From positions 778,501 through 842,500 of the forward strand of contig NZ_WIQK01000001.1 of NCBI RefSeq assembly GCF_015732155.1: a DNA stretch of 64,000 bases, read 5' to 3'. The translations under genes and the position numbers were made by a program. This DNA is from Pectinatus sottacetonis. Lineage in GTDB: Bacteria > Bacillota > Negativicutes > Selenomonadales > Selenomonadaceae. Below, piece by piece: positions 1 through 64,000 of this stretch (position 1 is the stretch's first letter; every line of letters begins with the position of its first letter). Under the pieces are notes generated by a model. It had not been told where the DNA came from. It searched no databases and saw only the letters and a list, made by a program, of their open reading frames with translations.

Positions 1-2
1 CC

Positions 3-1370
3 TTATTTTCCTATATTACTTTCTGATAACATGTCTATTTCTCTGCAAACTTTATCTGCTGCTTCCTCTAATTTTCCACAATCAAACAATAATTGTAATA
101 CGCCATAACGATTACGCATTTCTTTAGCATATATTATTGTATCTCGCAAAAGCTGGGGAGTAATTCCTATTTGTCTTGGTAAAAATGGTTCTTGTACTTT
201 TTTCATCCGTTTTATCATTATATTTATATCTGGTAAACTTTTTATAAGCTTTATTATCTGCATTTTATTAGACAAGACATTTCGTATTCTTACAACAGCC
301 TTTTGGGAATCATTTTTATGCACTTTATTCTCTAGATCAATAATACTACAACTACATTTCCCATAAACATCAACTATCATTTTTTCCCATTTCTCTTTAT
401 CAAATAAAATAGTTGGTAAATTATTATTAACTTCTAAAATATTTACTGCTTCTTTATATACATAAAGTGCCACTATTGTTGCTATCCCTACAAACGTGCC
501 ATGTTCAATGTCATGCCGATGGTAATTTTGTAAAAACATCATTTCCCAAAAATGGCCCATTTGGTGTTCACACCCAGATGCTGGACGTGAATTTCCACAA
601 TAACTTATACCTATTCCCGCCCATATCAAACCCTCCATAACTGAAGCTATTGCCTGCGGATCCCTTTCAGCAATACCATGATCAGCAGCTTTTGCCACTA
701 TATCAACAGCTCTACGCATCAATTTCTCAATTTCTGGACAATAATATTCGTTATTTACTATATGTGATAATTTCCATTCCACTAAACAAACATATTTGCC
801 AAATATATCACCTACTCCAGATGCTATCATATTTACTGGTGCATCTTTTAATATATCAACATCGCCAATTATCGCCCATGGAAAACCTAATCCTTCATAT
901 GTTACCTTAAAACCATCTATAATTAATGGTGATACTGCTGAAGCATAACCGTCCATAGACGGTGCTGTTGCAACTATAGCATATGGAATATATATTTTTT
1001 TTGATACAAATCGCACTAAATCATTTATTACCCCTGATCCTATTGCAATAATAAAATCACAATCAACTGGTATGTGAGTGAAAATCTTTCCTAAATTTAA
1101 TTCATTAGGTATAAGTTCTTCATCTGTAAAAATATATTCATTATATGATATACCAATCTTTTTTAATGCTGTATATACTTTTTCCCCGGCTATTTTTATA
1201 GTATGCTTATCTGCTACAATACAAATATTTTTAAATTTTTCCTCTTGTACATAATCTGCCAATTTTTTAATAACATTAAAACCTATGTCTACATGCTTAA
1301 TATTACATTGATGTTTTTTCCCACAACTGCAAACTATTTCCCTATTTAAATACTTATTCCAGTTAATCAC
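3..1370 (-). CDS. AraM/EgsA-type (glycerol-1-phosphate dehydrogenase-like) dehydrogenase
   Basis: Cytosolic iron-containing-dehydrogenase-fold enzyme of the sn-glycerol-1-phosphate dehydrogenase (AraM/EgsA) group, 455 aa. The nucleotide-binding stretch GSGVINDL sits at residues 111-118, and likely metal ligands are D188 (in GDIFGKY), H269 (GCEHQMGH) and H290 (DIEHG). The start is GTG with a GGAGGAG box just upstream; the stop lies at the window edge, so the gene is complete. It is the last visible gene of the PTS/polyol operon, 18 bp after the epimerase gene. Known family members reduce dihydroxyacetone phosphate to glycerol-1-phosphate. Next to a polyol PTS it may instead oxidise a polyol phosphate, which is my inference. 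The family call is firm; the substrate is not. Confidence 0.8.
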   Translation of the reverse strand: MINWNKYLNREIVCSCGKKHQCNIKHVDIGFNVIKKLADYVQEEKFKNICIVADKHTIKIAGEKVYTALKKIGISYNEYIFTDEELIPNELNLGKIFTHIPVDCDFIIAIGSGVINDLVRFVSKKIYIPYAIVATAPSMDGYASAVSPLIIDGFKVTYEGLGFPWAIIGDVDILKDAPVNMIASGVGDIFGKYVCLVEWKLSHIVNNEYYCPEIEKLMRRAVDIVAKAADHGIAERDPQAIASVMEGLIWAGIGISYCGNSRPASGCEHQMGHFWEMMFLQNYHRHDIEHGTFVGIATIVALYVYKEAVNILEVNNNLPTILFDKEKWEKMIVDVYGKCSCSIIDLENKVHKNDSQKAVVRIRNVLSNKMQIIKLIKSLPDINIMIKRMKKVQEPFLPRQIGITPQLLRDTIIYAKEMRNRYGVLQLLFDCGKLEEAADKVCREIDMLSESNIGK

Positions 1371-1388
1371 TATACCTGCTCCTCCATA

Positions 1389-2084
1389 TTAAACTAGCGA
1401 ATATTTGCCGTAATTTTTAATAGGCAGGGCATTACGTAATTCTCTTAAATTTTGCCGCAATGATCGCCCTTGCCTAAACAAACCAGAAGTCCCACATGTA
1501 AAAATTGTTGCACCAGCAATGTATAAAGCTTTTATTGTTATACAATTTACATTACCATCTGCCTGAATACGAATTGTACTATTATTTTTTCTTAATATTT
1601 TAGCCATTAATCGTATATGGTCAATAGCTTGTGTATTAATTTTTTGTCCTGAAAAGCCTGGATTAACCGTAAGTTTTAATATCCACGCACAATTCTGAGC
1701 TAATGCAAAAAAATCTTCTTGAGGTGCTGTTTCTGCACGATAAGCCAATACTGGTACAGCTCCAACTCTTCTTATCAATTGAAAAGTTTTCTGGGGATCA
1801 GTCATCGCTTCATAATGTACAGCAATATAATCCACACCGTATCCTGCAAAAATATTAATATATTCTTCTGGATTTTCAACTGCTAAATGCAATTCAATAG
1901 GTAGTTTACTATTTTTCTTTAAATATTGATATGCTATATCCCCCAAGACATAACATTTATTGAATTTTCCATCAACTATATCATAATGTAAAAATCCCAC
2001 CAATTTTTCTACTTCTTTTATTGCAGCAGCAAAACCACCAATATTCATACAAGAAACGGACGCTGAAAAAACTGGTGCTATCAT
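1389..2084 (-). CDS. ribulose-phosphate 3-epimerase family protein
   Basis: TIM-barrel protein (231 aa) of the Rpe family, which interconverts ribulose-5-phosphate and xylulose-5-phosphate. Metal and catalytic positions are visible: H33 and D35 in LHYDIVDG, H66 in ELHLAV, the phosphate-loop motif TVNPGFSGQ near residue 140, and an Asp in QADGNVN near 176. The usual PSILSAD opening is replaced by APVFSASVSC, so it is a divergent paralogue rather than a housekeeping Rpe, and a related pentulose or hexulose phosphate is possible. It lies 34 bp after rpiB and 18 bp before the AraM-like gene in the same operon. Confidence 0.8.
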   Translation of the reverse strand: MIAPVFSASVSCMNIGGFAAAIKEVEKLVGFLHYDIVDGKFNKCYVLGDIAYQYLKKNSKLPIELHLAVENPEEYINIFAGYGVDYIAVHYEAMTDPQKTFQLIRRVGAVPVLAYRAETAPQEDFFALAQNCAWILKLTVNPGFSGQKINTQAIDHIRLMAKILRKNNSTIRIQADGNVNCITIKALYIAGATIFTCGTSGLFRQGRSLRQNLRELRNALPIKNYGKYSLV

Positions 2085-2118
2085 TATTGCTCACAGTCCC
2101 TTCTCGTAGAAAGATCTT

Positions 2119-2568
2119 TTATATCCGCATATTTTCATATCTAGCTATACTTGCAACTCTTTTAGCATATTTTCCACCCAAAAATTCTGTAGATAACCAT
2201 GTTTTTGTTATTTCCCATGCCATTGCTTCTGCAATAACTCTAGCTCCCATACAAATAACATTGGCATCGTTATGAGCTCTTGTCATTTTAGCTGAAAACA
2301 AATCACCTACTAATGCAGCACGAATTCCATTAATCTTATTTGCATTAATAGACATTCCTATCCCTGTTCCACATATTAAAATACCTTTTTTTCCTATCGT
2401 ATCAGATGCTACTTCCTCTCCTACAGAAATAGCATAGGTTCCTGCATCTACAGATTTTTCATCGTGAGTACCTTTATCAATTACTACATATCCAGCATCA
2501 TGTAATTTTCCTTTGAGAAATTCCTTCATATGCAATCCTGCATGATCTGAACCAATAACAATAGTCAT
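2119..2568 (-). CDS. rpiB: RpiB/LacAB-family sugar-phosphate isomerase
   Basis: Ribose-5-phosphate isomerase B family (149 aa). The fold signature GSDHAG is at residues 6-11 (D8, H9), the catalytic Cys is C66 in ICGTGIGMSI, and the GIRAALV phosphate-binding segment follows. RpiB interconverts ribose-5-P and ribulose-5-P; relatives in this family act on allose-6-P or galactose-6-P. An AGGAGG box precedes the ATG. Its position between a polyol dehydrogenase and an epimerase gene suggests that it feeds pentose phosphates into central metabolism. The family call is firm; pentose specificity is inferred from context. Confidence 0.88.
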   Translation of the reverse strand: MTIVIGSDHAGLHMKEFLKGKLHDAGYVVIDKGTHDEKSVDAGTYAISVGEEVASDTIGKKGILICGTGIGMSINANKINGIRAALVGDLFSAKMTRAHNDANVICMGARVIAEAMAWEITKTWLSTEFLGGKYAKRVASIARYENMRI

Positions 2569-2595
2569 TGTTAAATAAACCTCCTTCAGGTAAAC

Positions 2596-3630
2596 TTAAA
2601 TTGGTTTCATTACAACCTTTATTGCTTGTCCACTTTTTATAAAAGTGTACGCTTTATCCCATTCATTAATATATACTTCATGCGTAATCATTTTATCGGC
2701 ATTAATTTTTCCTTCACTCATAAGTCGTAGTGTTGGTTCCCAATCATGGGTATTTTGACTGCGGCTTCCAGAAACTATAATTTCCTTTTGAATAATTTTA
2801 GAAAAATCTACTGGTACTATATCTTTAGCAAAAAGCCCTATTTGCACATATTGCCCCTTTTTACGCAAAAGTTCCATACCAAGATGCATAGCGGGAACCG
2901 CTCCCGTACAATCATAACAAACATCAGCACCATATCCACCTGTTAATTGATTTACTAATTTTTGTGGATCATCCTTTTGCACATCAATTATATGTTCAAT
3001 ACCAAACCTTTTATTAGCAATTTGTAATCGTCTAGCATCCTGGGTCAACCCTGTCATAATAACATGCCCACCATATGACATAACTATCTGAGCTACCAAT
3101 AATCCTATCGGCCCTGGTCCTAAAACCAACACTATATCGCCTTTTGTAATTTTAGCTTTATTCACTCCATGATAAGCACAGGCTGCAGCCTCAGTAATTG
3201 ATGCTTCACGTGTAGATAAATTTTGTGGTAAAATATGTACACTTTCTTTGCGAGCTATAACATATTTAGCTGCAGCTCCATCTTGCTGTGTACCTAAACC
3301 CCTACGGTGCGGACAAAGATTATATTCTTGTGCCTTACAATATCTACATTTTCCACACACATAAAAAGTCGTTTCTGAAGTTACGCGATCACCAATTTTA
3401 AAGTTTGTAACATTTTCCCCAATTTCTGATATAATTCCAGCAAATTCATGTCCTATTGTTAATCCAACTGCGTCCGTATTATAATGGCCTTCATACGTAT
3501 GAATATCACTTCCACATACGCCTATATACTCAACCTTAATTTTAACCTGATCATCATTAATTTGTGGTTCTGGTTTATCAATAATTTCCCAATGACCAGC
3601 GCCAACTTGCATTTTTACTAAAGCTTTCAT
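2596..3630 (-). CDS. zinc-dependent polyol (phosphate) dehydrogenase, MDR family
   Basis: Medium-chain zinc dehydrogenase (344 aa) of the sorbitol/threonine/galactitol-phosphate dehydrogenase type. Catalytic zinc ligands appear as C39 (VCGSDIH) and H61-E62 (GHEF), the structural zinc site as C92, C95, C98 and C106, and the NAD-binding loop as GPGPIG at 171-176. I start it at the ATG at 3630 because an AAAGGA box lies just upstream; a GTG 24 bp earlier overlaps that box. It follows the PTS IIC gene, so it probably oxidises the polyol phosphate released by the PTS, for example arabitol-P to a pentulose-P. The exact substrate is an inference. Confidence 0.88.
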   Translation of the reverse strand: MKALVKMQVGAGHWEIIDKPEPQINDDQVKIKVEYIGVCGSDIHTYEGHYNTDAVGLTIGHEFAGIISEIGENVTNFKIGDRVTSETTFYVCGKCRYCKAQEYNLCPHRRGLGTQQDGAAAKYVIARKESVHILPQNLSTREASITEAAACAYHGVNKAKITKGDIVLVLGPGPIGLLVAQIVMSYGGHVIMTGLTQDARRLQIANKRFGIEHIIDVQKDDPQKLVNQLTGGYGADVCYDCTGAVPAMHLGMELLRKKGQYVQIGLFAKDIVPVDFSKIIQKEIIVSGSRSQNTHDWEPTLRLMSEGKINADKMITHEVYINEWDKAYTFIKSGQAIKVVMKPI

Positions 3631-3718
3631 TGCAAAATTCCTTTCAAATATCACTTGTTAATATAACCAAAGCTATAGAAATTATCTCCATAAATTTCAT
3701 ATTATTCACAAACAAAAC

Positions 3719-4981
3719 TTAGATAAACTGAAAAATTTTAATTATAATCCAATTTAAGAAATTACCCCCAAGATCAAGACTAGATATCATCGTTGTATTT
3801 TGCGGCATTTGAAAATGCGCTGCAATAGCCATTGATGTATGGAATGGTGCGATATTTGTTGCCATTAAAAGTGCCAATCCCATTACAACTATGCCTGCCA
3901 AAACAGAATGTACAATATTTCCTTTTGCTGCACCAACTATAAACGCTACATAAAAACATATTGTTGCTAAATCACCAAAAGGAAGCACATTATTTCCTGG
4001 TATAATAACTGAAAGGAACAATGTACATGGAACAAGTACAAGTGCAGTAGCAATAACTGCTGGATGTCCAACTGCCACTGCTGCATCTAATCCAATAGTA
4101 AGTTCTCTATCCTTACCAAAATTTTTCTTTTGTAAATATTCCTTAACTGATTCTGATATTGGTATAAGTCCTTCCATAAGTATTTTTACCATACGTGGCA
4201 TTAAGAACATAACACCAGCCATAATGATCCCAATTTGAAGAATTTTACCTATTGGATAACCTGCTAAAATTCCTAATAAAACCCCCAATATTAATCCCAT
4301 CATAAGAGGTTCACCAAAAATACCAAAACGCTTTTGTATCGCCTCAGGATCTGCATGCAAATTTCTTATTCCAGGAATTTTACTGATAACTTTTACAATT
4401 GGAATACCAATAAGCCCTTGGGCACAAGTAGAACCTGTTGGAAACGAAAGTCCTTCCATACCAAAATAATTTTTTACAATTGGTGTAGTCCAATCAGCAA
4501 TTTTTAATACAGCAATTTCATAAATAATACCTGCCAAAATAGCAAATAGCCAATTTCCATCAGTTAATACAAAAACTGTTGCTGATGCTGCTGCGAAATG
4601 CCAATAATTCCAAATATCAATATCAACAACATTGGTGGTTTTAGTTACAAGCATTGCAATATTCACTACCATGCAAATAGGTATCATAAATGCCGCTACA
4701 GGTGATGCCCATGTCATAGCCGCAGCTGCTGGCCAACCTACATCAATAATGTTTAACGCTAAACCGTAGCGAGTGACCATCTGATGTGTAGCATCACCAA
4801 GATTTGATGTAAGTAATCCAATAACAAGATTAATTCCTACAAAACCAACACCAATTGTTACACCGGAGCGAAATGCTTTTTTAAACCCTTGTCCAAAAGC
4901 CATACCAATAATTGTAATAACTATTGGCAGCATTACTGTAGGTCCAAGCCCTAATATAAATTTCACTGCTTCTAAAATCAT
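3719..4981 (-). CDS. gatC: PTS galactitol-family IIC permease
   Basis: Integral membrane sugar permease of the galactitol PTS family (420 aa), with about ten hydrophobic segments spread over the whole length. It carries the polyol across the membrane while IIB phosphorylates it. The length and the opening (ILGLGPTVMLPIVI) fit GatC. A GGAGGGG box precedes the ATG. It lies 40 bp after the IIB gene in a IIA-IIB-IIC order. In Listeria, GatC-type permeases of this kind import pentitols as well as galactitol. The RpiB/Rpe neighbours favour a pentitol here, but that is inference. Confidence 0.88.
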   Translation of the reverse strand: MILEAVKFILGLGPTVMLPIVITIIGMAFGQGFKKAFRSGVTIGVGFVGINLVIGLLTSNLGDATHQMVTRYGLALNIIDVGWPAAAAMTWASPVAAFMIPICMVVNIAMLVTKTTNVVDIDIWNYWHFAAASATVFVLTDGNWLFAILAGIIYEIAVLKIADWTTPIVKNYFGMEGLSFPTGSTCAQGLIGIPIVKVISKIPGIRNLHADPEAIQKRFGIFGEPLMMGLILGVLLGILAGYPIGKILQIGIIMAGVMFLMPRMVKILMEGLIPISESVKEYLQKKNFGKDRELTIGLDAAVAVGHPAVIATALVLVPCTLFLSVIIPGNNVLPFGDLATICFYVAFIVGAAKGNIVHSVLAGIVVMGLALLMATNIAPFHTSMAIAAHFQMPQNTTMISSLDLGGNFLNWIIIKIFQFI

Positions 4982-5021
4982 TAATGTCCCCTCCTAAAAT
5001 ATTAAATATTTTAACAATCCT

Positions 5022-5303
5022 TTATCTCAGTACATTAAGTATTTCTTTATCTGTTTTTTCCGTGTTCATATTCGTTAAATAATTTAAAGCTTTAACAACT
5101 GGTATTTTGTATTCGCGTGGTGGAATCGTAGTTGTTACAAGAAGTGATGCTTGTTCTTCATAACTACCAACTTCAGCAATTTTACATTGAATTATCTTTG
5201 CTGAAACATTATTTTCCTTCAATAATTCTTCTACTTTTTTACAAACAACTGTTGATGTAGCAATACCTGTACCACATGCTACTAACACTACTTTTTCAGC
5301 CAT
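5022..5303 (-). CDS. gatB: PTS galactitol-family IIB component
   Basis: Small cytosolic phosphocarrier (93 aa) of the PTS lactose/galactitol IIB fold. The phosphorylated cysteine is C10 in the P-loop ACGTGIATST. It takes phosphate from IIA and passes it to the sugar bound by IIC. It is separated from IIA by 6 bp and from IIC by 40 bp, so it is clearly cotranscribed and stoichiometrically linked. A GAAGGGA box precedes the ATG. Confidence 0.9.
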   Translation of the reverse strand: MAEKVVLVACGTGIATSTVVCKKVEELLKENNVSAKIIQCKIAEVGSYEEQASLLVTTTIPPREYKIPVVKALNYLTNMNTEKTDKEILNVLR

Positions 5304-5309
5304 TTTTAT

Positions 5310-5783
5310 TCATCCCTTCAATTTTAATTTTTCCTGCATAAATATCTTAACCAACCGACTATTTTGTTCTGTAACTAAAAAATCTAATGCATCTTTATCC
5401 TGTAAAACTGCCATTAATTTTTGCAACATATTGAGCTGTGTATGTTTTTCCTTCATTGCCAGCATAAATGCTAATTTCACAAGTACCGTAGCATCTTTTT
5501 CTCCCATGACTATAAATTTTACTGGTTTTTTAAACCGGGCTATACTAATTGCTGGTATATTCACATGTTCAATATCAGTATGAGGAATTGCTACACCATA
5601 TGGTTGTGTAGGTAATCCTGTTGGAAATATTTTTTCTCGTTCCAAAATAGCATTTTTAAAAGTATTTTTTACAAATTTATTCTCATATAAATTATCTGCC
5701 ATTTTCCCCAGCAAAATTGTTTTATCCGCTCCTACCAAATCCAATAAAATCAATTTTTCATTTATTGTAATTTGCATTGCCAA
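5310..5783 (-). CDS. gatA: PTS fructose/galactitol-type IIA component
   Basis: Cytosolic PTS EIIA of the fructose/mannitol/Ntr type (157 aa). The phospho-acceptor His is about residue 68 in GVAIPHTD. It accepts phosphate from HPr and donates it to IIB. I keep the TTG start at 5783 because the GGGAGGT box lies 6 bp from it and 12 bp from the ATG at 5777; either could be used. The 5' end overlaps the end of the LevR-like gene by 26 bp, which implies translational coupling. The regulator carries a similar EIIA domain at its own C-terminus. Confidence 0.88.
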   Translation of the reverse strand: MAMQITINEKLILLDLVGADKTILLGKMADNLYENKFVKNTFKNAILEREKIFPTGLPTQPYGVAIPHTDIEHVNIPAISIARFKKPVKFIVMGEKDATVLVKLAFMLAMKEKHTQLNMLQKLMAVLQDKDALDFLVTEQNSRLVKIFMQEKLKLKG

Positions 5784-8709
5784 TTAGGACCTCCCTTAAT
5801 TCTTTCTCTGTTTTTGCCTTTTCCAGTTGTTGAATAATTTTTTTATCAAGAAATTTTTTATACAAATATTGCACACTATCTTTACCATCAATATCTAATC
5901 CCAACATACAAACAAGTGTTGTTGATTGTTTATTACCCCAATTTATTGGTTTTGCAAGTTTTGCAAATAATATTACTGGAGACTTAACATAAGAACTATC
6001 TGCATGAGGTAATGCTACTTTATTATTTACCAAAAACGGTCCTAATTTTTCCCGATTTAAAACAGCCTGTTCATAATTCAATTCAACATAACCAGTTTTA
6101 ACTAAATATTCACACATTTTGTGGATTACCTTATTTTTAGTATTTTCTTCCTGTAATATTAAAAATTTCATTGATTTTATAATTTTAGGAATTTTTTCTT
6201 TTTTCAATTGTAAGAAAGTCGGTATATTTATTAACGGAGTATTGATTATTCTTGATAAATGATCTAGCCCTTCTTGTGTCATCAATTCACGCAAAGAAAT
6301 ATATGGTACATTTTTTACTCTAGGATTAACACTTCCTATAATTACCAATATTTCATATTTTTTTATTATATCGGCAAATTGCTGATCAATATTATTTTCT
6401 CCAATTACTCCCATGTGCAGTAAGGAAATATTACTTATTTTTTTACCAAAAATTTTTCTAAGTCTCTGTGAACAATAAACCGCCGCACCTTCACCAGTAA
6501 AACATGTAGTAATAATTGCTTTTTCTTTTTTAAACTGCTCACTTTTTTCTACAGGCAATTTAGGAAAAGTTTCTAACATTCCTTCAATTGTTTCAACTAA
6601 ATTACCTAAAGTAGCTTCTGGTAATATACTACGCCGCAATGCTTCTATTACCATCATAGTATCAACACGACAAATAGTTTCGACATGAATTTTAGTTCTA
6701 GCTTGTATAATCTCACCAAAAGTAAGTAATGAACCCATATCAACTAATAATAAAACGCCCTTACCCTCATCCGCTTCATATACTATCTTCTGCAAATCTT
6801 CACATGCATCTGTTGGATCTTGTTCAAAACTCATATTAAAAGACTTTCCATGTGTTACATTTAAAAGCTTTGATGCTACATCTAATAAGGCACTAGCAAC
6901 ACTGCCATGTGCTGCCACTACTACACCAACTCGCCCTTCTTCTTCTGTTTCAGTTTTATGCAAATAAAGTGCTATATAACCAATTTCGTCATCTGGCAAT
7001 TCAATCTTATAACGATACTCAATAGCAAGTGCCATTTTGCATGCAGCTGCATATTCACAGGAAAATTTTTCTTTTATTGCCACAAGATTAGGATTAATAA
7101 TTTTCTTTCCTTGTCCTAAACGAGTAAACGCAGCATTGAGATGAACAGCTAAACAATACACTAAGGATTGATCAAATTCTCCTAATTCTTTTTCAGCTAT
7201 TTGAAGAATTTCCTGCGATAAATTAATAACATCCCTACCTATTACTTTAGCAACTTCATCTAAAGTTAACGGTGCCATACGCCTTTGACTATGCGCAATA
7301 ATATTTTGCAGTTTTTTTTCAATTTCAGCACCAATCAACTTATTTATCTTTTCTGATGTTATCCCATGCTTTTCATAGTTGTCATATAGCTGTTCAATAT
7401 ATATATAAAATTCTTTAGGAAAACTATATATGTCTTCTGTAAGTATTTTAGACTCTGTAGTTTCTGCTCCTGGCTCAAACCAACCATCTTTCCAAATTAA
7501 ACTATCAATTTGTTTACGCCTACCAGATAACTTTAACAATCCTTTTTTCACATGAAGTGGTAAATTAGATACATCAACATGTACAATTTCATCTTTATGC
7601 ATTACAAAGTCCAAGAATGACTTAGCACAAGCTACTTGAATATCACTTTTAAGCTGTCCAATATTACCCATACAATCATATAAAAGATAAGCTTTCATTG
7701 TATCAAGCGTTACATGTAAAACAACATTCATTCTAGTTGCTTCATTATTAAAGAATTTTTCAATAAGATGCAATCGTTCAGTAAGCGGTCGTTCAGATAA
7801 TGCTGGTAAAGAAATCAGCATAGGAATACGTCTTTTAAACGTAGCCAAGAGATTAGTTTCAATATTTTCCGTAGTTGCTGCAATAAGTTGAATATTTGCC
7901 TTATGAATTGCATCAGTTTCTCCTAGTCGACGAAAGTGACCTCTATCAATAAGTTGAAATAGCATTTCCTGGCCTTCTGAAGAAAGTCGATGAACTTCAT
8001 CAAGGAACAAAATTCCTCCATCTGTCTGCTCTATCAAACCTTTACGATCAACTGTTGCTCCAGTATATGCTCCTTTAACGCATCCAAATAATTGCGTAAT
8101 AAGTAATTGAGGATTATCTGCATAATCAGCACAATTAAAAATATTAAATGGTGCTTTAGTCGAAATACTTGCAGACTCCAAAGCAAATTTATACATTGAT
8201 TCCGCTAATTCGGATTTACCGACTCCAGTCTCTCCAACTATTAAACAGTGCAACCCATGCGGTGGATAAAGCATTCCTGCTTTTGCCTGTTGTATTTGTG
8301 CATATAAACTACCATGTACTCCAATAAGATTTTCAAATGCACAGCTTCCCCTTCTTATATCTTTCTTTTGTTTTTCATCCTCCTTAGATAACAACATTTT
8401 TTTACTAGCATGTTGCCTATCTATAATCTGCAAATATTTTCCCAGCAAATAATCAGATATTGTATAATTTTTACTTCTTAGTGATATCTTTAGTTCTTTT
8501 AAGGCAATTTCTGGTCTGATTTTTAATATTTCCTGAATTTCACTCAATATATATTTTTGTTTTCGTTCTCGTGAATCAGGGATTTGTAACTCTCTACGCA
8601 AAATTGTTATATATTCTCTACTAATTGAAAAATGCTTTGCTAAATCCATATCTTTGTAGGGACTATTATGATCTTCCTGCATAATCAATTTTTGGATTTC
8701 ATTTTTCAT
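5758..8709 (-). CDS. LevR-family sigma-54-dependent activator with PRD and PTS domains
   Basis: Transcription activator of 983 aa with the full LevR plan. A helix-turn-helix-like N-terminus (about 1-95) is followed by an AAA+ sigma-54 activation domain (about 125-400) with Walker A GETGVGKS at 159-166, a GAFTGA variant GAYTGA at 213-218 and Walker B ILFLDEVH near 233-240. Then come a PRD (about 460-590; H523 and H584 are candidates), a mannose-type EIIA domain with H601 in AAHGS, a galactitol-IIB-like segment with a Cys near 736, and a C-terminal fructose-type EIIA with H902 in PHADSS. PTS phosphorylation of such domains tunes activator strength. It heads the operon directly behind a sigma-54 promoter, so self-activation is likely. 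The GAYTGA loop departs by one residue from the usual Phe. Confidence 0.9.
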   Translation of the reverse strand: MKNEIQKLIMQEDHNSPYKDMDLAKHFSISREYITILRRELQIPDSRERKQKYILSEIQEILKIRPEIALKELKISLRSKNYTISDYLLGKYLQIIDRQHASKKMLLSKEDEKQKKDIRRGSCAFENLIGVHGSLYAQIQQAKAGMLYPPHGLHCLIVGETGVGKSELAESMYKFALESASISTKAPFNIFNCADYADNPQLLITQLFGCVKGAYTGATVDRKGLIEQTDGGILFLDEVHRLSSEGQEMLFQLIDRGHFRRLGETDAIHKANIQLIAATTENIETNLLATFKRRIPMLISLPALSERPLTERLHLIEKFFNNEATRMNVVLHVTLDTMKAYLLYDCMGNIGQLKSDIQVACAKSFLDFVMHKDEIVHVDVSNLPLHVKKGLLKLSGRRKQIDSLIWKDGWFEPGAETTESKILTEDIYSFPKEFYIYIEQLYDNYEKHGITSEKINKLIGAEIEKKLQNIIAHSQRRMAPLTLDEVAKVIGRDVINLSQEILQIAEKELGEFDQSLVYCLAVHLNAAFTRLGQGKKIINPNLVAIKEKFSCEYAAACKMALAIEYRYKIELPDDEIGYIALYLHKTETEEEGRVGVVVAAHGSVASALLDVASKLLNVTHGKSFNMSFEQDPTDACEDLQKIVYEADEGKGVLLLVDMGSLLTFGEIIQARTKIHVETICRVDTMMVIEALRRSILPEATLGNLVETIEGMLETFPKLPVEKSEQFKKEKAIITTCFTGEGAAVYCSQRLRKIFGKKISNISLLHMGVIGENNIDQQFADIIKKYEILVIIGSVNPRVKNVPYISLRELMTQEGLDHLSRIINTPLINIPTFLQLKKEKIPKIIKSMKFLILQEENTKNKVIHKMCEYLVKTGYVELNYEQAVLNREKLGPFLVNNKVALPHADSSYVKSPVILFAKLAKPINWGNKQSTTLVCMLGLDIDGKDSVQYLYKKFLDKKIIQQLEKAKTEKELREVLIGNANYNK

Positions 8710-8736
8710 AATTTCCTCCTTCTATATATTCTTATA

Positions 8737-8752
8737 TGCAAATAAGATGCCA
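8737..8752 (-). promoter_or_regulatory. sigma-54 (-24/-12) promoter of the PTS/polyol operon
   Basis: On the minus strand the sequence reads TGGCAT, five bases, then TTGCA, matching the sigma-54 consensus TGGCAC-N5-TTGCW with a single change. It lies about 28 bp upstream of the start codon of the LevR-like gene, which leaves room for a transcription start near 8726 and the AGGAGG box at about 8714-8719. The adjacent gene encodes a sigma-54 activator, so the pairing is strongly self-consistent. LevR-type activator sites would be expected in the AT-rich 350 bp upstream; I could not define one. Confidence 0.82.
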
Positions 8753-8759
8753 AAAAATA

Positions 8760-9107
8760 GTAAATAATTTTCTTATGCCTCGCTTTTCTTTTATTTTCAA
8801 TCGTTATATTATAATATAATAATTCATTATATATTATATAATTATTTTTTTTATTGTTTTTTTATTGTTTTTTTACTTTTTTTGTTACATTTTTTATGTT
8901 TTTTACATTAAATAACCTTCTTGTAAAATAAAGTAAATAGTATTTTATAAGAAAGAAAAAAATCTATAATTTATTGCCTATATTTATGGCTTAATCTAGG
9001 TAACCAGAAACTACATAAAAAAATTATATATTATTAAAAAGTTCACTATGTACTTAATAGAAATATTGATTATGTTAAATGTTTTAAAAGTTTATTGACA
9101 ACAAATA
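8760..9107. other. AT-rich intergenic region upstream of the sigma-54 promoter
   Basis: No gene is supported here. The stretch is extremely AT-rich, with long T runs at about 8850-8910. By analogy with other LevR systems it should hold the upstream activator sites and perhaps an intrinsic bend for the sigma-54 promoter, but I see no clear inverted repeat to call. Confidence 0.4.
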
Positions 9108-9152
9108 AAAAAGGGCTGTTCCACATAAGTAAAATGTGGAACAGCCCTTTTT
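9108..9152. terminator. bidirectional Rho-independent terminator
   Basis: A perfect 19-bp inverted repeat (AAAAAGGGCTGTTCCACAT and its complement) with a 7-base loop, flanked by A and T runs so that it works on either strand. It separates the PTS operon region from the island. A related AAAAGGGCTGT arm occurs in the long palindrome near 38.2-38.3 kb. Confidence 0.85.
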
Positions 9153-9289
9153 AGATAAATCAACAAATATATTATTTTTTCGTATTCATCCGGCAACATT
9201 TTGTAATAGCAGTGACTATTAATCCACTACTAGATTGATGTTTATAGATAAAAAAGTAAACCGTCAGAGAATACAAGTGACATAAAAAG

Positions 9290-9386
9290 AAAAGGCCCTG
9301 CGAAAATTCGCAAAGCCTTGATTTCATTATGGCAGAGAGGGTGGGATTCGAACCCACGGTACCTTGCGGTACAATTGATTTCGAGT
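9290..9386 (-). repeat. left island boundary: 97-bp att repeat containing the 3' part of tRNA-Ser
   Basis: These 97 bases are identical to 21995-22091. They comprise the tRNA-Ser(CGA) terminator plus the tRNA 3' portion from the CCA end back to the anticodon loop. Identity stops at the anticodon loop, where sequence unrelated to tRNA begins. This is the remnant left when an element integrated into the tRNA and rebuilt the gene at the other end. The fragment itself cannot make a tRNA. Confidence 0.93.
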
Positions 9387-9503
9387 TGTATATGAATCTT
9401 TTTATCTATCTTTAATTACTCCATTTACAACTAAATAACTATTAATACATCAATGTTTATACTCATTTAGTTGTTATTTTTTCCCCAACAATACTAAACA
9501 CTT
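9387..9503. other. island left-end non-coding segment
   Basis: No gene is seen. A 10-bp inverted repeat (ACAACTAAAT and its complement, about 27 bases apart, near 9426-9472) may be an integrase arm site or a weak hairpin; I cannot decide which. Confidence 0.3.
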
Positions 9504-10331
9504 TTATGGAATCTGTTGGATTGTCAACAGTAAACTAAACAGATTTTTTAAGGGCATTTTCTTTGAATAGATATACTTCTTAATTGCTTGACGCGCCTCT
9601 TTTAGGTTGGCATATTGGGTCAGATAAGCTTCTTCATACTTGAAACTTCGAAACCAACGTTCAATAATAATATTGTCAGCCCATCGTCTCTTCCCATCCA
9701 TGCTTTGACGGATATTATTCCCCTTGAGAAATTCAATATATTCATTGCTGGTGAATTGGCACCCCTGATCTGAATTTAAAATTAGTGGCTTGGCAACTCT
9801 AAAAGCTTTTCCAAGTGCATGAATGACCATTCTTGTATCCAATGTATCATCTACTTACCAGCCAACAATACATCGGCTATACCAATCGATGACAGCAGTC
9901 AAATAAAGGAATCCTCGCTTGATGGGAATATAGGTGATGTCTATTGACCAGGCTTGATTTGGCCGAGATATTACGGCATTACGCATTAAGTAAGGACATA
10001 CCTTTGCCTGCTGCATGCGCTTTGAAAGATTCATCTTCGGATATATCGCGTCAATTCCTATTTCCGTCATATATCGGCGTGCTTTCCTGCGCCCTACTAA
10101 ATAACCGAGGTTTTTAAGTTGAGATGATATTTGACGTGCGCCCCAAGCGGGATTATCCGTATGAATACGGTCTATAATGGCCTTACATGCAAGCTCTTCT
10201 TCTGAAACTGGCGTTCCTTTGTAATAAATGCTAGTACGATTTACTTCAAGTAATTCAGCGCCTTTTTGAGCTGGAAGTTCCTTAGTCGTCAAAAGGTTTC
10301 GGACTAAATTTACTTTCGTAGTCAGGTCCAA
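9504..10331 (-). pseudogene. IS3-family transposase OrfB, interrupted by an in-frame stop
   Basis: DDE transposase of the IS3 family. The catalytic triad is still readable: Asp in SIDITYIP, Asp in LNSDQGCQFTS and Glu in IIERWFRSFKYEE. A TAA at 9855-9857 breaks the frame right after IVGW; the same frame resumes with VDDTLDTRM, so this is a single nonsense mutation rather than a frameshift. The C-terminus is also abnormal: after KKYIY the usual tail is missing and the frame runs into the terminal repeat and out of the element. Two independent lesions make the element inactive on its own. Confidence 0.88.
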
Positions 10332-10713
10332 GGAGTTCTGTAGATTTTTTTTTCAACCAGTCCACCTGCATGGTGAGCTGGCCAACCTTTTTCGCATATT
10401 CTTCTTTCTCTTTGCGTTCCTCATCAAGCTTTTCTCTGATATTCTCCTCACGGGAATCATCGAATACAACAGAGGCTTTATCAAGAAATTCCTTTTTCCA
10501 GTTTCGCAAAAGATTTGGCTGTATGCTATTTTCGGTAGCTACCGAGTTGAGATCTTTCTCACCCTTGAGCAGTTCAAGAACAAGATCCGATTTGAATTTT
10601 GCTGTGAAATTTCTTCTTTTCCGAGACATAAATGAACCTTCTTTCGAGTGTTATCTACAGTATATCAGGTTCATTATAAACGTGTTCAGAAAATGTCTTA
10701 ATTTATGAGACCA
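9517..10713 (-). mobile_element. degenerate IS3-family insertion sequence (copy 1)
   Basis: The boundaries are set by imperfect terminal repeats: TGGTCTCATAAATTAAGACA (reading inward from 10713) resembles one end of the second IS3 element at 17072, and the 9517 end (TGGATTGTCAACAG, then ACAGATTTTTTA) resembles its other end. It encodes an intact OrfA and a broken OrfB. I see no target-site duplication. It is related to, but clearly diverged from, the IS at 17072-18350. Confidence 0.65.
10282..10629 (-). CDS. IS3-family transposase OrfA
   Basis: Small DNA-binding transposase subunit (115 aa). An N-terminal helix-turn-helix (about 8-50, with the run SVATENSIQPNLLRNWKKEF) is followed by a leucine-zipper-like coiled coil (about 65-100, ending WLKKKSTELLG). 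The 3' end overlaps the 5' end of orfB by about 50 bp. OrfB lies in the frame one base later, an arrangement shared with the second IS3 copy. An intact OrfA without OrfB could still bind the IS ends. Confidence 0.85.
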   Translation of the reverse strand: MSRKRRNFTAKFKSDLVLELLKGEKDLNSVATENSIQPNLLRNWKKEFLDKASVVFDDSREENIREKLDEERKEKEEYAKKVGQLTMQVDWLKKKSTELLGPDYESKFSPKPFDD

Positions 10714-10778
10714 TTATAGTTATAATAGCTCTTAATAAAGCTGAATTAGCTTGTTGGCATTTACTGATATTTTTAATT

Positions 10779-11042
10779 TTATAGTAATAATAAGCACTCC
10801 GAGAAATATGAATGCATCGGTATAACAAACTCTACGGCACAGCTAAGCCGGTTATAATCAAGTTTTTTATTAAGGATACGAATTTGAGATTCAAAATTAT
10901 AAACTTTTTTATTTAATGTATTACTGCGATTTTCAGTAACTGGATTAAGACCTGATTTTTTTAGCCAGGAACGCAAAGTATCTATGCAAATACCAAATTC
11001 TTTGTCAACTTGTTTAACGGGAAACTTTTGTTCAATAACCAT
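10779..11042 (-). pseudogene. transposase OrfA remnant (HTH_Tnp_1 type)
   Basis: An 87-codon frame whose first 50 residues (VIEQKFPVKQVDKEFGICIDTLRSWLKKSG) form a transposase helix-turn-helix. After about residue 65 it degenerates, and no matching OrfB is present. It is a remnant of a further IS, different from the two IS3 copies, stranded between IS copy 1 and the four-gene cassette. Confidence 0.7.
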
Positions 11043-11203
11043 TTTTATAGCACCTTAAAACTATTAAATTTTTACTAGCACAATGAGAAATTTAATATAT
11101 ATTAGTATTTTAAAATATACTATAAGATGATATTATATAAATAATATCTGTTGAATAATAAAATATAATTTACGTAATTATCTACTAAGGAGTAATTTAC
11201 ATA

Positions 11204-13303
11204 GTGAATACTGAAAATGAATCAAAAAATATACGAATAACTGATTGTTTTTATGCAACTGCTATCTTAGGTGTATTGTTAACTATAAATTATGGGCTTA
11301 TTAGTCAGTATTCAATTTCGCCATTTATAACTATAATAAATAACATAATATTTTTATTAATTTGGTCAATTTTTATGATAAAACGCTTTAATTCCTATAA
11401 AAAAATGATAGATAATGAGCAGCGCACTAAATTTGAAAATATTTTACATATTATAGATAACTATAATACGGAAACTAAACATATAAATGAAAATAAAATT
11501 AATGAACTGCAAAATTACATGCAAAAAAAATTTAATGATACAGAATCAATGACTAAAACTCTTGAAAATTCATTAACATTGAAACTCAATGATTTTATTA
11601 ATTCTCAGGAAAAGATTAATACTGAAAACATTACTGCAGTTTTATCAAAAATAGATAAATCTAAAGAAGATATACAAAACTGGTTGCAAAACAACATCGT
11701 AATATTGATAGAAAAACAGTTAGACAATCAAGAAATATTGCTCACTCGTTTAGATGAAAATAACAATCTTATTAACAACAATAAAGAAGCATTTATTTTA
11801 GCTATTGATAATAAAGCAAACGATATAAAAACAGAAGCAAGTAATGCAATTGCTTCTGTAGAGAAAAAATCAGAAAAATTAAATTTAATAGTCCAAGAAA
11901 CAAATAGTATAGTTCGCGACTCTATTAATAACATTAGTAAAAACCATCAAGAAATTAAACAATTGTTTATTGATTCATTAATCGATTTAGGTATAAATAT
12001 TATAGATCATTTGAATGTGCTTGAAAGTCAAAGCTTTACTTTCAGAAAAGAATATAATATGCACCTGAATAATAACCAGCACGAATTGTTACTAGAGGTA
12101 AATAAAAGTAAAGAATATATAGTAACATATTTCCTAAACACACTCTCAAAAACTGAATCTACAATATTTGAAGTAAATAAAACAGTTGAAATCGCATCCC
12201 AAAAGCAGTCACATGATATTGTGAATATACAGAAGAAATTAGATGCTAATAAAGATATTATTATGAATAGTGCTATTGATAATACAAAAACTTTAAAAAA
12301 TGAATTGATTATTAACAGACAAGAACAATCAGCTAATTCTGCTGAAATTAATAATTTAATCAATATAACTAAATCTTCTATTTTAGAAGTTAAAACAACT
12401 CTGCAAGAGTCTTTACATAAATTAGAAATAGAACAGAATGATTTATATAAAAATTTTAAGTTTATTGAAATAGAAATAAAAAAAATTAATAATAGCATTC
12501 CAATAACACACCAATCACTTATTAAGCTTATAAACAAAAATACAATTAAAATAGAAAACGATCTTGAACAATCAATTCAGGATATTAATCAAATTGATAA
12601 ACAGATAACAGAACTTGCTCAAGGATTTAAAAAATTAATATATGAGACTACGCATAACATTGAAAATCACTCCCATGACATTGGAAATAACTTTACAGAA
12701 TTGGAATCTAAGTTAAAAACACTACAGGAAAATAATCAAAAAAATTATTATAGCATACAAGATATTTTGCATGAAAATTATGATTCTATAACAAAGTATA
12801 ATGAAAACAAAAAAAACCAACTAGAGTCTTTAATAAAAAAATTATCAGATCTGACCTCTACAATAACAATTGCTAAAAATCCGGAAATGAATATTACTCA
12901 TTCAGCAAAAAATGATATAGACAGTGATACTATCTCAAAGTACTCTTCCGATAATATCAAAAAACGATTAAGCCAAGAAATCCCTAAATGGGATAAAAAA
13001 GACCCAAATCGAGTAGAAACTATAAAAGATGATAATACTGGAAAAACAGTAAAAAACACCTATCAAAATAATAATTTAATTATGAGTGAAATGATCGAAA
13101 ACAATAGAGTGACTTACATTATAGAGTTTGATACTAATGGTCATAAAACTAAAAGTAAAAATTATAATAATGAAGGACATCCAGTTATTGAACTCGAATT
13201 TCATCCCAATGGGCAAATTGCACAACGAAAAGAAACAATACTGAAAAATGGTAAGCATTTTTATAAAATAACAAAATTTGATTTACAAGGAAATATAATT
13301 TAA
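11204..13303 (+). CDS. membrane-anchored long coiled-coil protein with C-terminal MORN/YwqK-like repeats
   Basis: 699 aa, first gene of a four-gene cassette; function unknown. Two transmembrane segments lie near residues 13-31 and 39-58. Residues about 60-590 are a very long, Asn/Lys/Glu-rich helical coiled coil without Pro-rich breaks. The last ~100 residues contain repeats such as FDTNGHKTKSKNYNN and FHPNGQIAQRK, which resemble MORN/YwqK antitoxin-type repeats. The start is GTG behind AAGGAG. The architecture suggests an inner-membrane anchor projecting a long rod into the cytosol with a small beta-repeat head. ZorA of Zorya defence also combines membrane helices with a long tail, but there is no MotA-like or ZorB partner here. 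Confidence 0.75.
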   Translation: MNTENESKNIRITDCFYATAILGVLLTINYGLISQYSISPFITIINNIIFLLIWSIFMIKRFNSYKKMIDNEQRTKFENILHIIDNYNTETKHINENKINELQNYMQKKFNDTESMTKTLENSLTLKLNDFINSQEKINTENITAVLSKIDKSKEDIQNWLQNNIVILIEKQLDNQEILLTRLDENNNLINNNKEAFILAIDNKANDIKTEASNAIASVEKKSEKLNLIVQETNSIVRDSINNISKNHQEIKQLFIDSLIDLGINIIDHLNVLESQSFTFRKEYNMHLNNNQHELLLEVNKSKEYIVTYFLNTLSKTESTIFEVNKTVEIASQKQSHDIVNIQKKLDANKDIIMNSAIDNTKTLKNELIINRQEQSANSAEINNLINITKSSILEVKTTLQESLHKLEIEQNDLYKNFKFIEIEIKKINNSIPITHQSLIKLINKNTIKIENDLEQSIQDINQIDKQITELAQGFKKLIYETTHNIENHSHDIGNNFTELESKLKTLQENNQKNYYSIQDILHENYDSITKYNENKKNQLESLIKKLSDLTSTITIAKNPEMNITHSAKNDIDSDTISKYSSDNIKKRLSQEIPKWDKKDPNRVETIKDDNTGKTVKNTYQNNNLIMSEMIENNRVTYIIEFDTNGHKTKSKNYNNEGHPVIELEFHPNGQIAQRKETILKNGKHFYKITKFDLQGNII

Positions 13304-13324
13304 CTATCACAAGGAGTGATGAAA

Positions 13325-13726
13325 ATGTTTTTGAATTTATTAAATGAAACTGAAGGTAAAAATTTCTTAGAATTAGCTAAAATCGCTATGGATGCAGATG
13401 GAATTATCAAAGAAAGCGAAAAAAAAGCATTTAATACTTACCAATCAGAATTAAACTTACAAAATTATCAATTAAAAGATAAATCTTATGATAGCTTAGT
13501 AACAATATTTCAGGGAAGCACAAAAAGAGTAAAGAAAGTAATAATTATTGAATTATCTGGGATATTAGATGCTGATGAAGAAATTGATGTAAATGAACAG
13601 AATTGGATAAAAAAATTAGGAATAGAATGGGGGTTCCGTGATTCCGAAATAAAAAAAATGATTCGTTGGACACAGGATTTTAATGATTTAGTAAAAGAGG
13701 CTTGTGAATTTATTAATAAAAGATAA
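13325..13726 (+). CDS. TerB-like (tellurite-resistance-type) domain protein
   Basis: 133 aa; all-helical TerB-like fold suggested by the repeated pattern AKIAMDADGIIKESEKKAF (N-terminal half) and LSGILDADEEIDVNEQNWIKKL (C-terminal half). Both halves carry acidic D-x-D-x-x-I loops of the kind that bind metal in TerB. I choose the ATG at 13325 because AAGGAG at 13311-13316 is 8 bp away; GTG and ATG codons closer in overlap or crowd that box. It sits 21 bp after the coiled-coil gene and 14 bp before the next one. TerB domains recur in phage-response gene sets; the role here is unknown. Confidence 0.7.
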   Translation: MFLNLLNETEGKNFLELAKIAMDADGIIKESEKKAFNTYQSELNLQNYQLKDKSYDSLVTIFQGSTKRVKKVIIIELSGILDADEEIDVNEQNWIKKLGIEWGFRDSEIKKMIRWTQDFNDLVKEACEFINKR

Positions 13727-13740
13727 GGCAGGGGATAATA

Positions 13741-14679
13741 ATGGGATTTTGGTCTAGTGCAGGTTCATTTTTTTCTAACACATATAGTGCAGTAAAAAAT
13801 ATTGTTGAAAAAGGTATTGATAAATGTAAATCAGGAGTTAGTGCCATAAAACAAGGAACAACTAATGTTTGGAATAAATTTACAGGAAAGGATAAAATAA
13901 AAGAAGCACAAGAACTATATGAAAAAATAAGACAAAAATATATAGATGCAAAAGCTGCTTTTGATAATGATTCGTCCATATTAATTGACCAGATTAAAAA
14001 TCATGTTAAATGTATTAACAAAAGTAAGGTAAATATAAAAACCCAACTTTTCCCCTTAATGGCAGATAAATTAAAACAATTTGCTGATTATGATATAAAT
14101 CAAATATTTCCACATGAAGAATATGTTGCAAAAAAACTTAATATAGAAAATATCCAGCATAAATCAAAATTATTTAAGATAGACTTTGATAATCATAAAT
14201 TTAAGACAACTGTTGAAAGTATTCTTACACTAGGATTTTATACAAGAAAAAAAGCCTCAGAATCTTTGGATGCTGTACTAGAACAAGAAATAGTAGTCGA
14301 TGAAAATATTAAAAAAATGAAAGCTGAAGTATCAAGGTTGAATATACTTAATACTTCATTAAGTAATATAGAGTTTTATTTTACTACAATGGAAAATAAG
14401 TATATAATGCTGCTACAAAGGGTAGCTTGTGCATTAGACTATCTTTATGTTCGAAATATAAGCTTTATGCATAAAGTGGTTCGCACACAAATGAAAGTAT
14501 CTAATCTGCCCCGAGTACAACAAAAAGAATTGGAAGCTTTAGATATTACTAGCAAAATATTAAGTGCCATGGTTAATATGCAAGTTTTAGATTTACACAA
14601 TGAAATAACTGTAGAAAACATTGCCAAAACAATAAAGAAACAATACACAGAAATAGATGATATTTTGGCAGCAGCATAA
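13741..14679 (+). CDS. uncharacterised helical protein of the coiled-coil/TerB/HNH cassette
   Basis: 312 aa; I do not recognise a family. The N-terminal ~45 residues look amphipathic (FWSSAGSFFSNTYSAVKNIV). A predicted coiled coil follows at about 50-80, then helical segments to the end, with a short uncharged patch ESILTLGFYTRKK near 160. There is no signal peptide, transmembrane helix or enzymatic motif. It may act as an adaptor between the membrane proteins and the TerB-like protein. It is spaced 14 bp from both neighbours, so it is clearly translated as part of the operon. Confidence 0.65.
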   Translation: MGFWSSAGSFFSNTYSAVKNIVEKGIDKCKSGVSAIKQGTTNVWNKFTGKDKIKEAQELYEKIRQKYIDAKAAFDNDSSILIDQIKNHVKCINKSKVNIKTQLFPLMADKLKQFADYDINQIFPHEEYVAKKLNIENIQHKSKLFKIDFDNHKFKTTVESILTLGFYTRKKASESLDAVLEQEIVVDENIKKMKAEVSRLNILNTSLSNIEFYFTTMENKYIMLLQRVACALDYLYVRNISFMHKVVRTQMKVSNLPRVQQKELEALDITSKILSAMVNMQVLDLHNEITVENIAKTIKKQYTEIDDILAAA

Positions 14680-14693
14680 AGGAGAAGTGTATT

Positions 14694-16634
14694 GTGAAAA
14701 AAAATTTTGATCAATCTATGCAAGAATTAGAAAATGCATCCCCATTAAATGCAGCTAAGATTATACAAAAAATGGAGATGTATGATTCTAAATCTGCACA
14801 GCAAATTATTGATGAAGTATATCAGGAATTTGCAACTAATAAAGATAAAGAAACTAACATTATTAAACCGATATTTTTATCAATTGCAGATAGTCTAATT
14901 CAAGGAACTTCTTTTGGTCGTCTAGCAGGTCGAAAAGGTCTAACCGCATCAAGAATTATCGATGATTGTGAAAATTTTTCATATCAAGTTACTGATCAAA
15001 TTAGTGATACTGATGGATATACAGAGCATGTTAATAATTCAGAATATGTAGGCAATTTTGGTGGGGGAATAAAAAATAACTCTAAAACAAATCAAGAAGA
15101 TACAAAACTAACGGAGAAAATCTATAAAGAAAATTTTACGCGAAATCTTCATGAGAAAGATCCATATAATCGAAAAAAATATGAGAATCAAAATGAAATG
15201 AACAAATATCGCAATAAAAAAATAGAAGAAGCGGGCAAAAATAAAAATTTAGAAGATGAATATACAGGAAAAATAAATATTACTGGCAAAAAAAATAATT
15301 ATGATAAGCGTCATGGAGAATATAGTCGAGAATTCCAAGCTGAAACAGACCATATCGTTCCACTAGCAACAATACAAAAACAATTTAAAAACAATTATGC
15401 ATTAAGTGATGATGATATCAAGAAAATAGCTAATGATGATTCTAATTTCGCTATTACCTCTGGCTCATTAAATGCGGCAAAAAATGATAAATCCAATAAG
15501 CAATTCATTGAAAAAATGGGAAACAATCTAGATTCTGAAACAAAAGAAAGAATGATAAAAAAAGCCAATGATGCTCAGGAAAGCATTGAATGGTCTGCAA
15601 ATAAAACTGTTTTTAATAATATTACTGGTAAAGGACACACAGATCGTATTGCTAGAAAACAAGCTTGTGATGCGGAAGAAAAAAGACTTGGCAGAACGCT
15701 TACCCGAGAAGAACGATCAAACATAGATGCAAGGTTAATTAAAAAGAAACAGCAAAAAATATTGGACTCTACAATGAAAAATGCTACAACTCAGTCCAAA
15801 GATTATGCTATTGGTAATACAATTTTATTTATGATAAAACCACTTTATTATGAAGTAAAAGATATAGCTATCAATGGTATGAGCCATGGTGTAGGTGTAG
15901 CTTCGGTTACTGATGCCTTTTATATCCGATTTAACCGAGTAAAAAAATATGTTATAGATAACATGCTCCCATTCCTAAAAAACAATTTAATCGATTTTAT
16001 TAAGAACTTGCTTTCTTCTTTTGTTGAAGGAATCATTAGCCTTTTTACAGGTATTTTTAAGCATGTATTAAAACTTATCAAAGAAGGCATTAAATTATTT
16101 ATGTCATCTTTTAAAACACTTTTTGGTAAAGAAAGTAAATCAATGACTACTGCTGAAAAAGGTGATGCCCTTATAAAAATTATTGGGGGAAGCGTACTAG
16201 CAATTGCTGGAGTAGGAATTGAAGCATTATTATCAAAACTTGCTATTGGAGAACCATGGTCTGTCATATTTTCAACATTTTTTTCTGGAATTGCATCAAC
16301 TGCATTTATGATATTATTAGATAGAGTCGATTTGTTTAGTATTAAGTCTGCACAACGACGCAATCGTATCATTGAAATATTTAATGCAAGAATTACTGAT
16401 ATTGATTATGCTATTGAAACTTGCAATACACAAGGAATTGAATTATTAAAAAAACAACAGCAAGGATTTGTTGAATTAAATCAAGTCATTAATATTGGTT
16501 TTGAAGAAAATAATATTAATTATATAACTGATGGATTATATAAAATGGCATCTTTTATGCATGTTGACCTACCATATTCAAATACAGATGAATTTGCCGC
16601 TTATTATGATACCCACCCAAGAATTGCATTATAA
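14694..16634 (+). CDS. HNH-nuclease-like protein with C-terminal membrane segment
   Basis: 646 aa, last gene of the cassette; GTG start behind GGAG. A likely HNH-type nuclease core spans about residues 205-275: ETDHIVPLA gives the D219-H220 pair, followed by SNFAITSGSLNAAKNDKSNKQF, which matches the N-x(8)-N/K tail of HNH domains although the final His is replaced by Asn. The N-terminal ~130 residues are helical and unrecognised. The C-terminal half holds amphipathic stretches (about 430-475) and two hydrophobic segments near 493-512 and 523-545. A nuclease tied to the membrane would fit an effector that acts only after a trigger. Activity is inferred, not shown. Confidence 0.7.
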   Translation: MKKNFDQSMQELENASPLNAAKIIQKMEMYDSKSAQQIIDEVYQEFATNKDKETNIIKPIFLSIADSLIQGTSFGRLAGRKGLTASRIIDDCENFSYQVTDQISDTDGYTEHVNNSEYVGNFGGGIKNNSKTNQEDTKLTEKIYKENFTRNLHEKDPYNRKKYENQNEMNKYRNKKIEEAGKNKNLEDEYTGKINITGKKNNYDKRHGEYSREFQAETDHIVPLATIQKQFKNNYALSDDDIKKIANDDSNFAITSGSLNAAKNDKSNKQFIEKMGNNLDSETKERMIKKANDAQESIEWSANKTVFNNITGKGHTDRIARKQACDAEEKRLGRTLTREERSNIDARLIKKKQQKILDSTMKNATTQSKDYAIGNTILFMIKPLYYEVKDIAINGMSHGVGVASVTDAFYIRFNRVKKYVIDNMLPFLKNNLIDFIKNLLSSFVEGIISLFTGIFKHVLKLIKEGIKLFMSSFKTLFGKESKSMTTAEKGDALIKIIGGSVLAIAGVGIEALLSKLAIGEPWSVIFSTFFSGIASTAFMILLDRVDLFSIKSAQRRNRIIEIFNARITDIDYAIETCNTQGIELLKKQQQGFVELNQVINIGFEENNINYITDGLYKMASFMHVDLPYSNTDEFAAYYDTHPRIAL

Positions 16635-16712
16635 CCTAATGAAACCTTTTAAATTTATAAAAAATATATAAACTATTATTGGTCATACCTTAAAATAAAC
16701 AAAAATAAAATA

Positions 16713-17087
16713 TTGCCAAAATCCAAACTAGGCAAAGCAATAAACTATGCCCTAAACAACCAGCAAAAATTGCAGACCTACCTAGAAAATGGTCATTGTG
16801 ACATATCCAATAACCTAGCAGAAAACAGCATCCGTCCATTTACCATAGGCCGGAAAAACTGGCTGTTTTCCGGTTCGCCCAAAGGAGCCAAAGCAAGCGC
16901 CGCAGTATACAGCATAATAGAAACCTGCAAAGCAAATAAAATAGATGCTTATAAATATCTTGAATACATATTTAAAAAGCTGCCTAACCAGCCAATTATT
17001 CATAATCCTGCGCTGATAGAAAATTATCTGCCATGGAGTGACGAAATAAAAAATAACTGTAGTCAATATAATGAACCCATAAATTAA
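16713..17087 (+). pseudogene. IS66-family transposase C-terminal remnant
   Basis: 124 codons with the diagnostic IS66 TnpC C-terminal motif NNLAENSIRPFTIGRKNW followed by SGSPKGAKASA. The start codon is artificial; the N-terminal three quarters, including most of the DDE domain, are gone. The 3' end is cut by IS3 copy 2, whose terminal repeat begins at 17072 and supplies the last few codons. It records an older insertion than copy 2. Confidence 0.88.
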
Positions 17088-17151
17088 GACAAAAAATCAG
17101 TTGTTTTTAAGTTAGGTATTGACTAATATTTTAGATGAAGGAGACATTCTT

Positions 17152-17439
17152 ATGAAACGTAATCCGCACACACCTAACGAAAAAGCGAAACTGGTTCTTG
17201 AAGTCTTAAAAGGTGAACGCACGCTCAACGAAATTGCTTCAGAACATGGCATTCATCCAAACATGCTTTCAAGATGGAAAAACGAAGCTATCGCTGGATT
17301 AGCGTCTGTTTTTGAAAACGATGCTGCCCAGAAACGTAAAGAGAAAAAAGAACACGAGGCCGAAATTGATGAACTCTATGCTCAAATTGGCAAACTAACT
17401 ACTCAAAATGAGTGGTTGAAAAAAAAATCTGGTCTGTGA
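17152..17439 (+). CDS. IS3-family transposase OrfA (copy 2)
   Basis: 95 aa if started at the ATG at 17152, which has GAAGGAG at the right distance; an upstream TTG has no such box. A helix-turn-helix (LNEIASEHGIHPNMLSRWKNE) is followed by a Lys/Glu-rich coiled coil that ends WLKKKSGL. A run of nine A residues at 17419-17427 lies next to the stop. It is related to OrfA of copy 1 with many substitutions. Confidence 0.88.
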   Translation: MKRNPHTPNEKAKLVLEVLKGERTLNEIASEHGIHPNMLSRWKNEAIAGLASVFENDAAQKRKEKKEHEAEIDELYAQIGKLTTQNEWLKKKSGL

Positions 17440-18280
17440 TTTTTCTTCGACTGCCAGGCAATCGCTGGTAGATTGGTCTAATGCAAATGTTTCTATTGCT
17501 GAGCAGGCCAGCCTGCTGTCCATTAATAGAACTACGTTATATTACAGACACAGATTACCGGATACTGATGATTTGGAAGTTAAACGACATATTGATGAAA
17601 TATATACAGCACATCCAGAGTTTGGATACCGCCGCATATGCGCCTGGTTAAACCGCTATGAAAGTATTCACATTAATCATAAAGCAGTATTGAGACATAT
17701 GCAGCAAATGGGCATACAGGCTATTTATCCTAGGCAGAATACCTCTCGGCCCAATCCGCAAAATCCCATATATCCGTATCTACTGAAAGGCTTAACAATA
17801 GAACATCCTGATCAAGTCTGGAGCATTGACATAACATATATCCCAATTCGTTCTTCATGGTTGTACCTGACAGCCATTATTGACTGGTATTCACGGTACA
17901 TCATCGCTTGGATGTTAGATGACACAATGGATATCGGTTTCGTACTAGAAACTAGTCGCAAAGCGTTACAGATAGGAACCCCAACGATTATGAACAGTGA
18001 TCAAGGCAGTGATTTTACCAGTCCGCGATACACTAAGATTTTTATTGATGCTGGTTGCAAAATAAGCATGGATCACCGTGGACGTGCCTATGATAATATT
18101 TTCATTGAACGCTTATGGCGTACCGTAAAATATGAGAATGTGTATCCGAGAGAATATAGATCTCCAAGAGAAGCTCGTATCGGCATCAATGAATATATGA
18201 AATATTACAACGAAAAACGGCTGCATCAAAGCCTGAATTATAATACCCCACAGGAAATATATTTCACATCTGGCAGGTGA
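17426..18280 (+). CDS. IS3-family transposase OrfB (copy 2)
   Basis: DDE integrase-type transposase. The triad is visible as Asp in SIDITYIP, Asp in MNSDQGSDFTS and Glu in IFIERLWRTVKYE, and the normal C-terminus RLHQSLNYNTPQEIYF is present, so it looks intact. The conserved N-terminus (VDWSNANVSIAEQASLLSIN) begins well before the first TTG at 17573, and there is no ATG, GTG or TTG upstream in frame. Expression as an OrfAB fusion is therefore likely, by slippage on the A9 run or a shift at the CTG-TGA stop of orfA. The needed shift is +1, not the usual -1. Confidence 0.85.
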   Translation, partial: NLVCDFSSTARQSLVDWSNANVSIAEQASLLSINRTTLYYRHRLPDTDDLEVKRHIDEIYTAHPEFGYRRICAWLNRYESIHINHKAVLRHMQQMGIQAIYPRQNTSRPNPQNPIYPYLLKGLTIEHPDQVWSIDITYIPIRSSWLYLTAIIDWYSRYIIAWMLDDTMDIGFVLETSRKALQIGTPTIMNSDQGSDFTSPRYTKIFIDAGCKISMDHRGRAYDNIFIERLWRTVKYENVYPREYRSPREARIGINEYMKYYNEKRLHQSLNYNTPQEIYFTSGR

Positions 18281-18374
18281 TATTTATAAAATTTAATTTT
18301 CAAAAACCTAACTTATTTTTATAAAAAATCTGTCTTGACAAAGGGGTTCACTTTACAATAATTATAAAGTTATA

Positions 18375-18426
18375 AAAATGCCGCTAGTCCTTGTATGTAG
18401 AATACAGGATTAGCGGCATTTTTTCT
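18375..18426. terminator. Rho-independent terminator right of IS3 copy 2
   Basis: A 15-bp stem (AATGCCGCTAGTCCT with AGGATTAGCGGCATT) and a short loop followed by a T run, also preceded by A residues. It lies 25 bp beyond the IS end and may have belonged to the gene interrupted there. Confidence 0.75.
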
Positions 18427-18635
18427 ATACACCATTTGATTGATCGCTTACGGAAAAACGACGAGAAACCATAGAAAAATATACCATTACAAAATGCATA
18501 CTCCCACTAATTTTTCTCATTATAACTAACTATTCATCATTTTTTTATGACATTATTACAGTTCTTAAATTACCTTATTTATCATCAATCGCAACTGCAC
18601 TTTCAATATCAATTTTAATTATATCAATATTTTTA

Positions 18636-18968
18636 ATGTTGGAAACTATAACATATATTGCAAAATTATTATTTCTATCAGATCTTTTAAATCCATCTGC
18701 CAGCAATATAAGATCAGTGTTTTTTATCTTTATAAACTACATTGAAATATATTTTGATTTTGCATTTTGGTATATGTATTTTAATTGTTTTGGAATAAAA
18801 AATTTTATATACTATATATACTCATCATTTGAACATCCTACTAGTACCAGTATATGTAGTCTAGGAATGATATTGATAATAATCCAAAATTGTATTAATT
18901 TTTATTTTCTAGGAATAGTATTGACTTATTTTGTGAATAATTTTCGAACTAGAAAGTTCATTTCATGA
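18636..18968 (+). CDS. small membrane protein, ion-channel-like, no clear start
   Basis: Hydrophobic protein ending 6 bp short of the convergent herA stop. The frame is open from 18444, and its translation before the ATG at 18636 is already a membrane sequence (ILPLIFLIITNYSSFF and SIATALSISILIISIF), so the real gene is larger; yet no ATG/GTG/TTG with a ribosome site exists upstream. The last 60 residues (YIYSSFEHPTSTSIC, then LGMILIIIQNCINFYFLGIV) have the spacing of a two-helix potassium-channel pore, without a TxGYG filter. It could be a 5'-truncated gene or an effector with a non-standard start. The function is uncertain. Confidence 0.4.
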   Translation: MLETITYIAKLLFLSDLLNPSASNIRSVFFIFINYIEIYFDFAFWYMYFNCFGIKNFIYYIYSSFEHPTSTSICSLGMILIIIQNCINFYFLGIVLTYFVNNFRTRKFIS

Positions 18969-18974
18969 TAAATA

Positions 18975-20675
18975 TTAATCTATTTTTTTAAAAATTGGTG
19001 TTCTCGAATCTGGGGGAATATTAGGCTTATCAATTTTTATTGTTAATGGCATAGGAAAATCTACTCCTGTCAAAATTGCTTCACCTTCTCCTAATACAGG
19101 GAGAAATGATAACAATTCCGAATTTGCTGATGAACAGGCCTGCTTAATTGCTTCTTTATCATTATAATTAATTAATCTATGAACAAGGAATGTTCCCATC
19201 TGGCTTAGAGTTCCTACTGGAATATCTCTGGGCATTTGCGTTGCTAAACATAAAAACAATCCATATTTCCTACACTCTTTAGCAATTTGATCAAATGATG
19301 ATAATGCAGATGTATTAAAATAATTGTCTGTTACATCCTTTTTTAAAAATTGATGTGCCTCATCCAAGAATAGTACCACCGGATTTTTTTTAAATTTGTT
19401 TTTCCGTGCCTTGTCTAATAAATATTTGCCAATAGCATTTGCGGCAATTTCTCTACCTTGGGATTCAAATCCCAATTTCTCAAATCCAATACGCAAAAGG
19501 AATTTTTTATTATCATCTATAAAATTATCAATTTTTTCTGTTAAATCAATTTTATCTTTCTTATCGTTTGAAAATCCAAATACAGACTCCCATATACCAG
19601 TACGTCTAATACTTCCTATACGAGTTATTAAACTTATACAATTTCCTAAATCTGCAGAATTAGGATTCCCATACAATGTTGTATTATTACCTTTGGATGG
19701 CCATACACATTCATTATTAATCTGCCATTCTAGTTTATTAATATCAAACGATAAAATTCCATTTTCAATTTCAGCATCATTTTCATAACAATATCGTTCA
19801 TAACTTAATTTATTTAGACCTGTTTTTATCAGACATCCATTTTGACAAAAACTTGAAATACCATCCTTCTCTTTAATACCTAATTCAATACATTTTAGCG
19901 ATCTAATTGCTTCTAATAATTTGGGTGCCTGTATCTTCTCTGCTGGACGTACAAGAAAAAATAAATCTTCTATTGTTAATTTTCTATACGAAAAATAACA
20001 ATCATCTCCAAGGACAACAGAATCTGCATCCCCATTGCTTGCTATATCGCTATATTCTCCCGTTGGATCTATAAGTATTGCCTTTGTATGATTTTTCATC
20101 ATCGACTCTATTAATTTTGATACACTCCAACTTTTCCCTCCTCCAGTGGTTCCTACTATTGCACAATGTCTACCAAATATAGCTTGTTGGCTAATATTTA
20201 CCAATGTATGTCTATTAGATGTTAATTTACCTAATTTTATTAGAATTTTATCGTCATCACTTTTTACTCCAAAGCTCATAACATATTGTTGAATAAATTG
20301 TTTAGGACAAATATATACTTTTGAACCAATGCTAGGAAAGGCATTTAATGTTCGTTGAACTTTTTTACTATCAAAATAATCAAAAGAAAGCAAAATTTCA
20401 ACTTTAGCAGTAGGATGAAAATCTGAACTTTGAAAAGCTTTTTCACTAAGAGATAACCTTTCTTTTTCAGGTAAATTTAACTCTGAAATTTTCCCTATAA
20501 ATCCGTAATTCTCTCCTTCAATTGTTACAAATGTACCAATTAATCCTCCATTAAATTCTTCACCAGAAAAAATATATTTATTTAATAATATTGATGATGG
20601 AAAATGAACTTTTATATATTGAGGATTGACATAATTTACATATCCTATAAAATAATTTGAGTTAAATGGTATCAT
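18975..20675 (-). CDS. herA: HerA-like ATPase of a SIR2-HerA antiphage system
   Basis: 566 aa HerA/FtsK-clan translocase ATPase. The N-terminal ~125 residues form a HAS-barrel-like domain; Walker A GTTGGGKS is at 175-182, Walker B VVLFLDEAH near 433-441, and the sensor segment ATQMPRDIP near 479. HerA proteins assemble as hexameric rings. With a SIR2 partner they form a defence complex in which SIR2 depletes NAD on infection. Its start overlaps the end of the SIR2 gene by 14 bp, so the pair is translationally coupled. The neighbour and the domain order make this call strong; direct activity is untested here. Confidence 0.9.
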   Translation of the reverse strand: MIPFNSNYFIGYVNYVNPQYIKVHFPSSILLNKYIFSGEEFNGGLIGTFVTIEGENYGFIGKISELNLPEKERLSLSEKAFQSSDFHPTAKVEILLSFDYFDSKKVQRTLNAFPSIGSKVYICPKQFIQQYVMSFGVKSDDDKILIKLGKLTSNRHTLVNISQQAIFGRHCAIVGTTGGGKSWSVSKLIESMMKNHTKAILIDPTGEYSDIASNGDADSVVLGDDCYFSYRKLTIEDLFFLVRPAEKIQAPKLLEAIRSLKCIELGIKEKDGISSFCQNGCLIKTGLNKLSYERYCYENDAEIENGILSFDINKLEWQINNECVWPSKGNNTTLYGNPNSADLGNCISLITRIGSIRRTGIWESVFGFSNDKKDKIDLTEKIDNFIDDNKKFLLRIGFEKLGFESQGREIAANAIGKYLLDKARKNKFKKNPVVLFLDEAHQFLKKDVTDNYFNTSALSSFDQIAKECRKYGLFLCLATQMPRDIPVGTLSQMGTFLVHRLINYNDKEAIKQACSSANSELLSFLPVLGEGEAILTGVDFPMPLTIKIDKPNIPPDSRTPIFKKID

Positions 20676-21879
20676 TTATTTTATTCTCCTCATTATTAAA
20701 ATAATTATAAATATCCGAGGCTGGATAATAATCAACAAACTCCTCAAATCTTTCATTTATAAGGCATACATTGCCAATCTTAGATGCCTTCTTTTTATAT
20801 TCTTGAAATGAGTCTTTATCAATAACGTTTGGTGCCACAATCATAATCGTTATACTTTGATTAACATTTAAAGCTTCTTCTATCATTGCACTAATATGCT
20901 TATCGTAAAAACTAAATCCTATAACTAATAGTAATACATTTTTAGTACGCAATTCTTGTTGAAATCTTGAAATCATTTCAAAATATGGTTGTTCATATGA
21001 ACTTTCATATTTATTACTACTAGGATAAATCATTAGTGTATCTATAGATGCCTCAACATCACTTATTTTAACTATTTCTCCATTAGAATTTTTTTTCCAA
21101 TCAAGAGATCCATGCGGCTTATACAAATGGAATACCTTTGCTAAAAAATTTTCTTCATACTGTGACCTATTAATATTTCTTGTGACTATATCATAATCAA
21201 AATTTATTCCATTAAATGATCTTGGATATGTAAACGAAAAACCATCAATTACTACATACCCTCCTTTTGATGCTGCTTGTTCAAATAACAAATCGTAATT
21301 CAAAGTAAAAATCTTAGCTCTTGAATATTTAAGTTTTCTAGACGTTAATTTTTTTAAAAATTTTAAATGAGGTGCCTCATCAGATAATTTTAAGGTACAT
21401 TCTTTTTGAATAATTTTTTTAATTTTTTGTATATATTGTTCTATAACATCTTTGCACAAAAATTTTTGTGACAATATAGCTTTTGATAAAAATGCTTCTA
21501 AATCAGTACTTTTCTTATCAAATTTTATTATTTCCGCAAGTTTCTCTAATTTCTCTTTTCCAATTTCTGTTTCCACCGCCGTCCACAATTCGTACATTGT
21601 TTTTCCTTTTTTTCCCTCACCTATTCCTTTTGAAGTTCCAGATCCAGACAAAACAACTATATTTTCATATTGCCGTGACAAAACCTCGGCATATTTATCT
21701 CTCATTTTTTTATATGCATATTCTTTCGGATTTTTATTTATTTCATCTTCGTCAATTTCTTCTCCATTAATATAGACATTATCATTATTATATGATATAT
21801 GATAATTTTCGGAATAATATATTTCTACATATTTATCTTTTAATCGTGTCTCATCACTAATTTCATTTTTCTCTTCCAT
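20662..21879 (-). CDS. SIR2-family NADase of a SIR2-HerA antiphage system
   Basis: 405 aa with a SIR2_2-type domain from about residue 70. NAD-binding and catalytic motifs are SGSGTS at 78-83 (in place of GAGxS), TLNYD at 192-196, the catalytic His H256 in KPHGSLDW, and GFSFYDKHI at about 320-328. The first 60 residues are a charged extension of unknown role. The start is ATG behind AAAGGGAG. In known SIR2-HerA defence the SIR2 subunit hydrolyses NAD when activated, aborting infection. It is first in a two-gene unit at the right end of the island. Confidence 0.9.
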   Translation of the reverse strand: MEEKNEISDETRLKDKYVEIYYSENYHISYNNDNVYINGEEIDEDEINKNPKEYAYKKMRDKYAEVLSRQYENIVVLSGSGTSKGIGEGKKGKTMYELWTAVETEIGKEKLEKLAEIIKFDKKSTDLEAFLSKAILSQKFLCKDVIEQYIQKIKKIIQKECTLKLSDEAPHLKFLKKLTSRKLKYSRAKIFTLNYDLLFEQAASKGGYVVIDGFSFTYPRSFNGINFDYDIVTRNINRSQYEENFLAKVFHLYKPHGSLDWKKNSNGEIVKISDVEASIDTLMIYPSSNKYESSYEQPYFEMISRFQQELRTKNVLLLVIGFSFYDKHISAMIEEALNVNQSITIMIVAPNVIDKDSFQEYKKKASKIGNVCLINERFEEFVDYYPASDIYNYFNNEENKINDTI

Positions 21880-21924
21880 TATCTCAACTCCCTTTAATAC
21901 TATTAAAATATCAACTTGTAAATG

Positions 21925-21953
21925 ATAGTACCTAAATTTTTATTTGTTGTCAA
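21925..21953 (-). promoter_or_regulatory. promoter of the SIR2-HerA operon with tandem -35 boxes
   Basis: On the minus strand, TTGACA, 17 bases, TACTAT. A second TTGACA lies exactly 11 bp upstream because an 11-bp unit (TTTTGACAACA on that strand) is tandemly duplicated at 21945-21966. It is 46 bp from the SIR2 start codon and about 42 bp from the right att repeat. Confidence 0.65.
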
Positions 21954-21994
21954 AATGTTGTCAAAAACATCATTTAATACAATTTTATATAAAT

Positions 21995-22024
21995 AAAAGG
22001 CCCTGCGAAAATTCGCAAAGCCTT
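21995..22024 (-). terminator. terminator of tRNA-Ser
   Basis: Minus strand: AAGGCTTTGCGAA, a short TT loop, then TTCGCAGGGCCTT, followed by T-rich sequence. It is part of the duplicated att segment and lies 10 bp after the tRNA 3' end. Confidence 0.75.
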
Positions 22025-22091
22025 GATTTCATTATGGCAGAGAGGGTGGGATTCGAACCCACGGTACCTTGCGGTACAATTGATTTCGAGT
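21995..22091 (-). repeat. right island boundary: 97-bp att repeat inside tRNA-Ser
   Basis: Identical over 97 bases to 9290-9386. It runs from the tRNA terminator to the anticodon loop of the intact tRNA-Ser(CGA) gene. Together with the left copy it defines the island. Confidence 0.93.
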
Positions 22092-22122
22092 CAATCACCT
22101 TCGACCACTCGGACACCTCTCC
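22035..22122 (-). tRNA. tRNA-Ser (anticodon CGA)
   Basis: 88-nt gene with the long variable arm typical of serine tRNAs. The acceptor stem starts GGAGAGG and ends CCTCTCT-G-CCA with CCA encoded. The anticodon loop CTCGAAA between ATTGA and TCAAT gives anticodon CGA (reads UCG), and the T arm is GTGGGTTCGAATCCCAC. It was rebuilt at the right end of the island, so the host keeps a working copy. Confidence 0.95.
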
Positions 22123-22218
22123 ATCATCAAAAAGCATTAAGATTATACCATATTTATTAATAAAATTCAACCTGCCAAATATGATATATACTGGAAGCAC
22201 AAAATTTCCTGACCGTTA

Positions 22219-22428
22219 TCATAAATTATCTTCTGTTCTGGCGTTTCCGACAATTTTTTTTGCCATTTTTTCAAACTTGGGCCGCGGCATCATCACATAA
22301 TGACCACATCCACAGCATTTTATGCCAAAATCCATACCAACGCGCAGTATTTCCCATTGATCGCTGCCACATGGATGTTTCTTTTTCATCTTAACAATAT
22401 CGCCTTTTTGATAATTAACTTTTTCCAT
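22219..22428 (-). CDS. DUF951 family small protein
   Basis: 69 aa; matches the conserved Firmicute family DUF951, with opening YQKGDIVKMKKKHPCGS, then WEILRVGMDFGIKCCGCGH and the closing MPRPKFEK. Cysteines around HPCGS and CCGCG look like a small metal site. The function is unknown. A GGGGG box precedes the ATG, and it follows the CDF transporter gene by 13 bp, so the two are probably cotranscribed. Confidence 0.88.
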   Translation of the reverse strand: MEKVNYQKGDIVKMKKKHPCGSDQWEILRVGMDFGIKCCGCGHYVMMPRPKFEKMAKKIVGNARTEDNL

Positions 22429-22441
22429 GTTATTTCCCCCG

Positions 22442-23362
22442 TTAATTATTTTCTTTTTTATCTATTTTACAAGTGTCTTCTGCAACTTTTTCAATAGGCT
22501 CTGGATGAATTATAACATCCACAGTCGGCCCCATTGCTTTTTTTATTTCAAATTCTATTGCATCACAGACAGCATGTACTTGCCCTAATTTCATATTAGA
22601 ATCAAAGCTTATATGTGCGTCAATCATTTTATAAGCTCCCGCTGAACGTGTACGCAAATTATGATAGCCTAGAACATCCTTATGTTTCATGAAAATTGTA
22701 CTGATTTTCTTTTCGTATTCAGCAGAAAGACTTGCATCTGTCAAATCACGGGTACTTTTTACTATCATTTTATAGCCTGCGCGAAAGATAATAAGTGCTA
22801 CCAGTATTGCTACCACTGGATCAAGCCAATACCAGCCAAGGATGTGCATACCAAAAAGACCTATCATTACTCCTACAGATGTCCATACATCTGACTGTAA
22901 ATGCAGTCCATCAGCTTCAAGGGCCTGGGAATCAGTCTGCTTCCCTACAGAAATAAGTTTTCTGGAGACAAAAATATTTATAACTATCGATACGGCCATT
23001 ATTAATATACCATATTGCAGATACTGCATCTGGTGAGGTGCGCGAAACTTGTCCACAGCTTCATAGATAATCATTACTGCTGCTGCAACTATAAGTATTG
23101 CTTCCACTGCCGAGGATAAATTTTCATATTTACCATATCCGTAATCATATTTTTGATCTGGGGGTATCATAGCCTTTCTTACTGCCCAAAAAGCAATTAA
23201 GGCCGCTATTAAATCAACTCCTGAATGCATCGCTTCTGACACAAGGCTTACTGCACCAACATACAAACCCACGCATAATTTCAATATAACAAGCACCGTA
23301 TTAGATATCACTGACAAATATGCTGTACGACGTTTTAAAACATCACTTTCAACAATATTCAT
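22442..23362 (-). CDS. cation diffusion facilitator (CDF) metal transporter
   Basis: 306 aa CDF antiporter that exports divalent metals such as Zn, Mn or Fe in exchange for protons. There are six hydrophobic segments in the first ~200 residues. Metal-site positions are seen in SEAMHSGVDLIAAL (about 42-55) and in LQSDVWTSVGV (about 152-162), and a cytosolic ferredoxin-like C-terminal domain with dimer His residues follows (HNLRTRSAGAYKMIDAHI). Good AGGGGAG box. The metal cannot be told from sequence alone. Confidence 0.9.
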   Translation of the reverse strand: MNIVESDVLKRRTAYLSVISNTVLVILKLCVGLYVGAVSLVSEAMHSGVDLIAALIAFWAVRKAMIPPDQKYDYGYGKYENLSSAVEAILIVAAAVMIIYEAVDKFRAPHQMQYLQYGILIMAVSIVINIFVSRKLISVGKQTDSQALEADGLHLQSDVWTSVGVMIGLFGMHILGWYWLDPVVAILVALIIFRAGYKMIVKSTRDLTDASLSAEYEKKISTIFMKHKDVLGYHNLRTRSAGAYKMIDAHISFDSNMKLGQVHAVCDAIEFEIKKAMGPTVDVIIHPEPIEKVAEDTCKIDKKENN

Positions 23363-23727
23363 AAACTTACTCCCCTTGTAAAAGACCTGATCTAATAAAT
23401 AGTCTAAATTAGATTATATCAGCATACAATCTATTACTCAAGTCCTTTTACATAATAATTTATCTATCTTATGTTTTATCGTCTAGTAAACAAGCGTATT
23501 TGCTTTTTATTCCCAAATATTGATTATACTACCTTTATAAAAAAATTAATAAAACTGCTACACACAAACATTTTACTTCATAAACATGCCGTTTTCTATC
23601 CTTCTGCCCATCTTTAAAAACACCGCAGTAAGCAGAGTACATATTTATGATATCAATGTTATTATGTAGCAGCCCCATTAATTCATGCTCAAATATAACA
23701 AAAGGATACTTCAATATACTAAATAAA
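23363..23727. other. intergenic region without a supported gene
   Basis: 365 bp between the CDF gene and the CBS-ACT gene. A 70-codon minus-strand frame at 23535-23747 overlaps the 3' end of the CBS-ACT gene, lacks a ribosome site and shows no family signature. I see no strong hairpin or riboswitch. Confidence 0.5.
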
Positions 23728-24384
23728 TTAGTTGTGAGAATTTCCAATTTTAGTAATATGAGATACTGTATATCCCAGTTTTTCTAAATCGGCAACTATA
23801 GCCGTTAAATCAGGAAAATCACCGCGGATTATTGCTTCCGAATCTCCGTTAGGTGTATTAAAAGAAACAAAACTATCAATATTTAACTGATGACTGGCAA
23901 ATACATCAGAAATTTCTTTTGTTGCCCCAATTTTATCCTGAAAATCTAGTGTAACTCTTGTCTTACCACTCGCAAGCCCCATAACTTTAACAAATACCCG
24001 AAAAATATCAGTCTCAGTAATAATACCTACTAAAATCCCTACGCTACTAATGACAGGCAATCCGCCTATTTTATTATTACACATAATAAGCGCTGCTTCT
24101 TCAACAGTAGCATCTTCAGAAACAGAAACAATCGGCGTTGACATTATGTCCTTAACAGTCATTTTAGACAAAAGAGAATTTATTTCATACTTTGCCAAAG
24201 TAGTAGCCGGAGAAGGGGCAATGCGGGAAATATCACGATCGCTTATAATCCCCAGCACCTTTCCGTTTTCAACTATGGGAAGACGACGAAAATGGTTCAT
24301 TTTCATAAGTCCGGCTGCTTCATCAATAGAGGTATCAGCAGATACTGTAACCGGATTTTTAGTCATATAATTTGATACAAACAA
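23728..24384 (-). CDS. CBS-pair and ACT domain protein (AcuB-like)
   Basis: 218 aa: two CBS domains (about 7-60 and 80-135; motifs GIISDRDISRIAP and GIITETDIFRVFV) followed by an ACT-like domain (about 142-210). CBS pairs bind adenosyl ligands and ACT domains bind amino acids, so it is a probable regulatory sensor. The start is TTG behind AAGGGAG. It lies 31 bp after livF on the same strand and may be cotranscribed with the branched-chain amino acid transporter, which would fit an amino acid-sensing role. It resembles AcuB of Bacillus; the true function is unknown. Confidence 0.82.
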   Translation of the reverse strand: MFVSNYMTKNPVTVSADTSIDEAAGLMKMNHFRRLPIVENGKVLGIISDRDISRIAPSPATTLAKYEINSLLSKMTVKDIMSTPIVSVSEDATVEEAALIMCNNKIGGLPVISSVGILVGIITETDIFRVFVKVMGLASGKTRVTLDFQDKIGATKEISDVFASHQLNIDSFVSFNTPNGDSEAIIRGDFPDLTAIVADLEKLGYTVSHITKIGNSHN

Positions 24385-24415
24385 TATTTTTATCTCCCTT
24401 CACTAACAATTGATA

Positions 24416-25132
24416 TTATCCACCGAGATATGCTTTACGGACCTCTTCACTGGCAGCAAGCTTTTTCGCATCACCACTCAATGTTATTTTACCTGTTTCC
24501 AAAACATAGGCACGATTAGCAATTGATAAAGCCATATTAGCATTTTGTTCTACAAGAAGTACAGTTGTTCCTGCTTCATTAATATTTTTTATTATAGCAA
24601 ATATTTCTTTTATGAGAAGAGGTGCCAACCCCATTGATGGTTCATCAAGCAATAGCAACCGTGGACTGCTCATAAGGGCACGTCCCATTGCCAGCATCTG
24701 CTGTTCCCCGCCTGATAAAGTCCCAGCTTCTTGTTTTTTCCGTTCTGCTAAACGCGGAAAATGCGTGAATACCCGATCTAAATCTGTCCGTATCTTACTT
24801 TTATCTTTTCGTATATATGCACCAAGTTCAAGATTTTCCATTACGGTCATATTAGCAAAAATACGCCGGCCTTCTGGAACCTGGGATATGCCATATTCCA
24901 CAATTTTATGAGCTGCCACGCCACTTATAATTTTATCTTCAAAGGAAATAATACCATCCTTCGGCTTAAGCAGTCCGGAAACAGTCCGAAGAGTTGTCGA
25001 TTTACCAGCACCATTAGCTCCGATGAGTGTAACAATTTCTCCCTGGTTTACTTCCATACTAATTCCCTTGATAGCATGAATTGCTCCATAAAATACATTT
25101 ATATTATCTACTTTTAGCATTGCCGCCATCAT
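24416..25132 (-). CDS. livF: branched-chain amino acid ABC transporter ATPase LivF
   Basis: 238 aa ATP-binding subunit. Walker A GANGAGKST near 38-46, signature LSGGEQQMLAMGRAL near 140, Walker B LLLLDEPSMGLAP. The LivF-specific early segment INVFYGAIHAIKGI is present. It overlaps the livG stop (ATG within the last codons), showing translational coupling. With LivG it powers import through LivHM. Confidence 0.94.
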   Translation of the reverse strand: MMAAMLKVDNINVFYGAIHAIKGISMEVNQGEIVTLIGANGAGKSTTLRTVSGLLKPKDGIISFEDKIISGVAAHKIVEYGISQVPEGRRIFANMTVMENLELGAYIRKDKSKIRTDLDRVFTHFPRLAERKKQEAGTLSGGEQQMLAMGRALMSSPRLLLLDEPSMGLAPLLIKEIFAIIKNINEAGTTVLLVEQNANMALSIANRAYVLETGKITLSGDAKKLAASEEVRKAYLGG

Positions 25133-25899
25133 TAAGCCTCCCCGCCAAGATAAGCCCGAATAACTTCCGGATCTTTCTTAATTTCTTCAGGAATGCCCTG
25201 CGCAATAATCGAACCATATTCTAAAACATATATTCGCTCGCAAATTCCCATTACAAGACTCATATCATGTTCTATGAGCAGTATAGACAAGGCAAATTCT
25301 TTTCTTATCCATCTAATCATGTCCATAAGCTCCTTGGTTTCCTGTGGATTCATTCCTGCAGCAGGCTCATCCAATAATAAAAGTTTTGGTCTGGTCGCTA
25401 ATGCACGTGCTATTTCCAAGCGGCGCTGCGCCCCATAAGGTAAATTTTTAGCAATTTCATCTGCTTTATCAGCAAGATTAAATATCTTTAATAATTCCCT
25501 ACCTGCTTTTTCTATTCTTTCTTCTTCTTTTCCATACCGTCCAATACGCAAAACTGCTTCTACTAAAGTGTAATGCAAATGCGTATGATACGCAATCTTG
25601 ACATTATCCAACACACTTAATTCAGAAAAAAGGCGTATATTTTGGAATGTACGGGCAATTCCTCTTTGGGTTATCTGCGAAGGTTTCATCCCAGCAAGAC
25701 TTTTCCCGGCAAAATTAATAACTCCGGTAGTAGGTTGATAAACACCTGTAAATAAATTAAAAGCCGTTGTTTTACCCGCTCCATTTGGTCCTATAAGCCC
25801 GACCAGCTCTCCTTCATTTATCACCATATTAAAATTACTGACAGCTTTCAACCCGCCAAACATTTTTGATACATCCTTAGCTTCCAGTAAAATACTCAT
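25132..25899 (-). CDS. livG: branched-chain amino acid ABC transporter ATPase LivG
   Basis: 255 aa ATP-binding subunit. Walker A GPNGAGKTT near 37-45, LivG-type inserts after FAGKSLAGMKPSQIT, signature GAQRRLEIARAL (a variant lacking the usual LSGGQ), Walker B LLLLDEPAAGMNP. It is 1 bp from livM and overlaps livF. It forms the ATPase pair with LivF on the cytosolic face of LivHM. Confidence 0.94.
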   Translation of the reverse strand: MSILLEAKDVSKMFGGLKAVSNFNMVINEGELVGLIGPNGAGKTTAFNLFTGVYQPTTGVINFAGKSLAGMKPSQITQRGIARTFQNIRLFSELSVLDNVKIAYHTHLHYTLVEAVLRIGRYGKEEERIEKAGRELLKIFNLADKADEIAKNLPYGAQRRLEIARALATRPKLLLLDEPAAGMNPQETKELMDMIRWIRKEFALSILLIEHDMSLVMGICERIYVLEYGSIIAQGIPEEIKKDPEVIRAYLGGEA

Positions 25900-25900
25900 T

Positions 25901-26842
25901 TTATTTTCCCCCTTTAAATCGCTTGAAAATAGGCAAACTGGTAAGTTCTATATTTCCAAACAATCCCTGAGGTCGATAAAACATTAATAAAATAAGAATA
26001 ACCGCATATATGCTCATGCGCAGTTCCGGCCAAGCTGATAAAAGCGCCGAAAGCGACGTTAATACAAAAGCACCGGCAATAGATCCTGTAATAGATCCCA
26101 ATCCGCCTAAAACAATCATTATGAGATAATTAAACGACGCCAAAAATGTAAATGATGACGGATGGGCTATACAAATGACATGAGCAAACAGGCATCCTGC
26201 AACTCCTGCAAACCCTGCCCCGATAGTGAACGCCAGCACCTTATATACCGTTGTATTTATTCCCATTGTTTCTGCGGCAATTTCATTTTCTCGGATAGCT
26301 ATACAAGCGCGCCCAAAAGACGAATTCACATAATTTTTTATAAAAAACACTACGAACAACATTACAAAAAATGCCCAGGCAAATGTTGTATATCGGGGAA
26401 TACCCATAAAACCAGCTGCCCCACCTACATAATTAACATTCATTATAACTATACGAATAATTTCTCCCAGTCCTAATGTTGCTATAGCCAGATAATCTCC
26501 ACTCAGCCGCATAGTTGGCAATCCGATAAGCCCCCCAATTATCGCTGCTGTAATAAATGAGGCAATTAAACTGATAAGAAACGGCATATGAAAATTGACT
26601 GTCAGCACAGCCCCGGTATATGCCCCAATAGCCATAAATCCAGCATGTCCCAGAGAAAACTGGCCAGTATATCCATTTATAAGATTAAGACTTACCGACA
26701 AAATTATATTGATGCATATTACGATCATATTTAATTCCCAAAATGCATCTAATGTATCTGACGACAATAATCCCTGTAGTATCGCAAAAATAATTAGGCT
26801 GATAACTATTACTTTTAAATCAAGTTTACGCAATGATTTCAT
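25901..26842 (-). CDS. livM: branched-chain amino acid ABC permease LivM
   Basis: 313 aa membrane permease with about 8-9 hydrophobic helices. Typical LivM motifs are GYTGQFSLGHAGFMAIGAY near 58-76 and the EAA-like loop AIRENEIAAETMGIN near 182-196. It pairs with LivH, 9 bp upstream. Confidence 0.93.
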   Translation of the reverse strand: MKSLRKLDLKVIVISLIIFAILQGLLSSDTLDAFWELNMIVICINIILSVSLNLINGYTGQFSLGHAGFMAIGAYTGAVLTVNFHMPFLISLIASFITAAIIGGLIGLPTMRLSGDYLAIATLGLGEIIRIVIMNVNYVGGAAGFMGIPRYTTFAWAFFVMLFVVFFIKNYVNSSFGRACIAIRENEIAAETMGINTTVYKVLAFTIGAGFAGVAGCLFAHVICIAHPSSFTFLASFNYLIMIVLGGLGSITGSIAGAFVLTSLSALLSAWPELRMSIYAVILILLMFYRPQGLFGNIELTSLPIFKRFKGGK

Positions 26843-26851
26843 TTATCACAC

Positions 26852-27739
26852 CTACACTTTCTCATTTGTATTTTTACCAAGTAATCCCGATGGCTTAAAC
26901 AGTAGCACCAGTATTAAAATAGCAAAAGCAGCAGCATCACGGAATGTAGATGAAATAAACCCACTTACCAATGCTTCAACTATTCCTAAGATAATTCCGC
27001 CTGCGGCAGCTCCTGGTAAAATACCAATTCCACCAAGTACAGCAGCAACAAATGCTTTCAGACCCGGCATAATGCCCATCAAAGGATCTATAGAATTATA
27101 ATATATGCCTACCAGTACACCGGCGGCTGCTGCCAGTGCCGATCCTATTCCAAAAGTAAAAGAAATAATCCTATTTGCATTAATTCCCATCAACTGCGCT
27201 GTTTCTGTATCAAAAGAAACTGCCCGCATAGCTTTTCCGACTTTTGTATATTGTACTATATAAGTAAGTAACGCCATGAGTATTATTGTAATCGCAAAAA
27301 TCATTATCTGTTGATTATTAACCACAAATGGTCCTATATGATATGCGGCATCACTTAAAACTTTTGGAAAAGTCCGGGGCTGTGGTGTAACAAAATACAT
27401 CATTGTATATTCCAAAAAGAATGATACCCCAATTGCTGTTATCAATACAGACAGACGCGGAGCCGAGCGCAGCGGCCTATATGCCAAGCGTTCTATCAAA
27501 ACTCCCAAAATCCCCGTCAATACCATTGACACCAGTAATGCTGGCAGTACCGACCAATGCATTATAGTTATACAAAAGAATCCAATATAGGCACCAACCA
27601 TATAAATATCACCGTGCGCAAAGTTAATTAATTTCATAATCCCATAAACCATAGTATATCCCAGCGCAATAAGAGCATATATGCTTCCCAGCGATATTCC
27701 ATTAATCAGCTGTTGAAAAAACTGATCCATGATACTCAT
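26852..27739 (-). CDS. livH: branched-chain amino acid ABC permease LivH
   Basis: 295 aa membrane permease. The opening QQLINGISLGSIYALIALGY and the motif MKLINFAHGDIYMVGAYIGF are diagnostic for LivH, and the cytosolic loop AVSFDTETAQLMGIN near 180 contacts the ATPases. It follows livK after ~300 bp that hold a terminator-like hairpin. Confidence 0.93.
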   Translation of the reverse strand: MSIMDQFFQQLINGISLGSIYALIALGYTMVYGIMKLINFAHGDIYMVGAYIGFFCITIMHWSVLPALLVSMVLTGILGVLIERLAYRPLRSAPRLSVLITAIGVSFFLEYTMMYFVTPQPRTFPKVLSDAAYHIGPFVVNNQQIMIFAITIILMALLTYIVQYTKVGKAMRAVSFDTETAQLMGINANRIISFTFGIGSALAAAAGVLVGIYYNSIDPLMGIMPGLKAFVAAVLGGIGILPGAAAGGIILGIVEALVSGFISSTFRDAAAFAILILVLLFKPSGLLGKNTNEKV

Positions 27740-27785
27740 ATAAAATCCCCCATTCGTAATTATTTTAATTCATATTTATAGTGAT

Positions 27786-27827
27786 AAATAAAAATGAAAC
27801 CCCCAGCCAAACAGCCGAAGGTTTCAT
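27786..27827 (-). terminator. intercistronic terminator/attenuator between livK and livH
   Basis: Minus strand: ATGAAACC, an 18-base GC-rich loop with internal pairing, GGTTTCAT, then TTTTATTT. It lies between two genes of one transporter and on their transcribed strand, so it probably lowers livHMGF expression relative to the binding protein. The rest of the 296-bp gap holds no gene. Confidence 0.65.
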
Positions 27828-28035
27828 CTCAACCGGCCCATTTTAGCAAGACACCGCTCGCCATTGAGCACAGAATGCATAATCTATAACAATACAACTG
27901 CTGACATTACAATGTTATAAATACGTGAAAATTTTACCAGCTACCAAAATTTTTATTTATTCAAGCATCATAATAATGCTACTCAGAGCACTTCAATTTT
28001 TACAACAGAAAATCAAAGTTTATAAGAATTTAATT

Positions 28036-29217
28036 TTAATCCTTAGGGGCAATTTTTTCTTTCAATAATTTATTGCCATCTTTCATTTCAATAATAACCG
28101 CTGGTTTTATCGGATTATGGTCTTTGTTCATACTAATAATTCCTGTTCCCACTTTTACATTTTTCAAATGCTCCAGTGCATCACGTATTTTCTGTGGATC
28201 AGAACTCTTAGCATCTTTAATGGCAGCAATCAGCATCTTACCTGCATCATAGCCTAATGCAGCAAATACATTAGGTGCTTCCCCATTATTTTCTTTTTTA
28301 AACATTTTAATAAAACCTTGTACATCTTTATCCTTGTTAGAATAATGTGTACTGAAATACGTGTTGTTAAGAGCCTGCTTACCTGCTATCGCTATAACTT
28401 TATTATCATCCCAGCCATCAGTTCCAAGTAATGGACATTTAATTCCCATTTCACGTGCCTGTTTAACGATCTTGCCAACTTCTTCGTAATAAGCAGGAAT
28501 AAATATAATATCTGGATTTACGGCTTTTATCTTTGTCAAAGTTGTCTGGAAATCCTGGTCTTTTTGTATAAAAGCTTCCTGATCAATTACTTTCCCGCCA
28601 GCAGCTTCAAACTTTTCCTTAAAAACTTTTCCCAGACTTTTAGAATAATCCGTGCTGGAATCAACATATATAACTGCTGTCTTTGCATGCAGCGTATCAA
28701 TAGCAAACTTTGCCATAACTTCACCTTGCTGCGGATCTATGAAACAGCTGCGGAAAATATACGGTTTGACCTTACCATCAGCCCCTACTGTAACTTTCGG
28801 GCTTGTTGCCGCTGGTGCAATAAGCGGAATTTTACTGCCTGCCACAATTGGCGATGCTGCTAAAACATCTCCTGTAGTTGCCGGTCCCACAACTGCCGAC
28901 ACATGATCCGTTATGAGTTTTGTTGTAGCATTAGCTGATTCTGAAGCTTCTGACTTACAGTCAACTTCTTCCAGTTTTATTTTTTTCCCATTGATACCAC
29001 CGGCATCATTGACTTCCTTTACTGCCAGTCTTAACCCTTTTAAAGCAGATGTGCCATAATTTGCCGCATTTCCTGTAAGCTCAAAATTTGCTCCAATTTT
29101 AATAGTATTAGCATCTGATGCACTTTTTTGTCCGCCACAGCCGGAAAAAACTGTAGCCAGCATCGTCGCACCTAAAAGCACGCCAGCAATTTTAAAATGC
29201 TTTGCTTTTAAATTCAT
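28036..29217 (-). CDS. livK: branched-chain amino acid ABC transporter substrate-binding lipoprotein
   Basis: 393 aa periplasmic-binding protein of the LivJ/LivK type. The lipoprotein signal (MNLKAKHFKIAGVLLGATML, lipobox FSGC) is followed by the Peripla_BP_6 domain with IKIGANFELTGNAANYGTSA, AVVGPATTGD and YDAGKMLIAAIKDAK. I start at the ATG at 29217 because of the GGGAGGGG box; an upstream start would add 25 residues before the signal peptide. It presents Leu/Ile/Val or related ligands to LivHMGF. Confidence 0.93.
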   Translation of the reverse strand: MNLKAKHFKIAGVLLGATMLATVFSGCGGQKSASDANTIKIGANFELTGNAANYGTSALKGLRLAVKEVNDAGGINGKKIKLEEVDCKSEASESANATTKLITDHVSAVVGPATTGDVLAASPIVAGSKIPLIAPAATSPKVTVGADGKVKPYIFRSCFIDPQQGEVMAKFAIDTLHAKTAVIYVDSSTDYSKSLGKVFKEKFEAAGGKVIDQEAFIQKDQDFQTTLTKIKAVNPDIIFIPAYYEEVGKIVKQAREMGIKCPLLGTDGWDDNKVIAIAGKQALNNTYFSTHYSNKDKDVQGFIKMFKKENNGEAPNVFAALGYDAGKMLIAAIKDAKSSDPQKIRDALEHLKNVKVGTGIISMNKDHNPIKPAVIIEMKDGNKLLKEKIAPKD

Positions 29218-29263
29218 AAAAGCCCCTCCCTGTTTATAATATTCTATTATTGCAGATAGATAT

Positions 29264-29292
29264 ATTATAGTTTGCAAGTATACACTAGTCAA
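29264..29292 (-). promoter_or_regulatory. sigma-A promoter of the liv operon
   Basis: TTGACT, exactly 17 bases, TATAAT on the minus strand, about 47 bp upstream of the livK start codon. A near-perfect housekeeping promoter. The rest of the 29293-29658 gap is AT-rich with no gene; it should also hold the manA promoter, for which I see only a weak candidate. Confidence 0.85.
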
Positions 29293-29658
29293 GAGTAATT
29301 AATATATTATTGTTATGCATTATTATGTAAAAAAGAATATTTATTTATTTTTTTAGGTAAAATTAATTTTTTATCCATATTTTATAATATATTTTCAACA
29401 TGCAATGTACTTTAATATCAATACGTCAATTTACATTTTTTCATATATTATTACTAATTATCATATTATAAACAAATTATGTAACTATTAATAGCTCAAA
29501 TATAGAACTATTGTATAATAAGTTTTCCAACAACCACATTATTTATATAATAGCAAATACTTTTTGTGAATATTTTTTTATTTAATGATTATATCATATG
29601 GACTATTGTTCCTATTTGACGTATGATATATGTATAATAAATTTAACGAGGTGACTGT

Positions 29659-30624
29659 ATGCTATATCCATTAAAATTAACTGCTCCCCTTAAAGACTAT
29701 ATCTGGGGAGGAACTCGTTTAAAAGACGAATTCAATAAAAAAACCGATATGAAAATAGTTGCAGAAAGCTGGGAATTATCATGTCACAAGGCCGGCACCA
29801 ATATAATCGAAAATGGTGAGTTCAAAGATCAATTATTTTCTGCCTATTTAGATAAGTACGGTAAAAAAGTAATTGGTACCAAAGCAAAGGATATTAATTA
29901 TTTCCCCTTACTCATTAAATTAATTGATGCCCACGACAACTTATCAGTACAGGTTCATCCCAATGATGATTATGCCCAGGCTGTAGAAGGCGAACCAGGA
30001 AAAACAGAAATGTGGTACGTTGTTGATGCTGAGCCAGGTGCTAAACTCATTTATGGTTTCACACATAATATAAGCCATGATGAATTTGAAAAGCGCATAA
30101 ATGATAATACGCTACTTGATGTATGCAACCAAGTTCCCGTAAAAAAAGGTGATGTATTTTTCATTAACTCAGGAACACTGCATGCTATCGGCAAAGGTAT
30201 CCTCATTGCTGAAATTCAGCAAAATTCCAATACTACTTATCGTGTTTATGACTATGGACGTATAGGCAAGGATGGTAAACCAAGAGATCTTCACATCGCC
30301 AAGGCTTTGGCCGTAACCAACCTTACACCTCCTACTCACAAAACAGGTGCTTTAGCTTCAATAAAAGCTTTTTCCGATTATAAAATTAAGATTTTATCTC
30401 AGTGTAATTTATTTTCTGTATATCATTTTGACCTGTCAGGCAATTGTTCTTTACGGGCAGATGAAGAATCATTCCATTCTTTGATGATATTAGATGGTGA
30501 AGTCTGCTTTGAATCACCAACAGAAAGTATGACATTGAAAAAGGGCGATAGTTTATTTATTCCTGCCGGCATGGGTGATTATCGTGTCAACGGCATGGGT
30601 GAATTCATTTTAACTACCCTTTAA
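29659..30624 (+). CDS. manA: class I mannose-6-phosphate isomerase
   Basis: 321 aa, the short Firmicute form of ManA; interconverts fructose-6-P and mannose-6-P using zinc. Visible motifs are KDYIWGG at the start, SVQVHPNDDYA (zinc ligand His), GKTEMWYVV (Glu ligand), SGTLHAIGKG (His ligand) and QQNSNTTYRVYDYGR with the catalytic Arg. The C-terminal cupin-like domain ends with KKGDSLFIPAG. It stands alone, with a terminator 7 bp after the stop. Confidence 0.93.
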   Translation: MLYPLKLTAPLKDYIWGGTRLKDEFNKKTDMKIVAESWELSCHKAGTNIIENGEFKDQLFSAYLDKYGKKVIGTKAKDINYFPLLIKLIDAHDNLSVQVHPNDDYAQAVEGEPGKTEMWYVVDAEPGAKLIYGFTHNISHDEFEKRINDNTLLDVCNQVPVKKGDVFFINSGTLHAIGKGILIAEIQQNSNTTYRVYDYGRIGKDGKPRDLHIAKALAVTNLTPPTHKTGALASIKAFSDYKIKILSQCNLFSVYHFDLSGNCSLRADEESFHSLMILDGEVCFESPTESMTLKKGDSLFIPAGMGDYRVNGMGEFILTTL

Positions 30625-30631
30625 AAAATAA

Positions 30632-30657
30632 AAAAAGAGAGGAATTCCTCTCTTTTT
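30632..30657. terminator. terminator after manA
   Basis: Palindromic AAAAAGAGAGGAA/TTCCTCTCTTTTT followed by more T, 7 bp past the manA stop; usable in both directions. Confidence 0.88.
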
Positions 30658-30674
30658 TTTATTTTTTTATAAAC

Positions 30675-30702
30675 AAAAAACCTTCTTCTATGGGGAAGAA
30701 GG
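30675..30702 (-). terminator. terminator of tRNA-Lys
   Basis: Minus strand: CCTTCTTC, 6-base loop, GAAGAAGG, then TTTTTTG; begins 11 bp after the tRNA 3' end. Confidence 0.82.
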
Positions 30703-30712
30703 TCTATATTCA

Positions 30713-30788
30713 TGGTGGCTCACCCGAGATTCGAACTCGGGACACCCTGATTAAAAGTCAGGTGCTCTGCCAACTGAGCTAGTGAACC
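30713..30788 (-). tRNA. tRNA-Lys (anticodon TTT)
   Basis: 76 nt with encoded CCA. Acceptor GGTTCAC pairs with GTGAGCC, D arm AGCTCAGTTGGCAGAGC, anticodon loop CTTTTAA giving UUU, T arm CCGAGTTCGAATCTCGG. Confidence 0.96.
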
Positions 30789-30868
30789 TTTTGTTATGCA
30801 GCTCATTGAGCTGACTAAGATAGTATACTAAAAATACACAGACATGTCAATACTTTTTTTAATTTATA

Positions 30869-32053
30869 TTATTTTTTAATAAAATGATATGCATTTATAG
30901 CTTTTCCATCGGTTTTATATCCTTGGATATCAAAATAATCCTGCCCTGCATCTATACGATAATACGTCGGTGTATTATCCATAAAATATTCATCAAATAT
31001 TTCTCCTGGCACGTTTCTGTTTTTGTTTGTATTAATTATGTTTTTTCCTATGTCGGTATGCTGCATATATACATATGCATTTTTAGTCAGTACAAGGTCA
31101 ACATGGTGTTTTTGCAGTACGGGTAGAAAAATATATCCAAGTTCATTTGGCTGATTATGCAAAAAATCTTGCCACGGTGAATCATACATGAGAACAACTT
31201 TCCATGGCAGCTTTGAAACTGACAAATCATTATCCAGCCATTGCCTTTCATCATTCAACAAAATCCGTTTTCCCCTCGAATATGTATCTAGAACAGCAAA
31301 ATGTACCGATCCATAATCAAATGAATATGCATCTCTCCTAACTGAATATTCTCCATTTTCAGGAACGTTAAAGAATACTTTTAACGGATCTATATTATTT
31401 TCTGCATAAATATGATTTCCTTCAGCTACAGGAACCAGTGGTCTTGTTTCCGAAAAACATTTTATTGCCATAAACCAATTCTTCCATTCACTTATATTGG
31501 TAAAATTTCGAACCGGTTCTCCCATACTGACAAAAAAATCCGCATCCTTATTATTTTTATATGCAATACTCGCTGTTTTATTAAAAAAATGCTCATTTTT
31601 TATATTTGACATATTAAAAACTATTGCCGTACATTTCTTTTTATTTTCATTAGGTGTAATAAAAGAACGCCATGGTAAGTATCTATCACCGCAGGCAACT
31701 CTATAACGGTAAATTGTATCAGGCTCCAGTGAGCGCAGTTTAACCGTATATACATATAAATTATCAGCAGACGGCACCCGTGTATTTGTAGCATTATAAA
31801 CTATATTGCAGTGATCATTATAGGAAAGCTGCAGCACAGCTTTATCTTTTTTCCCCAGCCATGAAATTGTTCTTTCATGCGGGGGATCAGGGGCAATAAC
31901 CTGCCACATATAAATAGGTCTTCCTGTAACTTGTTCAAAAAAATTCATATATTTTACTTCTAAATTTTTTGCTGTTACCGGAAAAAAGCAGTATAGTATC
32001 ACTATAAAAAAAATTATCGTAAATAAAGATAATGCCACAAATTTCTTTGCCAT
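30869..32053 (-). CDS. purple-acid-phosphatase-like protein with degenerate metal site
   Basis: 394 aa with an N-terminal membrane anchor (about 5-25), an Fn3-like PAP N-terminal domain (about 50-135) and a calcineurin-like phosphoesterase fold. The fold is recognisable, but the metal ligands are largely gone: the first Asp motif reads FNMSN (146-150), the GD motif reads MGEPV (177-181), GNH is kept (212-214), the following HxP motif reads MYDSP (289-293), and GHxHxYER reads KNAYVYM (324-330). It is probably an extracytoplasmic non-enzymatic homologue. Lineage decay is an alternative, but the frame is intact with a good start. Confidence 0.78.
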   Translation of the reverse strand: MAKKFVALSLFTIIFFIVILYCFFPVTAKNLEVKYMNFFEQVTGRPIYMWQVIAPDPPHERTISWLGKKDKAVLQLSYNDHCNIVYNATNTRVPSADNLYVYTVKLRSLEPDTIYRYRVACGDRYLPWRSFITPNENKKKCTAIVFNMSNIKNEHFFNKTASIAYKNNKDADFFVSMGEPVRNFTNISEWKNWFMAIKCFSETRPLVPVAEGNHIYAENNIDPLKVFFNVPENGEYSVRRDAYSFDYGSVHFAVLDTYSRGKRILLNDERQWLDNDLSVSKLPWKVVLMYDSPWQDFLHNQPNELGYIFLPVLQKHHVDLVLTKNAYVYMQHTDIGKNIINTNKNRNVPGEIFDEYFMDNTPTYYRIDAGQDYFDIQGYKTDGKAINAYHFIKK

Positions 32054-32125
32054 CTTACAAAAGTCCCTTCTTTTGAAGAATTATAAACCAATATACACAA
32101 ATACAATTTATATAATACAAAAAAA

Positions 32126-32143
32126 GCACCGCAACTGCGGTGC
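32126..32143 (-). terminator. terminator of tRNA-Gln
   Basis: Minus strand: GCACCGCA, GT, TGCGGTGC, then seven T residues; 11 bp beyond the tRNA end. Confidence 0.85.
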
Positions 32144-32154
32144 ATATATTCAAA

Positions 32155-32230
32155 TGGCTGGGGTAGCTGGACTCGAACCAACGCATGCGGGATTCAGAAT
32201 CCCGTGCCTTACCAACTTGGCGATACCCCA
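32155..32230 (-). tRNA. tRNA-Gln (anticodon CTG)
   Basis: 76 nt with encoded CCA. It starts U1 (TGGGGTA) paired with TACCCCA, anticodon loop TTCTGAA between CGGGA and TCCCG giving CUG, T arm CGTTGGTTCGAGTCCAGC. Confidence 0.94.
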
Positions 32231-32360
32231 ATACTTTTGCTGACTTAAATATTATATACATACTTGAAAAAAAAGTCAAGTAAAATATTCTTCTCTTGAC
32301 TATTATTTCTTCAATATGCTAATGTTTTATATAATCTCATTTATTTTGAGGAGGAATCAC

Positions 32361-33002
32361 ATGAAAAAACCAATTTTACTAATTATAGTATCTTTATTTA
32401 TTATTGCCCTTAATGTACCCTGCTATGCCATGCAAGTCATCGAATCACATCAACTGGCCCAGTTTAATACAAATGATCTCTGGGGAGAAGTAAGAGGTGT
32501 ACGTACTACAGGTCAATGGGGCAAATATGTACGTTTTCGTTTATACATGCCCGATGACTATACAGGAAAAATCCAAGGTAATTTATTAATTGACGGTCAA
32601 GCCAGCAATATAAACTTTAGTTTCTTGCCTGGAGGAATAATAAAAATATTTGAATTTAAAACTATAAACCCTAATATGATCTTTTGGATAATCAAAGATA
32701 ACTCCTCTGATAACAAGGGACTTACGTACGATTTTTATTTAATAGGTCCTTATAAAGGGAGCTATACCAAGTATGTAACAATGGATAATCTCGTCGGTAT
32801 GGGCTGGTCCAGTGTAAATATGAAAGTCAGACAGCTTATAACCAAGGGAGGATGGCCGGTTTTGCAGGGATACTCTGACAATGGCAACAGCCTGGTATTA
32901 ACAGAAAATCTTGTTTTGTCATGGGATCCTGAAGCCATCTGGTTTAAAATGGACAACTATCCGCTTAACACTCCCGTACGAGAAATCATACCTGATAATT
33001 AA
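32361..33002 (+). CDS. secreted protein of unknown function
   Basis: 213 aa from the ATG at 32361, which has GAGGAGG 6 bp upstream. The signal peptide (KKPILLIIVSLFIIALNVPCYA) is probably cleaved after CYA at about residue 24. The mature part is predicted mostly beta and has no motif I recognise; aromatic and glycine residues (SWDPEAIW, GMGWSSVNMK) suggest a small beta-sandwich. A periplasmic location is expected in a diderm. It is convergent with the HD gene; no operon partner. Confidence 0.72.
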   Translation: MKKPILLIIVSLFIIALNVPCYAMQVIESHQLAQFNTNDLWGEVRGVRTTGQWGKYVRFRLYMPDDYTGKIQGNLLIDGQASNINFSFLPGGIIKIFEFKTINPNMIFWIIKDNSSDNKGLTYDFYLIGPYKGSYTKYVTMDNLVGMGWSSVNMKVRQLITKGGWPVLQGYSDNGNSLVLTENLVLSWDPEAIWFKMDNYPLNTPVREIIPDN

Positions 33003-33020
33003 AGTGAACCGCAATATGAC

Positions 33021-33602
33021 TTATTTATTAATTTCCATGTGAATTTTTTCTTCTTCTGCTTTCATCGCATCCAATGTTTTATCCAGCAGTTCTTCTATCG
33101 GCCATCTCAGCATTTCTGCTCCTTGATTTATAATATCACGTGAACATCCTGCCGCAAATTTCTTATCCTTGAATTTCTTCTTCAAGCTCTTTAGTGGCAT
33201 ATCCTGTACACTCTTTGATGGACGCATAAGAGCAGCCGCTCCGATAAGCCCTGTCAATTCATCGCTGGCAAACAAAACTTTCTCCATCTGATGTTCCGGC
33301 TTTATATCAACACATATACCATAACCATGTGAGCAAACAGCATGGATTAATTCGTCTTCGGCGCCTATTTCTGCCAACAGTTCCGGTGCTTTTTTACAGT
33401 GTTCCTCTGGATATTTCTCAAAATCAATATCATGCAAAAGGCCGACAATTTCCCAAAAATCAGCTTCAGCTCCATAGCCAAGTTTATCAGCATACCAGCG
33501 CATAACAGCTGCAACAGTCAAACCATGCAACTGATGGAATTCTTCTTTATTATATTTTTTCAAATGTTCCCACGCTTGTTGTTTAGTAATTTTTGTCTGC
33601 AT
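33021..33602 (-). CDS. HD-domain hydrolase
   Basis: 193 aa. The metal-binding HD motif is LLHDIDFEKYPEEH at about 50-63, with a later His in AVCSHGYG near 89 and Asp in FASDELTGL near 110. This subgroup is usually called an HDIG/HD phosphohydrolase of unknown substrate. It follows the ThiF-like gene by 7 bp, so it belongs to the cobQ-thiF-HD unit. Confidence 0.82.
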   Translation of the reverse strand: MQTKITKQQAWEHLKKYNKEEFHQLHGLTVAAVMRWYADKLGYGAEADFWEIVGLLHDIDFEKYPEEHCKKAPELLAEIGAEDELIHAVCSHGYGICVDIKPEHQMEKVLFASDELTGLIGAAALMRPSKSVQDMPLKSLKKKFKDKKFAAGCSRDIINQGAEMLRWPIEELLDKTLDAMKAEEEKIHMEINK

Positions 33603-33609
33603 AAATTAA

Positions 33610-34365
33610 TTATTCTCCCTTATTCAGCCCACATGACATACATTTTTCATCACGTGGTACATTTATTGTCCTAAACTTTGCCGTCGCAGCATTATAGGTC
33701 AGCAGCCTGCCTGTAAGCAGGCTGCCTATACCAGTTATATACTTCACAGCCTCCACTGCCTCAAGTGTCCCGATTATCCCTGCTACAGGTGATAAAATTC
33801 CCGCTGTTTTGCATGTCGGTACCGTATCCGGGGGAACATCCCCAAATAAGCAGCGATAACAGGGGCCTCTCCCGGGGACATATGTCATAAGCTGTCCCTT
33901 ATAAGCTAAAACTCCTGCATGCACATAAGCCTTCTTTTTTTGCACACAAATATCATTTATTAAAAATTTTGCGGTAAAATTATCAACAGCATCGATTACA
34001 AAATCATAATCTTCAATAATATCAGCCAGATTGTTTTTATTTATGAACTCATTGTAAATTTTTATCTCTACATCTGGATTTTGTTCCTGCAGCAGTTCCT
34101 TTGCCGACAGTACCTTAGCTTTACCGATATTTTTCTCCATATGTATAATCTGTCGCGGCAGGTTTGACAGCTCCACCTTATCCCCATCAGCTAATCCTAT
34201 CGTACCAACTCCCAACGCAGCCAAGTATAAACTGCTTGGCGAACCTAATCCCCCTGCTCCGATTATCAAAACTCTGCTGGATAAAAGTTTTTCCTGTCCT
34301 GCAGCACCCATATCATCCAGTAAAATCTGCCTTTCATAGCGTTCTTTTTCCTTGGCAGTTAACAT
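33610..34365 (-). CDS. ThiF/MoeB/HesA-family adenylyltransferase
   Basis: 251 aa E1-like enzyme that adenylates the C-terminus of a small sulfur-carrier protein (ThiS/MoaD type). The nucleotide-binding loop GAGGLGSPSSLYLAALGV lies at about 34-51, RQIIHMEKNIGK near 72, a cysteine pair CYRC near 165 with CMSC at the end (zinc), and the candidate catalytic Cys in PTCKTAGIL. I choose the ATG at 34365 for its distance to AAAGG. No ThiS or MoaD gene is nearby, so thiamine, molybdopterin or another role cannot be chosen. Confidence 0.82.
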   Translation of the reverse strand: MLTAKEKERYERQILLDDMGAAGQEKLLSSRVLIIGAGGLGSPSSLYLAALGVGTIGLADGDKVELSNLPRQIIHMEKNIGKAKVLSAKELLQEQNPDVEIKIYNEFINKNNLADIIEDYDFVIDAVDNFTAKFLINDICVQKKKAYVHAGVLAYKGQLMTYVPGRGPCYRCLFGDVPPDTVPTCKTAGILSPVAGIIGTLEAVEAVKYITGIGSLLTGRLLTYNAATAKFRTINVPRDEKCMSCGLNKGE

Positions 34366-34390
34366 TTTCATCATCCTTTCATCAGCAGTT

Positions 34391-35920
34391 TTATCCCTGT
34401 TCCTTTATTATCCGAGTAAGCCTGCTCATATTGAGTGCACTGCGCACTGTCTGTGCCAGACGGTTAAATGCCGCCTGCTTTTGTGCTGCATAATTTTGTT
34501 TGGCAGCAAGTGGCTGCAAACCTTTTTTTGCTCTTAATATATTCAGTAAACTTCTTCTGTATTCATCATTATCGAAAATTCCATGTATGTATGATCCCAA
34601 AACAAGTCCATCTGCTGAAACTGCACCGTCAATTTTATAAGCTTTCCTGCCACTGCTGGTATCTATGATAAAAGGATGCTGTACTTTTTCCGTAAATTCA
34701 GTAACGCCCATATGTATTTCATAGCCATGTAAATCATAAAACTTCTTTCTTTGTCCCATAAATTCCCAGTCCATTGATTTTGCTGTCACTTGTGACGTTA
34801 CCTTTTTTTCCGCAAAAGTCGTAATCATCGGCAGAAAATCCAATCCTGCTATTTCATCATTATCAGATTCAACATGGTACGGATCGCAAATCTTTTTACC
34901 CAGCATTTGATAACCACCACAAATTCCAATTATAGGTATTCTTTTTGCCCGTGCTTCCTGTAATTTCTTTTCCAGGTTATTTTTGCGCAAATACAACAAA
35001 TCTTCCGTAGTATTTTTGCTTCCCGGTAAAATTATCAGATCCGGCTGTCCTATTTCCTCACTATCCGCAGCATAATAAAGATTAACATCTTCCTCCTGCG
35101 ACAAAGCATCAAAATCAGTAAAATTAGAAATTTTCGGTGTTCGGACAACTGCAACCTTCAAAGGGGCTGCATCATTTACCATTATTTTTTTATCATCAAG
35201 AGAAACTGAATCTTCATCGTCAATCCCTAGATTTTCCAAATATGGGATCACACCTAAAACCGGCTTTCCCGTCTTTTTTTCAAGAAAATCAATGGCTGGT
35301 TCCAGCAACTTTATATCCCCACGGAACTTGTTTATAATCAGCCCTTTTACTAATTTTCTTTCCTCATCATCCAGCAGTTCCAGAGTGCCTACCAGAGAAG
35401 CCAGCGCACCGCCCCTGTCTATATCAGCAATAAGAAGTACCGGTGCTTTCAAATATTTTGCTATGCGCATATTTACTATATCATTAGCTTTTAGATTTAT
35501 TTCTGCCGGACTACCCGCCCCTTCAATCGCAAGCATTTCAAATCTGTCCTGCAATATAGCTAACGCTTTTTTTACCGTAGAAAAGGCTTTCAGGGAATAC
35601 CCTTGGTGATATTCCTTAGCCGACATATTCCCTACCGGCTTTCCCATCAATATGACTTGGGAACAGGAATTGCCTGTAGGCTTTAAAAGGACCGGGTTCA
35701 TTTCTACCTGTGGTTTCAATCCAGCTGCCTCTGCCTGGGCAATCTGCGCCCGTCCCATTTCCCGCCCATCTTCTGTCACATAAGAATTAAGCGCCATATT
35801 TTGCGCTTTAAATGGAGCAATATTTATCCCATCCTGAAAAAATATACGGCAAAGTGCCGTAGTTAAGATACTTTTGCCAACATGGGACGACGTACCCTGC
35901 AGCATAATATATTTTGCCAT
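34391..35920 (-). CDS. cobQ: cobyric acid synthase
   Basis: 509 aa. Amidates the b, d, e and g side chains of adenosylcobyrinate a,c-diamide in cobalamin synthesis. The N-terminal dethiobiotin-synthetase-like ATPase has QGTSSHVGKSILTTALCRIF; the C-terminal GATase-like domain has the nucleophile in GICGGYQMLG and His in GSYIHGIFDND. Length is standard. A terminator-like hairpin separates it from cbiA upstream; downstream it is 25 bp from the ThiF-like gene. Confidence 0.95.
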   Translation of the reverse strand: MAKYIMLQGTSSHVGKSILTTALCRIFFQDGINIAPFKAQNMALNSYVTEDGREMGRAQIAQAEAAGLKPQVEMNPVLLKPTGNSCSQVILMGKPVGNMSAKEYHQGYSLKAFSTVKKALAILQDRFEMLAIEGAGSPAEINLKANDIVNMRIAKYLKAPVLLIADIDRGGALASLVGTLELLDDEERKLVKGLIINKFRGDIKLLEPAIDFLEKKTGKPVLGVIPYLENLGIDDEDSVSLDDKKIMVNDAAPLKVAVVRTPKISNFTDFDALSQEEDVNLYYAADSEEIGQPDLIILPGSKNTTEDLLYLRKNNLEKKLQEARAKRIPIIGICGGYQMLGKKICDPYHVESDNDEIAGLDFLPMITTFAEKKVTSQVTAKSMDWEFMGQRKKFYDLHGYEIHMGVTEFTEKVQHPFIIDTSSGRKAYKIDGAVSADGLVLGSYIHGIFDNDEYRRSLLNILRAKKGLQPLAAKQNYAAQKQAAFNRLAQTVRSALNMSRLTRIIKEQG

Positions 35921-36019
35921 GCCAAAATTCCCCCCAATAATTTTTTAATTATAAATTCAAGCTTACCACAGTAAATTTTAAATCACAACCTTGTACAAAC
36001 TAAAATAAATATAAAAATA

Positions 36020-36055
36020 AAACTCTATGGTACAGTAAAAACTGCCATAGAGTTT
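36020..36055 (-). terminator. terminator between cbiA and cobQ
   Basis: Minus strand: AAACTCTATGG, a loop with CAGT/ACTG pairing, CCATAGAGTTT, then TATTTTTAT. It lies after cbiA on the transcribed strand, suggesting that cobQ has its own promoter or receives partial read-through. Confidence 0.8.
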
Positions 36056-36094
36056 CACCTATGATAATCATCATAATAAATATATTTTATAAGA

Positions 36095-37486
36095 TCATTT
36101 ATTTTTTACCTTATATTCATATGCCTTTTGCACGAATCTTTTTGCTGCTTCCATAGTACCCAAAAAATGTAAATGCAAATATGATGCTATGATATTTTTC
36201 TTGGAATATCCTGCCTTGTATCTACTGTTAGTCCTGTTTTTAGTAAAAATAAAAGCCCAGGGAAAAGCAGCTGTATCAGCAGGAGTCTTCTGCACGGAAA
36301 AATGGAATTCATGTCCCCGTATAGTTTCGCCCCTGCGAACCAGACTATTATCAGACAAAGCCTGTGCTGTTACATATCCTACCGTCTGAAGCTTGCGCTG
36401 CATAACAGCCTCAGCAGGAATTACTCCCGCCATCTTCCATATCTTACCAGCAAAATCAACGATATTATTCATCAAATACATATAGCCGCCACATTCAGCA
36501 TAAACAGGCATATCATTATCGGCTGCCTGTCGTAACGATTTCAGCATGGACAAATTAGCAGAAAGTTCTTTCACAAACAGTTCGGGAAACCCGCCCCCTA
36601 AAATGAGTGCATCACAATCAGGTATTTTCCTGTCGGCCAGCGGGCTGAAAAACTCTATTTCCGCTCCCAGCCGTCTTAATACATCAAGCCCGGCCGCATA
36701 ATAAAAAGAAAATGCCTTGTCACGTGCTACAGCAATCTTTACTTTAGGTACTTCACTCCTACATGGAAAAATATCATTTTGTTCTGCTGTCAAAGGAGGT
36801 GCGCTCCGGGCTATTTCCAATAGCGCCGGCAAATCTATCTGGGTAGATATCTTTTCAGCAATATAGGTTATTTTTCCTGCTGTATCTTTTTCTCCAGCGG
36901 GAGTCAGTCCCAGATGACGTTCCGGCATCTGCATTTTTTCATCGCGTCTTACAGCACCCAATACCGGAATACCAAGCTTCATCATCGCTTCACGAATCAT
37001 TGCTTCATGGGTACTTGAACCCAGACAATTTAAAATTGTCCCAGCAAAATTTACATCCCTGTCATACATTTTAAAACCAAGTGCCAACGCCGCTGCGCTT
37101 TCTCCCATAGCCCGACAGTTTATCACCATTACTACCGGAGCTTTTAAACTTTTTGCCAATTCTGCTGTTGAGCTGACTCCATTTCTGCCCCCATCATACA
37201 GCCCCATTACTCCCTCAATAACAGCAATGTCAGCATCCCGACCGGCAGCAATAAAGAGGTCGCTTATTTTTTCATTGCTGACCAGCCATGTATCAAGATT
37301 ATGTCCCGGTCTTCCTGCCGCTAGTGTATGATAAGATGGATCTATATAATCTGGTCCTATTTTAAATGGCTGTACCTGCAGACTTTTATTATTCAGTGCC
37401 GCCATTATGCCTGTAACTACTGTTGTTTTCCCTGAGCTGCTCTGCGGTGCAGCTAAAACAATGCGGGGAATTTTATACTCTGCCAT
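36095..37486 (-). CDS. cbiA: cobyrinate a,c-diamide synthase
   Basis: 463 aa from the ATG at 37486, which has AGCAGG 7 bp upstream; an in-frame ATG at 37504 lacks a ribosome site and lies inside cbiC. ATP-dependent amidation of cobyrinate at a and c. P-loop GSSGKTTVVTGIMAAL near 14-29, VIEGVMGLYDGG near 92, GATase Cys in YAECGGYMYL near 333 and His in HEFHFS. It overlaps or abuts cbiC, so the two are translationally coupled. Confidence 0.94.
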   Translation of the reverse strand: MAEYKIPRIVLAAPQSSSGKTTVVTGIMAALNNKSLQVQPFKIGPDYIDPSYHTLAAGRPGHNLDTWLVSNEKISDLFIAAGRDADIAVIEGVMGLYDGGRNGVSSTAELAKSLKAPVVMVINCRAMGESAAALALGFKMYDRDVNFAGTILNCLGSSTHEAMIREAMMKLGIPVLGAVRRDEKMQMPERHLGLTPAGEKDTAGKITYIAEKISTQIDLPALLEIARSAPPLTAEQNDIFPCRSEVPKVKIAVARDKAFSFYYAAGLDVLRRLGAEIEFFSPLADRKIPDCDALILGGGFPELFVKELSANLSMLKSLRQAADNDMPVYAECGGYMYLMNNIVDFAGKIWKMAGVIPAEAVMQRKLQTVGYVTAQALSDNSLVRRGETIRGHEFHFSVQKTPADTAAFPWAFIFTKNRTNSRYKAGYSKKNIIASYLHLHFLGTMEAAKRFVQKAYEYKVKNK

Positions 37487-37490
37487 ACCC

Positions 37491-38123
37491 TTACCTGCTG
37501 TCATTAATCAAATACATCACAGCATTTACGCACGATGCTGCTATTGGGCTGCCGCCTTTGGTTCCCTCTACCGTTATATAAGGAACTTTAGAACGTTCCA
37601 CAAGTTCTTTCTTTGATTCAGCTGCTCCGACAAATCCCACAGGTGTTCCCACTATTGCTGCCGGCCGAATTTCTTCCTCATCCATCATTCGTAATACTTC
37701 AAATAAGGCCGTAGGTGCATTGCCTATGGCAACTATAGAATCATTCAGCTTTTTGCCAAAATTGCGCATAGCAGCCATTGAGCGGGTTATTTTTTCCTTT
37801 TTAGCTAATTGTGCAATTTCCGGATCAGCCACCTTACAAAAAACTTCTCCCCCAAATGAATTCAGTTTTCTCTTATTAATCCCAGTCCTTACCATTTCCA
37901 CATCTGTAAATATATTGCAACCGCTGTTTAATGCCCTTTTCATGGAATTAATGGCATTATTATCTATCTTTATAACATTGGCATAATCCACATCACCGGA
38001 TGCATGTATCATCCGTGAATATAATTTAACTTCATCATCCGTTAATTTCAATAAAGTCAGATAAGGAGCAATTATTTCCATACTGCGGTTTTCAATTGCC
38101 ATTGGTTCTTTTATAAAATCCAT
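37491..38123 (-). CDS. cbiC: precorrin-8X methylmutase (cobalt-precorrin-8 type)
   Basis: 210 aa. Moves the C-11 methyl to C-12 to give (cobalt-)hydrogenobyrinate. The catalytic His is H43 in MIHASGDVDY; the NIFTDVEMVRTGINK and GVPVGFVGAAESKEL-type motifs are present (here GTPVGFVGAAESKKEL). It is the first gene of the cbiC-cbiA pair. Nothing like a cobalamin riboswitch is visible upstream. Confidence 0.94.
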   Translation of the reverse strand: MDFIKEPMAIENRSMEIIAPYLTLLKLTDDEVKLYSRMIHASGDVDYANVIKIDNNAINSMKRALNSGCNIFTDVEMVRTGINKRKLNSFGGEVFCKVADPEIAQLAKKEKITRSMAAMRNFGKKLNDSIVAIGNAPTALFEVLRMMDEEEIRPAAIVGTPVGFVGAAESKKELVERSKVPYITVEGTKGGSPIAASCVNAVMYLINDSR

Positions 38124-38186
38124 CTAAAAATCCTCCCTGTACTATTTATTTTAATAGTATAATAATATTTACCTACCTATATTAAT

Positions 38187-38327
38187 AAAAAGGGGACTGT
38201 CACATTATAACATCGGCTTCATAAAGGTGCGCGCGGCTCCATTCCTTCTCCATCTTTTAAATAAGAGTAGAGGGAATAGAATGGTGCATATTTATAAACA
38301 AAATGTTTATATGTAACAGCCCTTTTC
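38187..38327. repeat. nested palindromic intergenic element between gyrB and cbiC
   Basis: About 140 bp. Outer arms (AAAAAGGGGACTGTCACATT and, complementary at the far end, AAAAGGGCTGTTACATATAA) enclose inner arms around CCATTC/GAATGG and a small palindrome TATAAACAAAATGTTTATA. The whole segment could fold into one long hairpin. It fills the gap after gyrB and can serve as a terminator, but its size suggests a MITE-like repeat or a small RNA. The arm core AAAAGGGCTGT is shared with the terminator at 9108-9152. Confidence 0.6.
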
Positions 38328-38329
38328 TT

Positions 38330-40336
<2,007 letters not shown>

Positions 40337-40424
40337 CTAAAATTAAATAGCTATCTTAATATATTTTATCATTTTTTAGTAATTTTATCAATCAATGCCT
40401 TTTCCTACATTTTCTGCAGCAGCT

Positions 40425-41615
40425 TTAATAAGCCTCACGCCGTGTAAAGCGGACAAAAGCACTTGTTATAATCATAATTATCCCTGCAACGATAAAAACG
40501 TCTTTTAGCCCCCAATATGTTCCAACTGTTCCTCCCAGGAGAGGCCCGGCCATTGAACCAAGCTGCTGCGCCGAAAAAAACATGCCAAAAATACTCCCTC
40601 GCACAGAACTCTTTGTATTATTAGCCAGAACGGCACTTATAGAAGGATTAATCCCCGCAAAAAACAGGCCATTGGCAAACTGCATAATTGCAAATAATAC
40701 CAGACTGTTGGGAATAGACTGTATCAGCATACAGATACCCGCTCCTCCCATAGCCAAGTACATTGTCTTGCCAAAAGATTTTTTTTGCCCCATTCTACCC
40801 CAAACCGGCGCGGCAATAGACGCAGCAATACCCCCCAAAGAAAAAACAGCTCCAGCAATTAATATTATATTATCCATGCTGCCACGAAGCTGTGCCACAT
40901 AAAGAGTTATTATCGGCTGCAAGATTAAAATAACCATTTGTACTAATACGGCCAAAATAAGCATTTGTCGGATAACTGGTTCCTTTAATAAATCCATTTG
41001 TCGTGTCTGGCGTCTATTCGGAATATCACCTGGCTCCCGCGGTGGTTCAGGAACAAAAAATATTATTATCAAAGATATAGTAAACAATGCCACCCCTGCA
41101 ATCATAAAAGACGCTCTCATCCCAAATACCTCTGCCAGAATTCCTCCTAGCAATGGCCCTATAACACCTCCGCTGGTAAGCGCTGCCTGCATAACGCCCA
41201 GACTGAAACCTAGCTTTTCTGCTGGTACTGTAGCTGAAACAATGGCCAACTCAGCTGCCCATAATCCAGCAGCAAATCCCTGTAGTACCCTAACCATGAA
41301 TAATTGTTCTGGTGAAGTAACTATCCCTCCCAGAAAATAAGTAACAGCAAGACCTGTACTGGCACGTACAGCCATCATTTTTCGTCCTTTTCTATCCGCA
41401 ATTTTCCCCCAAATAGGTGCCATAATCGCACCTATGAGAAATGCAATAGAAAAAATTGCTCCATTCCACATATTCACATCAGCTTTACTTACCCCTAATT
41501 CCTGCATAAGATAAAGCGGCAGAAAAGGAATAAGCATTGTATAACTAGCTGACATTAACACCACACTGCATGTCAAAACGGCCAAGACGACTTTCCAGCT
41601 TCGCCCCGTTCTCAT
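40425..41615 (-). CDS. MFS drug/metabolite exporter
   Basis: 396 aa with 12 predicted transmembrane helices. MFS motif A is WGKIADRKGRKMMAVRA near 66-82; the second-half equivalent WGRMGQKKSFGK is near 274. The family resembles DHA1 proton-drug antiporters (YfmO/NorA group). I start at the ATG at 41615 with GGAGGGG upstream. It lies 53 bp after the VanW gene on the same strand. The substrate cannot be predicted. Confidence 0.87.
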   Translation of the reverse strand: MRTGRSWKVVLAVLTCSVVLMSASYTMLIPFLPLYLMQELGVSKADVNMWNGAIFSIAFLIGAIMAPIWGKIADRKGRKMMAVRASTGLAVTYFLGGIVTSPEQLFMVRVLQGFAAGLWAAELAIVSATVPAEKLGFSLGVMQAALTSGGVIGPLLGGILAEVFGMRASFMIAGVALFTISLIIIFFVPEPPREPGDIPNRRQTRQMDLLKEPVIRQMLILAVLVQMVILILQPIITLYVAQLRGSMDNIILIAGAVFSLGGIAASIAAPVWGRMGQKKSFGKTMYLAMGGAGICMLIQSIPNSLVLFAIMQFANGLFFAGINPSISAVLANNTKSSVRGSIFGMFFSAQQLGSMAGPLLGGTVGTYWGLKDVFIVAGIIMIITSAFVRFTRREAY

Positions 41616-41668
41616 AAAGTATACCCCTCCAAAATATATAAACATAAAAACACCTATTTCACGAAACT

Positions 41669-42898
41669 TCAATAACTGTCTGTATGTAAAAATTCTCTTT
41701 TTTTAACTGTTCCATTTTCTAAATATAAGCGATAGGCTGAGGCAGAACCATTGCCATTACGAAAACTTCTCAAAATTATATGATATTTATTTACATCACG
41801 GCTGCTGCCCAGAATAAATATAGTAATGGAAGACTTATTAACATGCGAGTATATATATATCGCATCATGCAGATTATTCCTGAATTTGAAATCAATAACA
41901 CCATAAGCTACTGTTGCGTCTAAGGCTATAGGTACATATTCCGCTGGAAAATAATGTGCTGTCCTTGATACCGAAGTCAATCCCGCTAATAAAATTGCAT
42001 CATAAAGTGTCGAACTGACCTGACAGACTCCACCGCCAATTCCCGGAACAACTTTCCCATTTATTATTACCGGTGCTTCTTTATACCCCTCGGCTATCAG
42101 CCTGGGACCTACTGTATTATTAAAGGAAAAAACTGTTTCTGGCTCAACCAATGTTCCCGAAAGATTGCGTGCCGCTACTAAAATATTTTTATTTCGGTTA
42201 GTTGCATAAGCACTAAAACTTGTAGTATATGATGCCAGAATAGTATTCATCTGCTGAAGTTTTTTCTGCGATATTTTAGGAGGAATATCTTCAACCGGTA
42301 TATCAATTATCTGCGGATAATTTTCTTCCTTTAACTTTGCCGTTACAGCTGCTGTCAATTTTTTATCAGCTACTTTTCTCCCTATTTTTTCGGCCTTTAT
42401 TTTTATTGTATTATTTTCCACATAGCAATATGCATCAGTAGGTGCAACATATAACTTATTGTCAATCTGCTTTAATATAGCATTTAACTTATTTTTATTG
42501 TATTTTATCACCAACGGAACATTTTTCCCATAATAACTGCAAATAAACTTATCAATGGCATCCTTAAAAAAGTTACCGCTCGTCCCAATCATAGCCGCTT
42601 CATCAGCTGTTTTCCTGCTATCATATGACAAATCTATATCTGCTGCCATTATTTTTCTTACTGTATTTTTATATCGAAGAATAATAACTCCTCCAGCAAT
42701 ATGTTCCTGAAAAAATTTGTCCAGCCGTTCCTTAGCTGTTTTTTTATCCAGTCCCGACAAATCTATCTTTCCCGAATGAACACCATTAGCTATTCCCGGT
42801 GCATTTTTAATAGCTAATACAGACGAACTCCCTACAACTACAAGTATTAATATAAGAATTGTTATGATTTTTAATAAGTTCCTGTAAATTTTCTTCAA
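41669..42898 (-). CDS. VanW/YoaR-family peptidoglycan-binding-like protein
   Basis: 409 aa. An N-terminal membrane anchor (about 8-28) is followed by a PG_binding_4-like domain (about 35-215) and a VanW domain (about 235-400, with EPETVFSFNNTVGPR, GGGVCQVSSTLYDA and RTAHYFPAEYVP). I choose TTG at 42898 because it lies behind a GGGGGG box; an upstream start would precede the anchor with unrelated residues. Such proteins sit in the cell envelope; their biochemical role is not known. Confidence 0.87.
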   Translation of the reverse strand: MKKIYRNLLKIITILILILVVVGSSSVLAIKNAPGIANGVHSGKIDLSGLDKKTAKERLDKFFQEHIAGGVIILRYKNTVRKIMAADIDLSYDSRKTADEAAMIGTSGNFFKDAIDKFICSYYGKNVPLVIKYNKNKLNAILKQIDNKLYVAPTDAYCYVENNTIKIKAEKIGRKVADKKLTAAVTAKLKEENYPQIIDIPVEDIPPKISQKKLQQMNTILASYTTSFSAYATNRNKNILVAARNLSGTLVEPETVFSFNNTVGPRLIAEGYKEAPVIINGKVVPGIGGGVCQVSSTLYDAILLAGLTSVSRTAHYFPAEYVPIALDATVAYGVIDFKFRNNLHDAIYIYSHVNKSSITIFILGSSRDVNKYHIILRSFRNGNGSASAYRLYLENGTVKKREFLHTDSY

Positions 42899-42960
42899 AA
42901 AATTCCCCCCGCTGAAAATAAATTTATTTTCAGCTAAAGTCAAAGCTTAGTAATTTTATA

Positions 42961-43000
42961 GATTATAAAAGCTCCTGTTTTCGCAGGAGCTTTTATAATC
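42961..43000. terminator. bidirectional terminator
   Basis: Perfect 17-bp stem GATTATAAAAGCTCCTG with its complement around TTTTCG. It separates the PRC-barrel gene from the VanW-MFS pair. Confidence 0.88.
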
Positions 43001-43012
43001 ATCATTTAGAAT

Positions 43013-43912
43013 TTATTTCACATTCATTGACAGTTCAATAAATTTATTCGCTAATTTAGCTTTCTGTAAAACTTCTTCTGTTATCTCTGCCCCTTCATCA
43101 ACGATAACAATTCCGTTATCTGTTGTTATTCGGCGAGTAGACTTTTTACCTAAAAGGAACCGGCGATGGCGATCTTCTGCTGAACTAGCAGTAACCGAAG
43201 CTTCATTTTTTTCTTCTCCGGCAATAGACTGATTTGGTTTTATTGCATCGGATTTATGCTTAACAGGTTCCTGTTTTTCTTCTGTTTTCTTTTCTTCTAC
43301 CTTTTTTTCTTCTTCATTTTTTATCGGAAATTTTTTCTCAGGTTTAACAGTTTTTGACACTGATTTTTCTTCTTTATCCATTGTTTCTGCTGGTGTTTTA
43401 TCATCAGCTGACGCATTTTTTTGCGGTAATGACTTACTTTTATCAGGCACTTCACTTTCGATAATAGTAACTTCTTTACCAAAAATAGAAATTTCATCAG
43501 CAGTAATTTCTTTCTTGTCACTACCATCCTTTGTATCTACAATTACTTTTGCAATACTGCCGTCATCTTCAATAAAAATATCAGATACAACACCTTTAAT
43601 AGTCCCGCCTTTAGTTATAGCCTTAGTACCCACAATACGGATATTCTGATCAAGGAATGGTTCATAATCAGCTGCATCATCCAATGTCAAAATGTCCTCG
43701 CTGCTGGTAATAGTTATCGCATCATGTCCAATTGCCACAACTGATTCATACTGCAGGATTTTGACTCCACGGTACCAATCTTCGTCTTCTATAATTATAG
43801 CTGCCACCCTGCCGTTTTCTGCATCAATCAATAATGACTTACTTACGCCTAATTCTCGTCCTTCAGTAATACTGATAATAGGCAACCCTAAAAATTCTTC
43901 ACTCTTTTTCAT
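43013..43912 (-). CDS. PRC-barrel domain protein with charged linker
   Basis: 299 aa. Two PRC-barrel-like domains occupy about 1-75 and 80-160 (LGLPIISITEGRELGVSKSL; GTIKGVVSDIFIEDDGSIAK). A low-complexity Lys/Glu/Pro segment runs from about 160 to 240, and a short conserved C-terminal piece (HRRFLLGKKSTRRI, IVDEGAEITEEVL) closes the protein. PRC barrels act in RNA processing (RimM) or as small regulatory domains; the C-terminal piece resembles segments that mark cell-envelope or photosystem PRC proteins. Good AGGAGG box. Confidence 0.8.
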   Translation of the reverse strand: MKKSEEFLGLPIISITEGRELGVSKSLLIDAENGRVAAIIIEDEDWYRGVKILQYESVVAIGHDAITITSSEDILTLDDAADYEPFLDQNIRIVGTKAITKGGTIKGVVSDIFIEDDGSIAKVIVDTKDGSDKKEITADEISIFGKEVTIIESEVPDKSKSLPQKNASADDKTPAETMDKEEKSVSKTVKPEKKFPIKNEEEKKVEEKKTEEKQEPVKHKSDAIKPNQSIAGEEKNEASVTASSAEDRHRRFLLGKKSTRRITTDNGIVIVDEGAEITEEVLQKAKLANKFIELSMNVK

Positions 43913-44138
43913 ACAAATAAATCCTCCTGTATTATTATATTTATAAATTCACCTAAATCTCCTACGAATAAAACTGCAAAGCTTCTGCCTCATAGATAAT
44001 CAAACCATAAAATCTTCGTCATCTTTACAGCCCGACTCCATAGTTTTCATATATATTTACTTGCGCTGTAATTCTCCCACCTTATTCATAATTAACTCTT
44101 GTGTATGAGGTGTCTATTCACTAATTATTAGAGCATCT
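43913..44138. other. intergenic region, nothing identified
   Basis: 226 bp between two minus-strand genes; no gene or clear hairpin is seen. Confidence 0.4.
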
Positions 44139-45284
44139 CTATTGTGCCTGTTGCAAAAAACTTTCCGGTATATTATCAAATGGTATTGTTGCCATATTAT
44201 GCTCAGCAAGAATACATTGTAATCGTCGTAAATAATGAATCTGAGCTTTGAAATTTTGCTGCAACTGGACATTATTTTTTACCACTGGTAGATAATATGC
44301 CTTTTTCAGCATATTCACAGCCTCATCATATGCTCCAAATTTTTTATAAATATTATTCATTTCAATACAAATAAACGGTGCATATTCACTTTTATAATAT
44401 CTTTCCAGTGCTTTTTCTAACGAATATAAAGCTCCAGAAAAATCATTTTCCTTATTTTTATCATAAATAAATCCAATTATATCATCAATTGAAACCAGTT
44501 TATCTATAAATACAGTCAGCTGTTCTTTTTTCTCATGTGATAACTTTAAATTTGAGTTGTTAACACGAGCTTGTCTTATTGGTACAGGTAAATTATATTT
44601 TTTGTGTTTTGCCGCTGTATTGTAATGAGATAATATTTTTTTCTGCTGGCTTTCAGTTAATCTTTTTGGGGGTTTTACCGGTAGGACAGGAACAAACTCT
44701 TTATTCTTTCTGGCTACAAGCCGCTTAATAGTTTCACAGTCAGCCTTTCTTTTCTCTATACGCAGCTGCTCAAGTTTATCTCCACTATTTTTTATCTTGA
44801 CATTTCTTTCTTCCAGAGACCTGCTGCATTCATGTAATATTGACACATCACTAACAAGTGCAGGCAGACAAACAGCAATTTCCCTTTTTTCTTTATAATT
44901 CACATCATCTATAAACATTTTTTCTGGATTATCCTGCTCTGTCGACAGGCTCTCACAAGCGGTAGCTGCCTCATTATCAGCAGTTTTGCATAATTCATGC
45001 TTCCTCATCTTATGTAATAAAAGCTTTTTATTATAAATTGTAGCGATTATTGCCCCAGTGGACACTATCCCGGCAATAATCACATTATAAGGAATTATAA
45101 AATATCTTTCCAGCGGCCAGATGATAATACACATCCCGAAAGATAATAGTGCTGCCAAAAAAATAGCTTTAATTTCTAACTCAAGCTTAAAAAAAGCAAC
45201 AACTTTATGTATAAAAAAAACACTTATAAAAATTATAACTGCAGATATCCCCAAAAATACTGCCAGCATTATTAACAACCTCAT
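44139..45284 (-). CDS. membrane protein with C-terminal TPR-like helices, unknown function
   Basis: 381 aa. Two to three transmembrane helices lie in the first ~75 residues, then a charged linker, a basic helix-rich region (about 170-225, RKADCETIKRLVARK), and a C-terminal ~120 residues with TPR-like helix pairs (DFSGALYSLEKALERYYKS; GAYDEAVNMLKKAYYLP). I do not recognise a family. It stands alone, facing away from the next gene. Confidence 0.65.
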   Translation of the reverse strand: MRLLIMLAVFLGISAVIIFISVFFIHKVVAFFKLELEIKAIFLAALLSFGMCIIIWPLERYFIIPYNVIIAGIVSTGAIIATIYNKKLLLHKMRKHELCKTADNEAATACESLSTEQDNPEKMFIDDVNYKEKREIAVCLPALVSDVSILHECSRSLEERNVKIKNSGDKLEQLRIEKRKADCETIKRLVARKNKEFVPVLPVKPPKRLTESQQKKILSHYNTAAKHKKYNLPVPIRQARVNNSNLKLSHEKKEQLTVFIDKLVSIDDIIGFIYDKNKENDFSGALYSLEKALERYYKSEYAPFICIEMNNIYKKFGAYDEAVNMLKKAYYLPVVKNNVQLQQNFKAQIHYLRRLQCILAEHNMATIPFDNIPESFLQQAQ

Positions 45285-45489
45285 TGAAATATAAATTAAC
45301 TATTTTATTTTACAACGTATACATTTATTTTGCAATTACCAACATACATATTATAAATGCTTTTAATATTTTTTATAAAATAATCATATTCTGAGCATTT
45401 CTTTTATGTCAATTCAGTATAATCAGTGTGTATATGCTATAATATTTTATATATTATAGCATCTTAAATACAAATCAAAGGAGATTTTT

Positions 45490-46194
45490 ATGAACAACAG
45501 GGATTTTCACGCACTAACTCACCTTGTTATCGATTCGCAGATAAAACCGCCCCTTTCTTTATTTGCAAAAGGTTTTGATGATTGGCATGTAAGGGCTCGA
45601 CTGGCACATTTTCTTATAATGCCCCAATTTAATAAAAAACAGGAGTCAATTGAACTATTCCGTTCAGTAGTTGAAGCTGAAGTAAATCCAAACTCTTCAG
45701 AAGATATTGAAGAAAAGATTTATGCCTTGCAGCACTTAAGTCTGATATTAAGGGATGACAAACTACTGGATGATGCACTCCACTATATAAATCTGTCTAT
45801 AGAACTAGTGGAAGAATATGACTTCCTATATAAATATATATTACGCGGTGAAATATGGGCTGATAGGTGGAACATTCTCATCCGTCAGCATAAAACTGAC
45901 CTAGCCGTAGACGAAGTAGAAGATAAAATAACAGCCTATAGTCATCTGCCGATAAAAAACATAAGTTATCTTTACTATGGATATCGTTTTTTAGCTCAGC
46001 TTGCCGCTGCCAACTTCCATACAGCCGATGCCATAGAAATGATGAAAAAGGCTCTTTCCTATATGGCTGTCCCTGAACAAAATAAAAAAGCTTTAGAGAA
46101 AGCCATGAGTGCCACCCATGATAATGCCTCGTGGATACTACAAGAAATAGATAAAGCAACTCCTCTTCCTGCATCAATAAAATGGGATATTTAA
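45490..46194 (+). CDS. TPR-like cytosolic protein, unknown function
   Basis: 234 aa, all helical. Repeats with TPR spacing include EKIYALQHLSLILRDDKLLDDALHYINLSI and RFLAQLAAANFHTADAIEMMKKALSYM. No signal or membrane segment. An AAAGGAG box precedes the ATG. It lies 130 bp upstream of rpsO on the same strand; cotranscription is possible. No family name can be given. Confidence 0.65.
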   Translation: MNNRDFHALTHLVIDSQIKPPLSLFAKGFDDWHVRARLAHFLIMPQFNKKQESIELFRSVVEAEVNPNSSEDIEEKIYALQHLSLILRDDKLLDDALHYINLSIELVEEYDFLYKYILRGEIWADRWNILIRQHKTDLAVDEVEDKITAYSHLPIKNISYLYYGYRFLAQLAAANFHTADAIEMMKKALSYMAVPEQNKKALEKAMSATHDNASWILQEIDKATPLPASIKWDI

Positions 46195-46323
46195 GATATT
46201 TTTATTTACAGTTGCTTTATTTTGTGATATATTTTTTAAGAAATATTTTATATCCTTTGACGCGGTTTCCGAAACTCCAACGGCTGCCTGGTCAATAGGT
46301 AAAACAAATTTAGGAGGATTCTT

Positions 46324-46602
46324 ATGCTTACACAAGAACAAAAATTGCAAGTTATTCAAGACAACGCCACTCATGAAGGTGACACTGGATCACCAGAAGT
46401 TCAGATTGCGCTTTTAACATCGCGTATTATTTATCTTACTGAACATTTAAAGGCAAACAAAAAAGACTTTCATTCCCGCCGCGGCTTATTAAAAATGGTT
46501 GGGCATCGCCGCAGACTTTTAGCTTATCTACACGATAAAGATATTGAACGTTATCGTGCTATCTTGAAGAAATTAAATATTGGTAAAGCTAATAAAAGAT
46601 AA
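46324..46602 (+). CDS. rpsO: 30S ribosomal protein S15
   Basis: 92 aa, three more than the usual 89. Binds 16S rRNA helix 20-22 and the 7SK-like junction early in 30S assembly. Family motifs [37 protein letters not shown] and RRRLLAYL are intact. GGAGG box 8 bp before ATG. The classic rpsO-pnp order follows. Its 130-bp leader may hold an S15 autoregulatory fold, which I cannot define. Confidence 0.96.
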
Positions 46603-46676
46603 TTCATTAAAACTTAGTTTTTCTTTCGTTTTGCAAAATAGGTTTTAATTATACGAGCCGACATTAGCAATTATCG

Positions 46677-46725
46677 AAAAGGCGGGGCTGTTGTCTATTG
46701 TATAATGGGCACGTCTCGCTTTTTG
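46677..46725 (+). terminator. terminator between rpsO and pnp
   Basis: AAAAGGCGGGGC pairs (with two G-U pairs) to GTCTCGCTTTTT; the long loop contains partial pairing. It lies about 75 bp after rpsO. Confidence 0.65.
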
Positions 46726-46855
46726 TATTTTAATTTTACAATAATTAACCGCAGCGTGTTCAGTGGATGGTGAAATGTTTGTTTGATATTTTTATTAAAC
46801 AGGTATTTCACTGTTTACTGTGCACATTTGCTGCAAAAATTTTAGGAGGCAACTT

Positions 46856-48925
46856 ATGCACAGTTTTGAAACGACTCTCGGTGGACGTAAATTTGTCATT
46901 GAGACTGGAAAAATGGCTAAACAAGCCAATGGTGCTGCTCTTGTACGCTATGGTGATACTGTTGTTTTGGTCACAGCTACAGCTTCAGCTGAACCGCGTG
47001 AGGGTGTTGATTTTTTCCCACTAACTGTAGATTATGAAGAAAAAATGTACGCTGTCGGTAAAATACCTGGCGGTTTTATAAAACGTGAAGGACGTCCCGC
47101 TGAATCAGGTATTCTATTCAGCCGTCTTATCGATAGACCTATACGACCACTCTTTCCAGAAGGATTTAGAAATGATGTCCAGATAGTAGCAACCGTATTA
47201 TCGGTAGACCATGATAATCCACCTGAAATTGCCGGAATGATCGGTGCATCTGCAGCACTCAGCATTTCTGACATTCCCTTTAAAGGACCTATCGCCGGTG
47301 TAACTATCGGCCGTATTGATAGTGAATTCATTGTAAATCCTACAACTGAACAAAAAGAATCATCTGACTTAAACCTGACTATAGCCGGCTCCCATGATGC
47401 CGTAATGATGGTTGAAGCCGGTGCCAACGAATTACCAGAAGATATTATTCTGGACGCTATCATGTTCGGACATCAGGAAATAAAAAAAATCGTTGAGTTC
47501 CAACAAAAAATAGTTGCTGAATGCGGCAAGGAAAAACGTGAAGTAAAATTATTCCAACCTGACGAAGAGTTAGTAAATGAAGTCCGTGAATATGCTTATG
47601 ATAAACTCAACACAGCTGTACGCGACAGTGACAAACTCCGCCGGGATGAACATATAGCCAAAGTAAAAACTGAAACTCTCGAATACTTTCTTGAAAAATA
47701 TCCTGATTCAGTAATGGAACTAAATAGTATTTTGCACAAATTAGTAAAAGAAATTGTCCGCCAGATGATAACACATGAAAAAATTCGTCCAGATGGACGT
47801 GAAGTTGATGAAGTACGTCCTGTAAGCTGTGAAGTAGGATTACTGCCGCGTGCACACGGCTCTGCCCTGTTCACCCGCGGACAAACCCAAGCGCTTACTG
47901 TTACTACATTAGGTCCACTGGGTGATGAACAGATCCTCGACGGTCTTGGCACACAGACTTATAAGCGGTATATTCATCATTATAATTTTCCCGGCTATAG
48001 TGTTGGCGAAGCCCGTCCCATGAGAAGCCCCGGCCGCAGAGAAATAGGACATGGTGCCTTGGCTGAACGCGCTCTTGTCCCTGTCATTCCATCAGAAAAT
48101 GATTTCCCCTATACCATCCGTCTCGTATCTGAAATATTAGAATCAAACGGTTCAAGTTCCATGGCCAGTGTATGCGGCAGTACACTTTCCCTTATGAATG
48201 CCGGTGTTCCTATAAAGAAACCTGTTTCCGGAGTTGCTATGGGACTAGTAAAAGATGGCGATGCTTATACCATCCTGACTGATATTCAGGGAATGGAAGA
48301 TGCACTGGGCGATATGGATTTTAAAGTTACCGGGACCAAAGACGGTATAACTGCTATCCAAATGGATATAAAACTAACCGGCATCACCAGAGAAATTTTA
48401 GCTTCCGCCCTCGAACAAGCCAAACGTGGTCGTGCCCATATCCTAAGTAAAATGCTTGAAGTAATAGATAAACCGGCTGAAAAATTATCCCCATACGCTC
48501 CATCAGTCACTACAATAAACATTCCGGTTAACAAAATCCGCGATGTAATCGGACCTGGCGGCAAAATAATAAAAAAAATCATTGATGAAACAGGCGTCCA
48601 GATCGACATTGAAGATGACGGCACCGTACGCATCACCGCTGTCGGCCAAGAAAGTGCCGAAAAAGCGGTTGCTATAATCAAAGATCTTACCCGTGATGTA
48701 GAAGTTGGTACTGTTTACAAAGGAAAAGTAACCCGCATTATGAACTTTGGTGCATTTGTCGAAATATTACCCGGCAAAGAAGGTCTATGCCATATTTCAC
48801 AACTTGATAAAAGCCGCGTTGCCAAAGTCGAAGATGTTGTAAATATCGGCGATGAACTCGAAGTTAAAGTCACTGAAATAGATAAACAGGGACGCATTAA
48901 TCTCTCCCATAAAGTATTATTATAA
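46856..48925 (+). CDS. pnp: polyribonucleotide nucleotidyltransferase (PNPase)
   Basis: 689 aa phosphorolytic 3'-5' exoribonuclease of RNA decay. Two RNase PH domains are split by a helical domain; the second PH core carries [21 protein letters not shown] and the metal Asp residues in [12 protein letters not shown] domain ([15 protein letters not shown]-like, here [15 protein letters not shown]) and an S1 domain ([20 protein letters not shown]) end the protein. I start at the ATG at 46856 with GGAGG; an in-frame ATG 36 bp earlier lacks one. Confidence 0.96.
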
Positions 48926-48939
48926 GGCAGGTAATAATA

Positions 48940-49425
48940 TTGCACATTGTACTTATAGAACCACAAATACCACCCAATACAGGCAATATTGCCCGGCTGT
49001 GCGCAGCCACAGGCTGTGAACTGCATTTAGTAGAACCATTGGGATTTTCCACTGATGATAAGCATCTAAAAAGAGCTGGTCTTGATTACTGGCATTTATT
49101 AAAAATACATTATCATAAAAATTTTGCTGATGTTCTTGATAAGTATCCTCACACTGCATATCATTACCTTTCTACTAAGGCGCCTAATACTTACACCGAT
49201 GTTGAATATGGTAATGACGACATGCTTGTTTTTGGCAGAGAGGATGCTGGTATTCCTGAATCTATATTAAAGGAAAACTTATCCGATTGTGTCCGTATTC
49301 CCATGATAAGTGAGGCCCGTTCACTTAATTTATCTAATTCAGTATCTATCGTTGTTTATGAAGCACTAAGACAACAGTCATTTATCGGCCTAAAAAAAAA
49401 TAGTACCTACCTCAGTAATGTATGA
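48940..49425 (+). CDS. trmL: tRNA (cytidine/uridine-34 2'-O)-methyltransferase TrmL
   Basis: 161 aa SPOUT methyltransferase that methylates the wobble ribose of Leu tRNAs. Knot motifs are LIEPQIPPNTGNIARLCAA at the start, LVFGREDAGIPESIL (about 95-110) and IPMISEARSLNLSNSVSIV (about 123-141). TTG start behind GGCAGG; 14 bp after pnp, so cotranscribed. Confidence 0.93.
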   Translation: MHIVLIEPQIPPNTGNIARLCAATGCELHLVEPLGFSTDDKHLKRAGLDYWHLLKIHYHKNFADVLDKYPHTAYHYLSTKAPNTYTDVEYGNDDMLVFGREDAGIPESILKENLSDCVRIPMISEARSLNLSNSVSIVVYEALRQQSFIGLKKNSTYLSNV

Positions 49426-49450
49426 CCTGTAAATGTAAGGAATGAGTTAA

Positions 49451-50368
49451 TTGTCGAATCTTGATAATTGTATAAGAAAATTAAAAAATATCCTGCCCGC
49501 TGACAGATTATTAATTGATGCTCCCATGTCAGAACAAACTACTTTTAAAATTGGCGGACCTGCCGACTGCCTTTTATTTCCCGATTCAACGAAAGAAATA
49601 AAAAAAATAATCACTATAATAAAATCCTACCATGTTCCCTGCACAATAATCGGCAACGGATCTAATATATTAGTTCTTGATAAGGGGATTCGTGGCATTG
49701 TAATCAAATTCGGCAAAAGCATGTCCTATATCCATGAAAATGCCGGAATTATCACAACTGGCTGTGGTACCTTATTGAACAATATTGCTCGGTTTGCCGC
49801 AGCAAACTCATTAACAGGACTGGAATTTGCTGTTGGCATTCCCGGCAGTATCGGTGGTGCTGTTTACATGAATGCTGGTGCTTATGGTGGTGAAATAAAA
49901 AATGTAGTAAAATCAGTAACTGCTGTGACACCAGATGGAAAAATTGTAAAATATCCTGCTGATAAACTACAGTTTGATTATCGAAAAAGCATTTTTCAAA
50001 TAAATAATAATATTATCTGTGAAATAGAGTTTGCCTTAAAGAAAGGACTTTTTGCAGAAATAAATGCCTTAATGAGTGAATTGATAAAAAAAAGGAAAAC
50101 CAAACAACCCTTGGAATTTCCTAGCGCCGGTTCTACTTTCAAAAGACCGCCTGGATATTATGCCGGTACTCTCATCGATCAAACAGGGTTAAAGGGTCTG
50201 CATGTAGGCGGTGCCCAAGTATCAACTAAGCATGCCGGTTTTGTTGTCAATACCGGAAACGCCACAGCCAAAGATGTTCTGGCTCTTATTGTTGAAATAC
50301 AAAAAAGAGTTTATGAAAAACATGGTGTAAAGCTTTATCCTGAAGTACGCCTTATCGGTGAAGAATAA
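49451..50368 (+). CDS. murB: UDP-N-acetylenolpyruvoylglucosamine reductase
   Basis: 305 aa flavoenzyme of peptidoglycan precursor synthesis; reduces enolpyruvyl-UDP-GlcNAc to UDP-MurNAc. FAD-binding motifs TFKIGGPADCL and IIGNGSNILVLDKGI, then GIPGSIGGAVYMNAGAYGGE, the catalytic Ser in FPSAGSTFKRP and Glu in YPEVRLIGE (type II MurB lacking the Tyr loop). TTG start behind AAGGAATG; 25 bp after trmL. Confidence 0.95.
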   Translation: MSNLDNCIRKLKNILPADRLLIDAPMSEQTTFKIGGPADCLLFPDSTKEIKKIITIIKSYHVPCTIIGNGSNILVLDKGIRGIVIKFGKSMSYIHENAGIITTGCGTLLNNIARFAAANSLTGLEFAVGIPGSIGGAVYMNAGAYGGEIKNVVKSVTAVTPDGKIVKYPADKLQFDYRKSIFQINNNIICEIEFALKKGLFAEINALMSELIKKRKTKQPLEFPSAGSTFKRPPGYYAGTLIDQTGLKGLHVGGAQVSTKHAGFVVNTGNATAKDVLALIVEIQKRVYEKHGVKLYPEVRLIGEE

Positions 50369-50387
50369 AAATTCCTAGTAACCTTAT

Positions 50388-50580
50388 TAATAGCAAACCC
50401 GCATTTATCATAAAAGTTTTAAAAATCTGATGGAATAAATTCTCTATCTGAATTTTTAATTTTATTATTCCCTGACTTAATCATTTTAAACAATTACTTT
50501 TGCAAAACAAAAGTATAAAAATGCATATTAAGCATTGGAAAATATAAACTTCAAAAATAAATGCGGGTTTTTACTATTGC
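50388..50580. repeat. MITE-like inverted-repeat structure or leader hairpin upstream of the permease
   Basis: Arms AAACCCGCATTTAT at 50395-50408 and their exact complement at 50558-50571 are about 150 bp apart; the similarity continues weakly on both sides (AATAGNAAA outside, AAGTTT inside). The right arm is followed by TTTTTAC. It occupies almost the whole murB-permease gap. A MITE-like insertion, a long terminator or a permease leader are all possible. Confidence 0.55.
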
Positions 50581-50601
50581 GTATAAAGAAGGAGACACAA
50601 A

Positions 50602-51951
50602 ATGAATAAAAATGACTCACACATGACACGCGGCTTAAAAAATCGTCATTTGCAGATGATTGCCCTTGGCGGTTCTATCGGTACAGGTCTCTTCTACGGC
50701 TCAGCCCCTGCACTACAGGCTGCCGGTCCTTCATTATCACTAGCTTATGTTTTAGGCGGTATCATAATTTTCTGTGTAATGCGTATGTTAGGAGAAATGG
50801 TAGTCGATGAACCGATTGCTGGTTCTTTCAGCTATTTTGCCAATAAATATTGTGGTGAATTCTGGGGATTCATCTCGGGCTGGAATTATTGGTTCTGTTA
50901 TATTCTAGTCAGTATGTCCGAACTTGCCGCAGTTGGTATATATGTTAACTTCTGGTTTCCTCATTTTCCCCAATGGATCTCAGCACTTATCTGTATAATT
51001 GTTATAACAATCGTAAATCTTACTAACGTACGTTCCTATGGTGAAGTTGAATTTGGCATGACAATTATAAAAATAACAGCTATAATCGCTATGATGGTAT
51101 TCGGCGGTATCATTATTGCCACCCAGCTTGGCCCTTTTCCCCAAAACTTCAGTAACTTATGGGCCCACGGTGGTTATATGCCACATGGATTATGGGGATT
51201 GTCTGTCTCGCTGGTAATAGTCATGTTTTCGTTCGGTGGTATCGAATTAGTGGGAATAACAGCTGGCGAAGCCGAAAATCCATCTGTTACAATTCCTAAA
51301 GCTATCAATGACGTAATCTGGCGTATATTACTTTTCTACATTGGAGCATGGTTTATTCTCATGGTAATATATCCCTGGGACCAGGTCGGTCTTTCTGGCA
51401 GCCCTTTCGTAGAAATCTTTTCTAAAATGGGAATTCCGGCAGCAGCTAATTTGCTCAATATCGTAGTGCTGACTGCTGCTGTTTCTGTATACAACAGTGC
51501 TATGTACAGTACTTCACGCATGTTGTACAGCCTTTCCCAGCAGCATAATGCCCCTAAAATTTTTGGCAATCTCACTCGTTCAGGCGTTCCCGCCCTCCCC
51601 ACATTAGTTTCCTCTTTCATAACCCTGATTGCCGTAATCCTTACATATCTATTTCCACAAAAAGTATTTATCTATCTGATGGCAGTAGTAATAATTGCCA
51701 TTGTCATAAGCTGGTTTACTATAGTAATCGTCCATTTAAACTTTCGCCGTAAAAAAAACCTACTGCATAAAAAAACTTCTTTTAAAACATTTTTCTACCC
51801 TTATGATAATTATTTATGCATTGCCTTTTTCATTTTTATAATCGTGATGATGACGCAGATCCCCAGCATGCATTTAGCTGTAATTATCCTTCCCGTATGG
51901 CTTTTAATACTCACGATCGGCTATATAATAAAAAAACGTCTTGGTTACTAA
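50602..51951 (+). CDS. amino acid permease (APC superfamily, AAT family)
   Basis: 449 aa with 12 hydrophobic helices. The family signature GLKNRHLQMIALGGSIGTGLFYGSA (helix 1) and the SFGGIELVGITAGEAENPS segment (helix 6) place it with proton-coupled AroP/ProY/LysP-like permeases. GGAGG box before the ATG. It stands alone after murB and ends at a strong terminator. Substrate undetermined. Confidence 0.9.
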   Translation: MNKNDSHMTRGLKNRHLQMIALGGSIGTGLFYGSAPALQAAGPSLSLAYVLGGIIIFCVMRMLGEMVVDEPIAGSFSYFANKYCGEFWGFISGWNYWFCYILVSMSELAAVGIYVNFWFPHFPQWISALICIIVITIVNLTNVRSYGEVEFGMTIIKITAIIAMMVFGGIIIATQLGPFPQNFSNLWAHGGYMPHGLWGLSVSLVIVMFSFGGIELVGITAGEAENPSVTIPKAINDVIWRILLFYIGAWFILMVIYPWDQVGLSGSPFVEIFSKMGIPAAANLLNIVVLTAAVSVYNSAMYSTSRMLYSLSQQHNAPKIFGNLTRSGVPALPTLVSSFITLIAVILTYLFPQKVFIYLMAVVIIAIVISWFTIVIVHLNFRRKKNLLHKKTSFKTFFYPYDNYLCIAFFIFIIVMMTQIPSMHLAVIILPVWLLILTIGYIIKKRLGY

Positions 51952-52017
51952 TCATTGCCGGCAGAAATAAAAATTTACTGGTGTGACTTTTTCTTTTAAT
52001 ACTTCTGTGAACAAAAC

Positions 52018-52064
52018 AAAAAATAAGTACTATACCATTTATTTCTGGTACAGTACTTATTTTT
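52018..52064. terminator. bidirectional terminator between permease and OFA transporter
   Basis: AAAATAAGTACT-A-TACCA with an 8-base loop and TGGTA-C-AGTACTTATTTTT; serves the convergent genes on both sides. Confidence 0.88.
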
Positions 52065-52083
52065 ATATTATGCTGCCGATATA

Positions 52084-53301
52084 TTATATTGTTTTTATTG
52101 ACGCTGTTTTTGCTGCTATTTTCCCTCGATGCTTCAACACCAGCGCGATAATAAAATTCACAACAAAACAACCCGAAAAGAAATATAATGTCAGTGTATA
52201 ACTATTTGTTGTTTCACGCAGCCAGGAAACAAGCACCGGCCCTACAACTCCAGCTATTCCCCAGGCCGTCAATATCCTGCCATGAATAGCACTAAGCTGC
52301 CTTGTCCCAAATATATCACTCAAATATGCCGGCATACAGGAAAATCCCCCGCCATAACAACTTATTATCAGAAATATCAGTCCCTGGAAAACAGCTGCAC
52401 TGTCTACCTGTGCCAGCTGCCAAAAAGCTCCTATTTCAATCAGGAAAAATAAAGCATACGTATAACCACGCCCTATATAATCAGAAATAGTCGACCAAAA
52501 AATCCGGCCAAACCCATTTAAAAGCCCAATTATCCCAACCATTGAAGCTGCCGCTGCCGGCGTCATTTTGACCACATCCTGTGCCATTGGTGACGCCACT
52601 GCCAGTAATCCTATACCACAAGTTATATTTACAAAAAATATCCACCACAATGCAGCAAACTGCCATGTCTTAAAAGCATCATGTGCTGTCATTCCCCTAT
52701 TCATTCTCGTAATATTCTTATCATCTGACACCGAAATGCTGACGGGTGGTTTCAGATATAATGCTGATGCGGTCATCACAACCATATATGCACAGCCCAA
52801 AATCAAAAAATTGCCAACAAGTCCATATGATGTCGTCAAATACTGCATAAGTGGACCAGCAATAAGACTGGCAAACCCAAACCCCATAATAGCAAGTCCC
52901 GTGGCAAATCCACGTTTATCAGGAAAATATTTTACCAAAGTAGAAACAGGTGTTATATATCCTACTCCTAATCCTACACCGCCAATGACACCATAAAACA
53001 TATATAATGCCCACAAGCTGTGCATTTTCAGCGCCAGTGCTGTTCCAAACATTCCCAGTACAAAAAATACCATTGAAACCAAACCGCTTTTTTTCGGTCC
53101 AAGTTTTTCGACAAAACTACCTAAAAACCCCGCTGACAACCCTAAAAATAAAATTGCCAGAGAAAATGTCCATGTAGTCTGTTTAAGAGAAAAACCCATT
53201 TGCTGCATGATCGGTCTGGTCAATACACTCCACGCATACACACTGCCAATACAAATATGGATTCCAATTGCTGATAGGGCAATAAGCCAACGATTTCTCA
53301 C
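52084..53301 (-). CDS. OFA-family (oxalate/formate antiporter-like) MFS transporter
   Basis: 405 aa with 12 helices. The family opening RWLIALSAIGIHICIGSVYAWSV and the AIMGFGFASLIAGPL and GFSCMPAYLSDIFGTR motifs are OFA-type. I use GTG at 53301, 9 bp after AAAGGAG; an upstream start would add a charged extension. OFA proteins exchange or import small monocarboxylates such as formate or oxalate. A probable ZTP riboswitch in its leader links it to folate one-carbon status, which fits formate, but the substrate is not proven. Confidence 0.87.
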   Translation of the reverse strand: MRNRWLIALSAIGIHICIGSVYAWSVLTRPIMQQMGFSLKQTTWTFSLAILFLGLSAGFLGSFVEKLGPKKSGLVSMVFFVLGMFGTALALKMHSLWALYMFYGVIGGVGLGVGYITPVSTLVKYFPDKRGFATGLAIMGFGFASLIAGPLMQYLTTSYGLVGNFLILGCAYMVVMTASALYLKPPVSISVSDDKNITRMNRGMTAHDAFKTWQFAALWWIFFVNITCGIGLLAVASPMAQDVVKMTPAAAASMVGIIGLLNGFGRIFWSTISDYIGRGYTYALFFLIEIGAFWQLAQVDSAAVFQGLIFLIISCYGGGFSCMPAYLSDIFGTRQLSAIHGRILTAWGIAGVVGPVLVSWLRETTNSYTLTLYFFSGCFVVNFIIALVLKHRGKIAAKTASIKTI

Positions 53302-53360
53302 TTTGCACTCTCCTTTAAAATAAGAAAATAAACTCAAGAGATAAAAGTCTGCCGGAAAAC

Positions 53361-53400
53361 AAAAAGACCGTCCAGGCTCAATATCTCTGCCCAGACGGTC
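53361..53400 (-). terminator. riboswitch-controlled terminator in the OFA leader
   Basis: Minus strand: GACCGTCTGGGC, 11-base loop, GCCTGGACGGTC, then TTTTT. The left arm overlaps the conserved 3' part of the ZTP-type aptamer, so ligand binding and termination are mutually exclusive. Confidence 0.85.
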
Positions 53401-53460
53401 GGCTTATCACTATAATACAGTCCATGTGGTCAATTCCACATTATCCGTCAGGCCTGTACT
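53385..53460 (-). promoter_or_regulatory. probable ZTP (pfl) riboswitch
   Basis: On the minus strand the leader contains CCTGACGGA, a hairpin ATGTGGAATTGACCACATGG, ACTGTA closing with TACAG, and then, after a linker, CCGACCGTCTGGGCAGAG. The last element and the GTGG-N-CCAC hairpin match the conserved halves of ZTP-sensing RNAs as I recall them. These regulate purine and one-carbon genes. The adjacent terminator supplies the expression platform (ON switch). A covariance search would settle it. Confidence 0.72.
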
Positions 53461-53487
53461 ATATCTGCACTTTTTTAATATGAGTTT

Positions 53488-53516
53488 ATTATAACAACCA
53501 ACTTCTATCTTGTCAA
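53488..53516 (-). promoter_or_regulatory. sigma-A promoter of the OFA transporter leader
   Basis: TTGACA, exactly 17 bases, TATAAT on the minus strand; transcription would begin near 53481, just before the aptamer. Confidence 0.88.
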
Positions 53517-53638
53517 CAAACACTTTACCATTACATATTCTATTGCTGTGTAAAAAGATCATCCCAAAAAGTATACGCTATCATCGCACAAATAAGACAA
53601 AGAATAATAAAATCTCCAAACCCAACCATAATTAACGC

Positions 53639-54694
53639 CTACATTTCTACATCCTCAAGTCGGTCATTAGGTATATAATGACGTCCTGTTTTTGCACATG
53701 GTTTTCCATCAAGCAGTACAACATCAGAAGTAAAATCTACATTAGTAGCAAAAATATTGCTGCCGACTGCATAAACATCAACCGGAACTTTATTTTCTTC
53801 AAACAAATGAATACGTTCAGGATTGAACCCGCCTGATACAATTATTTTCACATGATTAAAACCCTCTTTATCGAGCGCAGTCCTGACATTTCTTACCAAT
53901 TGCTCATTTACCCCGGTCGGCTTAAAATGCCCCATCTGTCCGATAAGAGAAACATCGACCATCTTATCCGATGTATCAAGACGTACTCCTTCCAGCCGGT
54001 CTCCAAGTTCACGGGCAATAGCCAGACTAGTATTAACACAATCATTATTAAAATCGACTAATGCAATCCGGCTTATTTTAGGGTCCATATATTTATCAAA
54101 AGCCCTCGTTGCTGCTAGTGAATCACCGCCCATTGCTGCAATTAACGCATGCGGAATAGTTCCGGCAGCTTCTATGCCCCAGCACATTGCATTCGCCGGC
54201 GTAGACACATTACTCATTCCACCGACTTTAGCAGCATATCCGTCGCCTTCCTGCACCGTATATTCATCAAAACGTGATGGGAAAAATAATACCGGTTTAC
54301 CATTGGCTGCTTCTACTGCCCGACTACAGTTTGTCGCTATTTTAGTACGTCTTGCTAAAATTCCCAAATATACTGTCTCCAAATGAATAAAATCAGCCAG
54401 ATTTCCTTCTATAGTCATTACCGTTTCCCATGGAGCTATTTTATCCCCATCATGCAGTGCCTTTATTTTTAACCCCTGCGGATTGCGCGAACATTTTCTT
54501 ATCAAGGCAATAACTTCGTCTATTCCGCAAAGCATCGCATAATCACGTTGAAATACCTGCACTGTAACATGCGGCTTTATATTGGACTGTTCCAATATCT
54601 CCTGGGTACGCAAAAAATAAATATCACTATAAAATCCCTTTTTAATTTTATCGACCGGAAAATCAAACAACTCCGGATCTACTCTTTTTTTCAT
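53639..54694 (-). CDS. pncB: nicotinate phosphoribosyltransferase
   Basis: 351 aa short-form NAPRTase that joins nicotinate and PRPP in NAD salvage. Motifs: KGFYSDIYFLRTQEIL near the start, SRFDEYTVQEGDGYAAKVGG-type core (about 140-160), MSNVSTPANAM, LVDFNNDC and a phosphate-binding SGGFNPERIHLFEE near 290. ATG at 54694 is chosen over an adjacent TTG for spacing to AGGAGG. It is a single-gene unit. Confidence 0.88.
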   Translation of the reverse strand: MKKRVDPELFDFPVDKIKKGFYSDIYFLRTQEILEQSNIKPHVTVQVFQRDYAMLCGIDEVIALIRKCSRNPQGLKIKALHDGDKIAPWETVMTIEGNLADFIHLETVYLGILARRTKIATNCSRAVEAANGKPVLFFPSRFDEYTVQEGDGYAAKVGGMSNVSTPANAMCWGIEAAGTIPHALIAAMGGDSLAATRAFDKYMDPKISRIALVDFNNDCVNTSLAIARELGDRLEGVRLDTSDKMVDVSLIGQMGHFKPTGVNEQLVRNVRTALDKEGFNHVKIIVSGGFNPERIHLFEENKVPVDVYAVGSNIFATNVDFTSDVVLLDGKPCAKTGRHYIPNDRLEDVEM

Positions 54695-54977
54695 CAAGCA
54701 GCCTCCTAAATTACGGCATTGTAAAACCTCTGTAATATAAGTATTCTAATTGGATATTATACCATAAAACTTGCATTTATTATAATATTTTTAACTGTCC
54801 TTGTCTACTTTAATATATTGCTAAACCTGTATTCAGCCTGTCCTATCATCCCCAATAAATAATAATTCAACAGAAAATAAACTTTCCCTCATCAAGCGGC
54901 AGGGAATTGGAATAAAAAGATAAATATGGTATATTTTATATTAAGTCTATAACAAATAAAAGAAAAGAGTAGATGTT

Positions 54978-55979
54978 ATGATGCGTTATGTACTGATTAT
55001 TTTTTCTACTGTTATAATGTTTTTTACCAATTATTCCTACACCAACGCGGAAAAAAAGCTGCCTGAACCAGCTCCGGCTAAGCCTTCTATTCACCTACTG
55101 GTAAATATTCCCGCACATTGGATAAGGATTTACGATAATAATACCTGTACTGCCGCTTATCCTGTTGCCGTTGGTAAACCGGATACGCCCACCCCTGTAG
55201 GAGATTTCAAAATAATTTACAAAGAAAAAAATCCCACATGGATAGATCCTGATGACACCGATATTCAGATTCCTTCCGGGCCAGAAAACCCTATTGGATA
55301 CCGCTGGATCGGTATTGGCGGCAATTATGGTATTCATGGTACCAACCGTCCGGACTCCATAGGAAAATATGCTTCAAACGGCTGTATCCGCGTTAATGAA
55401 AAATACATAGAAATGATTTACAGAAAGGTTTCTATAGGCACCCCCGTAAAAATAATATATAATCGTCTTATAGTGGAAAAAGCAGCAAATGGCAATATAG
55501 CTTATTATATTTATCCTGATGGTTATGACAGACAGCCACTGACCGTACAAGATGTTGATAACAGCTTACAAAAATTTCATGTCACAGACTTCGCCGACGA
55601 AAATTCCATTGCTGAACAGATAAATATGGCTAATGGACTACCTAACTATGTCGCTTTTCCGATAAAAGTAAAGCTGGAAAATATTACTCTCCCATTAGAA
55701 GCAGTAAAAGCCGATAATATTATTTATATTCCTGTTAGAGCCTTAAGCAAATTCATCAATCTTTCTTTCCACTGGGATGCCAAGGCAGGCCTTGTAAGCA
55801 CTACCTACGGACAGGTTCCCGGCATCATAAAAGGCAGCCATTTGTACATAAATGTCCTTAACATAGAAAAATTATTCAATCTCCAGCGTGACTGGCAGCA
55901 GCCAAATCTGCTAGTACTGCGTGTTATGAAAGGCAGTTCTCCCGCAGCCTTTGCAGCAGCAGGGCTGCCTGCTTTATGA
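54978..55979 (+). CDS. L,D-transpeptidase (YkuD) with copper-amine-oxidase N-like domain
   Basis: 333 aa secreted enzyme. Signal peptide about 1-24, YkuD domain about 40-165 with HGTNR and the catalytic SNGCIRV motif (Cys about 139), then a C-terminal Cu_amine_oxidN1-like domain (about 230-325, VKADNIIYIPVRALSKFI) often seen in Negativicutes envelope proteins. It forms 3-3 cross-links or links proteins to peptidoglycan in the periplasm. It lies 72 bp before polA. Confidence 0.88.
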   Translation: MMRYVLIIFSTVIMFFTNYSYTNAEKKLPEPAPAKPSIHLLVNIPAHWIRIYDNNTCTAAYPVAVGKPDTPTPVGDFKIIYKEKNPTWIDPDDTDIQIPSGPENPIGYRWIGIGGNYGIHGTNRPDSIGKYASNGCIRVNEKYIEMIYRKVSIGTPVKIIYNRLIVEKAANGNIAYYIYPDGYDRQPLTVQDVDNSLQKFHVTDFADENSIAEQINMANGLPNYVAFPIKVKLENITLPLEAVKADNIIYIPVRALSKFINLSFHWDAKAGLVSTTYGQVPGIIKGSHLYINVLNIEKLFNLQRDWQQPNLLVLRVMKGSSPAAFAAAGLPAL

Positions 55980-56051
55980 CAGCATATAGCAGCTATCTTA
56001 CAGCCAATTATTTCCAATTGGCAAAAACAATCATTCATATAGGAGCATTTT

Positions 56052-58685
56052 ATGAAAAATATAAAAAATCGTTTTATCATAATTGACGGCAGCAGCTTAA
56101 TGTACCGGGCATTTTTTGCCATTCCCCTGCTCAATACAAACGCAGGAAAATATACCAATGCTATTTTAGGTTTTTCTAAAATGACTGTAAAATTACTTGA
56201 CGAACTAAAACCCGAATACATCGTCGTAGCTTTTGACAAAAGCAGACATACTTTTAGAACTGATATCTTCAAAGATTACAAGGGAACACGAGAAAAAACC
56301 CCTTCTGAATTATCTGACCAGATTCCCTTGCTGCACGACTATACTAAGGCACTTGGCATAAAATTTATTGAAGTTGACAATTATGAAGCTGATGACATAA
56401 TCGGCACCTTAGCAACTAAAGCAGCCAAACGCGGTTTGGAAACAATAGTTGTTACCGGTGACCGCGATGCCCTGCAGCTCATCCAGCCTAATCTAAAAAT
56501 ACTTATGACCAAAAAAGGAATAAGTGAAACAGAAATTTTTAATGAAACAGCCTTTAAAGAAAAATACGGCATAGTACCCCAAAAATTGATCGACTTAAAA
56601 GCGTTAATGGGCGATAAGTCTGACAACATTCCCGGTGTATACGGCATAGGTGAAAAAACAGCCTTAAAATTACTAATAAAATATGATACGCTTGATGGTA
56701 TCTACCAAAATATAACTGATATTTCCGGCAAAAAATTAAAGGAAAAACTTATTTCTGATAAAGAAAATGCCTATTTATCATACCAGCTTGCAACTATTAA
56801 CTGCGATATGCCATTAGCGTTTGAGCTTGAAGAATATACTATGAAGCCTGATATCCCTGCTTTAAAAACATTCTGTGATGATTATGAACTAAAAAGCATC
56901 TGGACTTCCTTAAACAAACTTTCCATTATTAATCTCGAAAACCAATCCCACTATGACCATAATGCCGCCGAATATATTCCCGCTGATAAAACCATATTAA
57001 AATCATTAACCACGCAAATAAAAAAAGATGGTTACATAATTTATCTGCCGGTATTCTCCGGCCGGGTTCCCCATATAAAATGCTATGGCATAATGATCTT
57101 ATGCCAGTACAAAAACAAGTTAACCAACATATTTGTACCACAGGAAGAATTGCTAACCGACTCAGTACAATCTCTCTTTTCCCATAAAGACATTACTAAA
57201 ATAACCTATGATTTGAAAAAAAGTCTTCACTGCGGCTTGAACCCTTCCGGCAAAGTCATAGATATTATGCTGGCTGCCTATATGCTTGCCCCCGCAGATA
57301 CTGACTATGCACTGGATAAACTAGCTGAAAAATATCTGGGAAAAGACATTCCTGCCTATGAAGGAGACAAATTACTACAGTCCCAGACAGCATATACATT
57401 GTATACAAGCTCATTAAAAGAACTCTCTGACACTATGGTCGATGAACTAAAAGGAAAAGAACTGTATGCCCTCTATGAGCAGACTGAGCTGCCTTTAGAA
57501 CAGGTATTAACATCAATGGAGCATTACGGCGTTTACATTAACAAGAAAAAACTCCAGTCTATGTCACTTGAAATCGGGACTATAATAGATAATCTGCTTG
57601 GCAGTATATATAAACTCGCAGAAAATGAATTTAATGTCAATTCCCCCAAGCAACTTGGCGTCGTTCTTTTTGAACACTTAAAATTACCTGTACAAAAAAA
57701 GACCAAAACGGGTTATTCCACCAATGCTGAAGTATTGGAAACACTGCGTCCTTACCATCCTATAATTGAAAAGCTCCTCGACTACCGAATGTGGAACAAA
57801 CTAAAAAGCACTTATCTTGACGGATTATACACCCTTATAGATGAAACGACCCAGCGTATCCACACAACTTTCAACCAGACTGTAACAGCAACCGGGCGTC
57901 TCAGCAGCTCTGACCCCAATCTACAGAATATCCCCGTAAGAACAGAAGCCGGCAAAAAAATCAGGAGCCTGTTCGAACCAGAAAAAGGCTTTGATCTATT
58001 TCTATCAGCTGATTATTCCCAGATAGAACTACGAATCCTTGCTCACATGTCCGGCGATAAAAATTTCATTGAAGCGTTTAACCTGAACCAGGATATCCAT
58101 TCACGCACAGCTTCAGAAATTTTTAATATTCCGCTTACTGATGTAACACCTGACCTGCGCCGCCGCGCCAAAGCCATAAATTTCGGGCTTGTATATGGTA
58201 AAAGTGATTATGGCTTAGCTCAGGAATTACATATTCCGCGTCAGGAAGCTGCTGAATATATCGAAAATTATTTTGCCAAATATGCCGGTGTAAAAAAATA
58301 TCTTGATACCATTATCGAAGATGCCCATGAAAAAGGCTACACAACCACTTTATTCGGGCGGCGCCGTTACCTTCCGGGAATCAAAAGCAAAAACTACAAC
58401 ATCCGTACCCAAAATGAACGCATGGCTATGAATACACCTATTCAGGGAACTGCAGCTGACATTATCAAAATGGCAATGATTGCCACATGGAATAAAATAA
58501 ACAAGCAGAAACTGCACAGCCGTATTCTATTACAGGTACATGATGAACTTGTAATAGAAACCATAAAAGAAGAAATCCCCTTACTAAAAAATATTCTGCA
58601 TGAAACCATGCAGAATATAGTAAAACTATCTGTCCCCCTGACAATAGATATAAATACTGGCAGCAATTGGGCTGATACAAAATAA
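56052..58685 (+). CDS. polA: DNA polymerase I
   Basis: 877 aa repair and Okazaki-fragment polymerase. The 5' nuclease domain (about 1-290) has DGSSLMYRAFFA, DNYEADDIIGTLA and GDKSDNIPGVYGIG. The exonuclease-like domain (about 310-480) lacks the DxE metal residues, so it cannot proofread, as in many Firmicutes. Polymerase motifs: A LSADYSQIELRILAH, B RRAKAINFGLVYGKSDYGL, C LLQVHDELVIE. Length normal. Confidence 0.96.
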   Translation: MKNIKNRFIIIDGSSLMYRAFFAIPLLNTNAGKYTNAILGFSKMTVKLLDELKPEYIVVAFDKSRHTFRTDIFKDYKGTREKTPSELSDQIPLLHDYTKALGIKFIEVDNYEADDIIGTLATKAAKRGLETIVVTGDRDALQLIQPNLKILMTKKGISETEIFNETAFKEKYGIVPQKLIDLKALMGDKSDNIPGVYGIGEKTALKLLIKYDTLDGIYQNITDISGKKLKEKLISDKENAYLSYQLATINCDMPLAFELEEYTMKPDIPALKTFCDDYELKSIWTSLNKLSIINLENQSHYDHNAAEYIPADKTILKSLTTQIKKDGYIIYLPVFSGRVPHIKCYGIMILCQYKNKLTNIFVPQEELLTDSVQSLFSHKDITKITYDLKKSLHCGLNPSGKVIDIMLAAYMLAPADTDYALDKLAEKYLGKDIPAYEGDKLLQSQTAYTLYTSSLKELSDTMVDELKGKELYALYEQTELPLEQVLTSMEHYGVYINKKKLQSMSLEIGTIIDNLLGSIYKLAENEFNVNSPKQLGVVLFEHLKLPVQKKTKTGYSTNAEVLETLRPYHPIIEKLLDYRMWNKLKSTYLDGLYTLIDETTQRIHTTFNQTVTATGRLSSSDPNLQNIPVRTEAGKKIRSLFEPEKGFDLFLSADYSQIELRILAHMSGDKNFIEAFNLNQDIHSRTASEIFNIPLTDVTPDLRRRAKAINFGLVYGKSDYGLAQELHIPRQEAAEYIENYFAKYAGVKKYLDTIIEDAHEKGYTTTLFGRRRYLPGIKSKNYNIRTQNERMAMNTPIQGTAADIIKMAMIATWNKINKQKLHSRILLQVHDELVIETIKEEIPLLKNILHETMQNIVKLSVPLTIDINTGSNWADTK

Positions 58686-58691
58686 GGCTCT

Positions 58692-58728
58692 AAAAGAATC
58701 TCATTGAATTTTTCAATGAGATTCTTTT
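58692..58728. terminator. bidirectional terminator between polA and metA
   Basis: AAAAGAATCTCATTGAA and its complement around a 3-base loop. The right arm contains the metA stop codon, so it ends both convergent genes. Confidence 0.9.
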
Positions 58729-59690
58729 ATTTTGATTTCCCTGATACCATTAGTCCAATGACCTGGGACCATATTAAGTTTTGACAAATCATAAGGTGTT
58801 TCCTGATATACATAATAATTGAGCCAATTAGCAAACAATAAATTTGCAACACTACGCCATTTAACAACCGGCTCCCGCGCAGGATCATCATCAGGATAAT
58901 AATTACAGGGAATCTGCACTTTTATTCCTGCTTTTATATCACGTTCATATTCCCATTTAAGCGTCAAAGGATCATATTCAGCATGACCTGTTATAAAAAA
59001 CTGTCGTTTTGTTAAATTTGCCACAGCATAAACCCCGCAGCGGCTGTCTGACTCTGCCAGTATAGTAAGCTCCGGTACCTTTTCAATATCGCTGCGCCTT
59101 ACCTCAGTATGGCGTGAATGTGGCACATAAAATTCATCATCAAAGCCACGAAATAATTTTTCATGCTCAACCAGCAAGTGATGTTTGTACACACCAAAGA
59201 TTTTTGGTGCTATTGAATACTTAGGAATATTATAATGATAATATAATCCAGCTTGTGCCCCCCAGCAAATATGAAAAGAAGAAAACGCGTGCGTTTCACT
59301 CCACTTCATAATCTGGCACACTTCTTCCCAATACGCCACATCTTCATATTCCATCTGTTCTACAGGTGCTCCTGTCATTATAAAACCATCATAAATATTA
59401 TCCTTGACATCTTCAAACGTTCCATAAAATTCCGTCAAATAATCTTCTGATGTATGTGCCGGCATATAAGACTTTGTATATATAAAATCAACTTCCACCT
59501 GCAGTGAAGTATTGCCCAGCAATCGTAAAAGCTGCGTTTCAGTGACCGTCTTCAATGGCATTAAATTAAGTATGAGTATCCGCAGCGGCCTGATGTCCTG
59601 CTTATAAGCCCGTTCAGCATCCATTACAAAGATATTTTCACTCTCTAAAATCTGGGTAGCTGGCAGATTATTTGGTATTTTTATCGGCAT
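58713..59690 (-). CDS. metA: homoserine O-acyltransferase (predicted O-acetyltransferase)
   Basis: 325 aa MetA/HTS enzyme that activates homoserine for methionine synthesis. The acyl-enzyme Cys is C142 in FHICWGAQ, followed by a His/Glu dyad ([18 protein letters not shown] with catalytic His-Glu). The specificity residue at 111 is Glu (GAPVE), as in acetyl-CoA-using members, whereas succinyl-using enzymes have Gly. I therefore predict acetyl transfer. It stands alone. Confidence 0.92.
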
Positions 59691-59746
59691 AGCTTCACTT
59701 CCTAATGATAAAATTGTGCTAATTTTAGCATAAGACAGCTTTTACG

Positions 59747-60643
59747 TCAAACTGTCCTTTTTACTCCCTGTCCATTAAAATCAGGAACAAACTTTTTAGA
59801 AGAAGTACCCCGCTCCTGTACAAAACAATTTTTTATTCCCAGCTCAAGAGCCGCATCAATAACCTTTTGATATTCATACGTTGTAATTTTCCGATTGATT
59901 TTTGAAAATTCCTTCGCCCTGTACATTGGTACATACTGGTTCATTAAACTTATATAAATATTATCCCCGAAATTTTCCCACAGCCATTTAACAATTCTTA
60001 TACTATCCTTATACAGCCACGGTAAAATTAAATGGCGCACTAAAACACCCTTCTTCATCATTTTATCTTCCATGACAAAAGGCCCTGTTATTGAAAACAT
60101 TTTTTTAATAGCTGCACTTGCCGTTTTAAAATAATCCGGGGCATTAGAATACTTTACCGCCGGCACATCCGAAAAATACTTCAAATCCGGCAGAAAAACA
60201 TCCACATAATCAGCAAACAACTCAATCGTATCTGCTGATTCATAGCCATTTGAATTATATACTACCGGGATACAAAGTCCCTTCTTGCGTGCCTTAGCCA
60301 ATGCTTTTACCACTGTTTCCGCATAATGCATAGGAGTGACAAGCTCTATACACTCCACATTTCTTTGCTGCTGTTCCAAAAATATTTCTGCCAGGCGTTC
60401 TTCGCTTACCCTTATTCCATATCCATTGGCACTTATTTCATAATTCTGACAAAATACACACCGCATATTACAATGAGAAAAAAAGACCGTACCCGCTCCT
60501 TTTTTTCCCGAAATACATGGTTCTTCCCATTTATGCACACTGACCAGTGCCACTTCCGGTTCAATCGCAGCACCGCAAAAGCCTAAATCGCCATCATTAC
60601 GGCTCACCCTGCACTGTCGTGGACACAATGAACACCTTTTCAT
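59747..60643 (-). CDS. radical SAM protein, PflX/PflA-like
   Basis: 298 aa. The radical SAM cluster motif is CNMRCVFC (Cys about 58, 62, 65). An extra N-terminal cysteine set CSLCPRQC resembles PflX-type proteins (COG1313), whose substrate is not known. The activating-enzyme-like GTVFFSHCN and the barrel motif FLPDLKYFSD are present. ATG start with a GAGAG box. Unlike pyruvate formate-lyase activases, it has no pfl gene nearby. Confidence 0.83.
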   Translation of the reverse strand: MKRCSLCPRQCRVSRNDGDLGFCGAAIEPEVALVSVHKWEEPCISGKKGAGTVFFSHCNMRCVFCQNYEISANGYGIRVSEERLAEIFLEQQQRNVECIELVTPMHYAETVVKALAKARKKGLCIPVVYNSNGYESADTIELFADYVDVFLPDLKYFSDVPAVKYSNAPDYFKTASAAIKKMFSITGPFVMEDKMMKKGVLVRHLILPWLYKDSIRIVKWLWENFGDNIYISLMNQYVPMYRAKEFSKINRKITTYEYQKVIDAALELGIKNCFVQERGTSSKKFVPDFNGQGVKRTV

Positions 60644-60791
60644 ATGTAAAACTCTCTCCCAGACAATACCATTAAATACTCAAATCTATCCTTAATCCAT
60701 ACCTTATCTGCCACAGGATAATTATAACCTGCCAAAACCGCAGGTTATAATTCCACACAGACATTTTTAAATTTATTATTACAACATTATT

Positions 60792-61454
60792 TTACGCCCG
60801 CAGCCCTGCCAGATATCCAACAGAAATTTTGCGGAAAGAATCTATCTTCATATCCGCAGCTGACACATCCTGCTGGCACATCTTATAATCAGGATTACAA
60901 TAAGCTATACAATAACATCCAGCCTTTTTAGCCGCAATTACGCCTGCCGCTGCATCCTCAAAAACGACACAATCACAGGGAGCCATGCCCAGCTTATCAG
61001 CTGCCAATAAATATATAGCCGGATTTGGTTTACTTTCCGGCAGCTCCGCTCCACTTAAAATAACATTAAAATAAGAAAATATATTCAATTTCTTTAAAAA
61101 CGTTTCTATATTGCGTCGTGCTGAAGATGATGCCAAAGCAAGCGGAACCCCATTTTCATGCAGCTTAGTAATTAACTCCACCACACCATCTATTGCCGGC
61201 ACATTATCGCTTTCCGCCGCACAATTTAAAAACAACTCATGTTTTCTTGCTACAATTTTCTCCAGGGAAATATCCTTTCCCGATCTTCTGATAAAATCTC
61301 CAAAAAAATCATTAGCCGAACGGCCAAAATAAGGCAGGCACTGCTCCCGCGAACATTCTATCCCATATTCTGCCAGAGTTTCAATCTTTGTTTTTGTATG
61401 GAGAATCTCACTGTCAATAATAACCCCGTCCATATCAAATATTACTGCTTTCAT
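60792..61454 (-). CDS. HAD-superfamily phosphatase, beta-phosphoglucomutase-like
   Basis: 220 aa from the ATG at 61454 behind AAAGGATGG. HAD motif I FDMDGVIIDSE (nucleophile D8), motif II ASSSARRN, motif III Lys in ESKPNPAIYL, motif IV CVVFEDAAAGV. Helical cap C1. Hydrolyses or transfers a sugar phosphate; the substrate cannot be named. Confidence 0.87.
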   Translation of the reverse strand: MKAVIFDMDGVIIDSEILHTKTKIETLAEYGIECSREQCLPYFGRSANDFFGDFIRRSGKDISLEKIVARKHELFLNCAAESDNVPAIDGVVELITKLHENGVPLALASSSARRNIETFLKKLNIFSYFNVILSGAELPESKPNPAIYLLAADKLGMAPCDCVVFEDAAAGVIAAKKAGCYCIAYCNPDYKMCQQDVSAADMKIDSFRKISVGYLAGLRA

Positions 61455-61650
61455 TTTACCATCCTTTAAAAAAATTATATTGTAATTATAACATCTTTTA
61501 TTTAGCATGTCATTCATCACATATATTCCCAAAATCCCTTAATATTATTACAAAAAGTTATAAAAAAATAACTTGCTAAATACGCTGCAATAACGTAAAC
61601 TTAGTTATAGTTTCATTATTATTTTTTTATAAAAATGGAGGATATATATA

Positions 61651-62079
61651 ATGAAAAAAGTTTTCAGCGTTGTTTTTACAGCTGTTTTTGCTATATGCGT
61701 TTTGGGATTCTTTTCACCAGCACAAGCATCAGCAGCCAGCTTAGGATCATTAAATATCAGAGAAGTATTAGCTTCCTATCCTGACGTACAAACTACAAAC
61801 GCTGCCATTGATCTCGAACGTCAAAAAGCCCAGACTGAATTCAATAAAAAGGCTGCATCACTTGATGAAAAAGGCAAAAAAGAACTTTTTGAAAAAATCA
61901 ACGCTCAGGTTGAAACTCGTCAGGAAGAACTTTTGAAACCAATAAGAGAAAAAATCAAAAAAGCAGTTGAAGCTGTAGCCAAAGAAAAGGGTCTTGACAC
62001 TATAGTTGATGCTTCCGTTATTATTTATGGCGGTCAGGATATCACTAAAGACGTAATAGAAAAATTAAAAACGATGTAA
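61651..62079 (+). CDS. OmpH/Skp-family periplasmic chaperone
   Basis: 142 aa. Signal peptide (MKKVFSVVFTAVFAICVLGF, cleavage after ASA near 30), then a long amphipathic coiled coil (about 45-120) rich in Lys/Glu and a short conserved tail (GLDTIVDASVIIYGGQDITK). Skp-like proteins escort outer membrane proteins across the periplasm. In a Firmicute this implies a diderm cell. The family occurs in Negativicutes in several small paralogues. Confidence 0.88.
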   Translation: MKKVFSVVFTAVFAICVLGFFSPAQASAASLGSLNIREVLASYPDVQTTNAAIDLERQKAQTEFNKKAASLDEKGKKELFEKINAQVETRQEELLKPIREKIKKAVEAVAKEKGLDTIVDASVIIYGGQDITKDVIEKLKTM

Positions 62080-62081
62080 TC

Positions 62082-62112
62082 AAAAAGACAGTCCAAACGG
62101 ACTGCCTTTTTT
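62082..62112 (+). terminator. terminator after the OmpH/Skp gene
   Basis: AAAAAGACAGTCC, AAAC, GGACTGCCTTTTTT, 2 bp after the stop. Confidence 0.85.
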
Positions 62113-62121
62113 AGTAATTTC

Positions 62122-62150
62122 TTGACAACTGCTTATCTTTAAATTATAAT
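62122..62150 (+). promoter_or_regulatory. promoter of tRNA-Thr
   Basis: TTGACA, 17 bases, TATAAT, ending 13 bp before the tRNA: a consensus sigma-A promoter. Confidence 0.88.
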
Positions 62151-62163
62151 AGATACGTTATTT

Positions 62164-62239
62164 GCTGGCATAGCTCAGTTGGTAGAGCAGGTCATTCGTA
62201 ATGATCAGGTCGTAGGTTCAATTCCTATTGCCAGCTCCA
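62164..62239 (+). tRNA. tRNA-Thr (anticodon CGT)
   Basis: 76 nt with encoded CCA. Acceptor GCTGGCA pairs with TGCCAGC, anticodon loop TTCGTAA between GGTCA and TGATC giving CGU, T arm GTAGGTTCAATTCCTAT. Confidence 0.95.
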
Positions 62240-62250
62240 TATGTATATCA

Positions 62251-62279
62251 AGGCTTCCAAGGTTATCGGAAGTCTTTTT
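62251..62279 (+). terminator. terminator of tRNA-Thr
   Basis: GGCTTCC, 9-base loop, GGAAGTC (one G-U pair), then TTTTTG. Confidence 0.6.
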
Positions 62280-62355
62280 GTTGTATTTAAGTAGAAATCC
62301 CCTTTTTAGTCCCCTTTTATTCACAAAACTATTAAAAACTAAACACCTAAATTTC

Positions 62356-64000
62356 TTATCCATTAATTCTTTTTACTTTAGTCAATAATATATCTTTTCG
62401 TACCTCATCAGTTAAATATTTTTGTTTTAGATAACGTTCCCGTTCTTTATCTAAATCTTCATGTAATAGTAAATATGATCTAATAATACGTAATACCATA
62501 GTTTTTAATAATGGTTTTTCATGCTGATGCAAATTATCTACTTTTTTTAAAAATGATTCAATTCTTCCTACTTGTTCTTCCATTATCAAATTTTGTATAT
62601 TATAAGTATTATTATTATCATTTTTGTATTTATCAAATAAATTAATAGTATCCTTATTTACTGAGACGCTAGCAATATCTTTATAAAGAGCTAATATACT
62701 AGCAATAGTATAATCTTGAAAAAAAATTTTCAAATCATTTTTAGAAGGCATATTTTCATTTTCATCTATTTTTATTTCTTTTATTGATTTCCATATATAT
62801 TCTATTAAATTATCAAAATTTTTATCAACTTCATTAAACCACCTATATATAATTTTATTAGTATAGCTATAAATCATATGAACAATATTTTCTTTTTTTG
62901 TAGCTAATAACATATATGAAAAATTGGGTAATGTAGCCGCAATTAATCTTAATAATTGCATTGCTTTTGATAATTGGTAACTATTATTTTTTTTCGATTC
63001 ATCATCATATTTATAAATATCAACATCTTTACTTTCTTGTACTACGCTAATTTGACTTTCTGCTTTTATTTTACTTCTTTTTATTTGCTTTCTTTCATCA
63101 TCATCAGGAGCTTTCACTTCTTTATTTATTCTAAAATCTTCTATATATGATATGTTATAATTATCATCTTCAAAATTAAATTCATCCCAATTATCAATAT
63201 ATTTAAACGCAGCATTATAAACATAATCTAATATACCAGTATGTTGTTTAATATATGATAGAAATAACAAGATATTTCCATTAATACCAAAACAAATGTT
63301 TTCTATGACATCTTCAATTGCTTTTTTTGCTTTCTCAACATCTGATGTATATAACCTACTAAGTTTTCTTGCAACAAAAAATGCCAAATAATTATTATTT
63401 GAAAAGACTATATTCCATCCATTACCTTCCTCTAGAATTTTAGATTTTTTTAAAACTTCAAAAAATGTTTTTGAATTAATATTTTGATCATAGTCTATAT
63501 TATACTGCTCGATTATGCTGTTAAACGTTTCTTGTTTTAATGGATATTTTTTTTCAAAATGTATGACATACGCAAGTTCATCCAATACATAAAAGTATGT
63601 ATTCACTGACATAGATTTATCTTCATTTTGAATTGCTGTCATAATATTATGTTCAAAAACCATATTAAATATATCATAATTATTATTTTTGCATTCTCCT
63701 GCTTCTTTTATAAAATATAATACATACTGAATTATAAAATCTGGATTACGATTAAATAATCTTATTTGATTACTAATAAAATTTTCAATATCTTTTGCTA
63801 TATCTTCTTTGTTATCTTTATTTTCTAGTTCTTTAGAAATTTTTACTGAAATTATTTTTTTTATTAACTCTAATCTCTTATCAGAATAAAATTCTGTCAG
63901 AGTATATACATTAAATCGCGAATCTAATATATATTTTTCTTGTGCCTTCTTTACTATATCTGTTTCATATAGCTCTTGAGATAAAATAATAACCTTACCA
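62356..64000 (-). CDS. large AT-rich protein, partial; possible STAND-type NTPase
   Basis: The frame is open through the window edge, so at least 548 codons are present and the N-terminus is missing. There is no membrane segment. At the edge the protein reads GKVIILSQELYETDI, then KYILDSRFNVYTLTEF and LIKKII, the pattern seen after Walker B in NACHT/STAND NTPases. The rest is helical and Asn/Lys-rich, possibly a repeat or effector region. It lies 115 bp after tRNA-Thr, on the opposite strand, and is far more AT-rich than the genes before the tRNA, which suggests transfer. A defence role is inference. Confidence 0.55.
   Translation of the reverse strand, partial: GKVIILSQELYETDIVKKAQEKYILDSRFNVYTLTEFYSDKRLELIKKIISVKISKELENKDNKEDIAKDIENFISNQIRLFNRNPDFIIQYVLYFIKEAGECKNNNYDIFNMVFEHNIMTAIQNEDKSMSVNTYFYVLDELAYVIHFEKKYPLKQETFNSIIEQYNIDYDQNINSKTFFEVLKKSKILEEGNGWNIVFSNNNYLAFFVARKLSRLYTSDVEKAKKAIEDVIENICFGINGNILLFLSYIKQHTGILDYVYNAAFKYIDNWDEFNFEDDNYNISYIEDFRINKEVKAPDDDERKQIKRSKIKAESQISVVQESKDVDIYKYDDESKKNNSYQLSKAMQLLRLIAATLPNFSYMLLATKKENIVHMIYSYTNKIIYRWFNEVDKNFDNLIEYIWKSIKEIKIDENENMPSKNDLKIFFQDYTIASILALYKDIASVSVNKDTINLFDKYKNDNNNTYNIQNLIMEEQVGRIESFLKKVDNLHQHEKPLLKTMVLRIIRSYLLLHEDLDKERERYLKQKYLTDEVRKDILLTKVKRING

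Follow-up and report, generated by a model that had tools for sequence, protein, structure and literature searches.

A predicted ZMP/ZTP riboswitch ahead of an MFS transporter gene, probably for formate import, in Pectinatus sottacetonis and related Negativicutes

Judged from its sequence, the RNA encoded upstream of an MFS transporter gene in the 64,000-nucleotide stretch of Pectinatus sottacetonis DNA analysed here (the window) is a ZMP/ZTP riboswitch, a typical representative of a class that is well studied. We infer ligand binding, the direction of switching, the substrate and its import, and consider it quite likely that this RNA is a transcriptional ON switch and that the gene under its control encodes a monocarboxylate carrier that brings formate into the cell. 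When 10-formyl-THF is short, AICAR (ZMP) and ZTP would build up, and binding of ZMP or ZTP to the nascent aptamer would stabilise P3 and the pseudoknot. With the strand held in P3 and the pseudoknot, no terminator would form and the transporter gene would be transcribed. The imported formate would be used by Fhs (formate-THF ligase) to restore 10-formyl-THF for purine synthesis, and a second ZTP riboswitch would raise PFL, so that formate is also made internally. Almost as likely, in our estimation, is the wider proposal that a widespread MFS clade labelled 'L-lactate' or 'oxalate/formate' consists of dedicated formate importers, which are controlled by ZTP in Negativicutes and accompanied by FdhF-like, FdhD, PurT or PFL genes in Bacilli and some other bacteria.

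The elements of the locus (Table 1) are ordered on the minus strand as promoter, aptamer, terminator and MFS gene. The consensus promoter that the original prediction had placed before the aptamer is present, and TTGACA-17-TATAAT (53516-53488, minus strand) agrees with the consensus at 12 of 12 positions. The aptamer-like segment had been taken for a ZTP riboswitch, with a comparison against Rfam RF01750 as the suggested check; when the whole window was searched against 4227 families, this segment gave a strong, full-length match to that model (model positions 1-86, E 7.1e-7), so the prediction was not refuted on that count. The four remaining RNA matches at gathering level in the window are all tRNAs. 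The reuse of one element in the terminator stem was confirmed as well, since CCGACCGTCTGGGCAGAG (53402-53385) is common to the aptamer and the terminator, and the overlap between the two structures amounts to 12 nt. Computed folding gives -20.8 kcal/mol for the hairpin at 53401-53366, and for the leader at 53481-53355 it gives -41.0 in the terminator form versus -24.8 with the 3' arm single-stranded, values from which the pseudoknot is excluded. Folding of the 136-nt leader yields z = -3.34, with none of 200 shuffles as stable. A simple consensus scan did not report the terminator because the loop is 11 nt long, and the scan covers loops of 3-8 nt only. A trpB-motif match lying over the leader was set aside (24 bits, cut-off 59).

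Table 1 Features of the riboswitch-transporter locus, in window coordinates
Feature	Position	Strand	Basis or remark
-35 hexamer TTGACA	53511..53516	minus	Consensus scan; 17-nt spacer to the -10 hexamer
-10 hexamer TATAAT, with TG in front	53488..53493	minus	Consensus scan
ZMP/ZTP aptamer RF01750 with P1, P2 and P3	53382..53465	minus	58.3 bits, gathering 39
J1/2 strand CUGACGGA	53444..53451	minus	Pseudoknot 5' side: GACG
P3 strand and loop GCCGACCGUCUGGGC	53389..53403	minus	CGUC pairs with J1/2; the terminator's 5' arm lies within it
Intrinsic terminator hairpin GACCGUCUGGGC / GCCUGGACGGUC	53366..53400	minus	Folding; arms at 53400-53389 (also the aptamer 3' strand) and 53377-53366
Terminator U-run UUUUUGUUUU	53356..53365	minus	
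Shine-Dalgarno AAAGGAGAG	53308..53316	minus	
MFS transporter gene, GTG start 53301, end 52084	52084..53301	minus	NF049980 'L-lactate MFS transporter'; putative formate importer

The pseudoknot of the window copy is formed by GACG in J1/2 and CGUC in the P3 loop. Of the family's 150 listed aptamers, 126 could be read on both strands by motif search; 118 of these carry GACG/CGUC, six GGCG/CGCC, and two odd combinations, GACG/UGUC in one and GGUG/CGUC in the other. GACG/CGUC occurs in 59 of the 60 MFS-linked copies that were read, and the six GGCG/CGCC copies are all located in front of pfl. Since the exchange of G-C for A-U affects both strands, it is compensatory and supports the pseudoknot. 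The other 24 aptamers were read by eye and look consistent, except for one (L129) that diverges at the J1/2 strand. A promoter with at least 10 of 12 consensus positions precedes 60 of the 64 MFS-linked aptamers versus 70 of 3200 shuffles. This is a better mark than at least 9 of 12, which is found in 63 of 64 leaders and provides weak evidence because 545 of 3200 shuffles attain it. For the terminator, a first measure, which took the free energy as far as any T4 run, was uninformative, with 42% of shuffles attaining it, and it was replaced by a count of the pairs formed by the aptamer 3' strand with an arm further downstream that is followed by a T-run. At least 10 such pairs are found in 62 of 64 leaders versus 192 of 1280 shuffles (15%); the two exceptions (G143 and G147) have kept the letters of the hairpin and lack TTTT right after it.

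The layout is that of a transcriptional ON switch, a direction that we infer from the overlap of the two structures and from published members of the family. Thermosinus carboxydivorans, in which such a switch has been studied, is also a member of the Negativicutes. Its RF01750 riboswitch is described as an ON switch in which pseudoknot and terminator compete, and the locus in the window resembles it in the aptamer, the pseudoknot between J1/2 and the loop, and the P3 strand that doubles in the intrinsic terminator (PMC7337938). A member from F. ulcerans is likewise presented as an ON switch with competition between pseudoknot and terminator (PMC7484762). The locus differs in that its predicted target is a transporter gene: the ZTP-linked genes named in the description of the class include purH, fhs, pfl, glyA, folD, genes for other steps of purine synthesis and metH (Weinberg 2010, PMC2864571), and a later account describes the targets as folate and purine genes (Sherlock 2020, PMC7266159).

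Conservation of the coupling was assessed in a sample of 189 genomes of the family, in which the MFS gene was counted at E <= 1e-30. A ZTP match is present in 84 of these genomes and the MFS gene in 70; 68 have both, two the MFS gene only, 16 a ZTP match only, and 103 neither. The linkage is more than chance, since the same layout, with a ZTP match on the same strand 47-162 nt ahead of the gene, recurs in 64 of the 70 genomes that carry the gene, among the 150 matches listed for 83 genomes, even though the counts are not independent because the genomes are related. In one of the 64 (G168) the match is just under gathering (38.9 bits). Weaker matches precede the MFS gene in G166 (34.3 bits), G167 (35.6), G169 (38.0) and G134 (36.3), and in G131 the upstream match reaches 27.6 bits only (E 0.5). 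The matches before the transporter in G134 (L152:360-497) and G131 (L153:376-604) span 138 and 229 nt, and these aptamers possibly contain long insertions. No ZTP match was found upstream of the MFS gene in G136 or upstream of the second MFS copies in G040 and G041 (the latter at C5:786386-787564). The ZTP-linked transporter of G041 (L189, C6:810996-812118) matches as two frames, possibly due to a frameshift.

A second collection, consisting of the best 80 of 581 related stretches with organism names, partly contains the same genomes again (L202 is G166 and L217 is G134), so the two sets overlap. Within these best 80, RF01750 is found at gathering level directly upstream of the gene in 26 of the 28 loci with Negativicutes titles and in none of the 52 others, and the two Negativicutes loci below gathering (L202 and L217) have sub-threshold matches. 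The coupled loci include Veillonella, Dialister, Megasphaera, Acidaminococcus, Phascolarctobacterium and a Sporomusaceae MAG, and the closest named relative of the transporter among the best 80 is that of Megamonas sp. UBA1796 (80%). In the Sporomusaceae MAG (L227), tandem ZTP aptamers occur before the same transporter (2235-2317 and 2352-2434, 58.2 and 62.1 bits). Five instances of tandem ZTP riboswitches are known according to PMC9481103, the consulted part of which makes no mention of this transporter as a target.

This MFS gene is the first gene after 64 of the 150 listed ZTP matches in the family, followed by AICAR transformylase (60) and PFL (14); rarer first genes are xpt-xanthine permease (6), FNT (3), fhs (2) and tatA-tatC (1). 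The names come from genome-wide family matches combined with family searches in which each cluster was represented by one or a few members, and the first gene is less sure for clusters whose ORF begins only after a long gap. In the genome from which the window is taken, the only other ZTP match is in front of pfl (pyruvate formate-lyase). In six genomes of genus g21 (L110, L111, L114, L122, L126 and L139), an ORF of one cluster starts 311-630 nt after the ZTP match; in L114 this ORF is the xanthine permease gene pbuX, with xpt between the ZTP match and pbuX. We read this arrangement as ZTP control of purine salvage, not of one-carbon supply. In G170 a ZTP aptamer (L146:151-231, 44.7 bits) precedes tatA and tatC, and the same contig carries fhs about 4.6 kb further downstream.

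The original prediction had called the transporter an oxalate/formate-type MFS protein, of which the MFS assignment stood. The NCBIfam cut-offs for OFA and oxalate/formate antiporter proteins were not reached (TIGR04259, 143.1 bits with cut-off 335; TIGR00890, 186.6 bits with cut-off 374.85). The protein does exceed the cut-off of NF049980 'L-lactate MFS transporter' (375.4 bits, cut-off 320), and among solved structures the L-lactate transporter SfMCT of Syntrophobacter fumaroxidans (6g9x) comes closest. However, the NF049980 label does not separate functions, because two PurT-linked proteins from Bacilli score higher with this model (464.4 and 454.5 bits) than SfMCT itself (406.2 bits, residues 10-392), and carriers of more than one substrate probably share the name. 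With pocket residues numbered in agreement with the structure papers (PMC6573034, PMC10070484, as far as consulted), the SfMCT/OxlT equivalents R280/R272, N276/N268 and Y119/Y124 are kept in the 64 ZTP-linked proteins, so a carboxylate should bind. The protein thus resembles SfMCT in being an MFS carrier with equivalents of R280, N276, Y119, Y331 and F335, and differs from it in sequence (29% identity over the shared part) and in its formate-gene and ZTP context. The lactate pocket of SfMCT (L145, F359, C362) was not found: L145 is replaced by Phe in 64 of 64, F359 by Leu in 63 of 64 with one gap, and C362 by Trp across the 64, again with one gap. The same F, L and W at 145, 359 and 362 occur in the named loci (one gap at 362, best 80 of 581). 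These substitutions fit a different substrate and are, by themselves, no proof of formate. W362 was considered as a formate signature and rejected, as Trp is present there in 20 of 30 SfMCT-like controls too; the pair F335 and L359 separates better, and this pair is also present in L307, the lone control with an FdhF-like gene nearby. SfMCT reportedly requires an aliphatic chain with three carbons or more (PMC6573034).

Formate as the substrate began as a guess from metabolic logic, and it is now supported by comparative genome context. Among 52 ZTP-free homologues from other bacteria, examined with flanks of up to 2.5 kb, neighbours include an FdhF/YdeP-family oxidoreductase (30), FdhD (16), PurT (9) and PFL (3), and 44 of the 52 are near at least one of these four, each of the neighbour families being named from one representative; that of the FdhF-like family exceeds the cut-off of the FdhF/YdeP model and falls short of the one set for the formate dehydrogenase alpha equivalog. 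Within 1.5 kb, such neighbours were found for 36 of 52 homologues versus one of 30 SfMCT-like controls (Fisher p 1.3e-9, relatedness ignored), the controls being the 30 best SfMCT-like loci from a 398-genome phylum sample, where some flanks end at contig ends. The linkage to formate metabolism is conserved, as expected of a class of formate transporters. Within the family, fhs lies directly upstream of the ZTP-MFS unit in G003, and in G038 a stretch of 5.7 kb contains folD, ZTP-fhs and ZTP-MFS in the same orientation, with a single other transporter-like ORF on the opposite strand in between. Overall, the context of the transporter favours formate over the L-lactate label of NCBIfam.

In three genomes (G007, G012 and G018) the slot behind the ZTP riboswitch is occupied by a gene of the FocA/FNT family of formate/nitrite channels (PF01226, about 100 bits), a protein family unrelated to MFS, and no MFS match is present. 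The three proteins score better with FocA models than with NirC models, yet stay under every NCBIfam FNT cut-off, so they are only probably formate channels. The FNT in this slot probably has the same physiological role as the MFS protein, which speaks for formate, and pfl and fhs among the other ZTP targets point the same way. An Fhs tree of 20 genomes places the three genomes in a single clade (support 1.0), so the replacement is a single event; it rests on this one clade, as nine more distant FNT relatives (L279-L287) have no ZTP match in front. The short, divergent FNT subfamily to which all these belong (L276-L287) is found in 12 of 380 genomes of the class, with ZTP matches only in L276-L278.

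It could be argued that the riboswitch acts as described and that the carrier imports L-lactate or pyruvate, which would supply one-carbon units indirectly, via pyruvate, PFL and formate. The NF049980 score, the nearest structure, the conserved carboxylate-binding Arg and Tyr, and the control of PFL by the other ZTP riboswitch of the same genome all agree with this. Nevertheless, we consider it unlikely. Supply to PFL is disfavoured because 24 of the 64 ZTP-MFS genomes have no PF02901 (PFL) match; some of these are incomplete assemblies, and six (G004, G005, G044, G135, G139 and G179) are listed as 100% complete. Of these 24, 23 have an Fhs match and 20 are without an FNT match. Furthermore, the position of nine of the 52 homologues next to PurT is understandable for a formate carrier and not for a lactate carrier, SfMCT L145 and F359 are replaced, and NF049980 ranks PurT-linked proteins above SfMCT. 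Other observations count against formate import itself. Across the 189 genomes, no anticorrelation of the MFS gene with PFL or FNT was detected (Fisher p 0.13 and 0.31), and the genome of the window, which has PFL as well as a separate FNT gene, shows no obvious need to import formate.

MFS carboxylate carriers are able to run both ways, and the FdhF-like, FdhD and PFL neighbours are compatible with either direction of transport. The protein might thus export formate or exchange it for another anion, with ZTP control serving charge balance or formate detoxification after induction of PFL. This is more doubtful still, as the same 24 genomes lack a PFL match and the neighbour PurT consumes formate. 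Moreover, induction of an exporter would be counterproductive, because ZTP signals a lack of formyl groups.

An oxalate:formate exchanger of the OxlT type, or another dicarboxylate transporter, is very improbable. The protein belongs to the same broad MFS group as OxlT, with similarity to structure 8hpj (E 5.1e-24), equivalents of R272, N268, Y124 and Y35, and a sub-cut-off match to TIGR04259. However, Q63 and Q56 are not conserved and the position of Lys355 is occupied by Trp in 63 of 64 proteins, with one gap, a replacement also seen in the named loci (best 80 of 581), and it is because of this missing lysine that oxalate exchange, as implied by the term 'oxalate/formate-type', has to be rejected; according to the consulted part of PMC10070484, Lys355 of OxlT binds the second carboxylate. 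None of the seven annotated neighbour clusters, which are a minority of the neighbours, is an oxalate-degradation gene. Least probable of all is a degenerate or non-functional ZTP-like RNA: relatives below gathering (27.6-38.0 bits) indicate that divergence or decay does occur, but the window copy scores 58.3 bits and has a compensatory pseudoknot, a consensus promoter and an overlapping terminator.

For the reading of the locus as a ZTP-controlled formate importer, literature searches yielded no report of a ZTP-controlled MFS or formate transporter, although the link may already have been published. The riboswitch itself is standard; the useful outcome is the assignment of a formate importer, which offers a testable function for a transporter clade that the NCBIfam model names a lactate transporter. 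If the assignment is true, the ZTP (folate-stress) regulon extends to nutrient uptake, and besides the synthesis of one-carbon units the alarmone would also control their acquisition from the environment, for example as formate produced by neighbours in the gut. Formate cross-feeding would then be expected under folate stress in Negativicutes associated with animals and humans, which by their titles are represented among the best 80 of 581 loci by Megamonas, Veillonella, Dialister, Selenomonas and Phascolarctobacterium.
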